A DNA stretch of 56,479 nt, taken from assembly GCA_017483185.1 (NCBI GenBank), contig JAFULM010000018.1, positions 1 to 56,479 of the forward strand, in the 5' to 3' direction. Of the stretch, positions 1 through 56,479 are shown piece after piece. Source of the stretch: Prevotella sp. GTDB lineage: Bacteria; Bacteroidota; Bacteroidia; Bacteroidales; Bacteroidaceae. The notes beneath the pieces are model-generated. The model saw only the letters and a list, made by a program, of their open reading frames with translations. It made no database searches and was not told the DNA's origin. How positions within the stretch are numbered: the stretch's first letter is position 1; each line of letters starts with the position of its first letter. The position numbers and the translations under genes were made by a program.

Positions 1-84
<84 letters not shown>

Positions 85-95
85 TTTTTTCAGAT

Positions 96-142
96 AGAGT
101 TTCCGGAGAGTCAGCGATGACACTCCGGAAACTCTTTTTTTT
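96..142 (+). terminator. Intrinsic terminator of the rRNA operon
   Basis: A 14-base-pair inverted repeat (AGAGTTTCCGGAGT-like arms at 96-111 and 122-135) with a short loop is followed by a run of T from 135 to 142. It sits directly behind the 5S gene. Confidence 0.9.
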
Positions 143-149
143 GTGTGGG

Positions 150-190
150 GCCCCACCCCGGCCCTCCCCAAGGGGAGGGTGCCTGCGGGA
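150..190. repeat. Dispersed CCCCACCCCGGCCCTCCCC repeat, copy 1
   Basis: A 40-base extragenic repeat reads CCCCACCCCGGCCCTCCCC, then AAGGGGAGGGTGCCT. Further copies lie at 14620-14664 and 25309-25350 (reverse orientation), 24904-24947 (same orientation) and 25521-25557 (reverse). The CCCTCCCC/GGGGAGGG core is a small palindrome. Nothing else is visible between the 5S terminator and the kinase gene. Confidence 0.8.
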
Positions 191-333
191 GGAGAGGGCT
201 TGGTGGTTTTTTAATTGGGGAAATGGGAAAGATGAGAATAATAGGATGGATGGGATTGATGAGAGCCGAATTTATTTGGATAGGTGGGCAATATAGAGGA
301 ATGATTGGCGTTTAATAGTTATCGAATTAAGCT

Positions 334-1491
334 ATGCAGTGGACAGATAGAATACGACAAGTCAAGATTGTTTTGGTGGTTGCGGCAATAGTGATAGCGG
401 TGACTTCACTGTTGGTGTCTCATGTCCTTGTGCGCGATCTCTCAGATGAGGAACGGACGAAGATGGAGGTGTGGGCGCAGGCGCTACACGCTTTGAACAA
501 TGCTGATGAGAATACGGACTTGACTTTGGTGCTCGATGTGATACAGGGTAATAATACGATACCAGTGATTGTGCTTGATCCGGGCGGTAATGTGATGGAT
601 TACCGAAATATAATGATCAAAGCGCCAACATTGGCTGACTCGGTGGCCTATGTGGCTGCTCTCGGCCGGCAGATGTATCATGCGGGGAAGTATATACGTA
701 TAGATATTGGTGCAGGAAAGAGTGACTATCAACTTGTATGTTATGATGAGTCTACGATGTTGAAGAGATTGTCGTCATATCCGTATGTTCAGTTGGGCGT
801 TGTGTTGATATTTGTCGTTGTCGCCATTTTCGCGTTGCTGTCGTCCAAACGCGCCGAACAGAACAAGGTGTGGGTCGGTCTGTCGAAGGAGACGGCCCAT
901 CAGCTCGGGACACCGATATCCAGTCTCATGGCGTGGGTGGAAATATTGAAAGAGACTTATCCGGATGACGCTTTGATTCCGGAGATGGATAAGGACGTCA
1001 AACGCTTGGAGCGCATTGCCGAGCGGTTCTCCAAGATCGGTTCGCTTCCGGAGGCTACGGAGACGAGCATGAACGAAGTGCTGGAGCACGTCATCGACTA
1101 TATGGACCGCCGCACGTCGTCGCAGGTCGAAATTCAGAGACAGTTCCCAGAACATGACGTGCGTGTCAGCATGAACGCATCGCTCTTCGAGTGGGTAGTG
1201 GAGAACCTTTGCAAAAATGCAGTGGACGCTATGGAGGGACATGGCCGCATCGTCCTCTCGCTCACGGAGGATAACGGGCGGGTTATCGTCGATGTCTCCG
1301 ACACGGGCAAGGGGATACGCCGCAAGGACATTAAGAACGTCTTCAAGCCTGGTTTCACGACTAAGAAGCGCGGTTGGGGACTCGGACTGTCGCTCGCCAA
1401 GCGCATTGTGGAGGAATATCACAACGGCAAGATATACGTCAAATCGTCGGAAGTGGGCCGCGGCACAACATTCCGGATTGAACTGCGGTGA
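334..1491 (+). CDS. Membrane sensor histidine kinase (orphan)
   Basis: This 385-residue inner-membrane kinase has one transmembrane helix near residues 11-30, an extracytoplasmic sensing segment (about 31-150), a second helix at about 152-170, and a cytoplasmic kinase core. The phosphoacceptor box ETAHQLGTPISSL places the histidine at residue 189. The N box (LCKNAVDAM) and G boxes (DTGKGI, GWGLGLSLAKRIV) complete an HATPase domain. No HAMP or PAS domain is visible. No response regulator is adjacent, so the partner is unknown. The kinase should autophosphorylate and pass phosphate to a regulator encoded elsewhere. The ATG at 334 precedes the first helix directly and is preferred. The gene stands alone between the rRNA terminator and a roughly 375-base non-coding stretch. 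Confidence 0.9.
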   Translation: MQWTDRIRQVKIVLVVAAIVIAVTSLLVSHVLVRDLSDEERTKMEVWAQALHALNNADENTDLTLVLDVIQGNNTIPVIVLDPGGNVMDYRNIMIKAPTLADSVAYVAALGRQMYHAGKYIRIDIGAGKSDYQLVCYDESTMLKRLSSYPYVQLGVVLIFVVVAIFALLSSKRAEQNKVWVGLSKETAHQLGTPISSLMAWVEILKETYPDDALIPEMDKDVKRLERIAERFSKIGSLPEATETSMNEVLEHVIDYMDRRTSSQVEIQRQFPEHDVRVSMNASLFEWVVENLCKNAVDAMEGHGRIVLSLTEDNGRVIVDVSDTGKGIRRKDIKNVFKPGFTTKKRGWGLGLSLAKRIVEEYHNGKIYVKSSEVGRGTTFRIELR

Positions 1492-1867
1492 TGTCTTTCG
1501 CGAGAATGGGCGTAAATGAAATAAAATCGTCGGAAAATCGGAATCTTCTGACAATACAGTCTTTTATCATTTTTTTCTGGTTCACCGGTATGTAATTCGG
1601 AAATTATATATAAATTTGTATTTGATAAAGTGTGCGTCCGCAAATTCCCTGGACTTCCGGGCCGGATGAGAGTTAGTCAACATGTGTAACATTTAAAATC
1701 TCCAAAAAGGAAACAGACATAAAGGAATGCTGAGCAGAGAGGGACAATCCGGTCAAAGACCGTCACCCCCGTAGGTTTAATAAAATAAGCCGCGTTGGAA
1801 TACGTGGCACTATCATTAACCGAAAAGCGTTTCCATTCAGAAACTTGATAAGGACATATCAATATAT
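1492..1867. other. Non-coding stretch upstream of structured RNA
   Basis: No convincing gene is seen here on either strand. A TAAATTTG box at 1611-1618 fits the Bacteroidetes -7 consensus and could drive transcription into the RNA at 1868 and the broken lipoprotein gene behind it. If so, the leader would be about 430 bases. The stretch from about 1700 to 1860 has no recognised homologue. Confidence 0.4.
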
Positions 1868-2050
1868 GTATTGAGCTTTTAGCTCTTGTTCTCTCTTTAT
1901 CGAATACCGCCAACATTCGCTGTATGAGGACAAGTTGACTGAAAGTTCACGCTGATAAGGCGTGGGCTATTTTGTCGCTTGTTATACAGCAGGTCACTTG
2001 GCGGTAACCAGATAAAGAAGCAAGCGTACAGAATGGTTACACGCCTTTTT
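1868..2050 (+). ncRNA. Rod-like structured RNA or leader, copy A
   Basis: A small hairpin (GAGC 1873-1876 with GCTC 1882-1885) is followed by a long rod. Its pairs are CTTG 1885-1888/CAAG 2021-2024, CTTTATC 1895-1901/GATAAAG 2011-2017, ACCGCCAA 1906-1913/TTGGCGGT 1998-2005, CTGTAT/ATACAG, ACAAG/CTTGT, and an apical CACGC/GCGTG stem at 1948-1964. The CTTG arm overlaps the first hairpin by one base, C1885. The RNA ends near five T residues at 2046-2050. Its 3' rod strand can pair instead in a terminator: GGCGGTAACC 2000-2009 with GGTTAC-a-CGCC 2035-2045. Copy B at 18050-18225 keeps the fold with changed bases. The next start codon lies 18 bases downstream. It may be a leader regulator or an independent small RNA; the described Bacteroidales RNA classes should be tested. 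Confidence 0.65.
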
Positions 2051-2068
2051 CATAAACTTAATATTATT

Positions 2069-2872
2069 ATGATTAAACTGAAATCTATTTGATCGCAATT
2101 GCTGTTTCTGCCTGTTGTGGCTTTGTTCGCGGTGTCATGCGGAAGTGACGATGATGACGACGGAATGATAAAGAACGAGAGTGGAAGCAAAATGGTGAAG
2201 TTAACCGTAAACGGCGTTTCTTTCAACATGATTCGTGTGGATGGTGGCACGTTTCAGATGGGAGCGACAACAGAGCAGACCATGAGCGGAACCAAGATTG
2301 ATGACCATGAGTTTCCCGTACACAAGGTGAAACTTGACACTTATTATCTGGCTGAGACAGAGGTGACGAAAGAATTGTATAATGCCGTTATGGGTGGGGA
2401 AAACTCTTCTGATCTCTATCATCCGGAATATGGTGAATGGGATTATTTTGATAAGTTCATAAGGAAGTTGAACGAGTTGACAGGACGTAAATTCCGTTTT
2501 CCTACCGAAGCCGAATGGGAATTTGCCGCACGTGGTGGAAATAAGTCGAAAGGCAATATCTATCCTGGCTCCAACTACTGCGTGACTGTCGGATGGTATT
2601 ACTGTAATTCCGGCGAGGGCTATCTTGCGGAAAGCAACTGGAATTGGTGGACCATGAAAGGTAACAAGTGTGATACCCATGTTGTGGCGACAGCAATGCC
2701 CAACGAACTCGGATTCTATGACATGGGTGGCAATATTGACATAAAGGTTGGGGTGTGTAGGAAGAATATTTCTTTTGTTCTTCCTTGCTCCGCCTTTTGT
2801 GCTACTTTTCTCATTCCCCCACTATTCACATTTATTCCTCCGCACATTTCTCCCTCGAAAGATAAAGTTTAA
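2069..2872 (+). pseudogene. Broken formylglycine-enzyme-like (SUMF1/FGE) lipoprotein
   Basis: An ATG at 2069 starts MIKLKSI and then meets TGA at 2090. The same frame continues as a lipoprotein signal ending in a lipobox before Cys (FAVSC followed by GSDDDDD). An FGE-sulfatase (SUMF1) fold segment follows: VDGGTFQMGATTEQ, then ETEVTKELYNAVMGG, FPTEAEWEFAARGG and ELGFYDMGGN. Family members continue into a WEW..D motif and RVLRGGSW. Here the similarity stops at about 2737 and an unrelated tail runs to the stop at 2872. The C-terminal part of the domain is therefore missing and the N-terminus carries an in-frame stop. A TTG at 2099 could restart translation, but the fold would still be incomplete. 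It lies directly behind structured RNA copy A. Confidence 0.75.
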
Positions 2873-2887
2873 AAAAACGGTATAATA

Positions 2888-2919
2888 TTGGCTTATATCA
2901 AAAATAATTCGTAACTTTG
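2888..2919 (+). promoter_or_regulatory. Promoter of the DUF177-rpmF-fabH operon
   Basis: TTG at 2888-2890, 21 bases, then TAACTTTG at 2912-2919 matches the Bacteroidetes promoter. With transcription starting about 5-8 bases after the -7 box, the ATG at 2929 is almost leaderless. That argues against the in-frame TTG at 2917, which lies inside the -7 box. Confidence 0.7.
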
Positions 2920-2928
2920 CACCCCGAA

Positions 2929-3462
2929 ATGTGTAGTTTAGAGCCATTTAAGATAGATTTGAAAGGACTGGAGGACGGTCTTACGAGGCTCGACCTCAGT
3001 CTTGACGACACTTTCTTCGCGGCCTTGGAGGCCGAGGAAGTGAGGCGGGGGCACGCTGACGTGGAGTTGATGATACAGCGGACGGCAGAGCGTTACTTCG
3101 AATTGCACTTTCATATCACCGGCGAAGTGACGGTCCAGTGCGACCGATGTCTCGACGATATGCCTCAGGCAGTCGATGCCAAGCACAAACTGGTGGTCAA
3201 ATTCGGCGAGGAATATTCCGAAGAGGATGACCTCGTGGTCGTGCCCGAGGACGACGGCATCCTGGACACGTCATGGTTCATATATGAAATCATCGTTCTC
3301 AACATACCCATCAAGCACGTGCATGCACCTGGAAAATGTAACCGTGCGATGATACAGATGCTCGAAGAGCATTCAGCTGCCCGAAGCAGTGATGGGGTGG
3401 AGAAGCATGACATAGACCCGCGATGGAGCGGGCTGCTAAAGATTAAGGATTTAAAAGAATAA
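2929..3462 (+). CDS. YceD/DUF177 family protein
   Basis: A 177-residue protein of the DUF177 (YceD) family, which in most bacteria lies immediately upstream of rpmF and has been linked to 23S rRNA or ribosome maturation. A conserved Cys pair appears as CDRC near residue 77, followed by an acidic stretch (VVVPEDDGILDTS). A second Cys occurs in GKCN. The start is ATG 2929; the preceding in-frame TTG at 2917 belongs to the promoter. The gap to rpmF is 15 bases, so the two are co-transcribed. Molecular function is inferred from the family and context only. Confidence 0.85.
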   Translation: MCSLEPFKIDLKGLEDGLTRLDLSLDDTFFAALEAEEVRRGHADVELMIQRTAERYFELHFHITGEVTVQCDRCLDDMPQAVDAKHKLVVKFGEEYSEEDDLVVVPEDDGILDTSWFIYEIIVLNIPIKHVHAPGKCNRAMIQMLEEHSAARSSDGVEKHDIDPRWSGLLKIKDLKE

Positions 3463-3477
3463 AAACAAAAAAGAATT

Positions 3478-3666
3478 ATGGCACATCCTAAAAGAAGACA
3501 GTCAAAGACTCGTACACTCAAAAGAAGAACCCATGACAAGGCCGTAGCACCTACGCTGGCAGTATGCCCCAACTGTGGCGCCTACTATGTTTATCATACA
3601 GTATGCCCCACCTGCGGTTACTACAGAGGTAAGGTCGCTATCGTTAAGGACGAAGTAGCAGAATAA
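3478..3666 (+). CDS. rpmF: 50S ribosomal protein L32
   Basis: A 62-residue basic protein beginning [12 protein letters not shown], the L32 signature. It carries four zinc-type cysteines in two CxxC pairs (CPNCGAYY and CPTCGYY). It belongs to the large ribosomal subunit. The length is normal for Bacteroidetes L32. Its position between DUF177 and fabH, with only two bases before the fabH start, is the conserved rpmF-fab gene order; plsX, often found between them, is absent. Confidence 0.97.
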
Positions 3667-3668
3667 TA

Positions 3669-4688
3669 ATGGAGAAAATCAACGCGATAATCACCGGTGT
3701 AGGCGGTTACGTTCCCGACTACGTTCTCAACAACGAGGAACTGTCGAGAATGGTGGACACCAACGACGAGTGGATTATGACGCGTGTCGGCATCAAGGAG
3801 CGCCGTATCCTCACCGAAGAGGGTCTCGGCACGTCTTACATGGCGCGCAAAGCTGCCAAGCAGTTGCTCCGCAAGACGGGCGTTGACCCGGACACTATTG
3901 ATGCTCTCATCGTGACCACGTCGACGGCAGACTATAAGTTCCCGTCAACAGCGTCTATCGTCCTCGGCAAACTCGGTCTGAAAAATGCTCATGCGTTTGA
4001 CATGTGGGCCGCCTGCTGCGGATTCATCTATACGCTGGACACCGCCGCCGCAATGATACAGAGCGGACGTTACAAGAAGATCATAGTCATCGGAGCAGAC
4101 AAAATGTCGTCCGTTGTCGACTATAAGGACCGTAGCACTTGCGCTCTCTTTGGTGACGGTGCGGGAGCAGTGCTTGTGGAAGGCACGACGGAAGATGTCG
4201 GTCTCATGGACTCATACTTCCGCACAGATGGTCAAGGTCTGCCTTTCCTCCATCTCAAGGCCGGAGGTTCGGTATGTCCGCCGTCCCACTTCACGGTCGA
4301 CCATCGGCTCCACTACCTCTATCAGGAGGGTCGGACGGTGTTCCGCTATGCCGTGAAGAGCATGAGCGACGACTGCGCACTCATTGCCGAACGCAACAAT
4401 CTCAATAAGGACAATATCGCATACGTCGTGCCTCATCAGGCAAACATGCGCATCATCGAGGCCGTGGCCAAGCGACTGGAACTCCCGATGGATCATGTGA
4501 TGGTCAACATCGAGCACTACGGAAACACCAGTGCCGCCACCATCCCGCTGGCCCTCTGGGACAACGAGAGCAAGTTGAAGAAAGGCGACAATCTCATATT
4601 CACCGCTTTCGGTGCCGGATTCGTTCATGGTGCATCATACTATAAGTGGGCATACGACGGTTCGGCTGCAGCGGCTCCGGTGAAATAA
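3669..4688 (+). CDS. fabH: Beta-ketoacyl-ACP synthase III
   Basis: A 339-residue thiolase-fold enzyme that condenses an acyl-CoA primer with malonyl-ACP to start fatty-acid synthesis. The catalytic triad is visible: Cys116 in AACCGF, His256 in VPHQANMRI and Asn286 in HYGNTSAA. N-terminal features ([28 protein letters not shown]) are typical. In AACCGF the position usually held by Ser is Cys117. The gene starts two bases after rpmF and is followed by a terminator, so it ends the DUF177-rpmF-fabH unit. Confidence 0.96.
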
Positions 4689-4718
4689 AGGTCAGACAAA
4701 ATATAAAGTCCATATACA

Positions 4719-4757
4719 AAGAAACGCATCCTAACTCAGATTAAGGTGCGTTTTTTT
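4719..4757 (+). terminator. Terminator after fabH
   Basis: ACGCATCCT and AGGTGCGT arms flank a short loop and are followed by seven T residues (4751-4757). This hairpin rules out any start for era upstream of it. Confidence 0.85.
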
Positions 4758-4812
4758 GTCTCGGAGAGAGAATGGATATCCTTCTCCCTCCTCAAAGAAA
4801 AAACAACGTAAC

Positions 4813-5694
4813 ATGCACAAGGCAGGATTTGTAAACATAGTGGGAAACCCCAACGTGGGCAAGTCGACGCTGATGAATCAGCTCGTGGGGGAGCGTATCT
4901 CCATCGCCACATTCAAGGCGCAGACCACGCGCCACCGCATCATGGGCATAGTCAACACACCCGACATGCAGATAGTATTCTCGGATACCCCCGGTGTGCT
5001 TAAACCCAACTATAAGCTGCAGGAGTCGATGCTCGCTTTCTCTGAGTCGGCCCTGCAGGACGCCGACGTGCTGCTCTACGTGACCGACGTGGTGGAGAAT
5101 CCGGAGAAGAACCGCGACTTCCTCGACAAGGTCGGACGTATGAAAGTCCCCGTGCTGCTGCTCATCAACAAGATTGATCAGACGGACCAGAAGACTCTCG
5201 GCGACATCGTCAGCCGGTGGCATGACCTGTTGCCCGCAGCCGAGATATTGCCAATATCGGCGCTCAACAAGTTCGGTGTGGACATGCTGCTGCGCCGCAT
5301 CAAGGAACTGCTGCCCGACAGCCCGCCGTTCTTCGACAAAGACCAGCTGACGGACAAGCCGGCCCGCTTTTTCGTCAGCGAAATCATACGCGAGAAGATA
5401 CTCCTTTACTACGATAAGGAGATACCCTATTCCGTCGAAGTGAGCGTCGAGCGGTTCAAAGAGGACGACAAGCATATCCACATCAACGCCGTCATCTACG
5501 TCGAGCGCGACTCCCAGAAGGGCATCATCATCGGCCATCAGGGCGTGGCGCTCAAGCGGGTGAGCAGTGAAAGCCGCAAGGCGCTGGAGCGCTTCTTCGG
5601 CAAGAACATCTATCTCGAAGTGTTCGTGAAGGTCGACAAGGACTGGCGCAGCTCCCAGAAAGAGCTGGACAGTTTCGGATATAATCCGGAATGA
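4813..5694 (+). CDS. era: GTPase Era (16S rRNA maturation)
   Basis: A 293-residue Ras-like GTPase with a C-terminal KH domain. It binds the 3' end of 16S rRNA and assists 30S assembly. The G1 motif GNPNVGKST is near residue 11, G3 is DTPG, G4 is NKID and G5 is ISALN. The KH segment contains GIIIGHQGVALKRV. ATG 4813 gives the canonical start MHKAGFVNIVGNPN; a longer frame from the TTG at 4756 would begin inside the fabH terminator and is rejected. der follows 71 bases downstream, so the two GTPase genes may be co-expressed. Confidence 0.96.
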   Translation: MHKAGFVNIVGNPNVGKSTLMNQLVGERISIATFKAQTTRHRIMGIVNTPDMQIVFSDTPGVLKPNYKLQESMLAFSESALQDADVLLYVTDVVENPEKNRDFLDKVGRMKVPVLLLINKIDQTDQKTLGDIVSRWHDLLPAAEILPISALNKFGVDMLLRRIKELLPDSPPFFDKDQLTDKPARFFVSEIIREKILLYYDKEIPYSVEVSVERFKEDDKHIHINAVIYVERDSQKGIIIGHQGVALKRVSSESRKALERFFGKNIYLEVFVKVDKDWRSSQKELDSFGYNPE

Positions 5695-5765
5695 CACGGA
5701 TGCGGCCAAGGCGGCTGGATGTATAAGGCGGCTGCCGGTATATTCTTTATAACAACAATCATGAT

Positions 5766-7079
5766 ATGGCAAATTTAGTAGCAATAGTAGGACGGCCCAA
5801 CGTGGGCAAGTCGACACTTTTCAATCGTTTGACAAAGTCGCGTCAGGCCATTGTCAGCGATGAAGCCGGCACCACGCGCGATCGCCAGTACGGCAAATGC
5901 GAGTGGAACGGACGTGAGTTCTCCGTGGTAGACACAGGAGGATGGGTCGTCAACTCCGACGATATTTTCGAGGAAGAAATACGCAAGCAGGTCATCATAG
6001 CCACGGAAGAGGCCGACCTCGTGCTGTTCCTCGTTGACGTGACCAACGGCGTGACGGACTGGGATGAGGACGTGGCCATGATTCTCCGCCGCTCCAAGCT
6101 ACCTGTGATTCTGGTGGCCAACAAGACGGATAATAACAATCAGCAGTATTATGCCGCCGAGTTTTATTCGCTCGGACTGGGCGATCCCTACTGCATCAGC
6201 GCCGCCACCGGAAGCGGAACTGGCGACCTGCTCGACCTCGTGGTCAGCAAGCTCAAGGCTGACAGCGGCGAGATGCTCGAAGACGGCATACCGCGCTTTG
6301 CCATCGTCGGCCGTCCGAACGTCGGAAAGAGCAGCATCATCAACGCCTTCATCGGCGAAGACCGCAATATCGTTACAGAGATTGCCGGAACGACGCGTGA
6401 CAGTATATATACACGTTATGACAAGTTCGGCTTCGACTTCTATCTTGTCGACACCGCCGGAATACGCCGCAAGAACAAGGTGACGGAAGATCTGGAGTTC
6501 TACAGCGTGATGCGCTCCATACGCGCCATTGAGAATAGTGACGTCTGTGTCCTCATGATAGACGCCACGCGAGGCATCGAGACGCAGGACATGAACATCT
6601 TCCAGCTCATTCAGAAGAACAACAAGTCGCTCGTCGTCGTTGTCAACAAGTGGGACCTCGTCGAGGACAAGACGCAGAAAGTCATCGACACCTTCGAAAC
6701 AGCAATCCGCAAGCGCATGGCTCCGTTTACCGACTTCCCCATAATCTTCGCCTCGGCCATGACCAAGCAGCGCATTTTCCGAGTGCTGGAAACAGCCAAG
6801 GAAGTCTACCTCAATCGTAAGGCGAAGATCGGAACGTCAAAACTCAATGAAGTCATGCTTCCGCTTATTGAAGCATATCCGCCACCATCAATCAAGGGAA
6901 AGTACATCAAGATCAAGTATTGTACGCAGTTGCCCAACACGCAGATACCATCTTTCGTGTTCTACGCCAACCTGCCGCAGTATGTCAAGGAGCCTTATAA
7001 ACGTTTTCTTGAGAACAAGATGCGTGAGAACTGGACATTGACGGGAACACCTATCAATATCTTCATACGCCAGAAGTGA
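5766..7079 (+). CDS. der: GTPase Der (EngA)
   Basis: A 437-residue protein with two tandem GTPase domains and a C-terminal KH-like domain. It acts in 50S subunit assembly. Domain 1 has [12 protein letters not shown] at residue 8, DTGGW and NKTD. Domain 2 has [12 protein letters not shown] near residue 180, DTAGIRRK and NKWD. The length is normal. The stop codon TGA overlaps the ATG of the downstream lipoprotein by one base, which suggests translational coupling. Confidence 0.97.
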
Positions 7080-7471
7080 TGAAGACAGTGTTATTGTCGT
7101 TTGTTGCCGTAGTCACACTGATGCTCTCCTGCGGCAAGGAACCTTCGCGTGAGGAATTGGCCGGACAGGCAGCCAAAGCCTGTTACGACCATCTCATTGC
7201 GGGACGTTACGATGAATTCGTTGCCGCTACGGCCGGAACAGACAGTCTGCCCGCGTCATATCGTGAGCAGCTACTTGTCAACGCGCATCAGTTTGCCGCC
7301 CTTCAGAAGTCTGAGCACGGCGGAATAGGCAGCGTAGAGGTGCTTCGCGTTAAGATCGATTCGCTCTCCGGACAGGCCAATGCCTTCCTCATGTTATGCT
7401 TTGCAGACAGTATAAAGGAAGAGATTGTCGTGCCGATGGTGGAGCATAACGGACGCTGGATGATGCGTTAG
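7079..7471 (+). CDS. Small lipoprotein, DUF4878/NTF2-like
   Basis: A 130-residue predicted lipoprotein. The signal [18 protein letters not shown] has a lipobox Cys at residue 18, followed by GKEPSREELAG. The remaining roughly 110 residues resemble small NTF2-fold lipoproteins of the DUF4878 type: an N-terminal helix with a buildup of Ala and Tyr (AAKACYDHLIAGRYDEFV), then strands ending in VEHNGRWMMR. That assignment is tentative. The ATG overlaps the der stop. The function is unknown; it is likely tethered to the periplasmic face of a membrane. Confidence 0.8.
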   Translation: MKTVLLSFVAVVTLMLSCGKEPSREELAGQAAKACYDHLIAGRYDEFVAATAGTDSLPASYREQLLVNAHQFAALQKSEHGGIGSVEVLRVKIDSLSGQANAFLMLCFADSIKEEIVVPMVEHNGRWMMR

Positions 7472-7550
7472 TTAGTGTGCGGTTTGTTAAAAAACGCAAA
7501 CAGAAGAGCGATTGGGCCCTTATTGATGCGTGATTGTGAATTTTAATGCG

Positions 7551-7558
7551 TACCTTTG
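7551..7558 (+). promoter_or_regulatory. Promoter -7 box for tRNA-Phe
   Basis: TACCTTTG lies 22 bases before the tRNA. No perfect -33 TTTG at the usual distance is seen; TTG at 7534 and TTGA at 7523 are the candidates. Confidence 0.55.
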
Positions 7559-7580
7559 CAACCGCAAAACAAAACAAGGA

Positions 7581-7653
7581 TGTGCCATATCTCAGATGGT
7601 AGAGCAAAGGACTGAAAATCCTTGTGTCCCCGGTTCGATTCCTGGTGGCACCA
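7581..7653 (+). tRNA. tRNA-Phe (anticodon GAA)
   Basis: A 73-base cloverleaf. The anticodon arm is AAGGA-CTGAAAA-TCCTT with GAA at positions 34-36. The T arm contains GGTTCGATTCC. The acceptor strands TGTGCCA (7581-7587) and TGGCACC (7646-7652) are followed by discriminator A at 7653. CCA is not encoded. Two mismatches stand out: T1 opposite C72, and T10 opposite C25 in the D arm. Confidence 0.9.
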
Positions 7654-7668
7654 CTCCTCCTTTCATGA

Positions 7669-7699
7669 GCCCTGTTCGCGCAAGCGGCAGGGTTTTTTT
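7669..7699 (+). terminator. Terminator after tRNA-Phe
   Basis: CCCTG (7670-7674) pairs with CAGGG (7688-7692), with an inner CGC/GCG pair, then seven T residues. Confidence 0.85.
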
Positions 7700-7776
7700 G
7701 TTGCCTTTAAACAGGGGCGGTAGTAAATTTAAATGGCTCAGCGGATTTTCGGTTACTATTATAACCCTGTGGCAAA

Positions 7777-9990
7777 TCATTTGAATCTTACGAGCTCCGA
7801 ACCGCAGAGACGGCTGTCTGCCGTAACAATTTGTATCGCATAGACTTGGCCCGACGTTACCGGCAGGCTTACTTCCACTTCTTTTTCGTTTACGTCCAAC
7901 CGACACTCGGCCGCGAGAGTGCCGCCGATGCCGTATGCACGTAGCGTGATGGGGCTGTCGGGGACTGTCTCAAAGCATACGCGAAGGCGGTTGCGGCCTG
8001 CCGGCATGATGCTGACGGTCTGCGGAAGGTGTGTCGACAAGCCCTTGATTGAGCTGATGCCGAGCACGTCCAGCAGTCCTCGGTAGACATCTATCTCACC
8101 ATATCCCCACTCATTGTTCGGTACGGGTGACGTGTCGTCCAACCGCCGCGCCGTCCTGCCGATGACGTCCATGACCTCTTGCGGCGTCAGCGTCGGGCGG
8201 GCTTCGAGCCACAGAGCCACGGCACCGCCCACGATGGGCGATGCCATCGATGTCCCGGAGCATGCCGCCCACGGATATGACCGGCCGCCGAAGTCCGAAT
8301 GGCTGACGACAAAATCGGCATCCCACGTATCCTGATGTCCCTCCAGCCAGTAGGGGCTGAACGACGAGATGACATTGGTGCCCGGTGCCATTACGTCGGG
8401 TTTGATTCGTCCGTCATACGTCGGGCCGACGGATGAATACATGGACTTTCCTCCTCCGTCGCTGAGGTCATAAATGTGTTGCGTCTCTCCGCGGTCGTTG
8501 ACAATCTCAAGCCGGTGGCATGTCGCGCCGACACATATCACGGATGGTGCGCTCGATGGCGAATTGATGTTGTGTGTACAGAGTGCATCGGCGAGTCTGC
8601 CGCTCTCGTTGTCTATCGCATAAAACTGTCCGGTCATGAGAAACAGTTCCGCTTCCGCCTCGCCGACCAGTTCGACGCTGCACTGCATATTGTCAAACAT
8701 CGTCGGAAATCCCTTCCACGAAAAGTCGCAGACCGTCTCCGTCGCGTCGTAACAGGACGTATAGGCCGCCATATCGACCTTTGCCTCCACACCGCCCAGT
8801 GTGACCCAGTCCGTCCGCTCGCCGTTTTCGCAGGCCGCGATGTCGCCCAGCCGGACCGTCACGGTGTCCCGCCGCCCGTCTTTTGACGCCACGACGCGCA
8901 CCTGGCTGTCCTCCCGTCCCTTCACTGTGAAGAACACACTGTTGTCAGCCGTGTTCACCGCCATCAGTCCCGAACCAGCAGTCGGCTGTCCCGCCGGTTT
9001 TCCGATGTAGGTCCGGAGGTGTCCGTTGTTGCCCGCCGACGAAACGATGATGCGCCCCGGGCCGGTCATACGCCCGAGCAAGTCGTAGAACAGCCGGTCG
9101 TCGCCGCGAAAATCCTGTTGTGAACCCTCGCTGAACGAGATCACGCAGGGCTGCCCCTGCGCCGCGGCATAGTCGAAGATGTACTGAAATCCGAGAGCGT
9201 CGGTGGCGTATGTGTATTTATGTAAGTCCTCGTCAGCGATGAACTCCTTGTCGTCCGTGACCGCATTGCTCACCAGACAGATGTCGCTCTCGTAGGCGAT
9301 GCCGCGATAAGGACTGTCATATCCTCCGCCGGCCGCCGTGCCCAGCGTGTGTGTCCCGTGCGTCTGGCGCAGTCCGTCCCGACTGTGGGCATACTCCAAC
9401 AGCCGTTCCCGACCGATATATTCCGCCCCGACATACATCCCGCTACCCACGGTGTCGGCCGACAGCTGGTCCCAAAGCCGACTGATGCGGTAGTCCGTGC
9501 CCGACGCATCATAGAAGTTCGGATGCGTCAGGTCAAAACCTACATCCATTATCCCCATCACGACGCCCCGTCCCGTGTATGCCTGCGGCAGTCCGAGACC
9601 TTCATACGCCGGTGTCGCCCCCACCGCTTCGGGCGAACGGTCCATCAGTGCCGTGTGGCTGCGTCCCGCCTCGATGCGCGTCACGTTGTCGCTGAGCGAC
9701 AGTCCGCGCAGCCTTTCCAACGGGATGGACACAATCCTGATGTCCCCATAATCGCCCAGCGTGCGGCAGCCGTGCGCCGCGAGCGTCGAGTCGGCATCTC
9801 CCGTGAGGCGTACCAGTGCGCATAGTTCCCGACCGTGTCTCGTGCCGATGTTATGCCTTTCGTCCTGCTTTTGCTGCATGGCTATGCTGCGGACAAAAGC
9901 CGACATCTTCGCGTAGTCCACGCCGTCGGCACGCGCATCACCGCCAAGGAAGAGGAAAAGGGATAATAATATTATAGAAAATCGTTTCAT
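7777..9990 (-). CDS. Secreted S8 family serine peptidase (subtilase)
   Basis: A 737-residue subtilisin-like protease with an N-terminal signal peptide (MKRFSIILLSLFLFLGG...). The catalytic triad is readable: Asp149 in GIMDVGFDLTHP, His211 in the HGTHTLGTAAGG motif, and Ser near residue 580 in CSGTSMASPIVGG. The oxyanion Asn lies in VSSAGNNGH. A pro-region of about 120 residues precedes the catalytic domain. About 90 residues after it form a C-terminal beta-rich segment. It probably degrades extracellular or periplasmic proteins. It is a single gene convergent with the tRNA, with its own promoter at 10028-10035. It lacks an obvious type IX sorting tail. Confidence 0.93.
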   Translation of the reverse strand: MKRFSIILLSLFLFLGGDARADGVDYAKMSAFVRSIAMQQKQDERHNIGTRHGRELCALVRLTGDADSTLAAHGCRTLGDYGDIRIVSIPLERLRGLSLSDNVTRIEAGRSHTALMDRSPEAVGATPAYEGLGLPQAYTGRGVVMGIMDVGFDLTHPNFYDASGTDYRISRLWDQLSADTVGSGMYVGAEYIGRERLLEYAHSRDGLRQTHGTHTLGTAAGGGYDSPYRGIAYESDICLVSNAVTDDKEFIADEDLHKYTYATDALGFQYIFDYAAAQGQPCVISFSEGSQQDFRGDDRLFYDLLGRMTGPGRIIVSSAGNNGHLRTYIGKPAGQPTAGSGLMAVNTADNSVFFTVKGREDSQVRVVASKDGRRDTVTVRLGDIAACENGERTDWVTLGGVEAKVDMAAYTSCYDATETVCDFSWKGFPTMFDNMQCSVELVGEAEAELFLMTGQFYAIDNESGRLADALCTHNINSPSSAPSVICVGATCHRLEIVNDRGETQHIYDLSDGGGKSMYSSVGPTYDGRIKPDVMAPGTNVISSFSPYWLEGHQDTWDADFVVSHSDFGGRSYPWAACSGTSMASPIVGGAVALWLEARPTLTPQEVMDVIGRTARRLDDTSPVPNNEWGYGEIDVYRGLLDVLGISSIKGLSTHLPQTVSIMPAGRNRLRVCFETVPDSPITLRAYGIGGTLAAECRLDVNEKEVEVSLPVTSGQVYAIQIVTADSRLCGSELVRFK

Positions 9991-10027
9991 GTCAATATCG
10001 TTTAGCGAATGGAGCTTTTTCTTCCGA

Positions 10028-10035
10028 CAAAGATA
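10028..10035 (-). promoter_or_regulatory. Promoter -7 box of the subtilase gene
   Basis: Read on the minus strand the sequence is TATCTTTG, 37 bases before the ATG at 9990. Confidence 0.6.
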
Positions 10036-10104
10036 TATAAAAAATAGGTGATTTGAGCATCATGCGGACAAACAAAATCGGGCAGCTCCTATGAGTAATT
10101 GTTA

Positions 10105-10400
10105 AATTCGGAATATTTCTTACAAACGCCTTCCATTTTAACACGGATTTTCCACCGAGTCCTCCCTCGGTCCCAAATATGCGAGTTTTGCGCGTGCATC
10201 TTTTTCTCTCTGACAGCCAATGTGTTACGGCAGAAATTGCAGGAGTGTGCAACATTTTCGCCGGTTTTCTCGTGCCGTAAGGGCCTTACGGCTCTGCAAC
10301 GGGGCCCTCGTTGCATCGCGGCGGCGCCGCCGTTGCACTACAACGGCATGCTTATTGCAGACCAACGGGGCCCTTACGGCTCGGCGGCCGACAAAATTTT
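10105..10400 (+). repeat. Extragenic palindrome-rich repeat, copy 1
   Basis: This lies in the 820-base gap between the divergent subtilase and DUF4160 genes. Its order is AAATATGCGAGTTTTGCGCG (10175-10194), a TGACAG box, GTGTTACGGCAGAAAT, TGTGCAACATTTTCGC (10246-10261), then GC-rich palindromes GCCGTAAGGGCCTTACGGC and CAACGGGGCCCTCGTTG to about 10390. The same order recurs reversed at 32650-32960 with over 100 near-identical bases, and in diverged form at 38750-39130, 48730-49200 and 25558-25830. No protein is evident. Confidence 0.8.
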
Positions 10401-10509
10401 GTAGGACGAAACCAACTTTTTGGCCGGATTACAACGTTTTTAGACAATTTTTCGCGCGTTGCGAAATGTTAATTTTAACAATCATTTTCTGACAAAATTG
10501 CATCCAACC

Positions 10510-10627
10510 GTAGGGTCGCGACCTGTCGCGACCGCCTCCGCGCCAATCATTTCAACCCGTTCGGCGGGATGATATATGTGGTTGGTCAGGTGGACCACGA
10601 GGCGGTCGCGACGGGTCGCGACCCTAC
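10510..10627. repeat. GTCGCGACC inverted-repeat element, copy 1
   Basis: 29-base arms beginning GTAGGGTCGCGACC at 10510-10538 are repeated inverted at 10599-10627 around a 60-base centre. A second element with the same arms but an unrelated centre lies at 48506-48625. This looks like a small non-autonomous mobile element or a structured intergenic repeat. No coding capacity is seen. Confidence 0.85.
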
Positions 10628-10728
10628 TTTGAAGTCCGTATTGGTTGTTTGTTTCAAAAAGAATTGTTATCCTTACCACCGATAGGAAGTGTCGGATAAA
10701 TTTTAATATTTATTCATCAACGGGATAA

Positions 10729-10758
10729 TTGCGGTTACAAATATTATCATTACTTTTG
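10729..10758 (+). promoter_or_regulatory. Promoter of the DUF4160-DUF2442 pair
   Basis: TTG at 10729-10731, 19 bases, then TACTTTTG at 10751-10758, 53 bases before the ATG at 10812. Confidence 0.65.
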
Positions 10759-10811
10759 TAGCAACAAGCAAATTGATAACAGATAAACTAACAAAAGAGG
10801 AAGTGTAAGTT

Positions 10812-11069
10812 ATGCCTGAGATATGTAGATTCTTCGGTATTATACTAAGTCTGTATTGGAGGGACCATAACCCACCGCACATTTATTTCTCATACGGTGA
10901 CTATACGTGTTCCATCAGTGTGTTGGATCGAATTGTGGATGGTCAGGCACCGACAAAAGTGATTGTCAAAGTAAATGAATGGATTGACTTGCATGAAGCC
11001 GAAATACTGACACTTTGGGAGAAAGCCCAAAAGGGAGAGAAGTTGAACAGGATAGAACCATTAAAATGA
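10812..11069 (+). CDS. DUF4160 domain protein
   Basis: An 85-residue protein of the DUF4160 family, recognised by MPEICRFFGI, then WRDHNPPHIYFSYGDY and a C-terminal helix with WEKAQKGE. The family is small, widespread, and usually paired with a DUF2442 protein, as here seven bases downstream. Such pairs have been proposed as toxin-antitoxin-like modules, but no activity is established to my knowledge. The gene has its own promoter. It is cytoplasmic, with no signal peptide. Confidence 0.85.
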   Translation: MPEICRFFGIILSLYWRDHNPPHIYFSYGDYTCSISVLDRIVDGQAPTKVIVKVNEWIDLHEAEILTLWEKAQKGEKLNRIEPLK

Positions 11070-11076
11070 ACGGAGT

Positions 11077-11310
11077 ATGTTGAGAGTAATGGATGTTGAT
11101 TATATAAAGGACTATGAACTGCTGGTCACTTTCAATGACAACAGCAGAAAGATGATAGACCTGAAGCCTTTCCTGACCGGTGAGGTCTTTGGGGAGTTGC
11201 TGGATAAAAAGAAGTTCATCCAGTACGGACTGACACGCTACACAATCGAATGGACTAATGGCGCGGACCTCGCACCGGAGTTCTTGTTTGAGAACGGAAC
11301 ACCGTGCTGA
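11077..11310 (+). CDS. DUF2442 domain protein
   Basis: A 77-residue protein of the DUF2442 family. Features are V.YIKDYELLVTFNDNSRK, DLKPFL, FGELLDK and a closing TIEWTNGADLAPEFLFENG. It is the usual partner of DUF4160. Its stop overlaps a GTG that could start the next frame at 11304, but that reading lacks a good start context. The function is unknown; DNA binding or antitoxin roles have been suggested for the family. Confidence 0.85.
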   Translation: MLRVMDVDYIKDYELLVTFNDNSRKMIDLKPFLTGEVFGELLDKKKFIQYGLTRYTIEWTNGADLAPEFLFENGTPC

Positions 11311-11342
11311 AATTTCTAAATCAAAATCTTTGCCACATCATT

Positions 11343-12242
11343 ATGGGACACTACGCATCTGTTATCATATTCGCCCTTCTGACCCTGTCGTCGGCTGTGG
11401 CCAGCATCGGGAGCTATCGGGCGACCGAAAGTCGGATTGTGGACGACCTCAACCGCGCCCTCCTGCTCACTCTCGACGAGAAGCGCGGGTCGTGGCTCAC
11501 GACCGACACTATCAGCGTCTGCCGGCAACTCCGGCAAACGATGGGCCGTCCCACCGAACTGCTTTGTGCTGCCGACGCCACGTTCGGCAGCCATCTGACC
11601 ATACCCGGACTGAACGAACTGGTCGAGGTGCGGATGAGCGTGATAGCCGAAGGCGACCGGACGGCTGTCGGGCGGACGGACGGGTCGGGTGGAGTGTTGT
11701 GCAGTGACACCGTCGTATGGCGTTCGGAAGAGCTGGATGCCAGCGTTGCCCTGCGCGGTTATGCCCGTTGTTCGGCTGCGACCGTGTTCGGCATGTCCGA
11801 CCAGCGACTGCCGTCGGCGCTTCTGATTGCGGCCATGCTTTGGGCCGTCGGTTCGGTGTACTATATGCGACGTAACAGAGCTGGGCTTGTGGCTGTGGCG
11901 TCAGACGCCTGTCCCGATGGGGCGGGAGTGAGCCTGCCGGCATTTGACTACGGCGGACTGGCCATGTCTGCCGACGGTGAGACATTCTGCGACGCCGATG
12001 GCCGCCCCGTCCGACTGACACCCATGCAACACCGGCTGATGCAGATGTTCTTTCGTGCTGACGGGCATCGGTTGACGAAGACGGCCATCTGTGAAGAGTT
12101 GTGGCCCAAGAAGGAGGACGCCAGCGAGACACTCTATGCTCTCGTGAAGCGTCTCAAGCCAGTCCTTGAGGCCTGCAGCCGACTGCGGATAGACTCCGAC
12201 CGCGGGCGGGCGTACGTCTTGGCGGAAAACGAAGAAGCCTGA
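11343..12242 (+). CDS. Membrane-anchored winged-helix transcription regulator
   Basis: A 299-residue protein with a transmembrane helix at the N-terminus (HYASVIIFALLTLSS), a periplasmic-type domain of about 130 residues, a second helix (LPSALLIAAMLWAVGSVYYM), and a C-terminal winged-helix domain of the OmpR/PhoB effector type (LTPMQHRLMQMFF, then AICEELWPKKEDASETLYAL). This ToxR/CadC-like layout, with an unusual N-terminal sensor and C-terminal DNA-binding part, suggests direct control of a nearby promoter from the membrane. Start ATG 11343 is preferred over GTG 11304, which overlaps the previous gene. Three TGTCAG boxes directly behind its stop, in front of the outer-membrane receptor gene, are the likely operator. 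Confidence 0.85.
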   Translation: MGHYASVIIFALLTLSSAVASIGSYRATESRIVDDLNRALLLTLDEKRGSWLTTDTISVCRQLRQTMGRPTELLCAADATFGSHLTIPGLNELVEVRMSVIAEGDRTAVGRTDGSGGVLCSDTVVWRSEELDASVALRGYARCSAATVFGMSDQRLPSALLIAAMLWAVGSVYYMRRNRAGLVAVASDACPDGAGVSLPAFDYGGLAMSADGETFCDADGRPVRLTPMQHRLMQMFFRADGHRLTKTAICEELWPKKEDASETLYALVKRLKPVLEACSRLRIDSDRGRAYVLAENEEA

Positions 12243-12262
12243 CAGTCAGGACGATAGTCGGC

Positions 12263-12290
12263 TGTCAGACAATTGTCAGACAGATGTCAG
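12263..12290 (+). promoter_or_regulatory. Three TGTCAG direct repeats, candidate operator
   Basis: TGTCAG occurs at 12263, 12274 and 12285, with an exact 11-base period, starting 20 bases behind the regulator stop and 34-61 bases upstream of the receptor -7 box. OmpR-type winged-helix proteins commonly bind direct repeats spaced one helical turn. A related AGTCAG lies at 12244. Confidence 0.6.
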
Positions 12291-12323
12291 GAAGGAAACA
12301 ACCCATTTTTTGATATACAGACA

Positions 12324-12331
12324 TATCTTTG
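12324..12331 (+). promoter_or_regulatory. Promoter -7 box of the receptor gene
   Basis: TATCTTTG lies 74 bases before ATG 12406. The usual TTTG at 19-21 bases upstream is absent, which would fit a promoter needing an activator such as the neighbouring winged-helix protein. Confidence 0.6.
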
Positions 12332-12405
12332 CAGCGAAAGGCGGCAAGGTGACGGATAGACCGACGCCGATGGCCGTGACACTAACTTGAAACGTAAGCA
12401 AAGAT

Positions 12406-14469
12406 ATGAAGAAAGACAGAATCATTGTTTTTATCACTCTTCTGGCTGCGGCAGTATCGTCGGCAGCTCAGGAACAAGGAGGAGAAGTTCAGTTGAAAGA
12501 AGTGACGGTCGAGGGAGCGCGCGTGGTGCGTAAGGGCGACGGACAGGTCGTCTATCTGACCGATGCCATGCGTTCGGCGGCCACGTCCGGCTATTCGCTT
12601 CTGCGCGACGTCGCACTGCCCGGTCTGCGGGTGGACGAGCCGGCGCGTTCGGTCACGTCGTTGGACAACCGCGGGAGTGTCCAGATACGCATCAACGGCA
12701 TCATTGCCGGTCAGGACGAATTGCTCGCGCTCGACTGTCGGGCTGTCCGGCGCATCGAATACACCGACCGTCCGGGGCTGAGATATGGCGATGGCGTGGC
12801 CCATGTCATCGACATCATTGTGCAGCGCGCCACGGGCGGCTATACCGTGGGGACCAACCTGACCGACTGTCTCACCTCGGCCCGCGGCGACAACAGTGTT
12901 TTCGCACGCATGAACCGCGGTAAGAGCCAGTGGGAAGTCAACTACGGCATGGGATATACCGTCAATGCCGGTGTCCTCGCCTCCAACGTGGCGCGCTACA
13001 CACTGCCGGACGGCAGCCAACGGACGCTGACCGAGGAGACGGAGGGCAGCACGATGAGGCGGTTGGGACATCGCGGCGGTCTGACATACAGCCGTGTGGA
13101 CTCGGGCCGTCATGTCCTGCAGGTGAGGCTGACGGGTGACATGACGCGCGAACCATACCACCGGCGTGTCTTCAGCATGATGCTCGACGACTGCCGGTAT
13201 GTCAAGGAAAGCGCCAGCCGCGACCGATCGTGGTCGGCCGCGACGGACGTCTACTGGCAGATGGAGGCGGGGCGGCATCAGACGTTGACGGCCAATGTCG
13301 TGGCGACAACCATCGGGACGGACTATGCCTATCAGGACAACGACGGCGGGCGCTATGCCTATGCCGTCGACGGCAGGACATGGTCGGTGGCGGGAGAGGC
13401 GATATATGAAAATCGGTTGAGGCCGTTCACGGTGACGGCCGGCATGCAGTGGCAGACCAAACACACGGACAACAGATACAGCGGTGACGCCGCGGCCGAC
13501 GCGACAGGCCGTCAGCACTCGGCTTACGTCTTCGGCCAGCTCGCCGGCAGGCTCGGACTGTTGGACTATACGGCCGGAGTGGGGGTGAGCCGGGTCGGCT
13601 TCCGTCGTCCGCCATATTCCGACACGTTCGTGATGTGGCGTCCGAAGATGTCGTTGGCTTATCCACTTTGTGACGGTTTGAGGTTGTCATACGAGTTTGA
13701 ACTCTCGCAACATATCTCCGGCATAGCCAACACCAACGGTGTCACGCTGCGCCGCAATCAGCTGGAGGTGGAGCGGGGAAACCCCGGTTTGCGGCCCAAT
13801 CGGGTGACGGAACAGACCGCGAGACTGGTCTATTCTGACCGGCGGATAGTGGCTCAGGCTATGGTCTACTATAAACAGAACCACCGGCCGAACCTTGCAG
13901 CATACGATCGGGAAACGGATGAGGCCGGCAACACATTATTTATATATACGCAGCGCAATCAACCGGGCTGCGACCTGCTGATGACCCAGCTCTACGCCAA
14001 CTGGCAGATAGTTCCGAAACGGCTCGAGGTGATGGGCTACGGCGGACTGTTCCGATGCTTCAACTACGGCGACGACTACCGCCATTTCCACACGGCCTTC
14101 AACGGCGGCTGTTCGCTCACGGCGTGGCTCGGGGCGTGGACACTGGCGGCGTCGGCCGACAACGGTTTCGGATGGATGGAGGGTGAGCACCGCGGCCGTC
14201 AGGGAGCCATGACCGGATTGTCGGTAGGCTATCGCACGGGTGCGCTGCACGTCAGTCTCAGTTGGCAACAACCGCTGATGACAAACGTCAGGGACTATCA
14301 TGGAGAGGTGGTGAACAGATATGTGAAGAAAGACATGAGCACGTGGTCGCGCAACGACGCCAACCGCGTGAGTCTCACCGTGGCCTATACGTTCAACCAC
14401 GGACGCCGTTATCACGACATCAGCCGGACGATGGAGAACAAGGATAGGGATGCGGGAGTGATGAAGTGA
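12406..14469 (+). CDS. TonB-dependent receptor-like outer-membrane protein
   Basis: A 687-residue outer-membrane beta-barrel with a signal peptide (MKKDRIIVFITLLAAAVSSAAQ). A plug-like domain follows at about residues 25-145: LKEVTVEGARV, LLRDVALPGLRVD, VQIRINGIIAGQDELLAL and IEYTDRPGLRYGDG. The rest alternates aromatic and polar strands typical of a barrel. It lacks the N-terminal carboxypeptidase-regulatory domain seen in SusC proteins. It ends in NKDRDAGVMK without a clear terminal aromatic residue. The substrate is unknown. It is preceded by a membrane-anchored regulator, three operator-like repeats and its own promoter, so the pair probably forms a sensor-receptor unit. Confidence 0.88.
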   Translation: MKKDRIIVFITLLAAAVSSAAQEQGGEVQLKEVTVEGARVVRKGDGQVVYLTDAMRSAATSGYSLLRDVALPGLRVDEPARSVTSLDNRGSVQIRINGIIAGQDELLALDCRAVRRIEYTDRPGLRYGDGVAHVIDIIVQRATGGYTVGTNLTDCLTSARGDNSVFARMNRGKSQWEVNYGMGYTVNAGVLASNVARYTLPDGSQRTLTEETEGSTMRRLGHRGGLTYSRVDSGRHVLQVRLTGDMTREPYHRRVFSMMLDDCRYVKESASRDRSWSAATDVYWQMEAGRHQTLTANVVATTIGTDYAYQDNDGGRYAYAVDGRTWSVAGEAIYENRLRPFTVTAGMQWQTKHTDNRYSGDAAADATGRQHSAYVFGQLAGRLGLLDYTAGVGVSRVGFRRPPYSDTFVMWRPKMSLAYPLCDGLRLSYEFELSQHISGIANTNGVTLRRNQLEVERGNPGLRPNRVTEQTARLVYSDRRIVAQAMVYYKQNHRPNLAAYDRETDEAGNTLFIYTQRNQPGCDLLMTQLYANWQIVPKRLEVMGYGGLFRCFNYGDDYRHFHTAFNGGCSLTAWLGAWTLAASADNGFGWMEGEHRGRQGAMTGLSVGYRTGALHVSLSWQQPLMTNVRDYHGEVVNRYVKKDMSTWSRNDANRVSLTVAYTFNHGRRYHDISRTMENKDRDAGVMK

Positions 14470-14505
14470 GGGTGAAGCCGGTGGTGAAGGGAATAGAGAG
14501 TACAT

Positions 14506-14600
14506 AAAAGTAGGGACATATTCTTGTATTTGTCCGTCCGGCATGTCCGTATTATTAATACGTTGCATGCGGACAAATACAAGAATATGTCCCTACTTTT
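14506..14600. repeat. Palindromic TAGGGACA hairpin element, copy 1
   Basis: 31-base arms at 14506-14536 and 14570-14600 read AAAAGTAGGGACATATTCTT onward and are perfectly complementary. The centre (GCATG...GTATT/AATAC...CATGC) also pairs, giving an almost complete 95-base hairpin. A second element with related arms lies inside the palindrome at 25945-26145. Its place behind the receptor gene would let it act as a terminator, with T-rich flanks on both sides. Confidence 0.85.
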
Positions 14601-14619
14601 TATTACCGAGCCGATGTGC

Positions 14620-14664
14620 CACCTCGCAGGCACCCTCCCCTTGGGGAGGGCCGGGGTGGGGCCA
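14620..14664. repeat. Dispersed CCCTCCCC repeat, copy 2 (reverse)
   Basis: This is the reverse complement of the 150-190 repeat: CACCTCGCAGG, then CACCCTCCCCTTGGGGAGGG and CCGGGGTGGGG. Together with the hairpin it fills the 217-base gap between the receptor gene and lptB. No gene is seen there. Confidence 0.8.
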
Positions 14665-14686
14665 CCCCAGTGGGGCCTTGTGTCTT

Positions 14687-15481
14687 TTATTGAAAGTCCT
14701 TCTTGCGCAGCACGAAGTCCTTGCCGAGATACTTCTCGCGTACGATGGGGTTGGCTGCCAGCTCCTCCGGATTGCCTTGGAAGAGGATGCGTCCCTCGAA
14801 GAGGAGGTATGCGCGGTCGGTGATGTTCAGCGTCTCCTGGACGTTGTGGTCGGTGATGAGGATGCCGATGTTGCGGTCTTTCAGTTCCCAGACAATCTTC
14901 TGGATGTCTCCCACGGCAATCGGGTCGACGCCGGCGAAGGGCTCGTCGAGCATGATGAACTTGGGGCTGATGGCGAGACAGCGTGCGATCTCCGTGCGTC
15001 GGCGCTCTCCTCCCGACAGCTGATCGCCCTTGTTCTTGCGTACTTTCTGCAAGCGGAACTCAGCGATGAGGCTCTCCAACTTGTCTTTCTGCTCCTCGCG
15101 GGTGAGACCTGTCATCTCGAGCACGGCCATGATGTTGTCTTCTACGCTCAGTTTGCGGAACACACTGTTCTCTTGTGCCAGATAGCCGATGCCGGCGCGG
15201 GCACGCTTGTAGACGGGATAGTCGGTGATCTCGAGGTCGTCGAGATAGATGTGGCCGCCGTTCGGCACGATGAGTCCCGTCGTCATGTAGAACGAGGTTG
15301 TCTTTCCGGCACCGTTGGGACCGAGCAGCCCGACGATTTCGCCTTGGCGAACGTTGATTGACACGTCGTTTACCACGGTGCGCTTGCCGTAGCGTTTCAC
15401 CAGTCCTTCGGTGCGCAGAGTCATGCAGCCGCTTGTCGTTTCGGGCGTGCCGTTCTGATTGTTGTCTATGATATCGGTCAT
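14687..15481 (-). CDS. lptB: LPS export ABC transporter ATPase
   Basis: A 264-residue ATPase of the Lpt system, which moves lipopolysaccharide from the inner membrane across the periplasm. Walker A is [12 protein letters not shown], the signature is [15 protein letters not shown], Walker B is [13 protein letters not shown], and the switch His is in [11 protein letters not shown]. The [11 protein letters not shown] start and the EKYLGKDF end fit LptB. Start ATG 15481 ([11 protein letters not shown]) gives a short N-terminal extension; a shorter reading from 15424 is possible. The upstream reading to 15613 is rejected because the promoter box at 15516-15523 falls inside it. The gene diverges from mlaE. 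Confidence 0.93.
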
Positions 15482-15515
15482 GTTTGAAATCCTGTCGTTG
15501 TCTGATATTATGGCA

Positions 15516-15523
15516 CAAAAATA
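15516..15523 (-). promoter_or_regulatory. Promoter -7 box of lptB
   Basis: Minus-strand TATTTTTG, 34 bases before the lptB ATG. The rest of the 336-base divergent spacer to mlaE shows no gene. Confidence 0.55.
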
Positions 15524-15782
15524 CATCAAAAAAGTGAGAATACGTATAAATAGCTTGAAAAACCGATGAATAATCGGTTTGTGGACGGGCGGCAGACATC
15601 CTGTTGGCTTCACGGAACGGACTTATGATGTGGCTGTGACACTGCGGAATTGGTGCCGGCAGCCGGTAATGATGTGTCCGACGTGTCGTACATTGGCCGG
15701 TGGCAGGGTTTTAACAGAATGTAATATACGTTGTGAATATCAAAAACTCTCCGCGTTATTGCAGTTTTTGGAGGAATTTGGT

Positions 15783-15790
15783 TACTTTTG
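15783..15790 (+). promoter_or_regulatory. Promoter -7 box of mlaE
   Basis: TACTTTTG with TTG 21 bases upstream (15759-15761). A longer reading of mlaE from the TTG at 15788 would start in this box and is rejected. Confidence 0.65.
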
Positions 15791-15817
15791 TACCAACTTA
15801 AACAACATCTATATATA

Positions 15818-16564
15818 ATGTTATTACAGAAATGTCTGAACACGCTGGGGCGCTATCTGATCCTGATGGGGCGCACATTCCAGAAGCCGGAGCGCATGAG
15901 GATGTTCTTCAAGGAATATATCAAGGAGATGTCGCAGCTCGGAGTCAACTCCATCGGCATCGTCCTGCTGATCTCGTTTTTCATCGGTGCCGTGATCTGC
16001 ATACAGATGAAACTCAACATACAGAGCCCGTGGATGCCGCGGTGGGTGACTGGATATACGACCCGAGAGATTATGTTGTTGGAGTTTTCGTCGTCAATCA
16101 TGTGTCTTATTTTGGCTGGAAAGGTCGGCTCAAACATCGCATCGGAGATAGGAACGATGCGCGTCACGCAACAGATTGATGCCCTCGACATCATGGGGGT
16201 CAACTCGGCATGCTATCTGATACTTCCGAAGATTCTCGGCCTGATAACAATCATGCCCTTCCTCGTCATCTTCAGCTCCGCGACGGGCATTCTCGGCGCC
16301 TACGGCACGGCCTACATAGGGCACGTGTTGAGTCCCGAAGACCTGACCTTGGGACTGCAACACTCGTTCAACTCGTGGTTCGTCTGGATGAGCATCATCA
16401 AGAGTCTCTTCTTTGCGTTCATCATTTCGAGCGTCCCGTCCTACTACGGATATACCGTCGAAGGCGGCTCGGTCAATGTCGGCAAGGCCAGCACGGATGC
16501 CGTCGTCAGCAGCAGTGTGCTGATATTGTGTTCCGACGTGTTCCTGACACAACTGTTGTCTTGA
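15818..16564 (+). CDS. mlaE: MlaE-family ABC transporter permease
   Basis: A 248-residue permease with about five membrane helices. MlaE features include [17 protein letters not shown]-like and LILAGKVGSNIASEIGTM segments, EQIDALDIMGVN-type conservation (here TQQIDALDIMGVN), and the closing GGSVNVGKASTDAVVSS. It forms the inner-membrane part of the phospholipid transport system that maintains outer-membrane asymmetry. mlaF follows 62 bases downstream. The start is ATG 15818. Confidence 0.93.
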   Translation: MLLQKCLNTLGRYLILMGRTFQKPERMRMFFKEYIKEMSQLGVNSIGIVLLISFFIGAVICIQMKLNIQSPWMPRWVTGYTTREIMLLEFSSSIMCLILAGKVGSNIASEIGTMRVTQQIDALDIMGVNSACYLILPKILGLITIMPFLVIFSSATGILGAYGTAYIGHVLSPEDLTLGLQHSFNSWFVWMSIIKSLFFAFIISSVPSYYGYTVEGGSVNVGKASTDAVVSSSVLILCSDVFLTQLLS

Positions 16565-16626
16565 TGCTTTAGTCGTTTTAACAGTCAGTCAAGACAATTC
16601 TTTGAACTCCTAATCAGAAAACGAAT

Positions 16627-17406
16627 ATGATTGAAATACAGAATCTCTGCAAGTCATTCGAGGACAAACAGGTGCTGAAGGACATCAGTGCCGTCTTCGA
16701 AAGCGGGAAGACAAACCTCATCATCGGACAGAGCGGAAGCGGAAAGACCGTGCTGGTGAAAAATCTGGTCGGACTGCTTGACCCTACCAGCGGAAGCGTG
16801 CTGTATGATGGCCGCGACTTTGTGGGCATGTCTAAGAAGGAGAAAATCATGCTGCGGCGCGAGATGGGAATGATCTTCCAGAGCGCGGCACTCTTTGACT
16901 CGCTCACCGTGCTGGAGAACGTCATGTTTCCGTTGGACATGTTTTCGTCCATGACACTGCGCGAAAGAATACGTCGTGCGCAGACATGTCTCGACCGTGT
17001 CAACCTGATGGGGGCGGAAGCGAAATATCCCGGAGAAATCTCGGGTGGCATGCAGAAGCGTGTGGCCATCGCCCGTGCTATCGCACTGAACCCCAAATAC
17101 CTGTTCTGCGACGAGCCGAACTCGGGCCTTGACCCTAAGACTTCGCTTGTCATAGACGGTTTGTTGCACAGTATAACACATGAATTCAACATCACGACCA
17201 TCATCAACACCCACGATATGAACTCCGTCATGGGTATCGGTGAAAGTATTATCTTCATCTATGATGGTCATAAAGAGTGGCAGGGGCAGAGCAAGGACAT
17301 CATGGGCTCCACCAATCAGAAGCTCACCGACTTCATCTTCGCCAGCGACTTGCTCAAGCAGATGCGCGCCGCGGTGATGGGAGAAAAGAACTATCCGCAG
17401 CAATAG
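16627..17406 (+). CDS. mlaF: MlaF-family ABC transporter ATPase
   Basis: A 259-residue ATPase partner of MlaE. Walker A is GQSGSGKTVLVKN, the Q-loop is MIFQSAALFDSLTV, the signature is ISGGMQKRVAIARAI, Walker B is LFCDEPNSGLDP, and the switch His is in NTHDMNSV. The EEIS/ISGGM form and the FDSLTV Q-loop are typical of MlaF rather than other importers. A terminator follows immediately, so no mlaD (MCE) gene is part of this operon. The substrate-binding partner must be encoded elsewhere. Confidence 0.93.
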   Translation: MIEIQNLCKSFEDKQVLKDISAVFESGKTNLIIGQSGSGKTVLVKNLVGLLDPTSGSVLYDGRDFVGMSKKEKIMLRREMGMIFQSAALFDSLTVLENVMFPLDMFSSMTLRERIRRAQTCLDRVNLMGAEAKYPGEISGGMQKRVAIARAIALNPKYLFCDEPNSGLDPKTSLVIDGLLHSITHEFNITTIINTHDMNSVMGIGESIIFIYDGHKEWQGQSKDIMGSTNQKLTDFIFASDLLKQMRAAVMGEKNYPQQ

Positions 17407-17434
17407 GAAGCGAATATGTCGGAATAAAACGATT

Positions 17435-17485
17435 GAAGCCTGCCGGAATATCACATACTCGGATATTCAAGCAGGCTTCGTTTTT
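17435..17485 (+). terminator. Terminator after mlaF
   Basis: GAAGCCTGC (17435-17443) pairs with GCAGGCTTC (17471-17479), with an inner GGAATATC/GGATATTC pairing, followed by GTTTTT. On the minus strand it can also serve the convergent lipoprotein gene. Confidence 0.85.
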
Positions 17486-17503
17486 AAAGGAGAGTGTGAG
17501 TTT

Positions 17504-17980
17504 TTATTTAACGCGCTCAAACGTATATTTCGCGATTTGATAATCTCCTTCTTCATACATGCCACCGACGACAGTTATCCGGTTGCCAGTAAATCCGGTA
17601 ATTGTATACGACGGAGCCCAGTATTCATCATCATAAAAGTTGAGGGTCAATATGCCTTTGTTTAACGTCCAGTTTCCTTCTTCCTTTTCTCCATCCGAAT
17701 CGAGTGTGTTGAAGCGGCCATCGCTGAATATAGTGACAACGCTTTCAACGTCTTCATTTTCTTCTTTCTCTACTCGGCCATTATATTTTTCCTCGAAATA
17801 AGAACTGATACAACGCCATGTGCCGACAAGTTGCGAAGCCTGTACATTAGTTACGGGCGTTACGTCTATAATTTGTCCGCTACCGTTTTCATCGTCATCG
17901 TCGTCACTTGAACAACTCGCGAAAGCCAAAGGCAATGCTACGAGCATGGCCATCATAATTAAATTGAAATACTTTTTCAT
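17504..17980 (-). CDS. Lipocalin-like lipoprotein
   Basis: A 158-residue lipoprotein. The signal MKKYFNLIMMAMLVALPL ends in the lipobox FASC, followed by SSDDDDDENG. The mature part contains LVGTWRCISSYFEEK, then VVTIFSDGRFNTLDSDG, GNWTLNKGILTLNF and a final KYTFERVK. That order matches the lipocalin-like domains of many small Bacteroidales lipoproteins (G-W motif, strand-rich, about 130 residues). The ligand is unknown. The acidic DDDDD linker resembles that of the broken FGE lipoprotein at 2069, and both genes follow a copy of the same structured RNA. Confidence 0.8.
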   Translation of the reverse strand: MKKYFNLIMMAMLVALPLAFASCSSDDDDDENGSGQIIDVTPVTNVQASQLVGTWRCISSYFEEKYNGRVEKEENEDVESVVTIFSDGRFNTLDSDGEKEEGNWTLNKGILTLNFYDDEYWAPSYTITGFTGNRITVVGGMYEEGDYQIAKYTFERVK

Positions 17981-18049
17981 TTCCTTTTTGATTTTAATTT
18001 ATTGTCTTTGAATGTTATTATTGAGTCAGTCCCATCCTGAAAGTCAGAC

Positions 18050-18225
18050 AATAAAAAAGCGCGGACTAATCACTTTGTCTGTCTTCTTGAGGTATCGCCA
18101 AACACCCTAAACATTCAAACAAGTAAAAGCCCACGCCATAGGCGTGAGCATCAACTTTTACTCTTGAATGTTTCTCTATTAATTTGGCGATTTTCAAGAA
18201 AACAAGAATAAAGCTAACGCTTCTT
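18050..18225 (-). ncRNA. Rod-like structured RNA or leader, copy B
   Basis: On the minus strand a small hairpin AAGC/GCTT (plus positions 18211-18222) precedes a rod. Pairs, given as plus positions, are TTCTTGA 18084-18090/TCAAGAA 18194-18200, ATCGCCAA 18094-18101/TTGGCGAT 18184-18191, AAACATTCAA 18109-18118/TTGAATGTTT 18164-18173, AGTAAAAG/CTTTTACT and the apical CACGCC/GGCGTG at 18132-18146. It ends at six T residues on the minus strand (18053-18058). Copy A has the same helices in the same order with different bases. A promoter lies 60-70 bases upstream, and the lipoprotein ATG is about 70 bases past the T run. Confidence 0.65.
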
Positions 18226-18285
18226 TATCTTTATGTCTTTATGATTCTTATGCTACATAGGCAATAACTTTTTAATTAACAACTG

Positions 18286-18316
18286 CAAAGATATGCAGAA
18301 ACTGTTTAACAGCAAA
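18286..18316 (-). promoter_or_regulatory. Promoter of RNA copy B and the lipoprotein
   Basis: On the minus strand TTTG, 19 bases, TATCTTTG (plus positions 18286-18293) is a full consensus promoter. The upstream TTTG is itself the end of another TATCTTTG at 18313-18320. Confidence 0.75.
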
Positions 18317-18402
18317 GATATTCTAACGAAGCGGACTCCGTTCTTAAATATATTTAACTTGCGCAGCGCGTTTGGACGCCGTGATGCAGCCGTCAGCAGA
18401 CA

Positions 18403-18439
18403 ATAAAGGCCGTGTCAGCAGTTTGACACGGCCTTTATT
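18403..18439 (-). terminator. Terminator after thiL
   Basis: AAAGGCCGTGTCA and TGACACGGCCTTT arms (18405-18417, 18424-18436) with AT-rich flanks. On the minus strand it lies about 80 bases behind the thiL stop. Confidence 0.85.
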
Positions 18440-18443
18440 GGTC

Positions 18444-18499
18444 TTTGCAGTATTCTCTTTGGAAATTTGCAGTATTCCCTTTTGAATTTTGCTGTATTC
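18444..18499. repeat. Three 22-base tandem repeats behind thiL
   Basis: TTTGCAGTATTC occurs at 18444, 18466 and, as TTTGCTGTATTC, at 18488, so the period is exactly 22. The array lies between the thiL stop and its terminator. There are too few units and no spacers for a CRISPR. Confidence 0.8.
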
Positions 18500-18519
18500 C
18501 GATTTCGCCTTTACAGGAG

Positions 18520-19584
18520 TTACTTCAACGGGTTCCAGCCTTGTGCTTTCAGTTCAAACTCATTGTCGTCGCGGGTGACGAGGACGTGGCCGAGACTCTC
18601 TTTCGTTATGTGGCCGATGAGTTTGACGTCTTCCAGCATCTCAATCTTGCTGTGGTCGCCGATGGGTACGGTGAAGAGAAGCTCGTAGTCTTCGCCTCCG
18701 TTGAGCGCGCAGGTGGTCACGTTCATGTTCATCTCCTCTGCCATGACAGCCGTCTGATAGTCAATCGGGATGTTCTTTTCGAATATCCGGCAGCCCACGT
18801 GGCTCTGTTTGCAGATGTGCATGAGCTCGCTCGACAGGCCGTCGCTGATGTCCATCATGGCCGTCGGACGGATGCCTGCCTCACGCAATCGTGCAATGAT
18901 GTCGCCGCGGGCCTCGGCTTTGAGCTGTCGCTGCAGCAGATACTCCTTGCCGGCGAAGTCAGGTTGGAAGTTAGCCAGTTCGGCAAGGGCGTTCTTGTCA
19001 TTCTTTTTGCGTGCTTCGTTGACCTGCTGATAGTAAACCGACTTCTCGCGTTCAAGCAGCTGGAGCCCCATGTAGGCCGCTCCGAGGTCGCCGGAGACGC
19101 AGATGAGGTCGGTCTCGCGGGCACCGTCGCGATAGACGATGGCGTCGGGTGCGGCTTCTCCGATGCACGTGATGCTGATAGCAAGGCCGGTGTATGACGA
19201 CGTCGTGTCGCCTCCGACAATGTCAACATTCCATTTGTCGCAGGCCGCGCGCAGTCCTTCGTAGAACAGTTCCATGTCCTCGACGGTGAAACGTTTGCTC
19301 AGGGCGAGGCTTACGGTAATCTGGCGCGGCGTTCCGTTCATGGCGAATACGTCGCTGATGTTGACCATCACCGCTTTATAACCGAGGTTGCGCAGGTCCG
19401 TGTACGTCAGGTCGAAGTGGACACCCTCCATCAGCATGTCCGTCGTGACGAGCACCCGGCTGTCCGGATAGCTCAATACGGCACAGTCGTCGCCGACTCC
19501 GCGCAGTGTCGATTCGTTCTTTTTTTCAATGTCTTTGGTCAGCCTGTCGATGAGGCCGAACTCTCCAAGTTTAGAAATGTCCAT
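18520..19584 (-). CDS. thiL: Thiamine-monophosphate kinase
   Basis: A 354-residue kinase that converts thiamine monophosphate to the active diphosphate. The AIRS/PurM-like fold is visible: GEFGLIDRL, GVGDDCAVL with the metal-binding DD, TTDMLMEGVHFDL, NISDVFAMNGTP, VGGDTTSS and a later MMDISDGLSSEL. The NGGEDYELLFTVP motif is in the C-terminal part. The length is normal. It is the last gene of a minus-strand run behind punA, with a 14-base gap. Confidence 0.95.
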   Translation of the reverse strand: MDISKLGEFGLIDRLTKDIEKKNESTLRGVGDDCAVLSYPDSRVLVTTDMLMEGVHFDLTYTDLRNLGYKAVMVNISDVFAMNGTPRQITVSLALSKRFTVEDMELFYEGLRAACDKWNVDIVGGDTTSSYTGLAISITCIGEAAPDAIVYRDGARETDLICVSGDLGAAYMGLQLLEREKSVYYQQVNEARKKNDKNALAELANFQPDFAGKEYLLQRQLKAEARGDIIARLREAGIRPTAMMDISDGLSSELMHICKQSHVGCRIFEKNIPIDYQTAVMAEEMNMNVTTCALNGGEDYELLFTVPIGDHSKIEMLEDVKLIGHITKESLGHVLVTRDDNEFELKAQGWNPLK

Positions 19585-19598
19585 TATTCATTTCTTTG

Positions 19599-20408
19599 TT
19601 ACGCTCTGTTGATCATCTCTCTCATGATCTCCGTCATCAGCGGCTGGGCCTTGTTGGCTGCCTCCTGCACCTCTTCGTGGCTCACTTCGACGGGTGTGTC
19701 CTCCAGTCCGAGGTCGGTGATGATGCTGATGCCGAATGTCTTTATGCCGCAGTGGTGGGCCACGATGACCTCGGGAACGGTGCTCATGCCGACGGCGTCG
19801 CCTCCGAGGCGGTGGTACATCTTATATTCTGCGGGTGTCTCGAACGTCGGACCCTGCACACCGGTGTACACTCCGTGGACGACGCGGATGCCCTTTTCTG
19901 CGGCAATGGCGTCGGCCTCGGCGATGAGGCGCAGGTCGTATGTCTCGTGCATGTCGGGGAATCGCGGACCCGTCGGGAAATTCTTGCCGCGCAGCGGATG
20001 CTCCGGGAAGAGGTTGATGTGGTCCGTGATGATCATGAGGTCTCCGATCTTGAACTCCGGATTCATGCCGCCCGAGGCGTTGGAGACAAACAGTGTCTCG
20101 ATGCCCAGCTCATACATGACGCGGATGGGGAACGTCACTTCCTTCATCGAGTAGCCCTCGTAGTAGTGGAAGCGGCCCTGCATAGCCATGATATCCTTGT
20201 TGCCGAGCTTTCCGAAAATCAGTTTTCCGGAGTGCCCCTCCACCGTCGAGACGGGGAAATTGGGAATATCACTGTATGCGAACTCGTATGTGTCAGTTAT
20301 TTCTGAAGCTAATTGTCCGAGGCCTGTTCCCAGAATGATGGCTGTCTTTGGACTTGTGGTCATCCTTTGCTTTAACCAGGATGCTGTTTCTTGAATTTTT
20401 GTGTACAT
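19599..20408 (-). CDS. punA: Purine nucleoside phosphorylase
   Basis: A 269-residue class I phosphorylase that splits inosine and guanosine to base and ribose 1-phosphate for purine salvage. Typical segments are IILGTGLGQLASEI, STVEGHSGKLIFG, GRFHYYEGY, FVSNASGGMNPEF with the base-binding region, and DHINLFPEHPLRG. The start ATG 20408 gives MYTKIQETASWLK and overlaps the 3' end of lpxK by 116 bases in another frame. A shorter start at Met 16 would still overlap by 71 bases. Confidence 0.93.
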   Translation of the reverse strand: MYTKIQETASWLKQRMTTSPKTAIILGTGLGQLASEITDTYEFAYSDIPNFPVSTVEGHSGKLIFGKLGNKDIMAMQGRFHYYEGYSMKEVTFPIRVMYELGIETLFVSNASGGMNPEFKIGDLMIITDHINLFPEHPLRGKNFPTGPRFPDMHETYDLRLIAEADAIAAEKGIRVVHGVYTGVQGPTFETPAEYKMYHRLGGDAVGMSTVPEVIVAHHCGIKTFGISIITDLGLEDTPVEVSHEEVQEAANKAQPLMTEIMREMINRA

Positions 20409-21465
20409 AGCCTATTATATTTTCGTTAAACGTTTCTTCCTGTTCGAGCATAAACCGGATTTTCACCGGCAGCGTAAAGATATTGTGGCGGACCTCCTCG
20501 CTCAGTCCTTCGAGACCGACAATGCGCGTCGCATCCTTTTCCGTCGTTATTATGAGTTTCGGCGACGGGAGTTCGTTGAATGTCCGGTTGATTCTTTCCA
20601 CGTCAGCCGGCGTGAAGGCGTGGTGGTCGCCGAAGGTCAGCGGATGGATGTTGTCCGTGTACGGTTGGAGGTCAATCATCATCTGTTTTGGCGAAGCGAT
20701 GCCCGTGAGGAGCATGACGTGCTCATCCTTTCCGAGCGTTGCCAGCTCGCGGCTTTCCCCGCAATAGATGGGGCGGAGGGCGTCATAGTCTAACCGCGTG
20801 AAGAACAGACGCTGATAGGGATAGAGGTTCATGGCCTTGGTGATGACGCGAAATTCCATCGGTTTCAAGTCCTTCGGACACTTGGTGACGATGACGATGT
20901 CGGCGCGGTCCTTTCCCGAGAGCGGTTCGCGGAGCCGGCCGGCCGGCAGGAGCTTGTCGTATATGACCAGACGGTGGTAGTCGACCAGCAGGATGTTGAC
21001 GCCGGGCTTGATGTACCGGTGTTGGAAAGCGTCGTCAAGGAGCACCACGTCGATGTCTTTCACGACGCTGTCGTCCGTCAGCCGTTCGATTCCGTGACAC
21101 CGGTCCTTGTCCACGGCCACGGCCACGGCCGGATACTTCTGCTTCATCTGATACGGCTCGTCGCCGATTGACGCCACTGTCGACGTCTCGTCAGCCAGCA
21201 TGAACCCGCGGCTCTTGCGCTTGTATCCGCGGCTGAGCACGGCCACGCGGAACTTGTCCTGCAACAGCCGTATGAGATATTCGACGTGAGGGGTCTTTCC
21301 CGTGCCGCCCACGGTGATGTTGCCGATCGCGATTGTGGGCACAGTGAAACTGCGGCTCTTCAGTGCGCCGACATCGAAGAGCGTGTTGCGCAGCCTTACG
21401 AAGAACCCGTAGATCCAGCTCAGCGGCAGCAGCCAGTTGTTTATCTTGATGAAATCTCCTTCCAT
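20293..21465 (-). CDS. lpxK: Tetraacyldisaccharide 4'-kinase
   Basis: A 390-residue inner-membrane-associated kinase that phosphorylates the lipid A disaccharide at the 4' position. The N-terminus NNWLLPLSWIYGFFVRLRN is a membrane helix. The P-loop is GNITVGGTGKTP, followed by LSRGYKRKSRGF and DDAFQHR with the catalytic Asp region. The start ATG 21465 (MEGDFIKINNWLL) fits the family; an upstream Met at 21510 adds 15 polar residues before the helix and is less likely. The last roughly 38 residues (after GYVHKNSRNSILVK) overlap punA and look like an unconserved tail. Confidence 0.93.
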   Translation of the reverse strand: MEGDFIKINNWLLPLSWIYGFFVRLRNTLFDVGALKSRSFTVPTIAIGNITVGGTGKTPHVEYLIRLLQDKFRVAVLSRGYKRKSRGFMLADETSTVASIGDEPYQMKQKYPAVAVAVDKDRCHGIERLTDDSVVKDIDVVLLDDAFQHRYIKPGVNILLVDYHRLVIYDKLLPAGRLREPLSGKDRADIVIVTKCPKDLKPMEFRVITKAMNLYPYQRLFFTRLDYDALRPIYCGESRELATLGKDEHVMLLTGIASPKQMMIDLQPYTDNIHPLTFGDHHAFTPADVERINRTFNELPSPKLIITTEKDATRIVGLEGLSEEVRHNIFTLPVKIRFMLEQEETFNENIIGYVHKNSRNSILVKAKDDHKSKDSHHSGNRPRTISFRNN

Positions 21466-21545
21466 TTTCTGTTTCTCGCCACGACGCCATTTATGTCCTG
21501 TCTCCATCAAAGGAGGGCATGGGAGTAGCGCCGATATTGTCCTTG

Positions 21546-23315
21546 TTATTTTATAATGATGTGGTATGGCATCCGTGCCTGTATGGCTTCCTGCCTGTTG
21601 ATGTTCTTCAAGGTCATGAACGGGGTGTAATATTCACCCAATGCGGCCTTCATCTTTCCGTCGATATAGTCGTCCGTGACCATGCCCTCCATCAGTTGCT
21701 CTACCCAAGTCTTCTTAGCTGGATAAGCCTCCGTGTGATGTTCCTTCAGTTTGGCCAGTTCGGCAGCTTTGGCCACGGCCATGTCGAGACCTCCCAAGGC
21801 ATCCACCAGCTTGTTTTTCAGTCCGTCCTGTCCGAGCCACACACGACCCTGGGCAATCGCTTCGACCTCCTCGACCTTCATCTTGCGTCCGTCGGCGACG
21901 CGCTTGCGGAACAGTTCATATCCGCGGCCGATGTAGCTCTCCAGCATAGCCATCTCCTCTTCGTTGAACGGGCGTGCCGCGGAGCCGAAACCACTGTTGC
22001 GGTTCGTCTTCACCTCGTCGAATTTGATGCCCAGCTTGTCCGTCAGCAGACCGCTGAAGTCGGGGAACATGCCGAAGATACCGATGCTGCCGGTCAGCGT
22101 GGTCGGTTCGGCATAGATATAGTTGGCCGGGCAACTGATGTAATAGCCGCCCGAAGCAGCCATGCCGCCCATTGATACGACGACGGGCTTCTTCTCCTTC
22201 AGCTTCATCATCGAGTGCCAGATCTGTTCCGAGGCGTATGCGCTTCCGCCGCCGGAGTTGACCCGGAGCACGACAGCCTTGACGTCGTCGTCCTCAGCCA
22301 GCTCGTTCAGGTCGCGGCAGACATCGTCGGAAGCTATGCAGGCAGAGCCCGTCAGGCCGCCCGTGTTGGTGCTCACGATGTCACCGTAGGCATAGTAGAC
22401 GGCAATCTCGTCGCCCTTGCTGTCCTTCACCGGCAGGTTTATCATATCTGCGAGCGACACCTGATTGATTTTATCGTCCTTGTCCGCCTTGAGCATTTTC
22501 TTCAGTTCGTCCTTCACCTCGTCGGCGTAGAGCTGCTTGTCGACGAGCTTCATGCTGACATACTGCTTCTGGTCGGTGAACGCCGTGAAGCTGTCGGCAT
22601 AGCTGTTGAGCGTCTGACGGCTCAGCTTGCGGCTGCGTGCCACGTCGTCGAGCATGTCGTTCCAGATGCCGTTGATATATACCGTCACCTGTTCGCGGTT
22701 GGGCTCGCTCATTCCCTCGGCCGTCATTGCTTCCGGCATACTCTTGTATTTTCCGACCTTTGCAAGCTGGAATTTGACTCCGAACTTCGCCAGCAGGTCT
22801 TTGTAGAACATCGGCTGGGCGGCCAGACCGTGCCAGTCGAGCGTGCCCTGCGGATTGATGAACACTTGATCGGCCACCGAGCATATATAATATGTCGTCT
22901 GCGTATAGTCGTCAGCGTATGCCACAATCCACTTTCCGCTCTTCCTGAACTCCTCCAGCTTGTGTCTGATGGCTTTCGATGAGGCCGGAGAGTCGCTTGC
23001 GAACATCCCCGCCTTGATGTATATACCTTTTATCTTGCCGTTCTTCTTGGCCTTGTCGATAGAGCTGAGTATGTCGTCCAGGCCGATGTTTTCACTCACC
23101 TGTCCCGTGAGCTGTCCCACGAAATTGTCCTTGGCCCGCTCTTCCAGAGTGCCGGAGAGATTGAGCACGAAGACCGTGTTGTCCTTAACTTCTTTCGGGG
23201 TCTGTCCTGCGGCAGCTATTCCGGCCAGCATGATGATGCCGACAATGCCCATTATCACCGATGTCGCAATGAGGCCGGTGATGGTGGCGAGTGTGTATTT
23301 CAAGAAATCTTTCAT
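21546..23315 (-). CDS. sppA: Signal peptide peptidase SppA, 67K type
   Basis: A 589-residue membrane-anchored S49 protease with duplicated domains, which degrades signal peptides after secretion. An N-terminal helix (TGLIATSVIMGIVGIIMLAG) anchors it. The general-base Lys lies in the first half (VGKYKSMPEAMTAEGMSEP), and the nucleophile Ser in the second (GGMAASGGYYISC), as in E. coli SppA. The start ATG 23315 puts the helix at the N-terminus; a longer frame to 23429 is rejected. It is the first gene of the minus-strand series sppA-lpxK-punA-thiL. Confidence 0.93.
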   Translation of the reverse strand: MKDFLKYTLATITGLIATSVIMGIVGIIMLAGIAAAGQTPKEVKDNTVFVLNLSGTLEERAKDNFVGQLTGQVSENIGLDDILSSIDKAKKNGKIKGIYIKAGMFASDSPASSKAIRHKLEEFRKSGKWIVAYADDYTQTTYYICSVADQVFINPQGTLDWHGLAAQPMFYKDLLAKFGVKFQLAKVGKYKSMPEAMTAEGMSEPNREQVTVYINGIWNDMLDDVARSRKLSRQTLNSYADSFTAFTDQKQYVSMKLVDKQLYADEVKDELKKMLKADKDDKINQVSLADMINLPVKDSKGDEIAVYYAYGDIVSTNTGGLTGSACIASDDVCRDLNELAEDDDVKAVVLRVNSGGGSAYASEQIWHSMMKLKEKKPVVVSMGGMAASGGYYISCPANYIYAEPTTLTGSIGIFGMFPDFSGLLTDKLGIKFDEVKTNRNSGFGSAARPFNEEEMAMLESYIGRGYELFRKRVADGRKMKVEEVEAIAQGRVWLGQDGLKNKLVDALGGLDMAVAKAAELAKLKEHHTEAYPAKKTWVEQLMEGMVTDDYIDGKMKAALGEYYTPFMTLKNINRQEAIQARMPYHIIIK

Positions 23316-23519
23316 AAAATGATGGTTTTTTATTGCTCGGTCAAGTCCGGCTCCTTCGGCCTTCGGCAAATCCCGTGTGTGATGCCGCCTTACGGTCGGG
23401 TGCAGCCTATACTTTGCAAAGATATACATTTTTATTTATTTCAAGCATCCAAACCGTGAAAAGGTTGCCGGATGTCGGCTTAATAAAGTCTTTTTCTTGC
23501 TCATATCGCGATAAATTGC

Positions 23520-23527
23520 TAATTTTG
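23520..23527 (+). promoter_or_regulatory. Promoter -7 box of the GH28 gene
   Basis: TAATTTTG, 31 bases before the ATG at 23559. Confidence 0.6.
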
Positions 23528-23558
23528 TGGGCAGTAACTAATCATTAAAGCAAATAAA

Positions 23559-24947
23559 ATGACTATGAATTTCAGAACTCTCCTCACATTGTCGCTTGCA
23601 TTGGTGTGTGCGACATCGTTCGCGAAGAAGAAAAAAGTAGAGCTGTTTCCCGACGGAACGCCCATTCCCGCGTGGTTCAGTGACACCACCCGGGTCAACG
23701 TTGACCAGCTCGGTCAGAAGTATGTCATCACCGAGCACGGCGTCCGCAACGACTCCACGGTCATCCAGACGGAGCAGATACAGGCCGTCATCGACAAGGC
23801 CGCAGCAGCCGGAGGCGGTGTCATCGTCATCCCGAAGGGCACGTTCCTCAGCGGAAGCATCTTCTTCCGTCAGGGCACACACCTCTATTTGGAGGACGGC
23901 GCGCGCCTCAAGGGCAGTGACCGCATACGCAACTTCCGTCTCCAGACCACCCGCATGGAGGGACAGACGCTCAAATACTTCTCCGCTCTTGTCAATGCCG
24001 ACGGCCTCGACGGCTTCACCATCGCCGGACGTGGAACCATCGACGGCAACGGATGGAACTACTGGGAGGAGTTCTGGATTCGCCGCCAGTACAACCGTCA
24101 GTGCACCAATCTTGAGGCGATGCGCCCCCGCCTGGTCTACATATCCAACTGCAAGAACGTCACCGTTCAGGACGTGCGCCTCATCAACAGCCCCTTCTGG
24201 ACAAACCACATCTATAAGACCGAGAACCTCCGCTATCTCGGATGCTATATCTACGCTCCGACACGCGGCGTGACACCCGTCGATCCGAAGCGCGGTGCGC
24301 CCAGCAGCGACGCCATCGACCTCGACGTCTGCAAGAACGTGCTCATCCACGGATGCTACATGAGCGTCTGTGACGACGCCGTCGTGCTCAAAGGCGGCAA
24401 GGGAACATGGGCTGACAAGGACACGACCAACGGCCCCTGCTCAAACATCATCATCGAGGACTGCACCTACGGCCGCGTCCACGGCTGTCTGACGCTGGGC
24501 AGCGAGAGCCTCCACGACCGCAACGTGATTCTGCGCCGCTGCACCGTGACGGATGCAAACCGCGTCCTGTGGCTGAAGATGCGCCCCGACACGCCCCAGC
24601 ACTATGAGTATGTCACGGTCGAGGACATCACCGGCGACTGCAACAGCTTCCTCGTCGTACGCCCGTGGACACAGTTCTTCAAGCCCGAGAAGCGTGACGA
24701 CATGCCGTTGTCGACGTGCAACAATATCACCCTGCGCAACATCAAGGTGGAGAGCAAGAACTTCTTTGACGTCGGAAAGTCGGACAAGTATCGCCTGACG
24801 GACTTCACGTTCGAGAACTGCGACGTCAAGGACGAGAAGAACGCTTTCAATCCGGCGCTCATCGAGAACTGCACGGTGAAGAACGTGAAGATTAACGGGG
24901 AAAGCCCCACCCCGGCCCTCCCCAAGGGGAGGGTGCCTACGAGGTGA
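23559..24947 (+). CDS. Glycoside hydrolase family 28-like protein (pectin-type)
   Basis: A 462-residue secreted right-handed beta-helix protein of the GH28 (polygalacturonase) type. The signal peptide is at residues 1-22. A pectate-lyase-like N-terminal segment contains IQAVIDKAAAAGGGVIVIPKGTFLSG. Catalytic-type Asp residues lie in SDAIDLD and the CDDAVVLKGG motif, then HGCLTLGSES. The usual RIK near the end appears as LWLKM. The substrate is probably a galacturonan or rhamnogalacturonan (inference). The final 14 residues (ending SPTPALPKGRVPTR) and the stop codon are supplied by the dispersed CCCTCCCC repeat at 24904-24947. No SusC/SusD genes are adjacent. Confidence 0.9.
   Translation: MTMNFRTLLTLSLALVCATSFAKKKKVELFPDGTPIPAWFSDTTRVNVDQLGQKYVITEHGVRNDSTVIQTEQIQAVIDKAAAAGGGVIVIPKGTFLSGSIFFRQGTHLYLEDGARLKGSDRIRNFRLQTTRMEGQTLKYFSALVNADGLDGFTIAGRGTIDGNGWNYWEEFWIRRQYNRQCTNLEAMRPRLVYISNCKNVTVQDVRLINSPFWTNHIYKTENLRYLGCYIYAPTRGVTPVDPKRGAPSSDAIDLDVCKNVLIHGCYMSVCDDAVVLKGGKGTWADKDTTNGPCSNIIIEDCTYGRVHGCLTLGSESLHDRNVILRRCTVTDANRVLWLKMRPDTPQHYEYVTVEDITGDCNSFLVVRPWTQFFKPEKRDDMPLSTCNNITLRNIKVESKNFFDVGKSDKYRLTDFTFENCDVKDEKNAFNPALIENCTVKNVKINGESPTPALPKGRVPTR
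24904..24947. repeat. Dispersed CCCTCCCC repeat, copy 3, inside the GH28 3' end
   Basis: CCCCACCCCGGCCCTCCCC, then AAGGGGAGGGTGCCTACGAGG, in the same orientation as the 150-190 copy. Read in frame it encodes a PTPALPKGRV-type tail and ends in the TGA of the enzyme gene. Confidence 0.85.
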
Positions 24948-24969
24948 GACAGGGGGCTACGAATGAAGT

Positions 24970-25000
24970 ATGGGTGTTCGCAAATGGTATTTGCGCCCAT
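24970..25000 (+). terminator. Hairpin behind the GH28 gene
   Basis: ATGGG and GCAAA pair with TTTGC and CCCAT, leaving a short loop. No long T run follows, so termination is only possible, not certain. Confidence 0.4.
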
Positions 25001-25003
25001 TCT

Positions 25004-25223
25004 CATGAGGGTGTTACAGAACTCACATGGAAACCTTTAAGTGGGGTAATCGCAGTCCCCTCATTTCCAAGGAGGGGTTAGGGGTGGTTAGTCGTTTGCT
25101 ATTATCTAAAACAATGATTGTTAATGAGTTGTTGTCTAACCACCCCTAACCCCTCCTTCGAAAGGAGGGGACTGCGATTACCCCACTTAAAGGCTTCCAT
25201 GTGAGTTCTGCAACACCCTCATG
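25004..25223. repeat. 220-base palindromic element
   Basis: Arms of about 90 bases, starting CATGAGGGTGTTACAGAACT at 25004, read back inverted from 25223. They contain GTGGGGTAATCGCAGTCCCC and AGGGGTTAGGGGTGGTTAG, around a 40-base AT-rich centre. A few mismatches occur between arms. The termini resemble those of the palindrome at 25971-26122. There is no coding capacity. Confidence 0.85.
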
Positions 25224-25308
25224 TTTTTTTGTTCATCTGTATAGACTCTCCATTAATCACCAATCTCTTTCCTTTTCTGATGTCGGGAGGCATTTTCCCC
25301 TTCACTTC

Positions 25309-25350
25309 ACCTCGTAGGCACCTTCCTCTTGGGGAGGGCCGGGGTGGGCT
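25309..25350. repeat. Dispersed CCCTCCCC repeat, copy 4 (reverse)
   Basis: CACCTCGTAGGCACC, then TTGGGGAGGGCCGGGGTGGG. It lies in a region (25224-25520) without any recognisable gene. Confidence 0.8.
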
Positions 25351-25520
25351 GTCCTTTTTTTTCCTATTTTTACGCCCACGAGAGCAGGGACTTTTCATTT
25401 TTCTTTCGCCTTGCGTCCAAATATCGCAAGTATGAGCGTATCAAAAATTAGGGGTCGTCGTGATGATTTATTTGCGTATTTCATAACTTGCTCATACATA
25501 AGCATATACAAACGATGTCA

Positions 25521-25557
25521 ATTCTCCCTCCCCTTGGGGAGGGCTGGGGTGGGGCCC
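25521..25557. repeat. Dispersed CCCTCCCC repeat, copy 5 (reverse)
   Basis: CTCCCTCCCCTTGGGGAGGG, then CTGGGGTGGGG. It is joined directly to the GCCGTAAGG palindrome block that follows. Confidence 0.75.
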
Positions 25558-25830
25558 CGTAAGGCCCTCCCGAGGTTGCCGTAAGGCCCTTACGGCATTG
25601 CAACGGGGCTGCCGTTGCACTCTGAAAGCGGCCCCGTGACGACCTCGGGAGGGCCTTACGGCAAGAAAACGGTAGCTTTTTTGGACAAAAACAGCATGCA
25701 AAAACTCGCCGAAATCTTCGTTACGGAAGAGCCGTAAGGCCCTCCCGGGGATGGAGTGGGGCAAAAACGTGTCTGTTTTTGCATGCCGGACGGTCACGGA
25801 ATAATCCCGTAAGGGCCTCCCGGGTGTCGG
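25558..25830. repeat. Extragenic palindrome-rich repeat, copy 2 (diverged)
   Basis: CCGTAAGGCCCTCCCGAGG, GCCGTAAGGCCCTTACGGC, CAACGGGGCTGCCGTTGC and GACCTCGGGAGGGCCTTACG lie at 25558-25670, with more copies at 25735-25760 and 25808-25825. The intervening ACAGCATGCAAAAACTCGCCG resembles part of copy 5 at 48730-49200. No gene is seen. Confidence 0.7.
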
Positions 25831-25944
25831 AAACGCGCAAAAACGAAGGTTTTGGTGGAGGTCATTTTGTAAACAAATGTGACACCTTGGCGTTATTGTT
25901 GATTTGCAATCACGGCTGTTCGAAGATAGCAAGAACGTTGTTGC

Positions 25945-26145
25945 TGATTTGCAATCACGGCTGTTCGGAAGATAACCTCATGAAGGTGTTGCAGAACCAC
26001 ACTGTAGGGACAAATTCTTGTATCTGTCCGCCAAACATTTATTGATTATCAATACGTTTATGCGGACAGATACAAGAATTTGTCCCTACAGTGTGGTTCT
26101 GCAACACCTTCATGAGGTTATCTTGAATCGCCGTGATTGCAAGTC
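25945..26145. repeat. Nested 200-base palindrome carrying a TAGGGACA hairpin
   Basis: The outer arms are GATTTGCAATCACGG (25945-25959) and its inverse (26131-26145). The middle arms (25971-26031 and 26062-26122) run from GATAACCTCATGAAGGTGTT through the TAGGGACAAATTCTTG hairpin arms, perfectly complementary. A direct copy of the outer 22 bases (GATTTGCAATCACGGCTGTT and two more) lies at 25901-25922, 44 bases upstream. It appears to be a hairpin element inserted within another palindrome. Confidence 0.85.
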
Positions 26146-26165
26146 CGCGTATGTGTGATAACAAT

Positions 26166-26198
26166 AAAGGCGCAGAGATTTTCGTTCTCTGCGCCTTT
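26166..26198 (-). terminator. Terminator after the M16 peptidase gene
   Basis: AAAGGCGCAGAGA and TCTCTGCGCCTTT arms around a short loop. On the minus strand it lies 48 bases behind the stop and is followed by TTATT. Confidence 0.8.
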
Positions 26199-26245
26199 GT
26201 TTTGGATGCCGACGTCGGGATATACGTGTCTCCCTGCGTCATTGT

Positions 26246-29152
26246 TTAATATCCGAAGACTTCCTCCGTCGTGAGACGTTTGACGGGACCGATCTTTTCG
26301 AGGGCCTCCATGTCCAGTTCCTTCTCGTCGCCGAGGATGATGTAGCGGAACGGTTTGTTGGCGATGTTCTGTTGCTCAAAACGCACGATGTCTTCGAGTC
26401 TCATCGACGGCAGGGCGTTGTAGATGCGCTCGTTGATGTCGTAGTCGATGCCGCGGCGGATGGCGTTGCGGTATGCGAAGAGCACGTCCTCGCGGAGAGT
26501 GCGCTGGCTCTGCAGTTTTTTGGTCAGACTTTGGCGTGCGATGTCAAAGGCTCCCTGCGACTGCGGGAATGTGTCCATGATCGAGTTGAACGTGTTGATG
26601 CAGTCGGTCATCTTGTCGTTCTGAGAGATGATGTAGGTGTAGAATGTCTCGGGTTTCCCTTTCAGCCCCGGCTCGTTGTAGTATGCCGATGCGTGGTAGG
26701 CCAGTCCGCGGGCCTCGCGCAGCTCCTGGAAGACGATGCCGTTCATACTTCCGCCGAAGTATTCGTTGAAGAGAGCCTTGACGGGAGCCTCTTCCGGCGT
26801 CCATGCGCGGTTCTCGTTGTGGAACTGCATCATGTAGATGTTCTTCGCGTCATACGGAGCGATGACCACGTCGTTGGCCGAAGTGGTCTCTTGGGCGTAT
26901 TTGCGGCCGACGGGAGCGGGGGTGAGGTGTTTGGGAGTCTTGTGCTCCTTGGCCAACAGGGCGGCCAACTGCTTCTCCGTGTAGGGGCCATAGTACATGA
27001 CGGTGTGCTCGATCGAGTTGAGCCCCTTCACCATGTCGGGCAGCATCTGGGCGCCGCCGGCCCGCAGCTCCTTGTCGCTCAGTGTGTTGCGCAGACTGTT
27101 GTAGGGGCCGTACATGCCGTATCTCTGCAGAGCATACGAGTTATATTGCTGGTCGGTCTTGTTGTCCTCGCGGCTTTTCATGACCAGATTGACATATTGG
27201 TCGTAGGCATCGGCGTCTCCCTTGGCGTTCTTTAGGAAGTCCTCGAAGAGGCGGAGGGCCTTCGGCAGGTTTTCGTTGAGGCCGTTGAGATAGACCCGGA
27301 GGGTGTTGTCGCTGACAGACAGTGAGTAGTTGCAGGCCAGCTTGTAGAACTCCTGTTTGATTTCGGCCGATGTCTTCTTGTCCGTTCCTATATAATAGAG
27401 GTAGTCCGGAACGAGGTTGAGCCCCTTGACGTCTTCCGTTCCGAAGTCGTAGCAGAAGGCGAGGGTGAAGAGGTCGTCCTCGTCGTTGTGCTTGTAGTAG
27501 AGCGGCAGCGTCTTGTTGACGGTCGATACGGTCATGTCCTTCTTGAAATCGAGGAAGCGCGGCTGTATCGGTTCAACCTCTGTCCCGGCAATCTCCTGCA
27601 GGAAACGGCTGCTCATGTCACGGTTTGTCGGGATGGGTGTGATGGCGGGCTTGTCGATTTTCTTGAGTGTCGTGTCGTTGCCCATCTTCTTGTAGACGCA
27701 GACAAAGTTGTCGCCGAAGTGGCGGTTGGCGAAGTCGACGATCTGCTGCTTGGTCATGCCGGCGATGCGGTCGTACTTCCGGGCTTCGTCTTCCCACTTG
27801 GTGCCGCGGATGAACGAGCTGACGAAGAGGTCGGCACGATAGTCGTTGCTCTTCATTCCCTTGTAGTGGTTGAGCTTCATGTTGTTGACGACCGAGGGCA
27901 GGAGGTCGTCGGAGAACTCGCCGCGCTTCAGCTTGTCGAACTCACCGAGTATGAGCGGGCGCAGCTCCTCGAGCGTCTGGTTGTCTTTTGGGAAACCGTT
28001 GATGAAGAGGAAGGAATAGTCGGTCAGCCCGAAGTTGTATGCACTCACGCCCTGGGCCAGCATCTTCTGCTCCAGATTGATTTCGAAGAGACCGGCCTTG
28101 CCGTTGGCGAGCATTTTCGAGATGACGTCAAGTGTGTCCGATTGGGCACTTGATGCTCCGTCGAAACGCCATGCCAGCAGGATGTTTTCGGCCTCCTGGC
28201 CTACGACGGTGGTGTCGCAGGACGCTGTCAGGGGCTTCAGAGCCGGATATTCCGGCCGCGAGAGCGTCTGGCTTGCCTTCCATGAACCGAAATAACGGTC
28301 GATGAGGGCGATGACCTTGTCGGGGTCCATGTCGCCGGCCATGCAGACTGCGACATTGTTTGGCACATAGTAACGTTTGAAGTAGTTCTTGATGTTCGTG
28401 ATGGACGGGTTCTTCAGATGTTCCTGAGTGCCTATCGTGGTCTGCGTTCCGTAGGGATGGCCGGGAAACAGTTTGACCGCCATAGCGTCCATGGCCTTGT
28501 TGCCGTCCAGTCCGAGACCGATATTGTATTCCTCGTAGACGGCTTCCAGCTCGGTGTGGAAACCGCGGATGACCATGTTACGGAAGCGGTCGCTCTCCAC
28601 GCGCAGCCAGTTTTCGACCTCGTTGGCGGGAATGTCCTCGGTATAGACAGTCTCGTCGAAGCCCGTATAGGCGTTTGTGCCCTCGGCTCCGATGGATGAC
28701 ATCAGCTTGTCATACTCGTTCGGAATGAAATATTGTGCCGCCACCTGCGACAGGCTGTCTATGCCGCGGTATGCAAGACGGCGCTGTTCCGGGTCTTTCA
28801 GTGTGCGGTAGACCTCATAGCGGGCCTCGATGGAGTCGAGCAGCGGCGCTTCCTTGGCGTAGTCGGACGTGCCGAAGCTCTTCGTTCCCTTGAACATCAG
28901 GTGTTCCAGATAGTGGGCCAGTCCGGTCGTTTCGGCCGGATCATTGCGGCTTCCCGTGCGCACGGCAATGTATGTCTGTATGCGCGGTGCGTCCTTGTTG
29001 ACAGAAAGATAGACTTTCAGCCCGTTGTCAAGCGTGTAGATGCGTGTGTTGGTTAGGTCGCCGTCGACGGTCTGATACTTGTAGTCCTTGGCCTGAGCGC
29101 TTAAGGACATTGTGACCGCTATGCATGCGGCGGCTAATAATTTTAATTTCAT
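26246..29152 (-). CDS. M16 family zinc metallopeptidase (pitrilysin-like)
   Basis: A 968-residue secreted or periplasmic peptidase with two tandem M16 units of about 450 residues. The signal peptide is at residues 1-21. The inverted zinc motif HYLEH places His80, Glu83 and His84, with the distal Glu in LEAVYEEYN. The second half has the inactive-type partner domain (FNEYFGGSMNGIVFQELREARGLAYHASA). M16 enzymes enclose and cut short peptides. The gene lies 92 bases downstream of DUF4954 on the same strand. Confidence 0.93.
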   Translation of the reverse strand: MKLKLLAAACIAVTMSLSAQAKDYKYQTVDGDLTNTRIYTLDNGLKVYLSVNKDAPRIQTYIAVRTGSRNDPAETTGLAHYLEHLMFKGTKSFGTSDYAKEAPLLDSIEARYEVYRTLKDPEQRRLAYRGIDSLSQVAAQYFIPNEYDKLMSSIGAEGTNAYTGFDETVYTEDIPANEVENWLRVESDRFRNMVIRGFHTELEAVYEEYNIGLGLDGNKAMDAMAVKLFPGHPYGTQTTIGTQEHLKNPSITNIKNYFKRYYVPNNVAVCMAGDMDPDKVIALIDRYFGSWKASQTLSRPEYPALKPLTASCDTTVVGQEAENILLAWRFDGASSAQSDTLDVISKMLANGKAGLFEINLEQKMLAQGVSAYNFGLTDYSFLFINGFPKDNQTLEELRPLILGEFDKLKRGEFSDDLLPSVVNNMKLNHYKGMKSNDYRADLFVSSFIRGTKWEDEARKYDRIAGMTKQQIVDFANRHFGDNFVCVYKKMGNDTTLKKIDKPAITPIPTNRDMSSRFLQEIAGTEVEPIQPRFLDFKKDMTVSTVNKTLPLYYKHNDEDDLFTLAFCYDFGTEDVKGLNLVPDYLYYIGTDKKTSAEIKQEFYKLACNYSLSVSDNTLRVYLNGLNENLPKALRLFEDFLKNAKGDADAYDQYVNLVMKSREDNKTDQQYNSYALQRYGMYGPYNSLRNTLSDKELRAGGAQMLPDMVKGLNSIEHTVMYYGPYTEKQLAALLAKEHKTPKHLTPAPVGRKYAQETTSANDVVIAPYDAKNIYMMQFHNENRAWTPEEAPVKALFNEYFGGSMNGIVFQELREARGLAYHASAYYNEPGLKGKPETFYTYIISQNDKMTDCINTFNSIMDTFPQSQGAFDIARQSLTKKLQSQRTLREDVLFAYRNAIRRGIDYDINERIYNALPSMRLEDIVRFEQQNIANKPFRYIILGDEKELDMEALEKIGPVKRLTTEEVFGY

Positions 29153-29177
29153 TGGCTTAAAATTTGATTGTGATGTT

Positions 29178-29265
29178 GGTATTGTTCTTGTATGGATTTC
29201 TTATTGTTCTTGCGTGGATACCTTATTATAACTGTATGGATATCTTATTGTTCTTGTGTGAACTT
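29178..29265. repeat. Four 22-base tandem repeats at the DUF4954 3' end
   Basis: Units begin at 29178, 29200, 29222 and 29244 (CTTATTGTTCTTGTGTGGAT type). The last unit encodes the C-terminal TQEQ and stop of the DUF4954 gene on the minus strand. The others lie just behind it, as if the gene end had been copied in tandem. Confidence 0.85.
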
Positions 29266-31086
29266 ATCCAAAAAGTCGCGGAGGAGGCTCTCGTCTACGT
29301 CGCCGAGGTCATATTCGTGCTCCGCGTCACGCTTTATGGCGGCGTTGCGTGCGCTCAGCGCGCTCTCATATCCGTCTTTGACACACTGCAGGATGGTGTC
29401 CGTGAGCATCTCGGCTTCGTAGTAATCAAGAATGATGCTGTGTGCGCAGTTCCACTTGTAGTCCTCGTAGCGATTGAATATCATGGCGAAACTCTCTTCA
29501 AGATATGCCACATCTCTCGCTTTGCCGCTCTTGATGTCGTCAGCCAGGCGCTCCACCTCACTCTCGGGGGCGGGCAATCCGGCCAGATCGACCCATTCTT
29601 CAGTGCCGACACTGCTCCACGGCTGTCCGTGGTAGTGGTTTATGACGGCCTCACCCATGTACAGTCGTAAAGCCATGTCGTAGTATTCGATGCCTTTCCG
29701 CAATGCCTTGTTGCTAATGACGCAATCCCCGTAAGCATATTCCTCCTTGCCCCAGCCTTGTGTCTCTTGCAGACTCTCCAGCATGTAGCGTCCCTGCATG
29801 ACCATTGTCATGGTCAGCGGGTTCATCCAGTCGAAGCAGACGAGACTTCTCCGTCCGTTTCTCGGGCGCATGTCACGCCGTTGCCATTTTCTCGTGTCGC
29901 GCCATGTGCCGACAGTGACGAGGTTGCGGCCGGGAACGATGTGCGTCTTTCCCTCTGAAGCGATGATGTATGAGAAAGGTAGTAAGGAGGTATTGGGATG
30001 ACAGGCGACCTTGCCCATTACCATCGAAAAGTCTCCGATGGTGGCCGGCAGAAGCAGATGAGCCCCGCTGGCCGTCTTTGCGCCGCGGCCGAGCGTACCG
30101 TAGTGTATCGGTCCGAGCTTGTAGGCGTGGTTGCTGAAGTTTGTCGCGGAACCGGCGTTGAAGAAAGAATACATGCCGCCGATGAGCAATGTGGACTTGT
30201 GATGACTCACGGTGAACGGGCCGCAGAACGCTGCGCAGGCCTCACCGTTGTCCATGTGGGAGTTGGCGAAGAAGAGACTGTTCTCCGCGGAGAAGCCTTT
30301 GCCGATGTGGCAGGCTTCGCCGATGAAGCAACCGGCCACTTTCGCGCCGTCCGTGAGTGACGCGCCGGCTGCCACGACCGTGTTCTCGCAGATGACGTCA
30401 TGGCCGATGTATGTCCCGGCCTCAGGCGTCCCGGTGAGCGTGCAGTCGCTGATGAGCGACGCCCCGTTGATTTCGCAGTCGTCGCCGACCACTGTATTGA
30501 TTATCTCCCGTGTGTTTGTGATTTTCACGCGATAGCCGATTATGCCACATTCCGGTCTCCGTGCCTCCACCTCCCGGTTCACCATGTCTTTCATTCGGGC
30601 CATAATGTCGGCGTCGGAGGCATGGGCGACCATGAAGGCCGCCATCTGTGAGGTCAGCCCGTCGTAGATGATGACGTTGCCGTCGCCGGCCTCGTTGAGC
30701 ACAGGGATGATGTTGCCGTTGCCGTAGGTCGCTCCGTCGTCGGTGGCCATACGGCCGACGCCGGCTATGTAGCACTCTTCGGCGATGTCGTAGCGGCTGA
30801 TGTAGCATCCGATGTTTTCTATCAGACAGTTGTCTCCGATGGTGACATCCCGCAGGACGGCGTTGCTGATGCCGGCATGGCGCATGAATCCTTCGCCAAT
30901 CTCAATCTGCTTGTAGAACACACCGAGATATACGGTACCGCAGAATGTCACGCCACGCACGTGGTCGGGGATGAACTCTTCGGCCACGCGGACCGTGTTC
31001 CAGTCGTCGGCCGTACACCCGTGACTCTCCATGACGGCTATTTCGTCGAGCGTGAGGCTGCGGTATTTGTCTGTTGTGTCACTCAT
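29245..31086 (-). CDS. DUF4954 family protein, hexapeptide-repeat fold
   Basis: A 613-residue cytoplasmic protein of the DUF4954 family found in Bacteroidetes. The middle third has imperfect hexapeptide repeats (VTIGDNCLIENIG, VVGDDCEINGASL, GAKVAGCFIGEACHIG) typical of left-handed beta-helix acyl- or nucleotidyl-transferase-like proteins. The last 200 residues are helical and unassigned. The substrate is unknown. The start overlaps the hflX stop by eight bases, so both are translated from one mRNA. Its 3' end is part of a 22-base tandem repeat. Confidence 0.85.
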   Translation of the reverse strand: MSDTTDKYRSLTLDEIAVMESHGCTADDWNTVRVAEEFIPDHVRGVTFCGTVYLGVFYKQIEIGEGFMRHAGISNAVLRDVTIGDNCLIENIGCYISRYDIAEECYIAGVGRMATDDGATYGNGNIIPVLNEAGDGNVIIYDGLTSQMAAFMVAHASDADIMARMKDMVNREVEARRPECGIIGYRVKITNTREIINTVVGDDCEINGASLISDCTLTGTPEAGTYIGHDVICENTVVAAGASLTDGAKVAGCFIGEACHIGKGFSAENSLFFANSHMDNGEACAAFCGPFTVSHHKSTLLIGGMYSFFNAGSATNFSNHAYKLGPIHYGTLGRGAKTASGAHLLLPATIGDFSMVMGKVACHPNTSLLPFSYIIASEGKTHIVPGRNLVTVGTWRDTRKWQRRDMRPRNGRRSLVCFDWMNPLTMTMVMQGRYMLESLQETQGWGKEEYAYGDCVISNKALRKGIEYYDMALRLYMGEAVINHYHGQPWSSVGTEEWVDLAGLPAPESEVERLADDIKSGKARDVAYLEESFAMIFNRYEDYKWNCAHSIILDYYEAEMLTDTILQCVKDGYESALSARNAAIKRDAEHEYDLGDVDESLLRDFLDKFTQEQ

Positions 31087-32326
31087 ATTCTTGATAGAGG
31101 AAGTCGTTGTAGGGATATTTTTGGACGTGGAGCTCGCGCACCCGTTTGTATAGTATGTCGCGCAGTTCGTCGATGTTCTGCTTTTCGCGGGCGGAAATGA
31201 AGAGACAGTTGTCCGCCATCTTGGCCATCCACGTGCGTTTCAGCTCTTCGAGCGAAATGTTTTCGCGTGTCGGAGGCGTGAGGTCGTCCTCCTCTTTCTC
31301 CACCCATGTGTAGGCATCGATCTTGTTGAAGACAATCATCGACGGCTTGTCTGCGCAGCCGAGTTCGGCGAGAGTCTTGTTGACGACGCTGATCTGTTCC
31401 TCAAAGTCGGGGTGGGAGATGTCGACGACGTGGACCAGCAAGTCGGCCTCGCGCACCTCGTCGAGCGTCGACTTGAACGAATCGACAAGGTCGGTGGGCA
31501 GTTTGCGGATGAATCCGACAGTGTCGGCGAGCAGAAACGGCAGGTTGTCGATGACCATCTTGCGCACCGTCGTGTCGAGCGTGGCGAAGAGTTTGTTTTC
31601 GGCAAACACATCGCTCTTGGCCAGCAGGTTCATCATCGTCGACTTGCCGACGTTCGTATATCCCACCAGTGCCACGCGGATCATGCGTCCGCGGTTCTTC
31701 CGTTGCGTCGTCTTCTGGCGGTCAATCTCCTCGAGACGCTGCTTCAGGAGCGTGATGCGCTGGAGGATGATACGCCGGTCCATCTCGAGCTGCGTCTCTC
31801 CGGGGCCGCGCAATCCCACGCTACCCTTGCCGCCGCCCGAGCCCGAACCGCCGCCCTGTCGCTCGAGGTGAGTCCAGAGGCGCTGCAGTCGGGGCAGCAT
31901 ATACCGATGTTGGGCCAGTTCGACCTGCGTCTTGGCTTCGGCCGTCTGTGCGCGCATGGCGAAGATGTCGAGGATGAGGCTCGTGCGGTCGAGTATCTTC
32001 ACCTTCAGCTCTTTCTCGATGTTGCGCATCTGCTTGGCCGACAGTTCGTCGTCGAAGATGACCATGCCCACTTCGCGCTCTGCATCCTCCTCCGCTTCTA
32101 TATATTGGCGTATCTCTTCGAGCTTTCCCGAACCGACATACGTGATGGAGCTCGGCCCGTTGACCTTCTGCGTGAAGCGCTTGACGGTGACGGCGCCGGC
32201 CGTGTCGGCGAGAAATTCCAGCTCGTCGAGATATTCCTTGGTCTTCGCTTCGTCCTGTTCCTTGGTTATCAGGCCCACAAGCACAGCCGTCTCGGCTTTG
32301 GCCTCGGATATTACAAATTCTTTCAT
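31079..32326 (-). CDS. hflX: GTPase HflX
   Basis: A 415-residue ribosome-associated GTPase that rescues or splits stalled ribosomes under stress. It has an N-terminal nucleotide-binding-like domain (SSITYVGSGKLEEIRQYI), a helical linker with RGPGETQLEMDRR, and a GTPase domain with GYTNVGKSTMMN, DTVGFIRKLP and NKID. A Gly-rich stretch (RQGGGSGSGGGKGSVG) precedes the linker. The length is normal. It is the first gene of the hflX-DUF4954-M16 series, with a TACCTTTG box on the minus strand at 32356-32363. Confidence 0.95.
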   Translation of the reverse strand: MKEFVISEAKAETAVLVGLITKEQDEAKTKEYLDELEFLADTAGAVTVKRFTQKVNGPSSITYVGSGKLEEIRQYIEAEEDAEREVGMVIFDDELSAKQMRNIEKELKVKILDRTSLILDIFAMRAQTAEAKTQVELAQHRYMLPRLQRLWTHLERQGGGSGSGGGKGSVGLRGPGETQLEMDRRIILQRITLLKQRLEEIDRQKTTQRKNRGRMIRVALVGYTNVGKSTMMNLLAKSDVFAENKLFATLDTTVRKMVIDNLPFLLADTVGFIRKLPTDLVDSFKSTLDEVREADLLVHVVDISHPDFEEQISVVNKTLAELGCADKPSMIVFNKIDAYTWVEKEEDDLTPPTRENISLEELKRTWMAKMADNCLFISAREKQNIDELRDILYKRVRELHVQKYPYNDFLYQEYE

Positions 32327-32649
32327 TCGGTCTACTTATATATATAAATATGTCGCAAAGGTACAAAAAAACGTGGTATTATGTATCGTCAGAGTGAAGA
32401 AAATATAACATTGTCCCCCATTCCGCTCGGTCTTTCGTGCGGTTGGGACAAGGCGGCGACAGGGCGTCTGACTCAGCTGGCGGCTCCGGCAGCCGCGAAG
32501 TCCGGCGTCACCGAGTCACGGTCGGGTAGGGAGCCGGAGTAGGGTCGCGACCCCGTTTTGTCATGATAATATCACAAATTTAACACATGAAAATCGTTCG
32601 AAAAAAACGGCGGCGACCCTCCGATTTTGACATTCGGGCGTCATTTTCC

Positions 32650-32960
32650 GACTGAAAAAATTCCGCGGTCTTGCCGTAAGGGCCCCGCGGGGTCGCAACG
32701 GCATGCTTGTTGTCTTGCAACGGGCATGCCGCCGTGATGCAACGGGCGCCCCGTTGGAGAGCCGTAAGGGCCTTACGGCACGGAAAAATCTGCGAAAATG
32801 TTGCACACTATTGCGATTTCTGTTGTAACACGCTGACGGTCAGAGGAAAAAAGATGCACGCGCAAAACTCGCATATTTGAGTCCGAGGGACGACTTGGTG
32901 CGGAATTTATGTTAAAATCGCTGTCTTTTGTTGAGATTATTCCGTGTTTTTAACAATTGC
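32650..32960 (-). repeat. Extragenic palindrome-rich repeat, copy 3 (reverse)
   Basis: Read on the minus strand this copies the order of copy 1: AAATATGCGAGTTTTGCGCG, TGACCG, GTGTTACAACAGAAAT, TGTGCAACATTTTCGC, CCGTGCCGTAAGG, then palindromes CAACGGGGCGCCCGTTGC and GCGGGGCCCTTACGGC. It ends near a half-site GTAGGGTCGCGACC at 32542-32553. Another half-site is at 33016. The 940-base hflX-groES gap contains no recognisable gene. Confidence 0.8.
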
Positions 32961-33168
32961 CCGCGGGCATGGCTGTTTTTTTTGCAATGCTGAAGCCGGA
33001 CACATGCAATGCCGAAGTAGGGTCGCGGCCCCACTTTGTGTGTCCGGCGGCACGTGCTGCTGAACAGATGTTGACATTGTGGCCGGTCTGCCACTTGTGT
33101 CAGTCCGCGCCTGTGTCATATTGTCAGTCCGGAAGATTCTGGCACGGAATTTGAAGAACGTGTAGGTG

Positions 33169-33209
33169 TGACGTCGCAGATTGTCAACAGAACGACCGGA
33201 TGACGTCGC
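33169..33209 (+). promoter_or_regulatory. Paired TGACGTCGC sites upstream of groES
   Basis: TGACGTCGC occurs at 33169-33177 and 33201-33209, 32 bases apart (three helical turns), 57-97 bases before the groES ATG. No CIRCE inverted repeat and no clear TAnnTTTG box were found, so heat-shock control may use these sites. This is an inference. Confidence 0.35.
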
Positions 33210-33265
33210 GCAAGATATACATCGGTATATATTAAGAATAGAAACATTGATAAACCCAAAAGATT

Positions 33266-35199
<1,934 letters not shown>

Positions 35200-35220
35200 T
35201 ATTTGCAAAGTGAAGATAAC

Positions 35221-35257
35221 AAAAGAGAGGTCGTGACACCCAAACGACCTCTCTTTT
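35221..35257 (+). terminator. Terminator after groEL
   Basis: AAAAGAGAGGTCGT pairs with ACGACCTCTCTTTT around CGTGACACCCAA-like loop bases. Confidence 0.88.
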
Positions 35258-35299
35258 GTGTTTTGTGGCAGTTTTTAACGATATTTTTGCTCAAAATGT

Positions 35300-35330
35300 T
35301 TTGGAGATAACTGCAAAATGGATAACTTTG
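35300..35330 (+). promoter_or_regulatory. Perfect promoter without a following gene
   Basis: TTTG (35300-35303), 19 bases, TAACTTTG (35323-35330). Transcription would start near 35337 and meet a terminator at 35421. Confidence 0.7.
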
Positions 35331-35336
35331 CAATAT

Positions 35337-35455
35337 CAAACAAAAAGACGATTTCGATATTAAAGAGATATTTTTGATTTGTTTTAGTAGATTAGTTTTT
35401 AAGTAGTTTGTTTTTAAGAATCGGGTTGTCGTGACGACAACCCGATTTTAATTTG
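35337..35455 (+). ncRNA. Candidate small RNA of about 120 bases
   Basis: This lies between the consensus promoter above and an 11-base-pair terminator hairpin (TCGGGTTGTCG 35421-35431, CGACAACCCGA 35435-35445) followed by TTTT. No ATG or plausible reading frame occurs inside. An AT-rich internal pairing CAAA/TTTG with AAAAA/TTTTT (about 35337-35380) is possible. The known alternative is a fallback terminator for groEL. Confidence 0.55.
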
Positions 35456-35465
35456 TCCCCGTATA

Positions 35466-35497
35466 TTTGCAAAAGTCCGAAATAATCTTTAAATTTG
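35466..35497 (+). promoter_or_regulatory. Promoter of the DUF4450 gene
   Basis: TTTG (35466-35469), 20 bases, TAAATTTG (35490-35497), 74 bases before the ATG at 35572. Confidence 0.7.
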
Positions 35498-35571
35498 CAG
35501 TCCTACCGGGCCGCAAGGGTGATATGACTGCGGCGCGGTGTTCGTAAAGACATTATCTAATATATATACTA

Positions 35572-38532
35572 ATGAACCTGAAACAAATCAATATCTCACT
35601 GCTGGCAGCTCTTATGGCGATGCCGGTTGTGGCGCAGAAGAAAGTCGGTGACTTCATCGAGTCACGCTCTAACAATGAGGCTTTGCGTGGTACGGAACGC
35701 AAGATGAACTATCGTCCTGAAGACCGGGCGTTCGTCTGTGAGAACGGAACGAACCGCTATACCCGCGCACTCTATGGCGGATATACCGACTATCGTGTGG
35801 AAACGAGCGACCGCCCCATTTTCGCCGTGTTCAAGAAGGGCAAGCACCGCAACGTGCGCTTTGTCGTCAACGGTGTTCTTGTGGACTCAACGGACTACTG
35901 CAAGGCGTGGTATCAGGATGCCTGCCGCAGCTATCTGTTGCGCGACAAGCGTTTTGAAGAGGGTGGAATGAGTGGTCTTCGCATCGCTGTGGTGGCGCTG
36001 CAGGACGAAGAGAGCGCCCTGTTCCGTTTCGAGAGCGAAGACGGCGGGACGCCTCTGAACATCAAAACGCTGGTCTGCGACATCGCCAACAAGCGGATCC
36101 GACGCAACGGTGACATCGGCGCGGACCCCGCAGGAGTGTTTGAACCGGCTCCCGACAACGCCGGACTCGTCGTCTCGGACGCTACCTACGGCCACGGCCG
36201 AACCATCGCCTACGTGCTCGTGCGTCTGAATAAGGTCGTAGACGTCGCCTTCGAACGTGCCAACTCCATGTGGGAAGAGACCGTGGAATATAATACTGCG
36301 CTTGCCGGGCGTGTGCGCTTTGACACTCCCGATCCTTACATAAATACTCTTGGAGGTGCTCTCACCGTCGCTGCCGACGGCGACTGGGACGGTCAGACGT
36401 GGTTGCACGGCTGCATCGGCTGGCGCATGCCGCTGGCCGGATGGCGTGCCGGCTATCTCGGTGACGTCCTGGGATGGGACGACCGCGCCCGTTCCCACTT
36501 CGACGCATACGCCAAAAGCCAGGTGACGGACGTCGCTCCGACAATTCCCCATCCGTCGCAGGACCCCGATATGAACATGGCCCGCGCCCAAAAGAAGTGG
36601 GGCACGCAGATGTATAGCAACGGCTATATATGCCGCAATCCGGAGAAGAACAACCAGATGCACCACTACGACATGAACCTCAACTACATGGATGAGTTGC
36701 TGTGGCACTTCTGTTACAATGCCGACACGACGTACATGCGCAAGATGTGGCCTGTCATAAAGTCGCATTTAGCGTGGGAGAAGCGCAATTATGACCCCGA
36801 CGGGGACGGCCTTTACGATGCCTACTGCTGCATCTGGGCCAGCGACGCGCTCTATTACAGTGGCGGAGCGGTGACCCATTCGTCGGCTTACAACTACCGC
36901 GGCAACCTTCTTGCCGCCCGCATCGCCGAGTTGATAGGTGAGGATGCCGCTCCCTATCGTGCCGAAGCCGCCCACATACTGGAAGCCATGAACGCCCGCC
37001 TGTGGCTCGACGGCAAAGGCCATTGGGCCGAGTTTGAGGAGTCTATGGGCCTCAAGCGCAAGCACGAGAGTGCCGCCCTTTGGTCCGTATATACTCCGAT
37101 AGACTGCGGTGCCGGCTCTCCGGGACAATTCTGGGATGCCACCCGCTATGTAGATCGCGAGATACCGCACATCCCCGTGACCGCCGACGGTGTCGACTAC
37201 GGCTCTACCATCTCCACGACAGACTGGCTGCCGTATTCCTGGAGCATCAACAATGTGGCCACGGCAGAGGTCATGCACATGGCATTGGCATACTTTGAGG
37301 CGGGCCGTACCGATGCCGGCTATCAGCTTCTGAAAGCCAACATCATGGACCAGATGTACCTCGGAGTCAGCCCCGGCAACTTCGGACAGCTCAGTTTCTA
37401 CGATGCTGCACGCGGAGAGTGCTACCGCGACTTCGGCGATTGCATCGGCATATCTTCACGCACACTTCTTCAGGGACTTTTCGGCATTGTTCCCGATGCC
37501 CTCAACGACCGCTGCGTCATCCGCCCGGGATTTCCCGCGGAGTGGGACAGCGCGTCCGTGACCACCCCATACCTTTCTTATAAGTTCCGCCGCGAGGGCA
37601 ACAAGGAAGTTTATGAGATAACTCAGAACTTCTCCCGGCCGCTCCGGATCGTTGTCCGGCAGAACACCGACCGTGGCGCCTACCGCGATACGGAAGGCTC
37701 GGACGAGCTCACCCAGGTCATAACCGTCGACCGCCCAGTCTCCCGCCGCATGTATAAACCGGAGAAGGTGACGGACAAGCGTCTTTCGCCCACGGCCTAC
37801 GGTCTCGACGAACCGGCCAAAGGCAAGTTCCGTCAGGTCAAGATGGATGACGTGATGAACGCCAACGTGACCGACGTCTACCGCAACAAATACGTCTCGC
37901 CGCGTCCTCAGACGACCACATTGCAAATCCCGTTGCAGGGCATCGGCGAGTGGTGTCATCCGACATTGCAGGCGGAAATCAACGACTCCGTATTCAGGGC
38001 GCTCGCCAAGAAAGACCGCTTTGTCGTAGCCGGAGTGCCGTTCCGCACGCTGAGGAAAGGCCATAATATCGTCTTCACCTCTCTTTGGGACAACTATCCC
38101 GACAGCGTCACCATCCCGTTGAGCGGCAAAGCGTCGTCCGCCTACCTGCTCATGGCCGGTTCGACCAACCACATGCAGAGCCGCATCGACAACGGACTGA
38201 TCATCGCTACCTACGAAGACGGCACGACCGACACGCTTCCTTTGCGCAATCCGGACAACTGGTGTCCGATCGAGCAGGACTATTTTGTCGACGGACTGGC
38301 TTTCACGACTACTTCGCCGCGTCCATATCGTGTCTGCTTCGGCACGGGAACGGTCAGCCGTGACCTTGGTGAGGCACTGTCCATCAAGGGTGTCTACGGA
38401 CGTGAGATACCCGGAGGTGCGGCCCAGATGCTCCGTATGCCGCTCGACAAGACGAAGCGACTCAAGTCGCTGACCGTGCGGACGCTCTCCAACGACGTTG
38501 TCATCGGTCTTATGGGCATCACGCTTCAGTAG
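35572..38532 (+). CDS. DUF4450 glycosidase-like secreted protein
   Basis: A 986-residue protein with an N-terminal signal peptide (MNLKQINISLLAALMAMPVVA) that resembles DUF4450 proteins of Bacteroidales polysaccharide degradation. An N-terminal beta domain (to about 260) is followed by a six-hairpin, alpha/alpha-barrel-like domain: DGDWDGQTWLHGCIGWRMPL, KRNYDPDGDGLYDAYC, and PYSWSINNVATAEVMHMALA with GFP-like FGIVPDALNDRCVIRPGFP at the end. The C-terminal 300 residues form further beta domains. Family members are linked to rhamnogalacturonan-type substrates, which would fit the GH28 gene in this window, but no catalytic residue is assigned. A terminator follows. Confidence 0.75.
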   Translation: MNLKQINISLLAALMAMPVVAQKKVGDFIESRSNNEALRGTERKMNYRPEDRAFVCENGTNRYTRALYGGYTDYRVETSDRPIFAVFKKGKHRNVRFVVNGVLVDSTDYCKAWYQDACRSYLLRDKRFEEGGMSGLRIAVVALQDEESALFRFESEDGGTPLNIKTLVCDIANKRIRRNGDIGADPAGVFEPAPDNAGLVVSDATYGHGRTIAYVLVRLNKVVDVAFERANSMWEETVEYNTALAGRVRFDTPDPYINTLGGALTVAADGDWDGQTWLHGCIGWRMPLAGWRAGYLGDVLGWDDRARSHFDAYAKSQVTDVAPTIPHPSQDPDMNMARAQKKWGTQMYSNGYICRNPEKNNQMHHYDMNLNYMDELLWHFCYNADTTYMRKMWPVIKSHLAWEKRNYDPDGDGLYDAYCCIWASDALYYSGGAVTHSSAYNYRGNLLAARIAELIGEDAAPYRAEAAHILEAMNARLWLDGKGHWAEFEESMGLKRKHESAALWSVYTPIDCGAGSPGQFWDATRYVDREIPHIPVTADGVDYGSTISTTDWLPYSWSINNVATAEVMHMALAYFEAGRTDAGYQLLKANIMDQMYLGVSPGNFGQLSFYDAARGECYRDFGDCIGISSRTLLQGLFGIVPDALNDRCVIRPGFPAEWDSASVTTPYLSYKFRREGNKEVYEITQNFSRPLRIVVRQNTDRGAYRDTEGSDELTQVITVDRPVSRRMYKPEKVTDKRLSPTAYGLDEPAKGKFRQVKMDDVMNANVTDVYRNKYVSPRPQTTTLQIPLQGIGEWCHPTLQAEINDSVFRALAKKDRFVVAGVPFRTLRKGHNIVFTSLWDNYPDSVTIPLSGKASSAYLLMAGSTNHMQSRIDNGLIIATYEDGTTDTLPLRNPDNWCPIEQDYFVDGLAFTTTSPRPYRVCFGTGTVSRDLGEALSIKGVYGREIPGGAAQMLRMPLDKTKRLKSLTVRTLSNDVVIGLMGITLQ

Positions 38533-38582
38533 GCCGCCCGAATGTTTTTGTGACAACAAGACAATCCTGAATATACAGTAAG

Positions 38583-38661
38583 GCAACGCATCCCCGAACC
38601 TGTCGCGGACTGACAAAACCGAAATGTCATGTCCGGCGGGTTCGGGGATGCGTTGCTTTTT
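38583..38661 (+). terminator. Terminator after the DUF4450 gene
   Basis: GCAACGCATCCCCGAACC (38583-38600) pairs perfectly with GGTTCGGGGATGCGTTGC (38639-38656), then TTTTT. Confidence 0.9.
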
Positions 38662-38749
38662 ATTCGTCCGGCATCTGGTGTGAGATGCCGCAACTTTGCG
38701 ATGATGCCGGTGCCAACAGTGGCGGCGGTATAGGAATTTTTCCGACAAA

Positions 38750-39130
38750 AAGTGTTAAAAATGCCCTCTAAACGCCTTCATTTTGCCATTCTTTTCGACC
38801 AAACTCTCTGTCGGTCGTAAATATCGCAGTTTTGCGCGTGCAAGTGTAATCGACTGACAGTGAGGTGATTGTCGGAGAAATTCGTGATTTGTGCAACTTT
38901 TTGACGTCCCAAAACGCCTTTTTCGAGGCAAAAACGTTGGTTTTTCGTTGCCGCGGCGGCCCCGTTGGTCGGCAACGGGCGTGCCGCGAGCTTGCAACGG
39001 GGCGCTCGTTGTAACCTCGCGGCGGCCCCGTTGCAACCTCGCGGGGCCGCCGCGGCACGACCGTCACTTCGCGAACATGATTTTGGGGGTCTCCGGAGGC
39101 AAAATATTCGCTTTTTCGTTTGTCCTGATT
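38750..39130 (+). repeat. Extragenic palindrome-rich repeat, copy 4
   Basis: AAATATCGCAGTTTTGCGCG (38819-38838), GACTGACAGTGAGG, TTGTGCAACTTTTTGACG, then GC-rich palindromes (CGGCGGCCCCGTTG, GCAACGGGGCGCTCGTTG, CCTCGCGGGGCCGCCGCGG). The order is the same as copy 1, but the sequence is diverged. The 1040-base gap to the next gene holds no other gene. A 14-base perfect palindrome TCGGACCGGTCCGA lies at 39467-39480, and a TATTTTTG box lies near 39392. Confidence 0.75.
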
Positions 39131-39572
39131 TTTTTAGCAATAATGTTTACAGAATGGTGTGCCGAGACTGCGTCAGATAGGAAATGACAACAGTCTCATC
39201 AAGCTGCCTTTGGTGAGCGGAAAGCGAATTATTGAAACGAAAAAGCCCATTTCGATTTCAAAAAGAAATAATTATAGTGTAAAAAGTATCGTTTTAAAAC
39301 AAAAAGGGCCGTTGTCTCTTGATATACATCAATAAATGTGATTGGGGATAAAAAAAGTTTTAATGTGATACTAACAATCGTTAAATAAAGAATATTTTTG
39401 CATATAATATCCAAACAGATATCCGCTTGGCGTGAAATGGGTTGCGGCCCAACCGGATGTCTCCCATCGGACCGGTCCGACCGGATGCACTCGAGTCGAG
39501 ATACCGGAGTGACAGTGGGAGCCGGATATGAGAACTAAGAATGAGATCAACATAACAGAGACATCTATAATA

Positions 39573-42395
39573 ATGAAAAAGAATACATTTCGCAGATATA
39601 TAGCAATGGCCGCATTTGCCACCGTGTTTTGTGGCAATGTCTGTCGGGCAGTTCCGGCAAAGCCCGGGCTCGTGACGATGCGTCAGCCCGACGGTACGGA
39701 GATCAAAGTGCGCATAATGGGCGACGAACATGCCCACTGCTACCTCTCGGAGGACGGCTATCTGCTCGTCAACGACAACGATACATTCTATTACGCCAAT
39801 GCCGATGCCTCCGGCAATGTCGTCCGCTCGCAGATAGTGGCGCGTCCGGTGACGGCACGCTCGGCCGAGGCCAAAGCCTATCTGAGCGGTGTGGACATGA
39901 GCAAGGTCTTCACGGCCCTCGAGCGTCGTGACACAGCCGTGCGCAAAGCACGTCGCGGAGCGGCTCCTCAGAAGTCGCGCCTCGGACTGTTTGACACCGG
40001 TTTTCCGTCGACGGGCGACCAGAAAGGCCTTGTCGTGCTCGTCGAGTATAAGGATGTCAAGTTTACGACACCTGACCCTTACGACTACTTCAACCGCATG
40101 CTCAACGAGAACGGGTTCAGCGACTATGGTGGCACGGGATGCGCCTCGGAATACTTCCGCGAATGTTCTAAGAACCAGTTCCGCCCGCAGTTTGACGTCT
40201 ACGGACCGATCACGCTATCACAGAACATGAGCTACTACGGCGGCAACGACTGGTACGGCAATGACAGCAATCCCCAGAAGATGCCCATCGAAGCCTGCCA
40301 GCAGCTTGACGCCACGGTCGATTTTTCGGAATACGACCGCGATGGCGACGGATATATCGACAATGTGTTCGTCTTCTATGCCGGACGTGGCGAAGCCAAC
40401 GGCGGTGCGGCCAACACGGTGTGGCCTCATTCGTGGAACGTCACGGCGGGAGAGTCGACCACATATACTTTTGACGGTGTCATACTCGACCGCTACGCAT
40501 GCAGCAACGAGTGGGAAGGCTCACGTCCCGACGGTGTCGGCACGTTCATCCACGAGTTCTCCCACGTCATGGGTCTGCCCGATCTCTACGCCACGAGCTA
40601 CACCTCGGCATTCACGCCGGGAGCATGGTCCGTGCTCGACTACGGCCCCTACAACAATGACGGGTGTACTCCGCCGCTCTATTCTGCCTACGAGCGCTAT
40701 TCGCTCGGATGGCTGTCGCCCCGCGTGCTTGACGGCCCGGCCAACGTGACGCTCAAGAACATCAGCGCCAATGAGGCCTGCATGGTCAAAACGGGAGACG
40801 AAAACGAATTTTTCCTGTTCGAAAACCGTCAGCAGACGGGTTGGGACAAATATATCCCGGGCCACGGCATGCTCGTCTGGCACGTCGATTTCGACCAGTA
40901 TGTATGGAATCAGAACACGGTCAACAACAGCGCTTCCCATCAGTATGTCGACCTGGAGGAGGCCGACGGGACGCAGAGCGATGCTTCGCGCGACGGCGAC
41001 GCCTTCCCCGGAACGAGCGGCGTGACGTCGTTTACCGACAACACCCGCCCGTCGATGAAGACATGGGCCGGCCGTTCGCTCAACCTGCCGCTGACGGAAA
41101 TCACGGAGACCGGCGGGGTAATCACGTTCAAGGTGGCCGGCGGAATTCTGCCGTCCGCCCCTGTCACGGCCACTGAAGCGACCGACATCCATGCCGAGGG
41201 CTTCACCGCCCACTGGCTGCCGTCGGAAGACGAGGGCGTGACCTACGAATTGTCGGTATATACCAAGAGCGTGACAAGTAGTGACCGGGTCGTATATAGT
41301 AATGTGGAAGGATATACCCATCTGAACGTCGGCACCGAGACATCGGCAGTGGTGACAGGACTCAATCCGGCCACCGACTACTTCTATGTCGTCTATGTCA
41401 ACAACGGCGATGCCGTCAGTGATGCTTCCAACGAGATTGGCGTCACCACCGGCGAACCGTTATTCCAGCACTTCGCGCCTGAAGCATTGGACGCCACCGA
41501 CGTCACCGACAATTCGTTCACGGCCCGCTGGCTGCCGATAGAGGAGGCCGTGGGCTACGAAGTGAACGTCTACAACAGGGTGAAAGGCGAACCCAACAAG
41601 TCGGCCGTCGACTTCACTGGCGGAATCAAGGCTTTGCCGACAGGATGGACGACCAACACCAGCCTGACATACTCCAATGCCGCCTATTCCGGTGCCGCCG
41701 TACCGTCGTTGCGCTTTGCCGTCAATGACGCTTCGCTGACATCACCGCGCTTTGACGACGACATCTATTCGCTGACATTCTGGCATCGCGGTGTCAGCAC
41801 CTCCGGAGACAATCGCCTGATCGTTTCGGGACGTGGCGCCGGTGGCGAATGGTCGGACATGGCCGAAGTGGAGATCGGAGACGCTGCGGGCGGTGTCACT
41901 ACGACAATCGACAACATACCTGAAGGCACACGGCAGGTCCGCATATCCTACCAACGTACCGGCACGGGCTCGGTAGCTATCGACGATGTGGCGATAGAGT
42001 GGGGCGGCGAAGTGTCGACCGTCGCTTTCGGAACGTTTGAGGCCGGCAATGCACTCAGTCTGCCGATAACGGGCCTGACGGCTGCCACCACATATTATTA
42101 TACGGTCGTTGCCACCAACGGCACAATCTCGTCACGGCCATCCAACGAGATAGCCGTCACAACGACGGATGACATCAACAGCGGCATCGCCGCGACGACG
42201 GTATCCTCCGGACTGCGCGTCGAGGGACGCCGTCTCTTTGTTGCGGCAGGAACGGACGTGACGGTGAGCGACATCGCCGGCCGTGTGATATACAGTTCTG
42301 CTTCTTCGGACACATCCGCATCGGTGACATTCCCTGCCGGCGGCGTCTATGTGATAAAGCATGACGGTCGTTGCCACAAGATAGTGGTGAAGTAG
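39573..42395 (+). CDS. M6 family metalloprotease with fibronectin-like domains
   Basis: A 940-residue secreted zinc protease. After the signal peptide (MKKNTFRRYIAMAAFATVFC) and a propeptide, the M6 (immune inhibitor A-like) domain contains STGDQKGLVVLVEYKD, FSEYDRDGDGYIDNVFVFYAG and the zinc motif HEFSHVMGLPDLY. Two FN3-like repeats follow (TATEATDIHAEGFTAHWLPS, ALDATDVTDNSFTARWLPI), with a jelly-roll-like stretch between. The end (DVTVSDIAGRVIYSSAS to KIVVK) resembles a type IX secretion sorting domain. The start ATG 39573 gives the signal peptide; an in-frame upstream start at 39528 is less likely. It probably attacks extracellular proteins. Confidence 0.88.
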   Translation: MKKNTFRRYIAMAAFATVFCGNVCRAVPAKPGLVTMRQPDGTEIKVRIMGDEHAHCYLSEDGYLLVNDNDTFYYANADASGNVVRSQIVARPVTARSAEAKAYLSGVDMSKVFTALERRDTAVRKARRGAAPQKSRLGLFDTGFPSTGDQKGLVVLVEYKDVKFTTPDPYDYFNRMLNENGFSDYGGTGCASEYFRECSKNQFRPQFDVYGPITLSQNMSYYGGNDWYGNDSNPQKMPIEACQQLDATVDFSEYDRDGDGYIDNVFVFYAGRGEANGGAANTVWPHSWNVTAGESTTYTFDGVILDRYACSNEWEGSRPDGVGTFIHEFSHVMGLPDLYATSYTSAFTPGAWSVLDYGPYNNDGCTPPLYSAYERYSLGWLSPRVLDGPANVTLKNISANEACMVKTGDENEFFLFENRQQTGWDKYIPGHGMLVWHVDFDQYVWNQNTVNNSASHQYVDLEEADGTQSDASRDGDAFPGTSGVTSFTDNTRPSMKTWAGRSLNLPLTEITETGGVITFKVAGGILPSAPVTATEATDIHAEGFTAHWLPSEDEGVTYELSVYTKSVTSSDRVVYSNVEGYTHLNVGTETSAVVTGLNPATDYFYVVYVNNGDAVSDASNEIGVTTGEPLFQHFAPEALDATDVTDNSFTARWLPIEEAVGYEVNVYNRVKGEPNKSAVDFTGGIKALPTGWTTNTSLTYSNAAYSGAAVPSLRFAVNDASLTSPRFDDDIYSLTFWHRGVSTSGDNRLIVSGRGAGGEWSDMAEVEIGDAAGGVTTTIDNIPEGTRQVRISYQRTGTGSVAIDDVAIEWGGEVSTVAFGTFEAGNALSLPITGLTAATTYYYTVVATNGTISSRPSNEIAVTTTDDINSGIAATTVSSGLRVEGRRLFVAAGTDVTVSDIAGRVIYSSASSDTSASVTFPAGGVYVIKHDGRCHKIVVK

Positions 42396-42602
42396 TCGTG
42401 ATGTCAACGAAACGGCGCATGCCGACGTAAGAAAGGAAGCCTTTGCGCTTTTGCTTCTCAGCATCTAATTGCTGTCATTGTGTCTTTGCATTGAAACAAG
42501 AAAGATAAAGGGAGACACTCGGTCTCTTGTTCGCTTCGTCGGAATAAAAGGGGATTTCTTTCGGCGGAGTGGGAAACAGAATAATCCCCACTGTAGACTA
42601 CA

Positions 42603-45600
42603 ATGAAAAGATTGTTTACTATTGCAGTCATCGCTATGGCTGCGTCGCTGACATTCGCGCAGGCCCCTTTGGCAAAGAAAAAGGCCGCTACCCCCCCCTA
42701 TAGGCTGGAGCGGATTGCCGACATGGATGCCCTTGTGAAGAAAGCGAAGGAAGCAAAGGAGTTGCGCGCTGTGATGGCCGAGAAAGCCGCAGTCGCAAAG
42801 GAAACGTCTTCTTCGGTGTTGCGCAAAAGCAACGTGAAACGTGGCTATTTCAACAGCATTGAGGGAACGGCGCTCAAAACGTGGAGATTTGAAGGCAAAA
42901 GATCGGAAACTGCCGCCAAACCTTACAAGTCGACCGCACGTAAGACCACAACCCAGGAGGGCAACGTGACGGTGACCACCGATGAGAACGGCATCATCAC
43001 CGACGTTGCCGGCGTAGAGCCGAAGATGTATCAGCGTGCGGCCACCGGAACGGCCTATTATGCCTCCAGTGGCCAGATGTATGTTGCCAGTCAGTCGGGA
43101 GTTGTCACTATCGTTGAAGATGGAGACAATGTCTATATCAAGAACCCCATTACACGCTACACGACTGGTGCATGGGTGAAAGGAACGAAGAGTGGCAATA
43201 CCATAACAGTCGCTACACGTCAGCCGTTGTCGTATGACTCCAGTTATGGAACAACTATCAGTCTGCGCTGGGGTGCTGTTATTGCCGCCACCGGTAAAAT
43301 CCTGGCTGCTGATGACAAGGCTGAGACATTCACATTCACTGTTGACGGCAACGTGCTGACTCTCGAAGGCACAGCAGCTGCCAGCGAGACAGACGATACT
43401 TATTTTATGGGCTCATTCTGGGATGATGACAACAGTACTACCGGTTACGGCGACGCCGAGACCATCCTGACTTACGACCCGACATACGTCGCTCCTTCGA
43501 CAGAACTCGTTACTCTGCCGGCCGGTGCTGAATATACGGGCTGGTATCTGAATGGTCTTTCTGTTTCGAGTGACAGTGAGACTCCGATAAAGAACCAGAA
43601 CGTCAATGTCGCTTTCTTCGGCAACGACGTTTACGTTCAGGGCATTTCTGCTGACTTCCCGACCGCATGGGTGAAGGGAACAGTTGACGGAACCACCATT
43701 ACGTTTGAAAAATTCCAGTATGTCGGTGCATACAGTTCATACGACTGCTGGCTCATCGGTGTCGAGCCGACTGACGGATCCTTCAAGGACGTCGTGGCGA
43801 CGTATGACGCTGCCGCCAAGACAATCACGTTCACAGACGACGTTATCATCAACGCTGATGCCTTCAGGATATATTATCTCAGTTGGTTTGCCGATGTCGT
43901 TGTCAGCGCCGAGGAGGCAGTCTATGAAGAGCCGATAATCACCGACCTGACCGCCGAACTCCCATACACCAACACTTTCGAGACAGAGGCAGAGCAGGCA
44001 CAGGCCGCTATCTATGACGCCAACGACGACCAGAGCACATTCACGTTCGACACCAACACCACTACCGGAAACACTGCTGCACGCTATCGTTACGACACCT
44101 CAAACGCAGCTGACGACTATATAGTCTTCCCGGGTGTAGAACTGAAGGCCGGCTCGAAATATAAGGTCGCTCTCGATGCTGCTTCTTATAGCGAGAACTA
44201 TCCGGAGCGCATAGAAGTTGTTGCCGGTAAGGTGGCTAAGGTTTCTGAGCTCACTATTCCTGTGATTGCCGCTACGGATGTTGCCACCAAGGACTTCATC
44301 AACGTAAGCAATAATGAATTCACCGTGACGGAAGACGGTACATACTTCATCGCTGTTCACGCTATCTCAGACAAGAACCAGTTCTACCTCTATGTAGACA
44401 ACTTCTCCGTTGCCGAGCTTGACGACTCTGCTCCCGCGGCAGTAAGCGACCTCGCTGTCGTTGCCGACGCACAGGGCGCAAACAAGGCTACCGTTTCGTT
44501 CACCGTTCCCGCACAGACCATTGCCGGTGCTGCCCTCACAGAGGCAGTAAGCTATGTCGTTAAGCGCGACGGCGAGGAAATCAAGGCTGAGACAAAGGCT
44601 GCCGGCGAGACGGTTTCCTTCGAGGACGCAGTTGAAGCTGCCGGCTACTACACTTACTCTGTCATCGTTTCATGTGCAGGCAAGACCAGCGAGGCTGCCG
44701 ATGTGAAGGCTTACATCGGTTACGATACGCCTGATGTGGTCGGCAACATCACCATCGCCGACAAGAGCAGCTCCGTAGATATCGCTTGGGAAGCTCCTAC
44801 CAAGGGTGCTGAAGGTTACGTTATCAATCCCGCAGACTTCAAGTACAATATCTATCCCGTTGAGATAGTCGAGTTCTGGGGTATGACATTCCCGTCAACA
44901 GACTATGAGAATCCTTATGCAACAGGTCTGACCGAGACTTCTGCCAATGTCGCTTTCGATACCAACGTCGGTGAGATGGGCTTCACCTACTTTGCCGTTA
45001 CGACGACGAATACGACGGGCGAGTCTGATGACGCATACGGAGTCGTTGTTACCGGTGCTCCCTATCAGATGCCGTTTGCAGAGTCTGTTGCAGGAGGTGA
45101 ACTCTCTTACTGGTGGGGAACATCTTGTGACAGCAACAACAAGCTGCTTGATGGTGGTCTCTATCTCGGAGAAAGCGCTTCCGACGGTGACGGCGGAAGC
45201 CTGCAGATGATTGCCAAGACAGCCGGCTGGATGACGGTAGAGTCAGGAAAGATAGCCCTTGCCGGTGCTGTTAATCCTGTATTTACATTCGATTACTCCG
45301 GTGATGTTGCCGCTCAGCTCACCGTTTCCGTCATTACTCCGAAGGGCGTGAAGGACAATGTCGCCACGTTCACAGCCGGTGCAGACTTCGCTCCTGCAAC
45401 AGTATCTCTGGCTGAGTTTGCCAACGAAGACTGGGTTCGCGTGTTCATCACCGGAACATTCTCCGGTTCGGGTAACGCATTTGTTGACAACATCCGCGTT
45501 TACAATATGCTCGACAATAACCTTGTTGCAAAGGCTATCACCGCCACATCACGTGTTCAGGCCGGTGACGATGTCAAAGTCAACGTCACGGTTGAGAATC

Positions 45601-46802
45601 AGGGCAGCAAGGCTGCCGAGGCCGGTGCCTACACCGTAGACATCTACTGCAACGACGCCAAGGTTGAGTCAATCCCCGGAACCGCATTGGAGAGCAACGC
45701 CACTACAACATTTGAATATACCTACGCTACCAACGTCATGACTCCGGCTTCTCTGGAGTGGAAGGCCGTTGTTGAATATGCCGCTGACGGCGATATGAAC
45801 AACAACACCACCGCCACTGTCAAGACTACCATCAAGACCAGCAACTATCCTGCCGTCACCACTCTCACCGGTACACAGGCTGACGGAAAGGTAAGCCTCA
45901 CATGGAGCGAGCCTGATATGAATGCAGCCATGCCGACTACCGTGACCGATGACTTCGAGAGCTACGACGGCTTTACGACATCTGCAGGCGAATGGACCTT
46001 CGTCGATGGTGATGACGCCGAGGTCGGAGGTTTCCGGGACATTGACTTCTCTGTTGATGGAGTTAACGTAATCCAGTCCAAGCAGTCGTTCTGGGTACAT
46101 GACGTTACTGACGCTACGGTATGGAAAGAGAACTTTGCTGCACATTCCGGCAGCAAATATCTCGCCGCAATGTTCCTCTACGACAACGGTCAGTCTGACG
46201 ATTGGGCCATCTCACCTGAACTGTCAGGCAAAGCACAGACCGTTTCGTTCTATGCAAAGAGCTATTCTGCCAGCTATCCCGAGCAGATAGAGGTTTACTA
46301 TTCTACAGGCAGCAAGAGCCCGGCAGACTTCATCAAGGTGAACGATGCAGTGGTTGTTCCCGCCGAGTGGACTGAATATACCGCCGAACTGCCCGCAGGT
46401 GCCAAGTATTTCGCAATCCGTTCATGTGCAACAGGCAGCTTCATGCTGATGGTTGACGACGTTACATACGAGACAAACGGAGGCGTTCCAACAGACCTCT
46501 CACTCGTCGGCTACAACATCTATCGTGACGGTGTCAAGCTCAATGCCGAGCCCGTTGGCGAGACAAGCTACACCGATGCCAATGCAACAGACGGTAATCA
46601 CGCTTATGTCGTTACCGTGGTTTACGACAAGGGCGAGTCTGCCGCTTCCAACATCGTTGAGATCAGCGTATTGAGCGGCATCAGCTCCGTCTCTGCAGAG
46701 ACTGTGGACAACGCTCCCGCTTACAACCTCGCCGGCCAGAAAGTCAACGACAGCTTCAAGGGCATCGTTATCAAGAACGGACGGAAGGTCGTTGTGAAGT
46801 AA
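42603..46802 (+). CDS. Large secreted modular protein with adhesin-like domains
   Basis: A 1399-residue protein. It has a signal peptide (MKRLFTIAVIAMAASLTFAQ), a basic helical segment (VKKAKEAKELRAVMAEKAAVAKE), two or three related beta repeats in the first 400 residues (YITNPITRYTTGAWVKGTKSG, then PTAWVKGTVDGTTITFEKFQ), two choice-of-anchor-J/cleaved-adhesin-like domains (LPYTNTFETEAEQAQAAIYD and DDFESYDGFTTSAGEWTF) and FN3-like modules. The closing YNLAGQKVNDSFKGIVIKNG resembles the sorting tails of Prevotella surface proteins. The function is unknown, probably surface-attached. It follows the M6 protease in the same direction. Confidence 0.75.
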   Translation: MKRLFTIAVIAMAASLTFAQAPLAKKKAATPPYRLERIADMDALVKKAKEAKELRAVMAEKAAVAKETSSSVLRKSNVKRGYFNSIEGTALKTWRFEGKRSETAAKPYKSTARKTTTQEGNVTVTTDENGIITDVAGVEPKMYQRAATGTAYYASSGQMYVASQSGVVTIVEDGDNVYIKNPITRYTTGAWVKGTKSGNTITVATRQPLSYDSSYGTTISLRWGAVIAATGKILAADDKAETFTFTVDGNVLTLEGTAAASETDDTYFMGSFWDDDNSTTGYGDAETILTYDPTYVAPSTELVTLPAGAEYTGWYLNGLSVSSDSETPIKNQNVNVAFFGNDVYVQGISADFPTAWVKGTVDGTTITFEKFQYVGAYSSYDCWLIGVEPTDGSFKDVVATYDAAAKTITFTDDVIINADAFRIYYLSWFADVVVSAEEAVYEEPIITDLTAELPYTNTFETEAEQAQAAIYDANDDQSTFTFDTNTTTGNTAARYRYDTSNAADDYIVFPGVELKAGSKYKVALDAASYSENYPERIEVVAGKVAKVSELTIPVIAATDVATKDFINVSNNEFTVTEDGTYFIAVHAISDKNQFYLYVDNFSVAELDDSAPAAVSDLAVVADAQGANKATVSFTVPAQTIAGAALTEAVSYVVKRDGEEIKAETKAAGETVSFEDAVEAAGYYTYSVIVSCAGKTSEAADVKAYIGYDTPDVVGNITIADKSSSVDIAWEAPTKGAEGYVINPADFKYNIYPVEIVEFWGMTFPSTDYENPYATGLTETSANVAFDTNVGEMGFTYFAVTTTNTTGESDDAYGVVVTGAPYQMPFAESVAGGELSYWWGTSCDSNNKLLDGGLYLGESASDGDGGSLQMIAKTAGWMTVESGKIALAGAVNPVFTFDYSGDVAAQLTVSVITPKGVKDNVATFTAGADFAPATVSLAEFANEDWVRVFITGTFSGSGNAFVDNIRVYNMLDNNLVAKAITATSRVQAGDDVKVNVTVENQGSKAAEAGAYTVDIYCNDAKVESIPGTALESNATTTFEYTYATNVMTPASLEWKAVVEYAADGDMNNNTTATVKTTIKTSNYPAVTTLTGTQADGKVSLTWSEPDMNAAMPTTVTDDFESYDGFTTSAGEWTFVDGDDAEVGGFRDIDFSVDGVNVIQSKQSFWVHDVTDATVWKENFAAHSGSKYLAAMFLYDNGQSDDWAISPELSGKAQTVSFYAKSYSASYPEQIEVYYSTGSKSPADFIKVNDAVVVPAEWTEYTAELPAGAKYFAIRSCATGSFMLMVDDVTYETNGGVPTDLSLVGYNIYRDGVKLNAEPVGETSYTDANATDGNHAYVVTVVYDKGESAASNIVEISVLSGISSVSAETVDNAPAYNLAGQKVNDSFKGIVIKNGRKVVVK

Positions 46803-46851
46803 TCGCTTCGCAATAGTACGACAAAGACATTTATTTGAAACTCTATTCTTA

Positions 46852-46888
46852 CCGCCGAATCCCGATTACCGAGGGTTCGGCGGTTTTT
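46852..46888 (+). terminator. Terminator after the large secreted protein gene
   Basis: CCGCCGAATCCC and GGGTTCGGCGG arms, then TTTTTCTTTG. Confidence 0.85.
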
Positions 46889-46901
46889 CTTTGTCACAGA
46901 T

Positions 46902-46932
46902 TTTGCACTTTTCCCGGTTTGTGCTACCTTTG
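46902..46932 (+). promoter_or_regulatory. Promoter of the kinase-RapZ fusion gene
   Basis: TTTG (46902-46905), 19 bases, TACCTTTG (46925-46932), 18 bases before ATG 46951. The longer reading from 46891 would begin upstream of the start site and is rejected. Confidence 0.75.
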
Positions 46933-46950
46933 CACAAACACTTACGAATT

Positions 46951-48492
46951 ATGGAAAAACTTCTCAAACTATATGGCAGTTGGGCCGGAGCGGAGCCATC
47001 TCGTGTCGAACGCATAGCCGGGGCGGGCAGCAACCGCGAGTATTATCGGCTGACGTCGGCCGACGGCACGTCCGTCATCGGCGTGATCGGTACGAGCCGC
47101 GACGAGAACCACGCCTTCCTGTCGCTTTGCCGCCACTTCACACAGCGACAGTTGCCCGTGCCGACGGTGCTCGCCGTGAGCGACGACGAGCAGCGCTATC
47201 TCCAGACCGACCTTGGCTCCGTGTCGCTGTTCGACGCGTTGGCCGCCGGGCGTGCCGCCGGAGGCCGATATACCGTTAAGGAGCGCGAACTGCTCATCCG
47301 CACCATCCGCCAGCTGCCGAACATACAGATACGCGGAGCGCGCGGGCTCGACTTCTCCCAGTGTTATCCGCAGCCGGAGTTCGACATGGACAGCGTGCTC
47401 TTCGATCTCAACTATTTCAAGTATTGTTTTCTGAAGGCCACAGAGCTCGATTTTCACGAACTGAAGCTCGAAGCCGACTTCCGTCTCTTTGCCAAGGACC
47501 TGACGTCGGAGCGCGCCGACAGCTTCCTCTACCGCGACTTCCAGGCGCGCAACGTCATGCTCGACGCCGCCGGCAATCCCTATTTCATCGACTTTCAGGG
47601 CGGCCGCCGCGGTCCTTACTACTACGACCTCGCCTCATTCCTCTGGCAGGCCTCGGCCCGCTATCCCCACAAGCTGCGCCGCGAGCTCGTCCGTGAATAC
47701 TACGAGGCGCTCCGGATCTACACCGAGGTGCCCCCCGTGCGCCACTTCGTCAATCGCCTGAGCCTGTTCGTGCTCTTCCGCACGCTCCAGGTGCTCGGCG
47801 CATACGGCTTCCGCGGCTATTTCGAACAGAAGAAACACTTCATCGAGTCCATTCCCCCCGCCATCCAGAACCTCCGCGAACTGCTTGCGCTCGACTGCTT
47901 CCCCTATCCCTACATGATGGACATGCTGCGCCGGCTGACCGAGATGCCGCGCTTCGCCCGCATCGAGCAGCCCGCCCTGACACGTGCCGACGGCTATCGC
48001 ACGGCACCGACAAACATCTATGAGGCCCATCCCAACGACGGTCCGGCCACGTTCTCGAAGTATGACGGCAAAGGTCCGCTCGTCGTGCGCGTCTTCAGTT
48101 TCTCCTACCGCAAAGGCATCCCCGAGGACGAGAGCGGCAACGGCGGAGGCTATGTCTTCGACTGCCGCTCGACCCACAACCCCGGCCGCTATGAGCCTTA
48201 CAAGAAGCTCACCGGTCTCGACGAGCCCGTCATCCGCTTCCTTGAGGACGACGGCGAGATCCTGACCTTCCTCGACAGCGTCTACCGTCTTGCCGACGCC
48301 CACGTGCGCCGCTACATCCAGCGCGGCTTCACCAGTCTGATGTTCTCCTTCGGCTGTACCGGCGGCCAGCACCGCAGCGTCTATTCCGCCCAGCATCTTG
48401 CCGAATACATCAACCGCAAGTATGGTGTGGAGGTGCACGTCTGCCACCGCGAGCAGGGAATTCGTCAGGTGCTGCCGGCAGCAGAGAAGTGA
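46951..48492 (+). CDS. Sugar-kinase-like (APH fold) and RapZ C-terminal fusion
   Basis: A 513-residue cytoplasmic protein. Residues 1 to about 330 form an aminoglycoside-phosphotransferase/AmgK-like kinase: AGAGSNREYYRL, YRDFQARNVM (the catalytic Brenner-type motif) and IDFQGGRRGPYYYDLAS. The C-terminal roughly 140 residues match the C-terminal domain of RapZ: VFSFSYRKGIP, GYVFDCRSTHNPG, LTGLDEPVIRFL, and FSFGCTGGQHRSVYSA. RapZ senses glucosamine 6-phosphate and guides RNase E to GlmZ in enteric bacteria. AmgK phosphorylates N-acetylmuramate and N-acetylglucosamine. The fusion therefore suggests amino-sugar recycling with built-in sensing (inference). The N-terminal ATP domain of RapZ is absent. 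Confidence 0.88.
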   Translation: MEKLLKLYGSWAGAEPSRVERIAGAGSNREYYRLTSADGTSVIGVIGTSRDENHAFLSLCRHFTQRQLPVPTVLAVSDDEQRYLQTDLGSVSLFDALAAGRAAGGRYTVKERELLIRTIRQLPNIQIRGARGLDFSQCYPQPEFDMDSVLFDLNYFKYCFLKATELDFHELKLEADFRLFAKDLTSERADSFLYRDFQARNVMLDAAGNPYFIDFQGGRRGPYYYDLASFLWQASARYPHKLRRELVREYYEALRIYTEVPPVRHFVNRLSLFVLFRTLQVLGAYGFRGYFEQKKHFIESIPPAIQNLRELLALDCFPYPYMMDMLRRLTEMPRFARIEQPALTRADGYRTAPTNIYEAHPNDGPATFSKYDGKGPLVVRVFSFSYRKGIPEDESGNGGGYVFDCRSTHNPGRYEPYKKLTGLDEPVIRFLEDDGEILTFLDSVYRLADAHVRRYIQRGFTSLMFSFGCTGGQHRSVYSAQHLAEYINRKYGVEVHVCHREQGIRQVLPAAEK

Positions 48493-48505
48493 TATCTATC
48501 CCAAA

Positions 48506-48625
48506 GTAGGGTCGCGACCCGTCGCGACCGCCTCGTGATATATACATAGACACCCATGTATATACCCCCACTGAACAGGTTGAACCGGTTGGCACGGAGG
48601 CGGTCGCGACGGGTCGCGACCCTAC
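48506..48625. repeat. GTCGCGACC inverted-repeat element, copy 2
   Basis: 29-base arms at 48506-48534 and 48597-48625 (GTAGGGTCGCGACCCGTCGC onward) are identical in both halves and match copy 1 except for one base. The 62-base centre is unrelated to that of copy 1. Confidence 0.85.
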
Positions 48626-48729
48626 TGTGGGTGATATAAAAATGTGTGTGTGTGGAAAGTAGCTTTGTTGACGATGTGGGCGCCATACTTTGTTGTAAAA
48701 AAACGAACAAAAACATCTCCGTCAGAACC

Positions 48730-49200
48730 TCCGTTCACGCGCGGCGCGCCACCTCGTAAGGCCCCCGTTGGTCATTTTGCGGCACGACTTCACGTCACGA
48801 AACGCGCATTTCCGACGCCCCATTGTTCCCGTAAGGCCCTCCCGGCTCTTCCACAGCGAGAAAGTCGGCGAGTTTTTCGTTGCTGTTTTTACCCCGAAAA
48901 AGCGACTTTTTCTTGCCGTAAGGCCTCCGTTGGTCTGCAGCGGCATTGCCGTTGCATCGCCGTAAGGGCCCCGTTGCAAAGCAACAACGGCCCCGTTGCG
49001 ATGTCGCGGGGCCCTTACGGCAACCCAGTCCGAGCCTTTCGGCTGGACAATTCCAATGCCCCTGTCTGTAAGTAGCTGAAACATAGTCACATGCAAAAAC
49101 CGTCAAAAAAAGGCCATAAAAACGTTCCGATTTTGACCTTCTCATATTTGCGAAATTTGGAAGCACGGGCGAAAAATTTCAGAAAGTCCACTGTTTTGAA
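48730..49200 (-). repeat. Extragenic palindrome-rich repeat, copy 5 (reverse, diverged)
   Basis: On the minus strand the order is: AAATTTCGCAAATATGAG, TTTTTGACGG and TGCATGTGAC near 49090, then GTTGCCGTAAGGGGCCCCGCG, CAACGGGGCC/GGCCCCGTTG and several GCCGTAAGG or CCGTAAGG palindromes down to 48760. The gap from 48493 to 50439 holds no convincing gene. Confidence 0.7.
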
Positions 49201-49391
49201 GGCCTTAAATTCAGAAAAAAGCTGACAAAGCCTGGCGGCAAGTATGGTCGCTATCATGTGCGATAATAAAAACGCGCGCCGGAATGATAATTGGCGCATC
49301 CTCCATTGACGTGACCTCGACGGACGCGACCCAACGGGCACGTTAGTGGATGTCGGCAGAATTAGTTCAAAACACGAAAAAGAGAGATATA

Positions 49392-49424
49392 TTTGCCAGA
49401 CTTGCTGATTTTGTGTATATTTGC
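49392..49424 (+). promoter_or_regulatory. GTATATTTGC: promoter and candidate ICE attachment core
   Basis: TTTG (49392-49395), 20 bases, TATATTTG (49416-49423) is a promoter. GTATATTTGC at 49415-49424 also matches GTANNTTTGC, the core known for CTnDOT-type integration. Chromosomal genes lie to the left, conjugative-element genes to the right. The same ten-base pattern occurs by chance in other promoters (2911, 7550), so the boundary call is tentative. Confidence 0.4.
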
Positions 49425-50439
49425 AGCGAGAAGTTACGAAAAGAGTGTATTTTATTGGAAATGAGCGTAGGTTAATTGCTCTTGATAGTAATAGGTTACG
49501 ATTTAGTTAGTTATCTACTGCATTATCCTTCTGCGCGTTGCGTAACCTTCAAAGAACTCTTCGTATGCAAAAGTAGCTATTTAATTCGAGATTTTGATAT
49601 AAACTCCCGTTTTTTATCCCCTCATTCATAAGAATTTTCCGTAAAAGCGGTATTGTCCGTCGGCACACCATTGCCCAAAACGAGTTTGGAACAAACGTGT
49701 GCCGACTACCGCATAGCTGGAGAAAAGGGCATTGCCTCACGCCTAAACGATGTTTAGACAGATGAAGCAATGCCCCTTTCTTTTGCGCCTATGCCAAGAG
49801 GTGCTTTTACGGGTTTTCAAATGATTTTTCTTTTTTCGCTGTCTCTTTTGCCGGAAGCGGAAAGTGAATGCAGAGTGTGTCAGCCTGCCCCATGAATGAA
49901 ACAGGCGCCCACACACAGCCGGACAAACCGGGAAGAATGATTGTTGCCACCCGGCTGAACAAGTTCCGTCGGATCGGAAACAATCATACTTCCTTTGTTG
50001 TGGTTTGCCCTTTTCACGCTTCCGGTGATGTCTTTTTCCTTTTGGTGATTCTTTTTTTTACGGATTTTCCCCTGAAGTTTTTTTCTACACAATCTGCCTC
50101 TGTTTTCGTTTACCTCCATTTTGCGCCTTTCAGTAAGCCGCATCAGTCAGTCATTTTCGTTCTGGGCGCAAAGGTAATTCCGGGATTGGACGGGAAAGCA
50201 AGGTCAAGCCTCCTGTTTTCGGTAAAAATCTCCAGCCCTGCGGGTAGTATTTTGACCGAAAAACCTTGCATTCCCTAATCCCTACCTTTTCAAGCACCCG
50301 AAACGAAAACGACCGATGCGACAGAAAGACGCATAAAAAAAATGTCGGATAAACGAGAGGCAGATAAGATAGTTTGAAACTCAACTCCCTCAGCTCTTGA
50401 ATCCGCATTAAAAACAAAAAAATCAAAAACAGCGAAGAT
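49425..50439 (+). other. Non-coding leader region of the mobile segment with hairpins
   Basis: No gene is recognised. Pairings include GGTTACG with CGTAACC (about 49493-49553), ACGAA.AGAGT with ACTCTTCGT, a perfect 10-base-pair GTCGGCACAC/GTGTGCCGAC hairpin (49659-49706), and GGGCATTGC/GCAATGCCC (49727-49735, 49767-49775), followed by CTTTCTTTTG. The last could be a terminator. The rest to 50439 is featureless to the eye. Confidence 0.5.
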
Positions 50440-50655
50440 ATGACGGCAACGGCAAATTTCAGACAAATGGCGCAACACATCGGGTTGGCGATATGCGGCT
50501 TGATGATGCGCACCGCCTTCGGGGTGTTCGGCATCCTTTGGGGCATCATCAGAGAGATTGTAAACGGAGTGTTCCGAGTGGCGATAGGTGTAATCGTGGC
50601 TATCCTTTCCACCATTGCCTTCTTTGGCTTCATCCTTTGGTTATTCACCCTTTAA
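50440..50655 (+). CDS. Small membrane protein of the mobile element
   Basis: A 71-residue protein with a short polar start (MTATANFRQMAQHIG) and two hydrophobic segments (LAICGLMMRTAFGVFGILWGI and VAIGVIVAILSTIAFFGFIL). It is likely an inner-membrane protein. It is not recognised as a named family. It is followed by short genes typical of Bacteroidales conjugative elements, with an 11-base gap. The function is unknown. Confidence 0.6.
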   Translation: MTATANFRQMAQHIGLAICGLMMRTAFGVFGILWGIIREIVNGVFRVAIGVIVAILSTIAFFGFILWLFTL

Positions 50656-50666
50656 CCCTTACCGAC

Positions 50667-50888
50667 ATGGCAAAAAGAAACAGCAAGACGGCAGCGCAGC
50701 AGTGCAGATATTACGAGGTGGACAACATCTTCGTGTATATGGTGGAAACGTACATCAACGGCAATTTTGAAACTTTCCGAAGATTGTACCACGAACTGAA
50801 CAAGGACGCACGGAGGGATTTCATGGACTTCCTTCTCAGCGAGGTAGAGCCGACCTATTGGAGAGAGATACTGAAACAGATAATCTAA
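50667..50888 (+). CDS. Hypothetical protein of the mobile element
   Basis: A 73-residue protein starting MAKRNSKTAAQQCRYYEVDN, rich in aromatic and acidic residues (YINGNFETFRRLYHELNKD, then FLLSEVEPTYWREILKQII). It looks helical. No family is recognised with certainty. ATG 50667 was chosen; an upstream in-frame start at 50493 would overlap the previous gene. It has a 13-base gap to the PcfK gene. Confidence 0.65.
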   Translation: MAKRNSKTAAQQCRYYEVDNIFVYMVETYINGNFETFRRLYHELNKDARRDFMDFLLSEVEPTYWREILKQII

Positions 50889-50901
50889 AAATGACAGCGA
50901 T

Positions 50902-51318
50902 ATGAAAGGAACAGACCATTTCAAGAGAACGATATATATGTACTTGGAACAGCGTGCGGAGGAAGATGCGCTATTTGCAAAGAAGTACCGCAACCCTGCC
51001 AAGAACATGGACGAGTGCGTGACCCACATTCTGAACTATGTGCAGAAAAGCGGTTGCAACGGTTTCACGGACGGAGAAATATTCGGGCAAGCCATCCACT
51101 ACTATGAGGAAAACGAGATAGAGGTGGGCAAACCGATGGACTGCCAAGTGGTTGTGAACCACGTTGTGAAACTCACGGCAGAGGAAAAGGCGGAGGCACG
51201 TCAGAACGCTGTCCGCAAATACCAAGAGGAGGAACTCCGCAAGTTGCAGAACCGCCACAGACCGTCAGCGAGAAAAGAAAACCAACCCCAACCCTCATTA
51301 TTTGATTTAGGCTTATGA
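50902..51318 (+). CDS. PcfK-like protein
   Basis: A 138-residue protein of the PcfK-like family, found in Gram-positive pheromone plasmids and Bacteroidales conjugative elements. It shows MKGTDHFKRTIYMYLEQRAE, then LNYVQKSGCNGFTDGEIFGQAIHYYEE, with a highly charged C-terminal helix ending in QPSLFDLGL. It overlaps the start of the PcfJ gene by four bases, which is the usual arrangement. The role in conjugation is unknown. Confidence 0.85.
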   Translation: MKGTDHFKRTIYMYLEQRAEEDALFAKKYRNPAKNMDECVTHILNYVQKSGCNGFTDGEIFGQAIHYYEENEIEVGKPMDCQVVVNHVVKLTAEEKAEARQNAVRKYQEEELRKLQNRHRPSARKENQPQPSLFDLGL

Positions 51319-52646
51319 AACCGAAGACCAAGATACAGAAAGAGGTGGCAAGACTTTCCGCCAACCTTCGCCCCATATCAGCGACACAAATAGATTGGGC
51401 ATACCGCCACTGCGTTGAGCATATCGGCTACCGCACCAAGAAAGGGAACATCACCTGTTCCGACTGCGGTCACGAGTGGCACAGCGACAGCGGACTATGC
51501 GACACCCTTGAAGGCTGCACCTGCCCCAAATGCCATGCCGAACTCAAAGTGCAGGACACACGCAGACGCATCTACAAGGAAACGCAGAATTTCAGCGTGA
51601 TAACCACCTGCAAAGGGTATCAGGTAATCCGCGTGGCGCAGGTCAGATGCGAGAGCAGGAAAGGCGAACCGATGCGTTTCTACTGCCACGAGGTCGTGCA
51701 GCGTTGGATTTCACCCGACGGCAAGGTTACGGACATGGCGTTGCTCCGTGGCTTCCTTTTCTGCTATTGCGATGTGTGGGCATTAGGCAGCGATATGGAG
51801 GTAAGACCGCACAACAGCCTATACGATGATGTGGTGGCAAGAAGCTGTGCATATCCAAAGATGAGGATATTGCCCCAACTCAGACGTAACGGCTTCAAGG
51901 GCGATTTCCACGGCATCTCCCCCGTGCGTCTTTTCAAAGCCTTGCTTTCAGACCCAAGAATTGAAACCCTTATGAAAGGCGGTGAGATTGAGGTCATGAA
52001 ACACTTTCTTTTCAATACCCGTACTGCCGATGAATGTTGGGCATCATATCTGATTGCCAAGCGTCACAAGTATCAGATAGACAACCTCTCAATGTGGTGC
52101 GACTATCTGCGTATGCTCAAAAAACTCGGTCAAGACCTCCGTAACCCGAAGAACATCTGTCCCGAAGATTTCATGGCGGCACACGACAACGCAACCCGAA
52201 AAATTGAAGCCATACACGAGAAGGAAAGAGCCGCAGAGCAACGCCGTTGGGAGATTGAAAGGCGTGAGCGTGAGCAACAGCGACAACTCCAACGAAAGAA
52301 AGATGCGGAGGATTTCATCGCCAACAAATCCAAATTCTTCGGCTTGGTAATCACGGACGAGGAAATAATCGTCAAGGTGCTTGAAAGCATAGACGAGTAT
52401 TACAACGAGGGCAAGACGCAGGGCATCTGCGTGTTTGGCAGTGGATACTACAAGAAAGCCGACACCCTCATACTATCGGCAAGGATTGGCGATGAGATTA
52501 TTGAAACCGTAGAGGTGGACTTGCGAACCCTCGAAGTGGTGCAGTGCCACGGCAAGCACAACCAGGACACCGAATATCACGAGCGCATCATAGACCTTGT
52601 GAACAAGAACGCCAACCTTATCCGTGAGCGGATGAAAGCGGCATAG
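51315..52646 (+). CDS. PcfJ domain protein
   Basis: A 443-residue protein of the PcfJ family. An N-terminal zinc-ribbon-like part (ITCSDCGHEW, then CTCPKCHAEL) precedes the PcfJ core (DALLRGFLFCYCDVWALG, LFNTRTADECWASYLIA, LRNPKNICPEDFMAAHD). A coiled coil (about 310-345, EKERAAEQRRWEIERREREQ) follows, and then an alpha/beta end with LVITDEEIIVKVLESIDEYY. It overlaps PcfK. It is common on Bacteroidales conjugative transposons. The molecular role is not established. Confidence 0.88.
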   Translation: MKPKTKIQKEVARLSANLRPISATQIDWAYRHCVEHIGYRTKKGNITCSDCGHEWHSDSGLCDTLEGCTCPKCHAELKVQDTRRRIYKETQNFSVITTCKGYQVIRVAQVRCESRKGEPMRFYCHEVVQRWISPDGKVTDMALLRGFLFCYCDVWALGSDMEVRPHNSLYDDVVARSCAYPKMRILPQLRRNGFKGDFHGISPVRLFKALLSDPRIETLMKGGEIEVMKHFLFNTRTADECWASYLIAKRHKYQIDNLSMWCDYLRMLKKLGQDLRNPKNICPEDFMAAHDNATRKIEAIHEKERAAEQRRWEIERREREQQRQLQRKKDAEDFIANKSKFFGLVITDEEIIVKVLESIDEYYNEGKTQGICVFGSGYYKKADTLILSARIGDEIIETVEVDLRTLEVVQCHGKHNQDTEYHERIIDLVNKNANLIRERMKAA

Positions 52647-52670
52647 CATAACCCCTAAAACAACATTGAT

Positions 52671-52928
52671 ATGGAAGTAAGAATTGAAAGTATGATTTGT
52701 GTGTGGGATGATGCAATCCCCACGATGTTCCTTGAATTTGTGAACCTCCTCACTCTCACAACGAGTGAGGGGGAATTGAGAAAGAGCGTAAAGGAGTTTG
52801 CCGAGAAGCACGAACTTGACAAGTTTTTCCTTTACGGCTTCGGCTCACACCATTTCTACCTGCACCAACGCTACACAAGCAACCCCGAAATGGTGATGAA
52901 GAACAGAGTTCTGTCAGTACATTTTTAA
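52671..52928 (+). CDS. Hypothetical protein of the mobile element
   Basis: An 85-residue protein (MEVRIESMICVWDDAIPTMF, then YGFGSHHFYLHQRY). No family is recognised. It lies 24 bases after the PcfJ gene, in the same direction and probably the same operon. It is cytoplasmic by composition. Confidence 0.65.
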   Translation: MEVRIESMICVWDDAIPTMFLEFVNLLTLTTSEGELRKSVKEFAEKHELDKFFLYGFGSHHFYLHQRYTSNPEMVMKNRVLSVHF

Positions 52929-52947
52929 CCATCTAAAAAGCAACATT

Positions 52948-53181
52948 ATGACAACACGAATGACCATCAACGGAGTAAGCACCTGCGCGGAAGCAGGTAC
53001 GGAGAAATACGAGCGTTTCCAATCGGGTATCGGAAGACGCAGGCGGACACTTGTGCAGTACGACTACCGCCACCCCATAGACAGAGAATTGTTCTCTTGT
53101 GTCAAACCCACGTTGGACGAGTGCCGAGCCGCACGGGACAAGTGGCTGAACGCAAAGAAGGGAAAGGAGGACAGACTATGA
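52948..53181 (+). CDS. DUF3873 family protein
   Basis: A 77-residue protein of the DUF3873 family, limited to Bacteroidales mobile elements. It shows MTTRMTINGVSTCAEAGTEKYERF, then YDYRHPIDRELFSCVKPTLDECRAARDKWL. The stop TGA overlaps the next ATG. The role is unknown. Its presence supports conjugative-element identity for this segment. Confidence 0.8.
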   Translation: MTTRMTINGVSTCAEAGTEKYERFQSGIGRRRRTLVQYDYRHPIDRELFSCVKPTLDECRAARDKWLNAKKGKEDRL

Positions 53182-53423
53182 ACACGACCTATCAAACGCT
53201 GATAGTCAAGTTCAGCGAACCTATCACGGCATTGGACGGTATCTTTGACGATACCGGAGCGTGGGGAACGGACACCCTCAAGGGGTGGATAGATGATTAC
53301 GAAAGCACACGTTTCACCGCCACCGACAGCCATACGGCAGTCATCACGAGCGAGTACAATATGGAATGTGTGAAAGAGTGGCTACAACGGCAGACCCCCA
53401 TTTCCGAAATGCGAGAATTTTGA
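53178..53423 (+). CDS. Hypothetical protein of the mobile element
   Basis: An 81-residue protein (MNTTYQTLIVKFSEPITALD, then WLQRQTPISEMREF). ATG 53178 overlaps the DUF3873 stop; the upstream in-frame reading from 53097 would run through that gene. It is not recognised. It is acidic and probably cytoplasmic. Confidence 0.65.
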   Translation: MNTTYQTLIVKFSEPITALDGIFDDTGAWGTDTLKGWIDDYESTRFTATDSHTAVITSEYNMECVKEWLQRQTPISEMREF

Positions 53424-53476
53424 ACGGGATGGCGGTGTCCGCACCGCCAATACTTAAAACCCTAAAAACAAAAGAT

Positions 53477-53785
53477 ATGATAGCCAAGACGATATTACAG
53501 CAGATAGGCGGAAAACGCTTCACCGCCATGACAGGTAGCCGTGATTTCATAGATATGGGCAACGGCTTACGGATGAGCCTTGCAAGGAACAAAACAAGTG
53601 CCAACCGCCTTGACATCATCTATGACGAAGGGGCAGACCTCTACAATATGCGCTTCTACCGCAGGACGTTCAGCAAAAAGACCTTTGAGTGCAAGACAAA
53701 GGACATTGCCGTACACGAGGGTATCTATTTTGATATGCTGGAGGAAATGTTCACGATGGTGACGGGACTTTACACACGCTTTTGA
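53477..53785 (+). CDS. Hypothetical protein of the mobile element
   Basis: A 102-residue protein starting MIAKTILQQIGGKRFTAMTG. Core phrases are FIDMGNGLRMSLARNKTSAN and DLYNMRFYRRTFSKKTFE, and the end is YFDMLEEMFTMVTGLYTRF. Comparable proteins accompany DUF3873 and PcfJ on conjugative elements, but I cannot name the family. ATG 53477 fits the AAAAGATATGATAG start context. A terminator hairpin follows the gene. Confidence 0.7.
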   Translation: MIAKTILQQIGGKRFTAMTGSRDFIDMGNGLRMSLARNKTSANRLDIIYDEGADLYNMRFYRRTFSKKTFECKTKDIAVHEGIYFDMLEEMFTMVTGLYTRF

Positions 53786-53792
53786 GTGGCGG

Positions 53793-53824
53793 GGCGGCGA
53801 GAGCCGCCCTACTTTCTTTCAGTG
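53793..53824 (+). terminator. Terminator after the mobile-element gene run
   Basis: GGGCGGC and GCCGCCC with a four-base GAGA loop, then TACTTTCTTTC. Farther on a TCCGCAAGT/ACTTGCGGA hairpin lies at 53888-53908. The stretch to 54301 shows no gene. Confidence 0.7.
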
Positions 53825-54246
53825 AGCATGATGGCGGACAAAGAAAGTAGCAAAGAAACCTTTGTCCAATCTGCGATAACTAAAAAATCCGCAAGTAAAA
53901 CTTGCGGAGGCTATATATTGGGTCGTTATTTTTTGGTGGAGGGGAATGATAATCTCGAACCGTTGAACTACACATTTCTGCTTCGTCTCCATTTCCCCCA
54001 ACGATTTGATACGTTCAATCATTTTTGTTGTTGAAATCGTGGAGAAGTGAATAGACAGTATTACCCGACAGAGCAACTATGACAACGTAACGCCTTTACA
54101 AAAAAGTCGGTACACGAAACCCATAGACTAATTGTCTTGACCTAAAAGAGATTGGAATTTTCAGGACTGCCTATCACTTAGATAGAAGTCCAAGGTCTGC
54201 TGAAATACATAATTCAAAAATTGAAATTGCTTGACTGCAAATTTAG

Positions 54247-54254
54247 TAACTTTG
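54247..54254 (+). promoter_or_regulatory. Promoter -7 box in front of the intron insertion
   Basis: TAACTTTG, with an ATG 29 bases later at 54284 (MKTDRI), interrupted by the intron at 54302. Joining the flanks gives only a 12-codon frame, so any host gene is short or is a leader. Confidence 0.45.
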
Positions 54255-54301
54255 CTTGACAAATTAACGAGAAAGAAGAGAAAATGAAAACCGACCGCAT
54301 A

Positions 54302-56128
54302 ATCGAGTAGACGGCTCCGCCAGTAACTGACGGAGTGCGCCTCTCACACCACCGAGCGTACGGGTCACGTACTCGGCGGTTCGCAAAGAGATGGGTTAAG
54401 TTGTAAATGTAATTCAGTTAAGGAAACATATCCTCTTTTCTTCAAGCGTTGTAAAGTAATGGTAGTGCCTAGAATAGGACTTTGTGCTATTGCCCAACCG
54501 CCTTTCCGTGTTCTGCTCCAAGCGTAGGCATGGTCTTGGTCTACACCTAATCGAATCAGGTTTTTCCTTTTCCTTTCGGGTTTTTTCCAATGATGCCAAA
54601 TGCAATAGCGCAGTCGGTTGCGAAGCCAACCATCTAAATCTCGTAATTTGCCCAAAATACTCGTGCCTTGGAAATAGTTCAACCATCCGCGTTGCACTTC
54701 TTTTATCTTGGCAATACGCTCTTCAAATGTGGCTGGTGTGGTTTTTCGGGTGATTGTTTTAAGTCGTTCTTTTAGTTTCTTCCATGCTTTTTCCGATACA
54801 ATAAGTTGGTATTGATTTTTACTTCCTTTCTCGTACGTAGGTACGAATCCGAAACCCAAAATTGTGAAGTGGATTGGTTTTCTGATACCACTCTTTTCTT
54901 CATTTATAGTTAATTTGAGTTTGTTTTTCAAAAACTTTTCAATTACCACTCTTGTTGCCTTGGCTTGATTGTGGCTTTTGCAATAAATACTAAAATCATC
55001 CGCATAACGTACAAATTTGTGTCCTCTTCGAGTCATTTCCTTATCCAGTTGATGTAGTAAAATGTTCGACAATAATGGACTTAAAGGGCTTCCTTGCGGA
55101 ACGCCTTTTCTTCTCTTTCGTAGCTTTCCGTTGATTTTAATAGGTGCTCTGAGCCATTTGCGTATGAGTTGCATGGTAGCTTTGCATTTCACTTTTTGAT
55201 AGATTAAATTCAGTAATAAACAGTGGTCAACTTCATCAAAGAAGTTTTTCAGGTCAATATCCACAATGTGGTTTAATCCTGAATGGATGTAATCCCGAGA
55301 TTGTCCAACGGCTTGTCGGGCATTCTTGTGAGGTCTAAATCCATAGCTGTAATTACTAAATTCGGGCTCAAAAAGTGGTGCAATAGTTTGTGCTAAGGCT
55401 TGTTGCAACACACGTTCTGTAGTGGTGGGAACACCCAATAATCGAGTTTTCCCATTTCCTTTCGGAATTTCAATACCTAAAATGGGTTGTACTTGATAGT
55501 TGCCTTGTTTGATTGCTTCAATCAGTTGTAGTTTCTTTTCAGAAAACACCTTGCGGAGCTCTCTTATAGAAACACCATCAACACCCGCACTACCTTTATT
55601 GGCAATCACGTGTTCCAATGCTCTTTGAAGATTAAACGGATGTACTACTCTTGTTATCATTTTAGTTGTTTTTAACCTGTTTTCGTTAAGTAGGGCTACT
55701 ATGTGTTCCGTTACCTATTGAAAACCTCTTTACGTTCAGTCCTTCCTTGTTTGTGAGACCTATGCGGTATCTATTCGCACCTCGTTTGCCCTCAAGTACT
55801 ATGACCTCTGCTGACTTCTTGGATTGATTAACTCGTAATCGCCAAGACCTCCCCTGGTAAATGCTTTTTCCTTCCGTCTATCGCCGGTACATCTACATAA
55901 CAATAATCTGATTTAATAGCATGTTCAGAACACTGTTTTGGACTTCGTATTGCTGTGGATACTCATCCTTATTGTTATGCCTCTTATGTACTTTCTGTTC
56001 GTCGGTACAGACTTTTGCAGTTCTGCTTCCTTCAGTGCATACCTCACGATAAACCACCTTGCAGCTTGCTAACGATTCGGGGTTTCAATCCGCTCGTAAG
56101 GGACTTGCACCCTCTGGAAAAATAACAC
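54302..56128 (-). mobile_element. Group II intron
   Basis: On the minus strand it runs from a GTGTTATTTTT start (about 56128) and an early GGGTGCAAGTCCC segment to a CTACTCGAT 3' end (54302-54310). A domain V-like hairpin lies just past the ORF: ACCGCCGAG/CTCGGTGGT with a two-base 3' bulge and inner TACG/CGTA. A CTCCG/CGGAG domain VI follows. The RT lies in domain IV. The element is AT-richer than its surroundings. Boundaries are good to a few bases at the 3' end and less certain at the 5' end. Confidence 0.7.
54365..55660 (-). CDS. ltrA: Group II intron reverse transcriptase/maturase
   Basis: A 431-residue intron-encoded protein. RT motifs include SAGVDGVSIRELRK, IPKGNGKTRLLGVPTTTERVLQQA, YSYGFRPHKNARQAV, VDIDLKNFFDEVDHCLLL, QGSPLSPLLSNI and the catalytic YADDFSIYC. 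A maturase X region (GWLNYFQG, LDGWLRNRLRY) follows. No HNH endonuclease is visible at the C-terminus, so the protein probably supports splicing and insertion without second-strand cleavage by its own nuclease. The length is normal and the frame is intact. Confidence 0.93.
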   Translation of the reverse strand: MITRVVHPFNLQRALEHVIANKGSAGVDGVSIRELRKVFSEKKLQLIEAIKQGNYQVQPILGIEIPKGNGKTRLLGVPTTTERVLQQALAQTIAPLFEPEFSNYSYGFRPHKNARQAVGQSRDYIHSGLNHIVDIDLKNFFDEVDHCLLLNLIYQKVKCKATMQLIRKWLRAPIKINGKLRKRRKGVPQGSPLSPLLSNILLHQLDKEMTRRGHKFVRYADDFSIYCKSHNQAKATRVVIEKFLKNKLKLTINEEKSGIRKPIHFTILGFGFVPTYEKGSKNQYQLIVSEKAWKKLKERLKTITRKTTPATFEERIAKIKEVQRGWLNYFQGTSILGKLRDLDGWLRNRLRYCIWHHWKKPERKRKNLIRLGVDQDHAYAWSRTRKGGWAIAQSPILGTTITLQRLKKRGYVSLTELHLQLNPSLCEPPST

Positions 56129-56221
56129 CCCGAAAACTTGGTTCGTAAAACTAAATTTGTATTTTTGAACTATTTGAAAAGCTTTCGGGGTGTGTCCTGC
56201 ATATGCAGGGCACACACATAT

Positions 56222-56331
56222 GGTAGCCGATAATTGCCGGCTTTCGTGCCAACTTGATACTTTGGTGCTTTTAACGAACCGAAGTGCTAAATTGATACGA
56301 AAGTGCTGTAAATCCGGCAACTACGGCTACC
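56222..56331. repeat. 110-base imperfect palindrome
   Basis: GGTAGCCG (56222-56229), TTGCCGG (56234-56240) and CTTTCGT pair with ACGAAAG, CCGGCAA (56314-56320) and CGGCTACC (56324-56331). Two GAAGTGC/GAAAGTGC and TTGATAC segments lie in the centre. It stands between the intron and the partial gene at 56415. Confidence 0.75.
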
Positions 56332-56414
56332 ATTTTTCGTTATGCGGCAGCTTAAAAGACGACACCAAACCAGAAAAATCATCTTGACAACCACCCGACT
56401 TTGAACTACGAAGG

Positions 56415-56479
56415 ATGAAATTTTTCAGGGACAACTTCCAGCATTTCCAAAAAACAGTTTACCCATTGACTTGGAGACA
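56415..56479 (+). CDS. Partial gene, cut by the window end
   Basis: An ATG at 56415 behind GAAGG starts MKFFRDNFQHFQKTVYPLTW and runs to the window edge without a stop. It is not recognised. The good start context and open frame make it a plausible mobile-element gene, but only 21 codons are visible. Confidence 0.45.
   Translation, partial: MKFFRDNFQHFQKTVYPLTWR

Follow-up and report, generated by a model that had tools for sequence, protein, structure and literature searches.

The question raised by this locus is what kind of element a pair of folded stretches in one Prevotella contig represents. A sequence-only reading of the window (the whole stretch of DNA that was analysed, 56,479 nucleotides) described two diverged copies of one structured RNA, each ending in a T run ahead of a lipoprotein gene, and proposed either a leader shared by a set of lipoprotein genes or a multi-copy small RNA. 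The same ordered helices with differing bases were found in the sequence of both copies, and none of 200 shuffles folded equally well for copy A (z -5.7) or for copy B (z -8.2). The structural features are as follows.

1870-2050, plus strand: copy A, structured RNA and predicted leader of subfamily A
1873-1885, plus strand: 5′ hairpin of copy A, GAGC-UUUUA-GCUC (GAGC/GCTC at 1873-1876/1882-1885; direct reading, alignment-predicted pairs)
1895-1901/2011-2017, plus strand: lower rod of copy A, CTTTATC/GATAAAG (direct reading)
1906-1913/1998-2005, plus strand: conserved mid-rod helix of copy A, ACCGCCAA/TTGGCGGT (direct reading, alignment-predicted pairs)
1948-1952/1960-1964, plus strand: apex of copy A, CACGC/GCGTG (direct reading)
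2046-2050, plus strand: T run of copy A (direct reading)
18053-18224, minus strand: copy B, structured RNA and predicted leader of subfamily B

Relatives of each copy were collected by BLAST from 150 genomes of the genus (58 genomes for copy B, 45 for copy A), 30 relatives of each were aligned, and covariance models were built, R1 from the relatives of B and R2 from those of A. Two separate models were used because a joint MAFFT alignment of the subfamilies misaligned the 5′ and 3′ parts. Copy A is recognised by R2, of which it is itself a part, at E 8.9e-34 and by the independent R1 at E 1.5e-6, and copy B by R1, of which it is likewise a part, at E 4.4e-30 and by the independent R2 at E 1.3e-8; R1 also matches an A-type copy on contig C19 of the window's genome (E 5.4e-11). 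Since the models built from each copy recognise the other, copies A and B are divergent subfamilies of one structured RNA.

The membership of both as a conserved structured RNA is carried by compensatory base changes across the structure. RNAalifold predicted 52 pairs in the 30 A-type sequences, 17 with two-sided compensation, and 33 pairs in the 30 B-type sequences, 20 of them so compensated. In a hand-drawn structure for the 30 B relatives 93.6% of the cells were paired, and two-sided compensated cells numbered 123 against 38.9 in shuffles, a count reached in none of 500. A larger alignment of 113 rows (110 distinct, 11 weak reverse-strand matches included) was then fitted to the model; over its distinct rows 95.8% of the cells pair, compared with 36-47% in slid controls, and two-sided change occurs in 40 of the 43 pairs (744 cells against 181 shuffled, 0/500). 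Whole helices are replaced and still paired, as in UCGCCAAA/UUUGGCGA, CUGGUAAA/UUUACCAG and UUGGGGAA/UUCCCCAA. The compensatory change from which the sequence-only reading had argued for an RNA thus extends to a larger alignment, and the further homologues on which it had also made its claim depend were found by the covariance search it proposed, run with one model for each subfamily and with the downstream genes recorded.

The comparison with Rfam, which it had also proposed, was made with Rfam 15 and gave no family at the gathering score at either window copy or in 20 relatives. Copy A had no match up to E 10; copy B had eight within that limit, each well short of its gathering score, with IsrM at the top (16.3 bits, E 0.021, gathering 376). 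Ten distant relatives searched up to E 0.1 gave no match overlapping the RNA, the sole match (L161, 243-390) lying off it. 6S RNA is usually a single-copy rod that mimics an open promoter; it was rejected as an identity for this family, which is multi-copy and gave no 6S match in the Rfam scans. Text searches, with most subscription journals and supplements outside their scope, showed no description of the family among the papers listed, and it is apparently undescribed. A survey of candidate structured RNAs in the human microbiome lists 508 candidates just upstream of genes (PMC8040213), which might contain fragments of the family, although the main-text passages of that paper name no such family. 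It is close to certain that the RNA forms a structured, many-copy family that Rfam 15 lacks.

The distribution of the family was surveyed at successive taxonomic levels. At E 1e-3 it was found by R1 in 108 and by R2 in 80 of the 150 genus genomes. With R1 at E 1e-4, 159 of 251 genomes at family level carried it, spread over 22 of 30 genera; at order level the figures were 88 of 247 genomes and 68 of 174 genera, and at phylum level 31 of 296 genomes and 15 of 140 genera. Three of the phylum-level genomes lie outside the class, one with a weak match at 2.4e-5. The window's genome has at least six copies, five detected via R1 and one more (contig C59) via R2, and another genome has at least 21; the earlier suggestion of a multi-copy RNA is borne out. 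For these two genomes 150 candidates were scored; in the large searches 5-18 were scored per genome, and copies per genome are lower bounds. A pattern scan of named records gave at least 120 stretches, of which 80 were examined and 70 matched R1 at E 1e-3, the confirmed records including Paraprevotella clara (YIT 11840, copy L214), Alistipes, Odoribacter, Sunxiuqinia and Pedobacter mendelii. It is from such names, with the lineage looked up for P. clara, that the phylum is taken to be Bacteroidota. No R1 match was obtained for five records whose labels place them elsewhere (L221, L224, L230, L255, L271); a match in a MAG labelled Heliobacteriaceae (L216) is taken for contamination.

For the counts that follow, 66 of 68 pattern-scan matches of at least 59 bits were kept (L244, which is the L180 site, and a second L220 site being dropped), together with 99 of 113 genome-search matches, from which the 11 weak reverse-strand rows, L177 and two L194 rows were removed. 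The resulting 165 B-type loci still include five identical pairs (L131/L214, L136/L232, L145/L260, L161/L250 and L164/L277). In one further locus (L370; G471:C66, 1252-1416 and 2376-2541) tandem leader-gene units were seen, whose signal-peptide genes are closely similar.

The genes behind the two window copies are these.

2069-2872, plus strand: lipoprotein gene downstream of copy A (ORF reading; lipobox AVSC-GSDDDDD)
17504-17980, minus strand: gene downstream of copy B, a 158-aa surface-type lipoprotein (lipobox FASC, then SSDDDDD)

Both products have a lipobox followed by an acidic run, as described before. The copy A gene, whose product we take to have a formylglycine-enzyme-like domain, is probably decayed: from its first ATG (2069) an in-frame TGA at 2090-2092 follows after 7 codons, within the signal peptide, the same frame then reopens into the lipoprotein, for which TTG at 2099 is a possible alternative start, and the domain seems shortened, breaking off into unrelated sequence. 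The genes behind all six copies in the window's genome have, by eye, an export-type N-terminus, that of copy A being interrupted.

For the family at large, the downstream gene was defined as one whose start lies between 75 nt before and 250 nt after the RNA end. Among 195 loci, 14 had too short a flank and 12 had no ORF, and after removal of repeats 164 genes remained. By a heuristic, 132 of these have a signal peptide (97) or a lipobox (35), against 116 of 470 control ORFs (Fisher p 1e-36); the controls are mechanical calls from the same loci, and any non-genes among them would overstate the contrast. About a fifth of the downstream genes are not exported by this heuristic. The start codon lies on the same strand at a steady distance from the RNA end (quartiles 33, 53 and 67 nt). 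The idea of a leader for lipoprotein genes stands as regards the lipoproteins that are present; the set itself is wider, consisting of exported proteins generally, with exceptions. The cargo is diverse: a Pfam scan covering 118 of the 164 proteins, many of which end at the edge of the fetched stretch, gave 103 families, the largest being LRR_5 (BspA-type LRR) with 18. Action in cis on exported-protein genes is likely.

Two further kinds of product were seen at a few loci. Behind L010, L160, L234 and L290 the first gene encodes a small HTH-like protein of 68-84 aa (...SV.WLA......N...), which could be cargo or regulator, and the gene for a protein of 279-311 aa, rich in cysteine and zinc-ribbon-like, starts about 0.7 kb behind both L362 (contig C19 of the window's genome) and L036.

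The 3′ end of the RNA was analysed for pairings that compete with the rod, and the strands concerned are listed below.

2000-2009, plus strand: rod 3′ strand of copy A, GGCGGUAACC, with alternative partner 2035-2045 (terminator-like hairpin before the U run)
2035-2050, plus strand: GGUUACACGCC followed by UUUUU in copy A (direct reading, folding)
18063-18069, minus strand: UUAGUCC of copy B, 5′ strand of the proposed U-run-flanking helix (partner 18026-18032)
18026-18032, minus strand: GGACUGA of copy B, 3′ strand of the proposed U-run-flanking helix (partner 18063-18069)

In subfamily A the rod 3′ strand GGCGGUAACC pairs with GGUUxCxCGCC just 5′ of the U run. In copy A (the L038 row) this alternative hairpin reaches -14.4 kcal/mol (z -3.8), over 30 A-type segments the mean z is -2.6, and the pairing scores -14.6 kcal/mol against -6.6 for shuffled sequence. 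The own partner is little better than that of other members (-14.57 vs -14.14), and for five of ten variants the own partner is better than the average of the others, for the remaining five worse. Positions 2040-2047 of copy A are complementary also to the apex arm at 1957-1964. A candidate terminator that would compete with another fold is present in subfamily A and is not local in subfamily B, where a local terminator was rejected because the 32 nt before the U run fold like shuffles (mean z -0.06, 165 leaders). The earlier statement that both copies end at their T runs accordingly keeps a plausible terminator for A and finds no transcript-end evidence in that B segment.

In subfamily B a different arrangement was found. 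The AGUCC that precedes the U run has a complement, GGACU, a few tens of nucleotides downstream; the own partner beats the mean of the others' in 111 of 158 leaders (p 1.5e-10), and there are changes on both strands, as in CAAACCCA/UGGGUUUG and CAAGUCCA/UGGACUUG. The region containing this helix folds no better than control stretches do (mean z -0.45 vs -0.48 and -0.72), so the case for the flanking helix is one of partner matching, not folding energy. The AGUCC-CACG segment is complementary in addition to the apex arm CGUGGGCU (-11.2 vs -6.1 shuffled; 137 of 165 leaders), with a slight gain for the own partner (-11.24 vs -10.81). A pairing of the 5′ AAAGCGU with the 3′ ACGCUUUU was rejected: the two are complementary, yet own and swapped partners score equally (-7.13, -7.12). 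As the pairings around the U run are mutually exclusive, we propose a switch between them.

Sequence conservation at the apex and in the CCACGC-UUUU segment exceeds the needs of a stable rod, and the apex with its alternative partners could suggest a riboswitch binding a small molecule common to surface-protein genes. The cargo has no common pathway, as the Pfam scan indicates, and the rod has few conserved unpaired bases, unlike a binding pocket; a riboswitch is very unlikely.

The sequence upstream of the rod was analysed for promoter and start signals, which in copy B read as follows.

18286-18293, minus strand: promoter -7 element TATCTTTG of the Bacteroidota type TAnnTTTG (motif reading)
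18253-18258, minus strand: minimal ORF ATG-TAG in the context TTGCCT, 27 nt after TTTG

About half of the B-type leaders have such a minimal ORF, an ATG preceded by TGCCT with a stop within 0-2 codons, in forms such as ATG-TAA, ATG-TAG, ATG-ACA-TAA, ATG-GGC-TAA and ATG-AAC-GAA-TAA. An ATG occurs in the searched window of 126 of the 165 B-type leaders (39 are without), and 91 of these have a TGCCT-like context (at least 3 of 5 letters). An in-frame stop within two codons follows 88 of the 91. For the two remaining frames the numbers are 6 and 23, and for control ATGs taken 100-400 nt upstream 99 of 759, so the immediate stop is beyond chance. Three of the identical pairs (L131/L214, L136/L232, L145/L260) fall in the 91-member set, and without the three repeats the count is 85 of 88. 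An early stop within three codons follows 32% of ATGs in shuffled upstream sequence and 19 of 35 ATGs in poor context. Where a stop triplet occurs within 12 nt, the first lies 0, 3 or 6 nt past the ATG in 84 of 90 cases, a phase not expected of a DNA-binding motif; a palindrome was also ruled out as the cause of the ATG motif, TATG-N-CATA being present in just 21 of 91. In a strict form (TGCCT with 4 of 5 letters, stop within two codons; 200 nt searched for B-type and 320 nt for A-type) the minimal ORF occurs in 84 of 163 B-type leaders (shuffles 0.5%) and 11 of 29 A-type leaders (shuffles 0.9%). Copy A is without it, its nearest promoter-preceded candidate being ATG-TGT-AAC-ATT-TAA, 191 nt upstream of the hairpin. 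Where present, the minimal ORF is likely to be a real start-stop element.

TAnnTTTG was found 15-55 nt upstream of 54 of 90 B-type minimal ORFs (shuffles 2.8%), its end lying a median of 27 nt (IQR 26-30) before the ATG, and the rod begins a median of about 34 nt after the minimal ORF. Transcription starts about 7 nt downstream of this element. The ATG would therefore lie about 20 nt into the transcript, the usual place of a Bacteroides start codon; a passage in PMC7366714 gives 23 nt for most 5′ UTRs of B. thetaiotaomicron.

Some A-type leaders have other upstream sequences. GGAGG, which is Shine-Dalgarno-like, was seen upstream of 8 of 32 leaders examined, two of them in the window's genome, where AGGAGGT stands at about -190 in two A copies. 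In several (e.g. L050, L056, L059, L061-L063 and L067) an additional conserved stretch resembling a hairpin lies around AGCGTTTC, some 30-60 nt before the GAGC hairpin.

Among 29 class-level relatives the strict minimal ORF was found in none; an early-stop ATG occurs in 7, none reading TGCCT, and in 20 the RNA is preceded by a promoter-like TAnnTTTG whose first base lies 26-33 nt before it. In one group of these (L332, L334, L336, L340-L342, L359) the RNA starts about 20 nt after the promoter-like motif and the gene, TonB-receptor-type by eye, stands 200-300 nt on. A promoter so close upstream and a gene so far away would suit the other proposal of the sequence-only reading, a multi-copy small RNA, taken here as a stand-alone one ending at the U run, with the downstream genes as bystanders or partly read through. 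The steady-distance, same-strand link to exported genes speaks against it, as do the missing hairpin directly before the B-type U run and the partner sequences on both sides of that run, and we consider a small RNA distinctly unlikely.

A translational leader without a terminator would account for other parts of the data. The minimal ORF would load and release a ribosome, and the rod would permit its bypass, or that of its 30S subunit, to the gene start or stabilise the 5′ end, whether as a bacterial counterpart of the shunt by a short uORF and long hairpin or as a reinitiation or stabilising leader. The minimal ORF at the usual place of a first start codon, about 34 nt before the rod, agrees with this, and so do a rod that is stable while much of its sequence varies, a gene about 50 nt on and a B subfamily lacking a terminator. 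Leader genes that raise expression by short-distance reinitiation have been proposed for bacteria including Bacteroidetes, but the distances given in PMC4833913 are about 10 nt and here the distance is about 250 nt. The conservation of the apex and of CCACGC-UUUU exceeds what a stable rod needs, and many members are without the strict ORF. Bacterial ribosomes can, moreover, bind inside messages, so a shunt would be unneeded. On balance a purely translational leader is rather unlikely in either variant.

The leaders were further compared for their portability. Among 144 pairs of near-identical leaders (at least 85% identity), which are not independent of one another, 133 precede unrelated proteins, and one pair is 100% identical. 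In 20 hand-picked pairs the shared sequence stops no more than 13 nt from the U run in 14 cases and 26-60 nt past it in 6; it starts no more than 75 nt from the RNA in 15. For L025/L032 it spans 1.5 kb upstream and breaks 12 nt past the U run; at this locus, in two species, the genes that separate the leader from conserved HTH and serine-recombinase-like genes (so named by eye) differ. It would so appear that either leader and promoter travel or the genes behind them are swapped, and recombination at the repeats is the simplest way.

With a homologous block that often ends at the U run, the unit was also weighed as a MITE or other mobile element; a folded DNA recombination site or miniature mobile element selected as DNA would account for the gene exchange. 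At one locus (L365/L366, genomes G007 and G119) differing genes lie between the RNA and an HTH gene with two serine-recombinase-like genes, which is cargo exchange right behind the RNA. Recombinase neighbours were rejected as a rule: by a crude motif such genes were seen near 2 of the 62 named loci (over 3.5 kb) and near 4 of the 99 others (flanks of about 1.5 kb). Copy B had no plasmid or phage match by blastn. An integron attC site was rejected likewise, the copies being upstream of genes and a crude tyrosine-recombinase motif being seen in the neighbourhood of 2 of 161 loci, whose flanks were mostly 1.5 kb. The copies stand upstream, on the gene's strand and at the distance of a start codon, both the promoter and the in-frame minimal ORF are features of gene expression, and ordinary recombination at repeats can explain the exchange; an element selected as DNA is most improbable. 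Elsewhere in the window two Rfam matches to group II intron domains were noted (55739-56053, minus strand), beside a 431-aa ORF (54365-55660, minus strand).

The leader class is strongly supported, and the mechanism that we infer for it, with somewhat less than an even chance of being right, is that of a cis-acting 5′ leader, a portable expression module controlled by re-pairing around the U run. The module would consist of a housekeeping-type promoter, often a minimal ORF some 20 nt into the predicted transcript, a rod of about 165 nt and the U run, with transcription continuing to the start codon, mostly of an exported protein, about 50 nt on. In subfamily A, GGCGGUAACC would leave the rod and pair with GGUUxCxCGCC to form an intrinsic terminator, the rod acting as antiterminator; because the rod forms before the terminator is transcribed, termination would need a rod-opening factor. 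In subfamily B, AGUCC-CACG would pair alternatively with the apex arm or with GGACU just before the gene. Ribosome traffic at a translated minimal ORF would likely be the input or the setting of the system. Against re-pairing count the many leaders without a strict ORF, the B subfamily without a local terminator and the fifth of the cargo that is not exported. Put more broadly, and regarded as doubtful, this may be a phylum-wide, translation-linked portable module, in which a peptide-less start-stop ORF at the usual place of the first start codon sets ribosome traffic on a rod with a re-pairing U-run end and governs exchanged genes for surface and secreted proteins. We know of no counterpart to a general exported-protein regulon of such a kind in Bacteroidota.

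Among known systems, attenuators and minigenes such as the axe-txe minigene are alike in having a tiny ORF before a structured leader, and the A-type terminator-like alternative is a further likeness. Leader-peptide and minigene regulation differs in that here the ORF is 1-3 codons long, shows no amino-acid conservation and stands before many unrelated genes, which makes nascent-peptide action or a codon-specific stall unlikely. No conserved short peptide or codon run was found in the minimal ORFs (0-2 codons in 88 of 91, with varying sequences), and a leader-peptide attenuator was rejected for this reason. An mRNA leader of B. thetaiotaomicron that ties colonisation to dietary sugars, as cited in a passage of PMC7366714, is alike in the control of an individual Bacteroidales gene by a long 5′ leader; it concerns one gene, and the likeness is drawn from its description.

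Bacteroidota have a major place in gut, rumen and mouth, where their surface proteins shape diet use and host contact. A many-copy RNA ahead of surface-protein genes would be a common expression handle overlooked by annotation. The minimal ORF makes it testable whether start-stop ORFs are used on a large scale as regulatory elements in bacteria, and the portability of the leader points to a way of swapping surface-gene repertoires while keeping their control.
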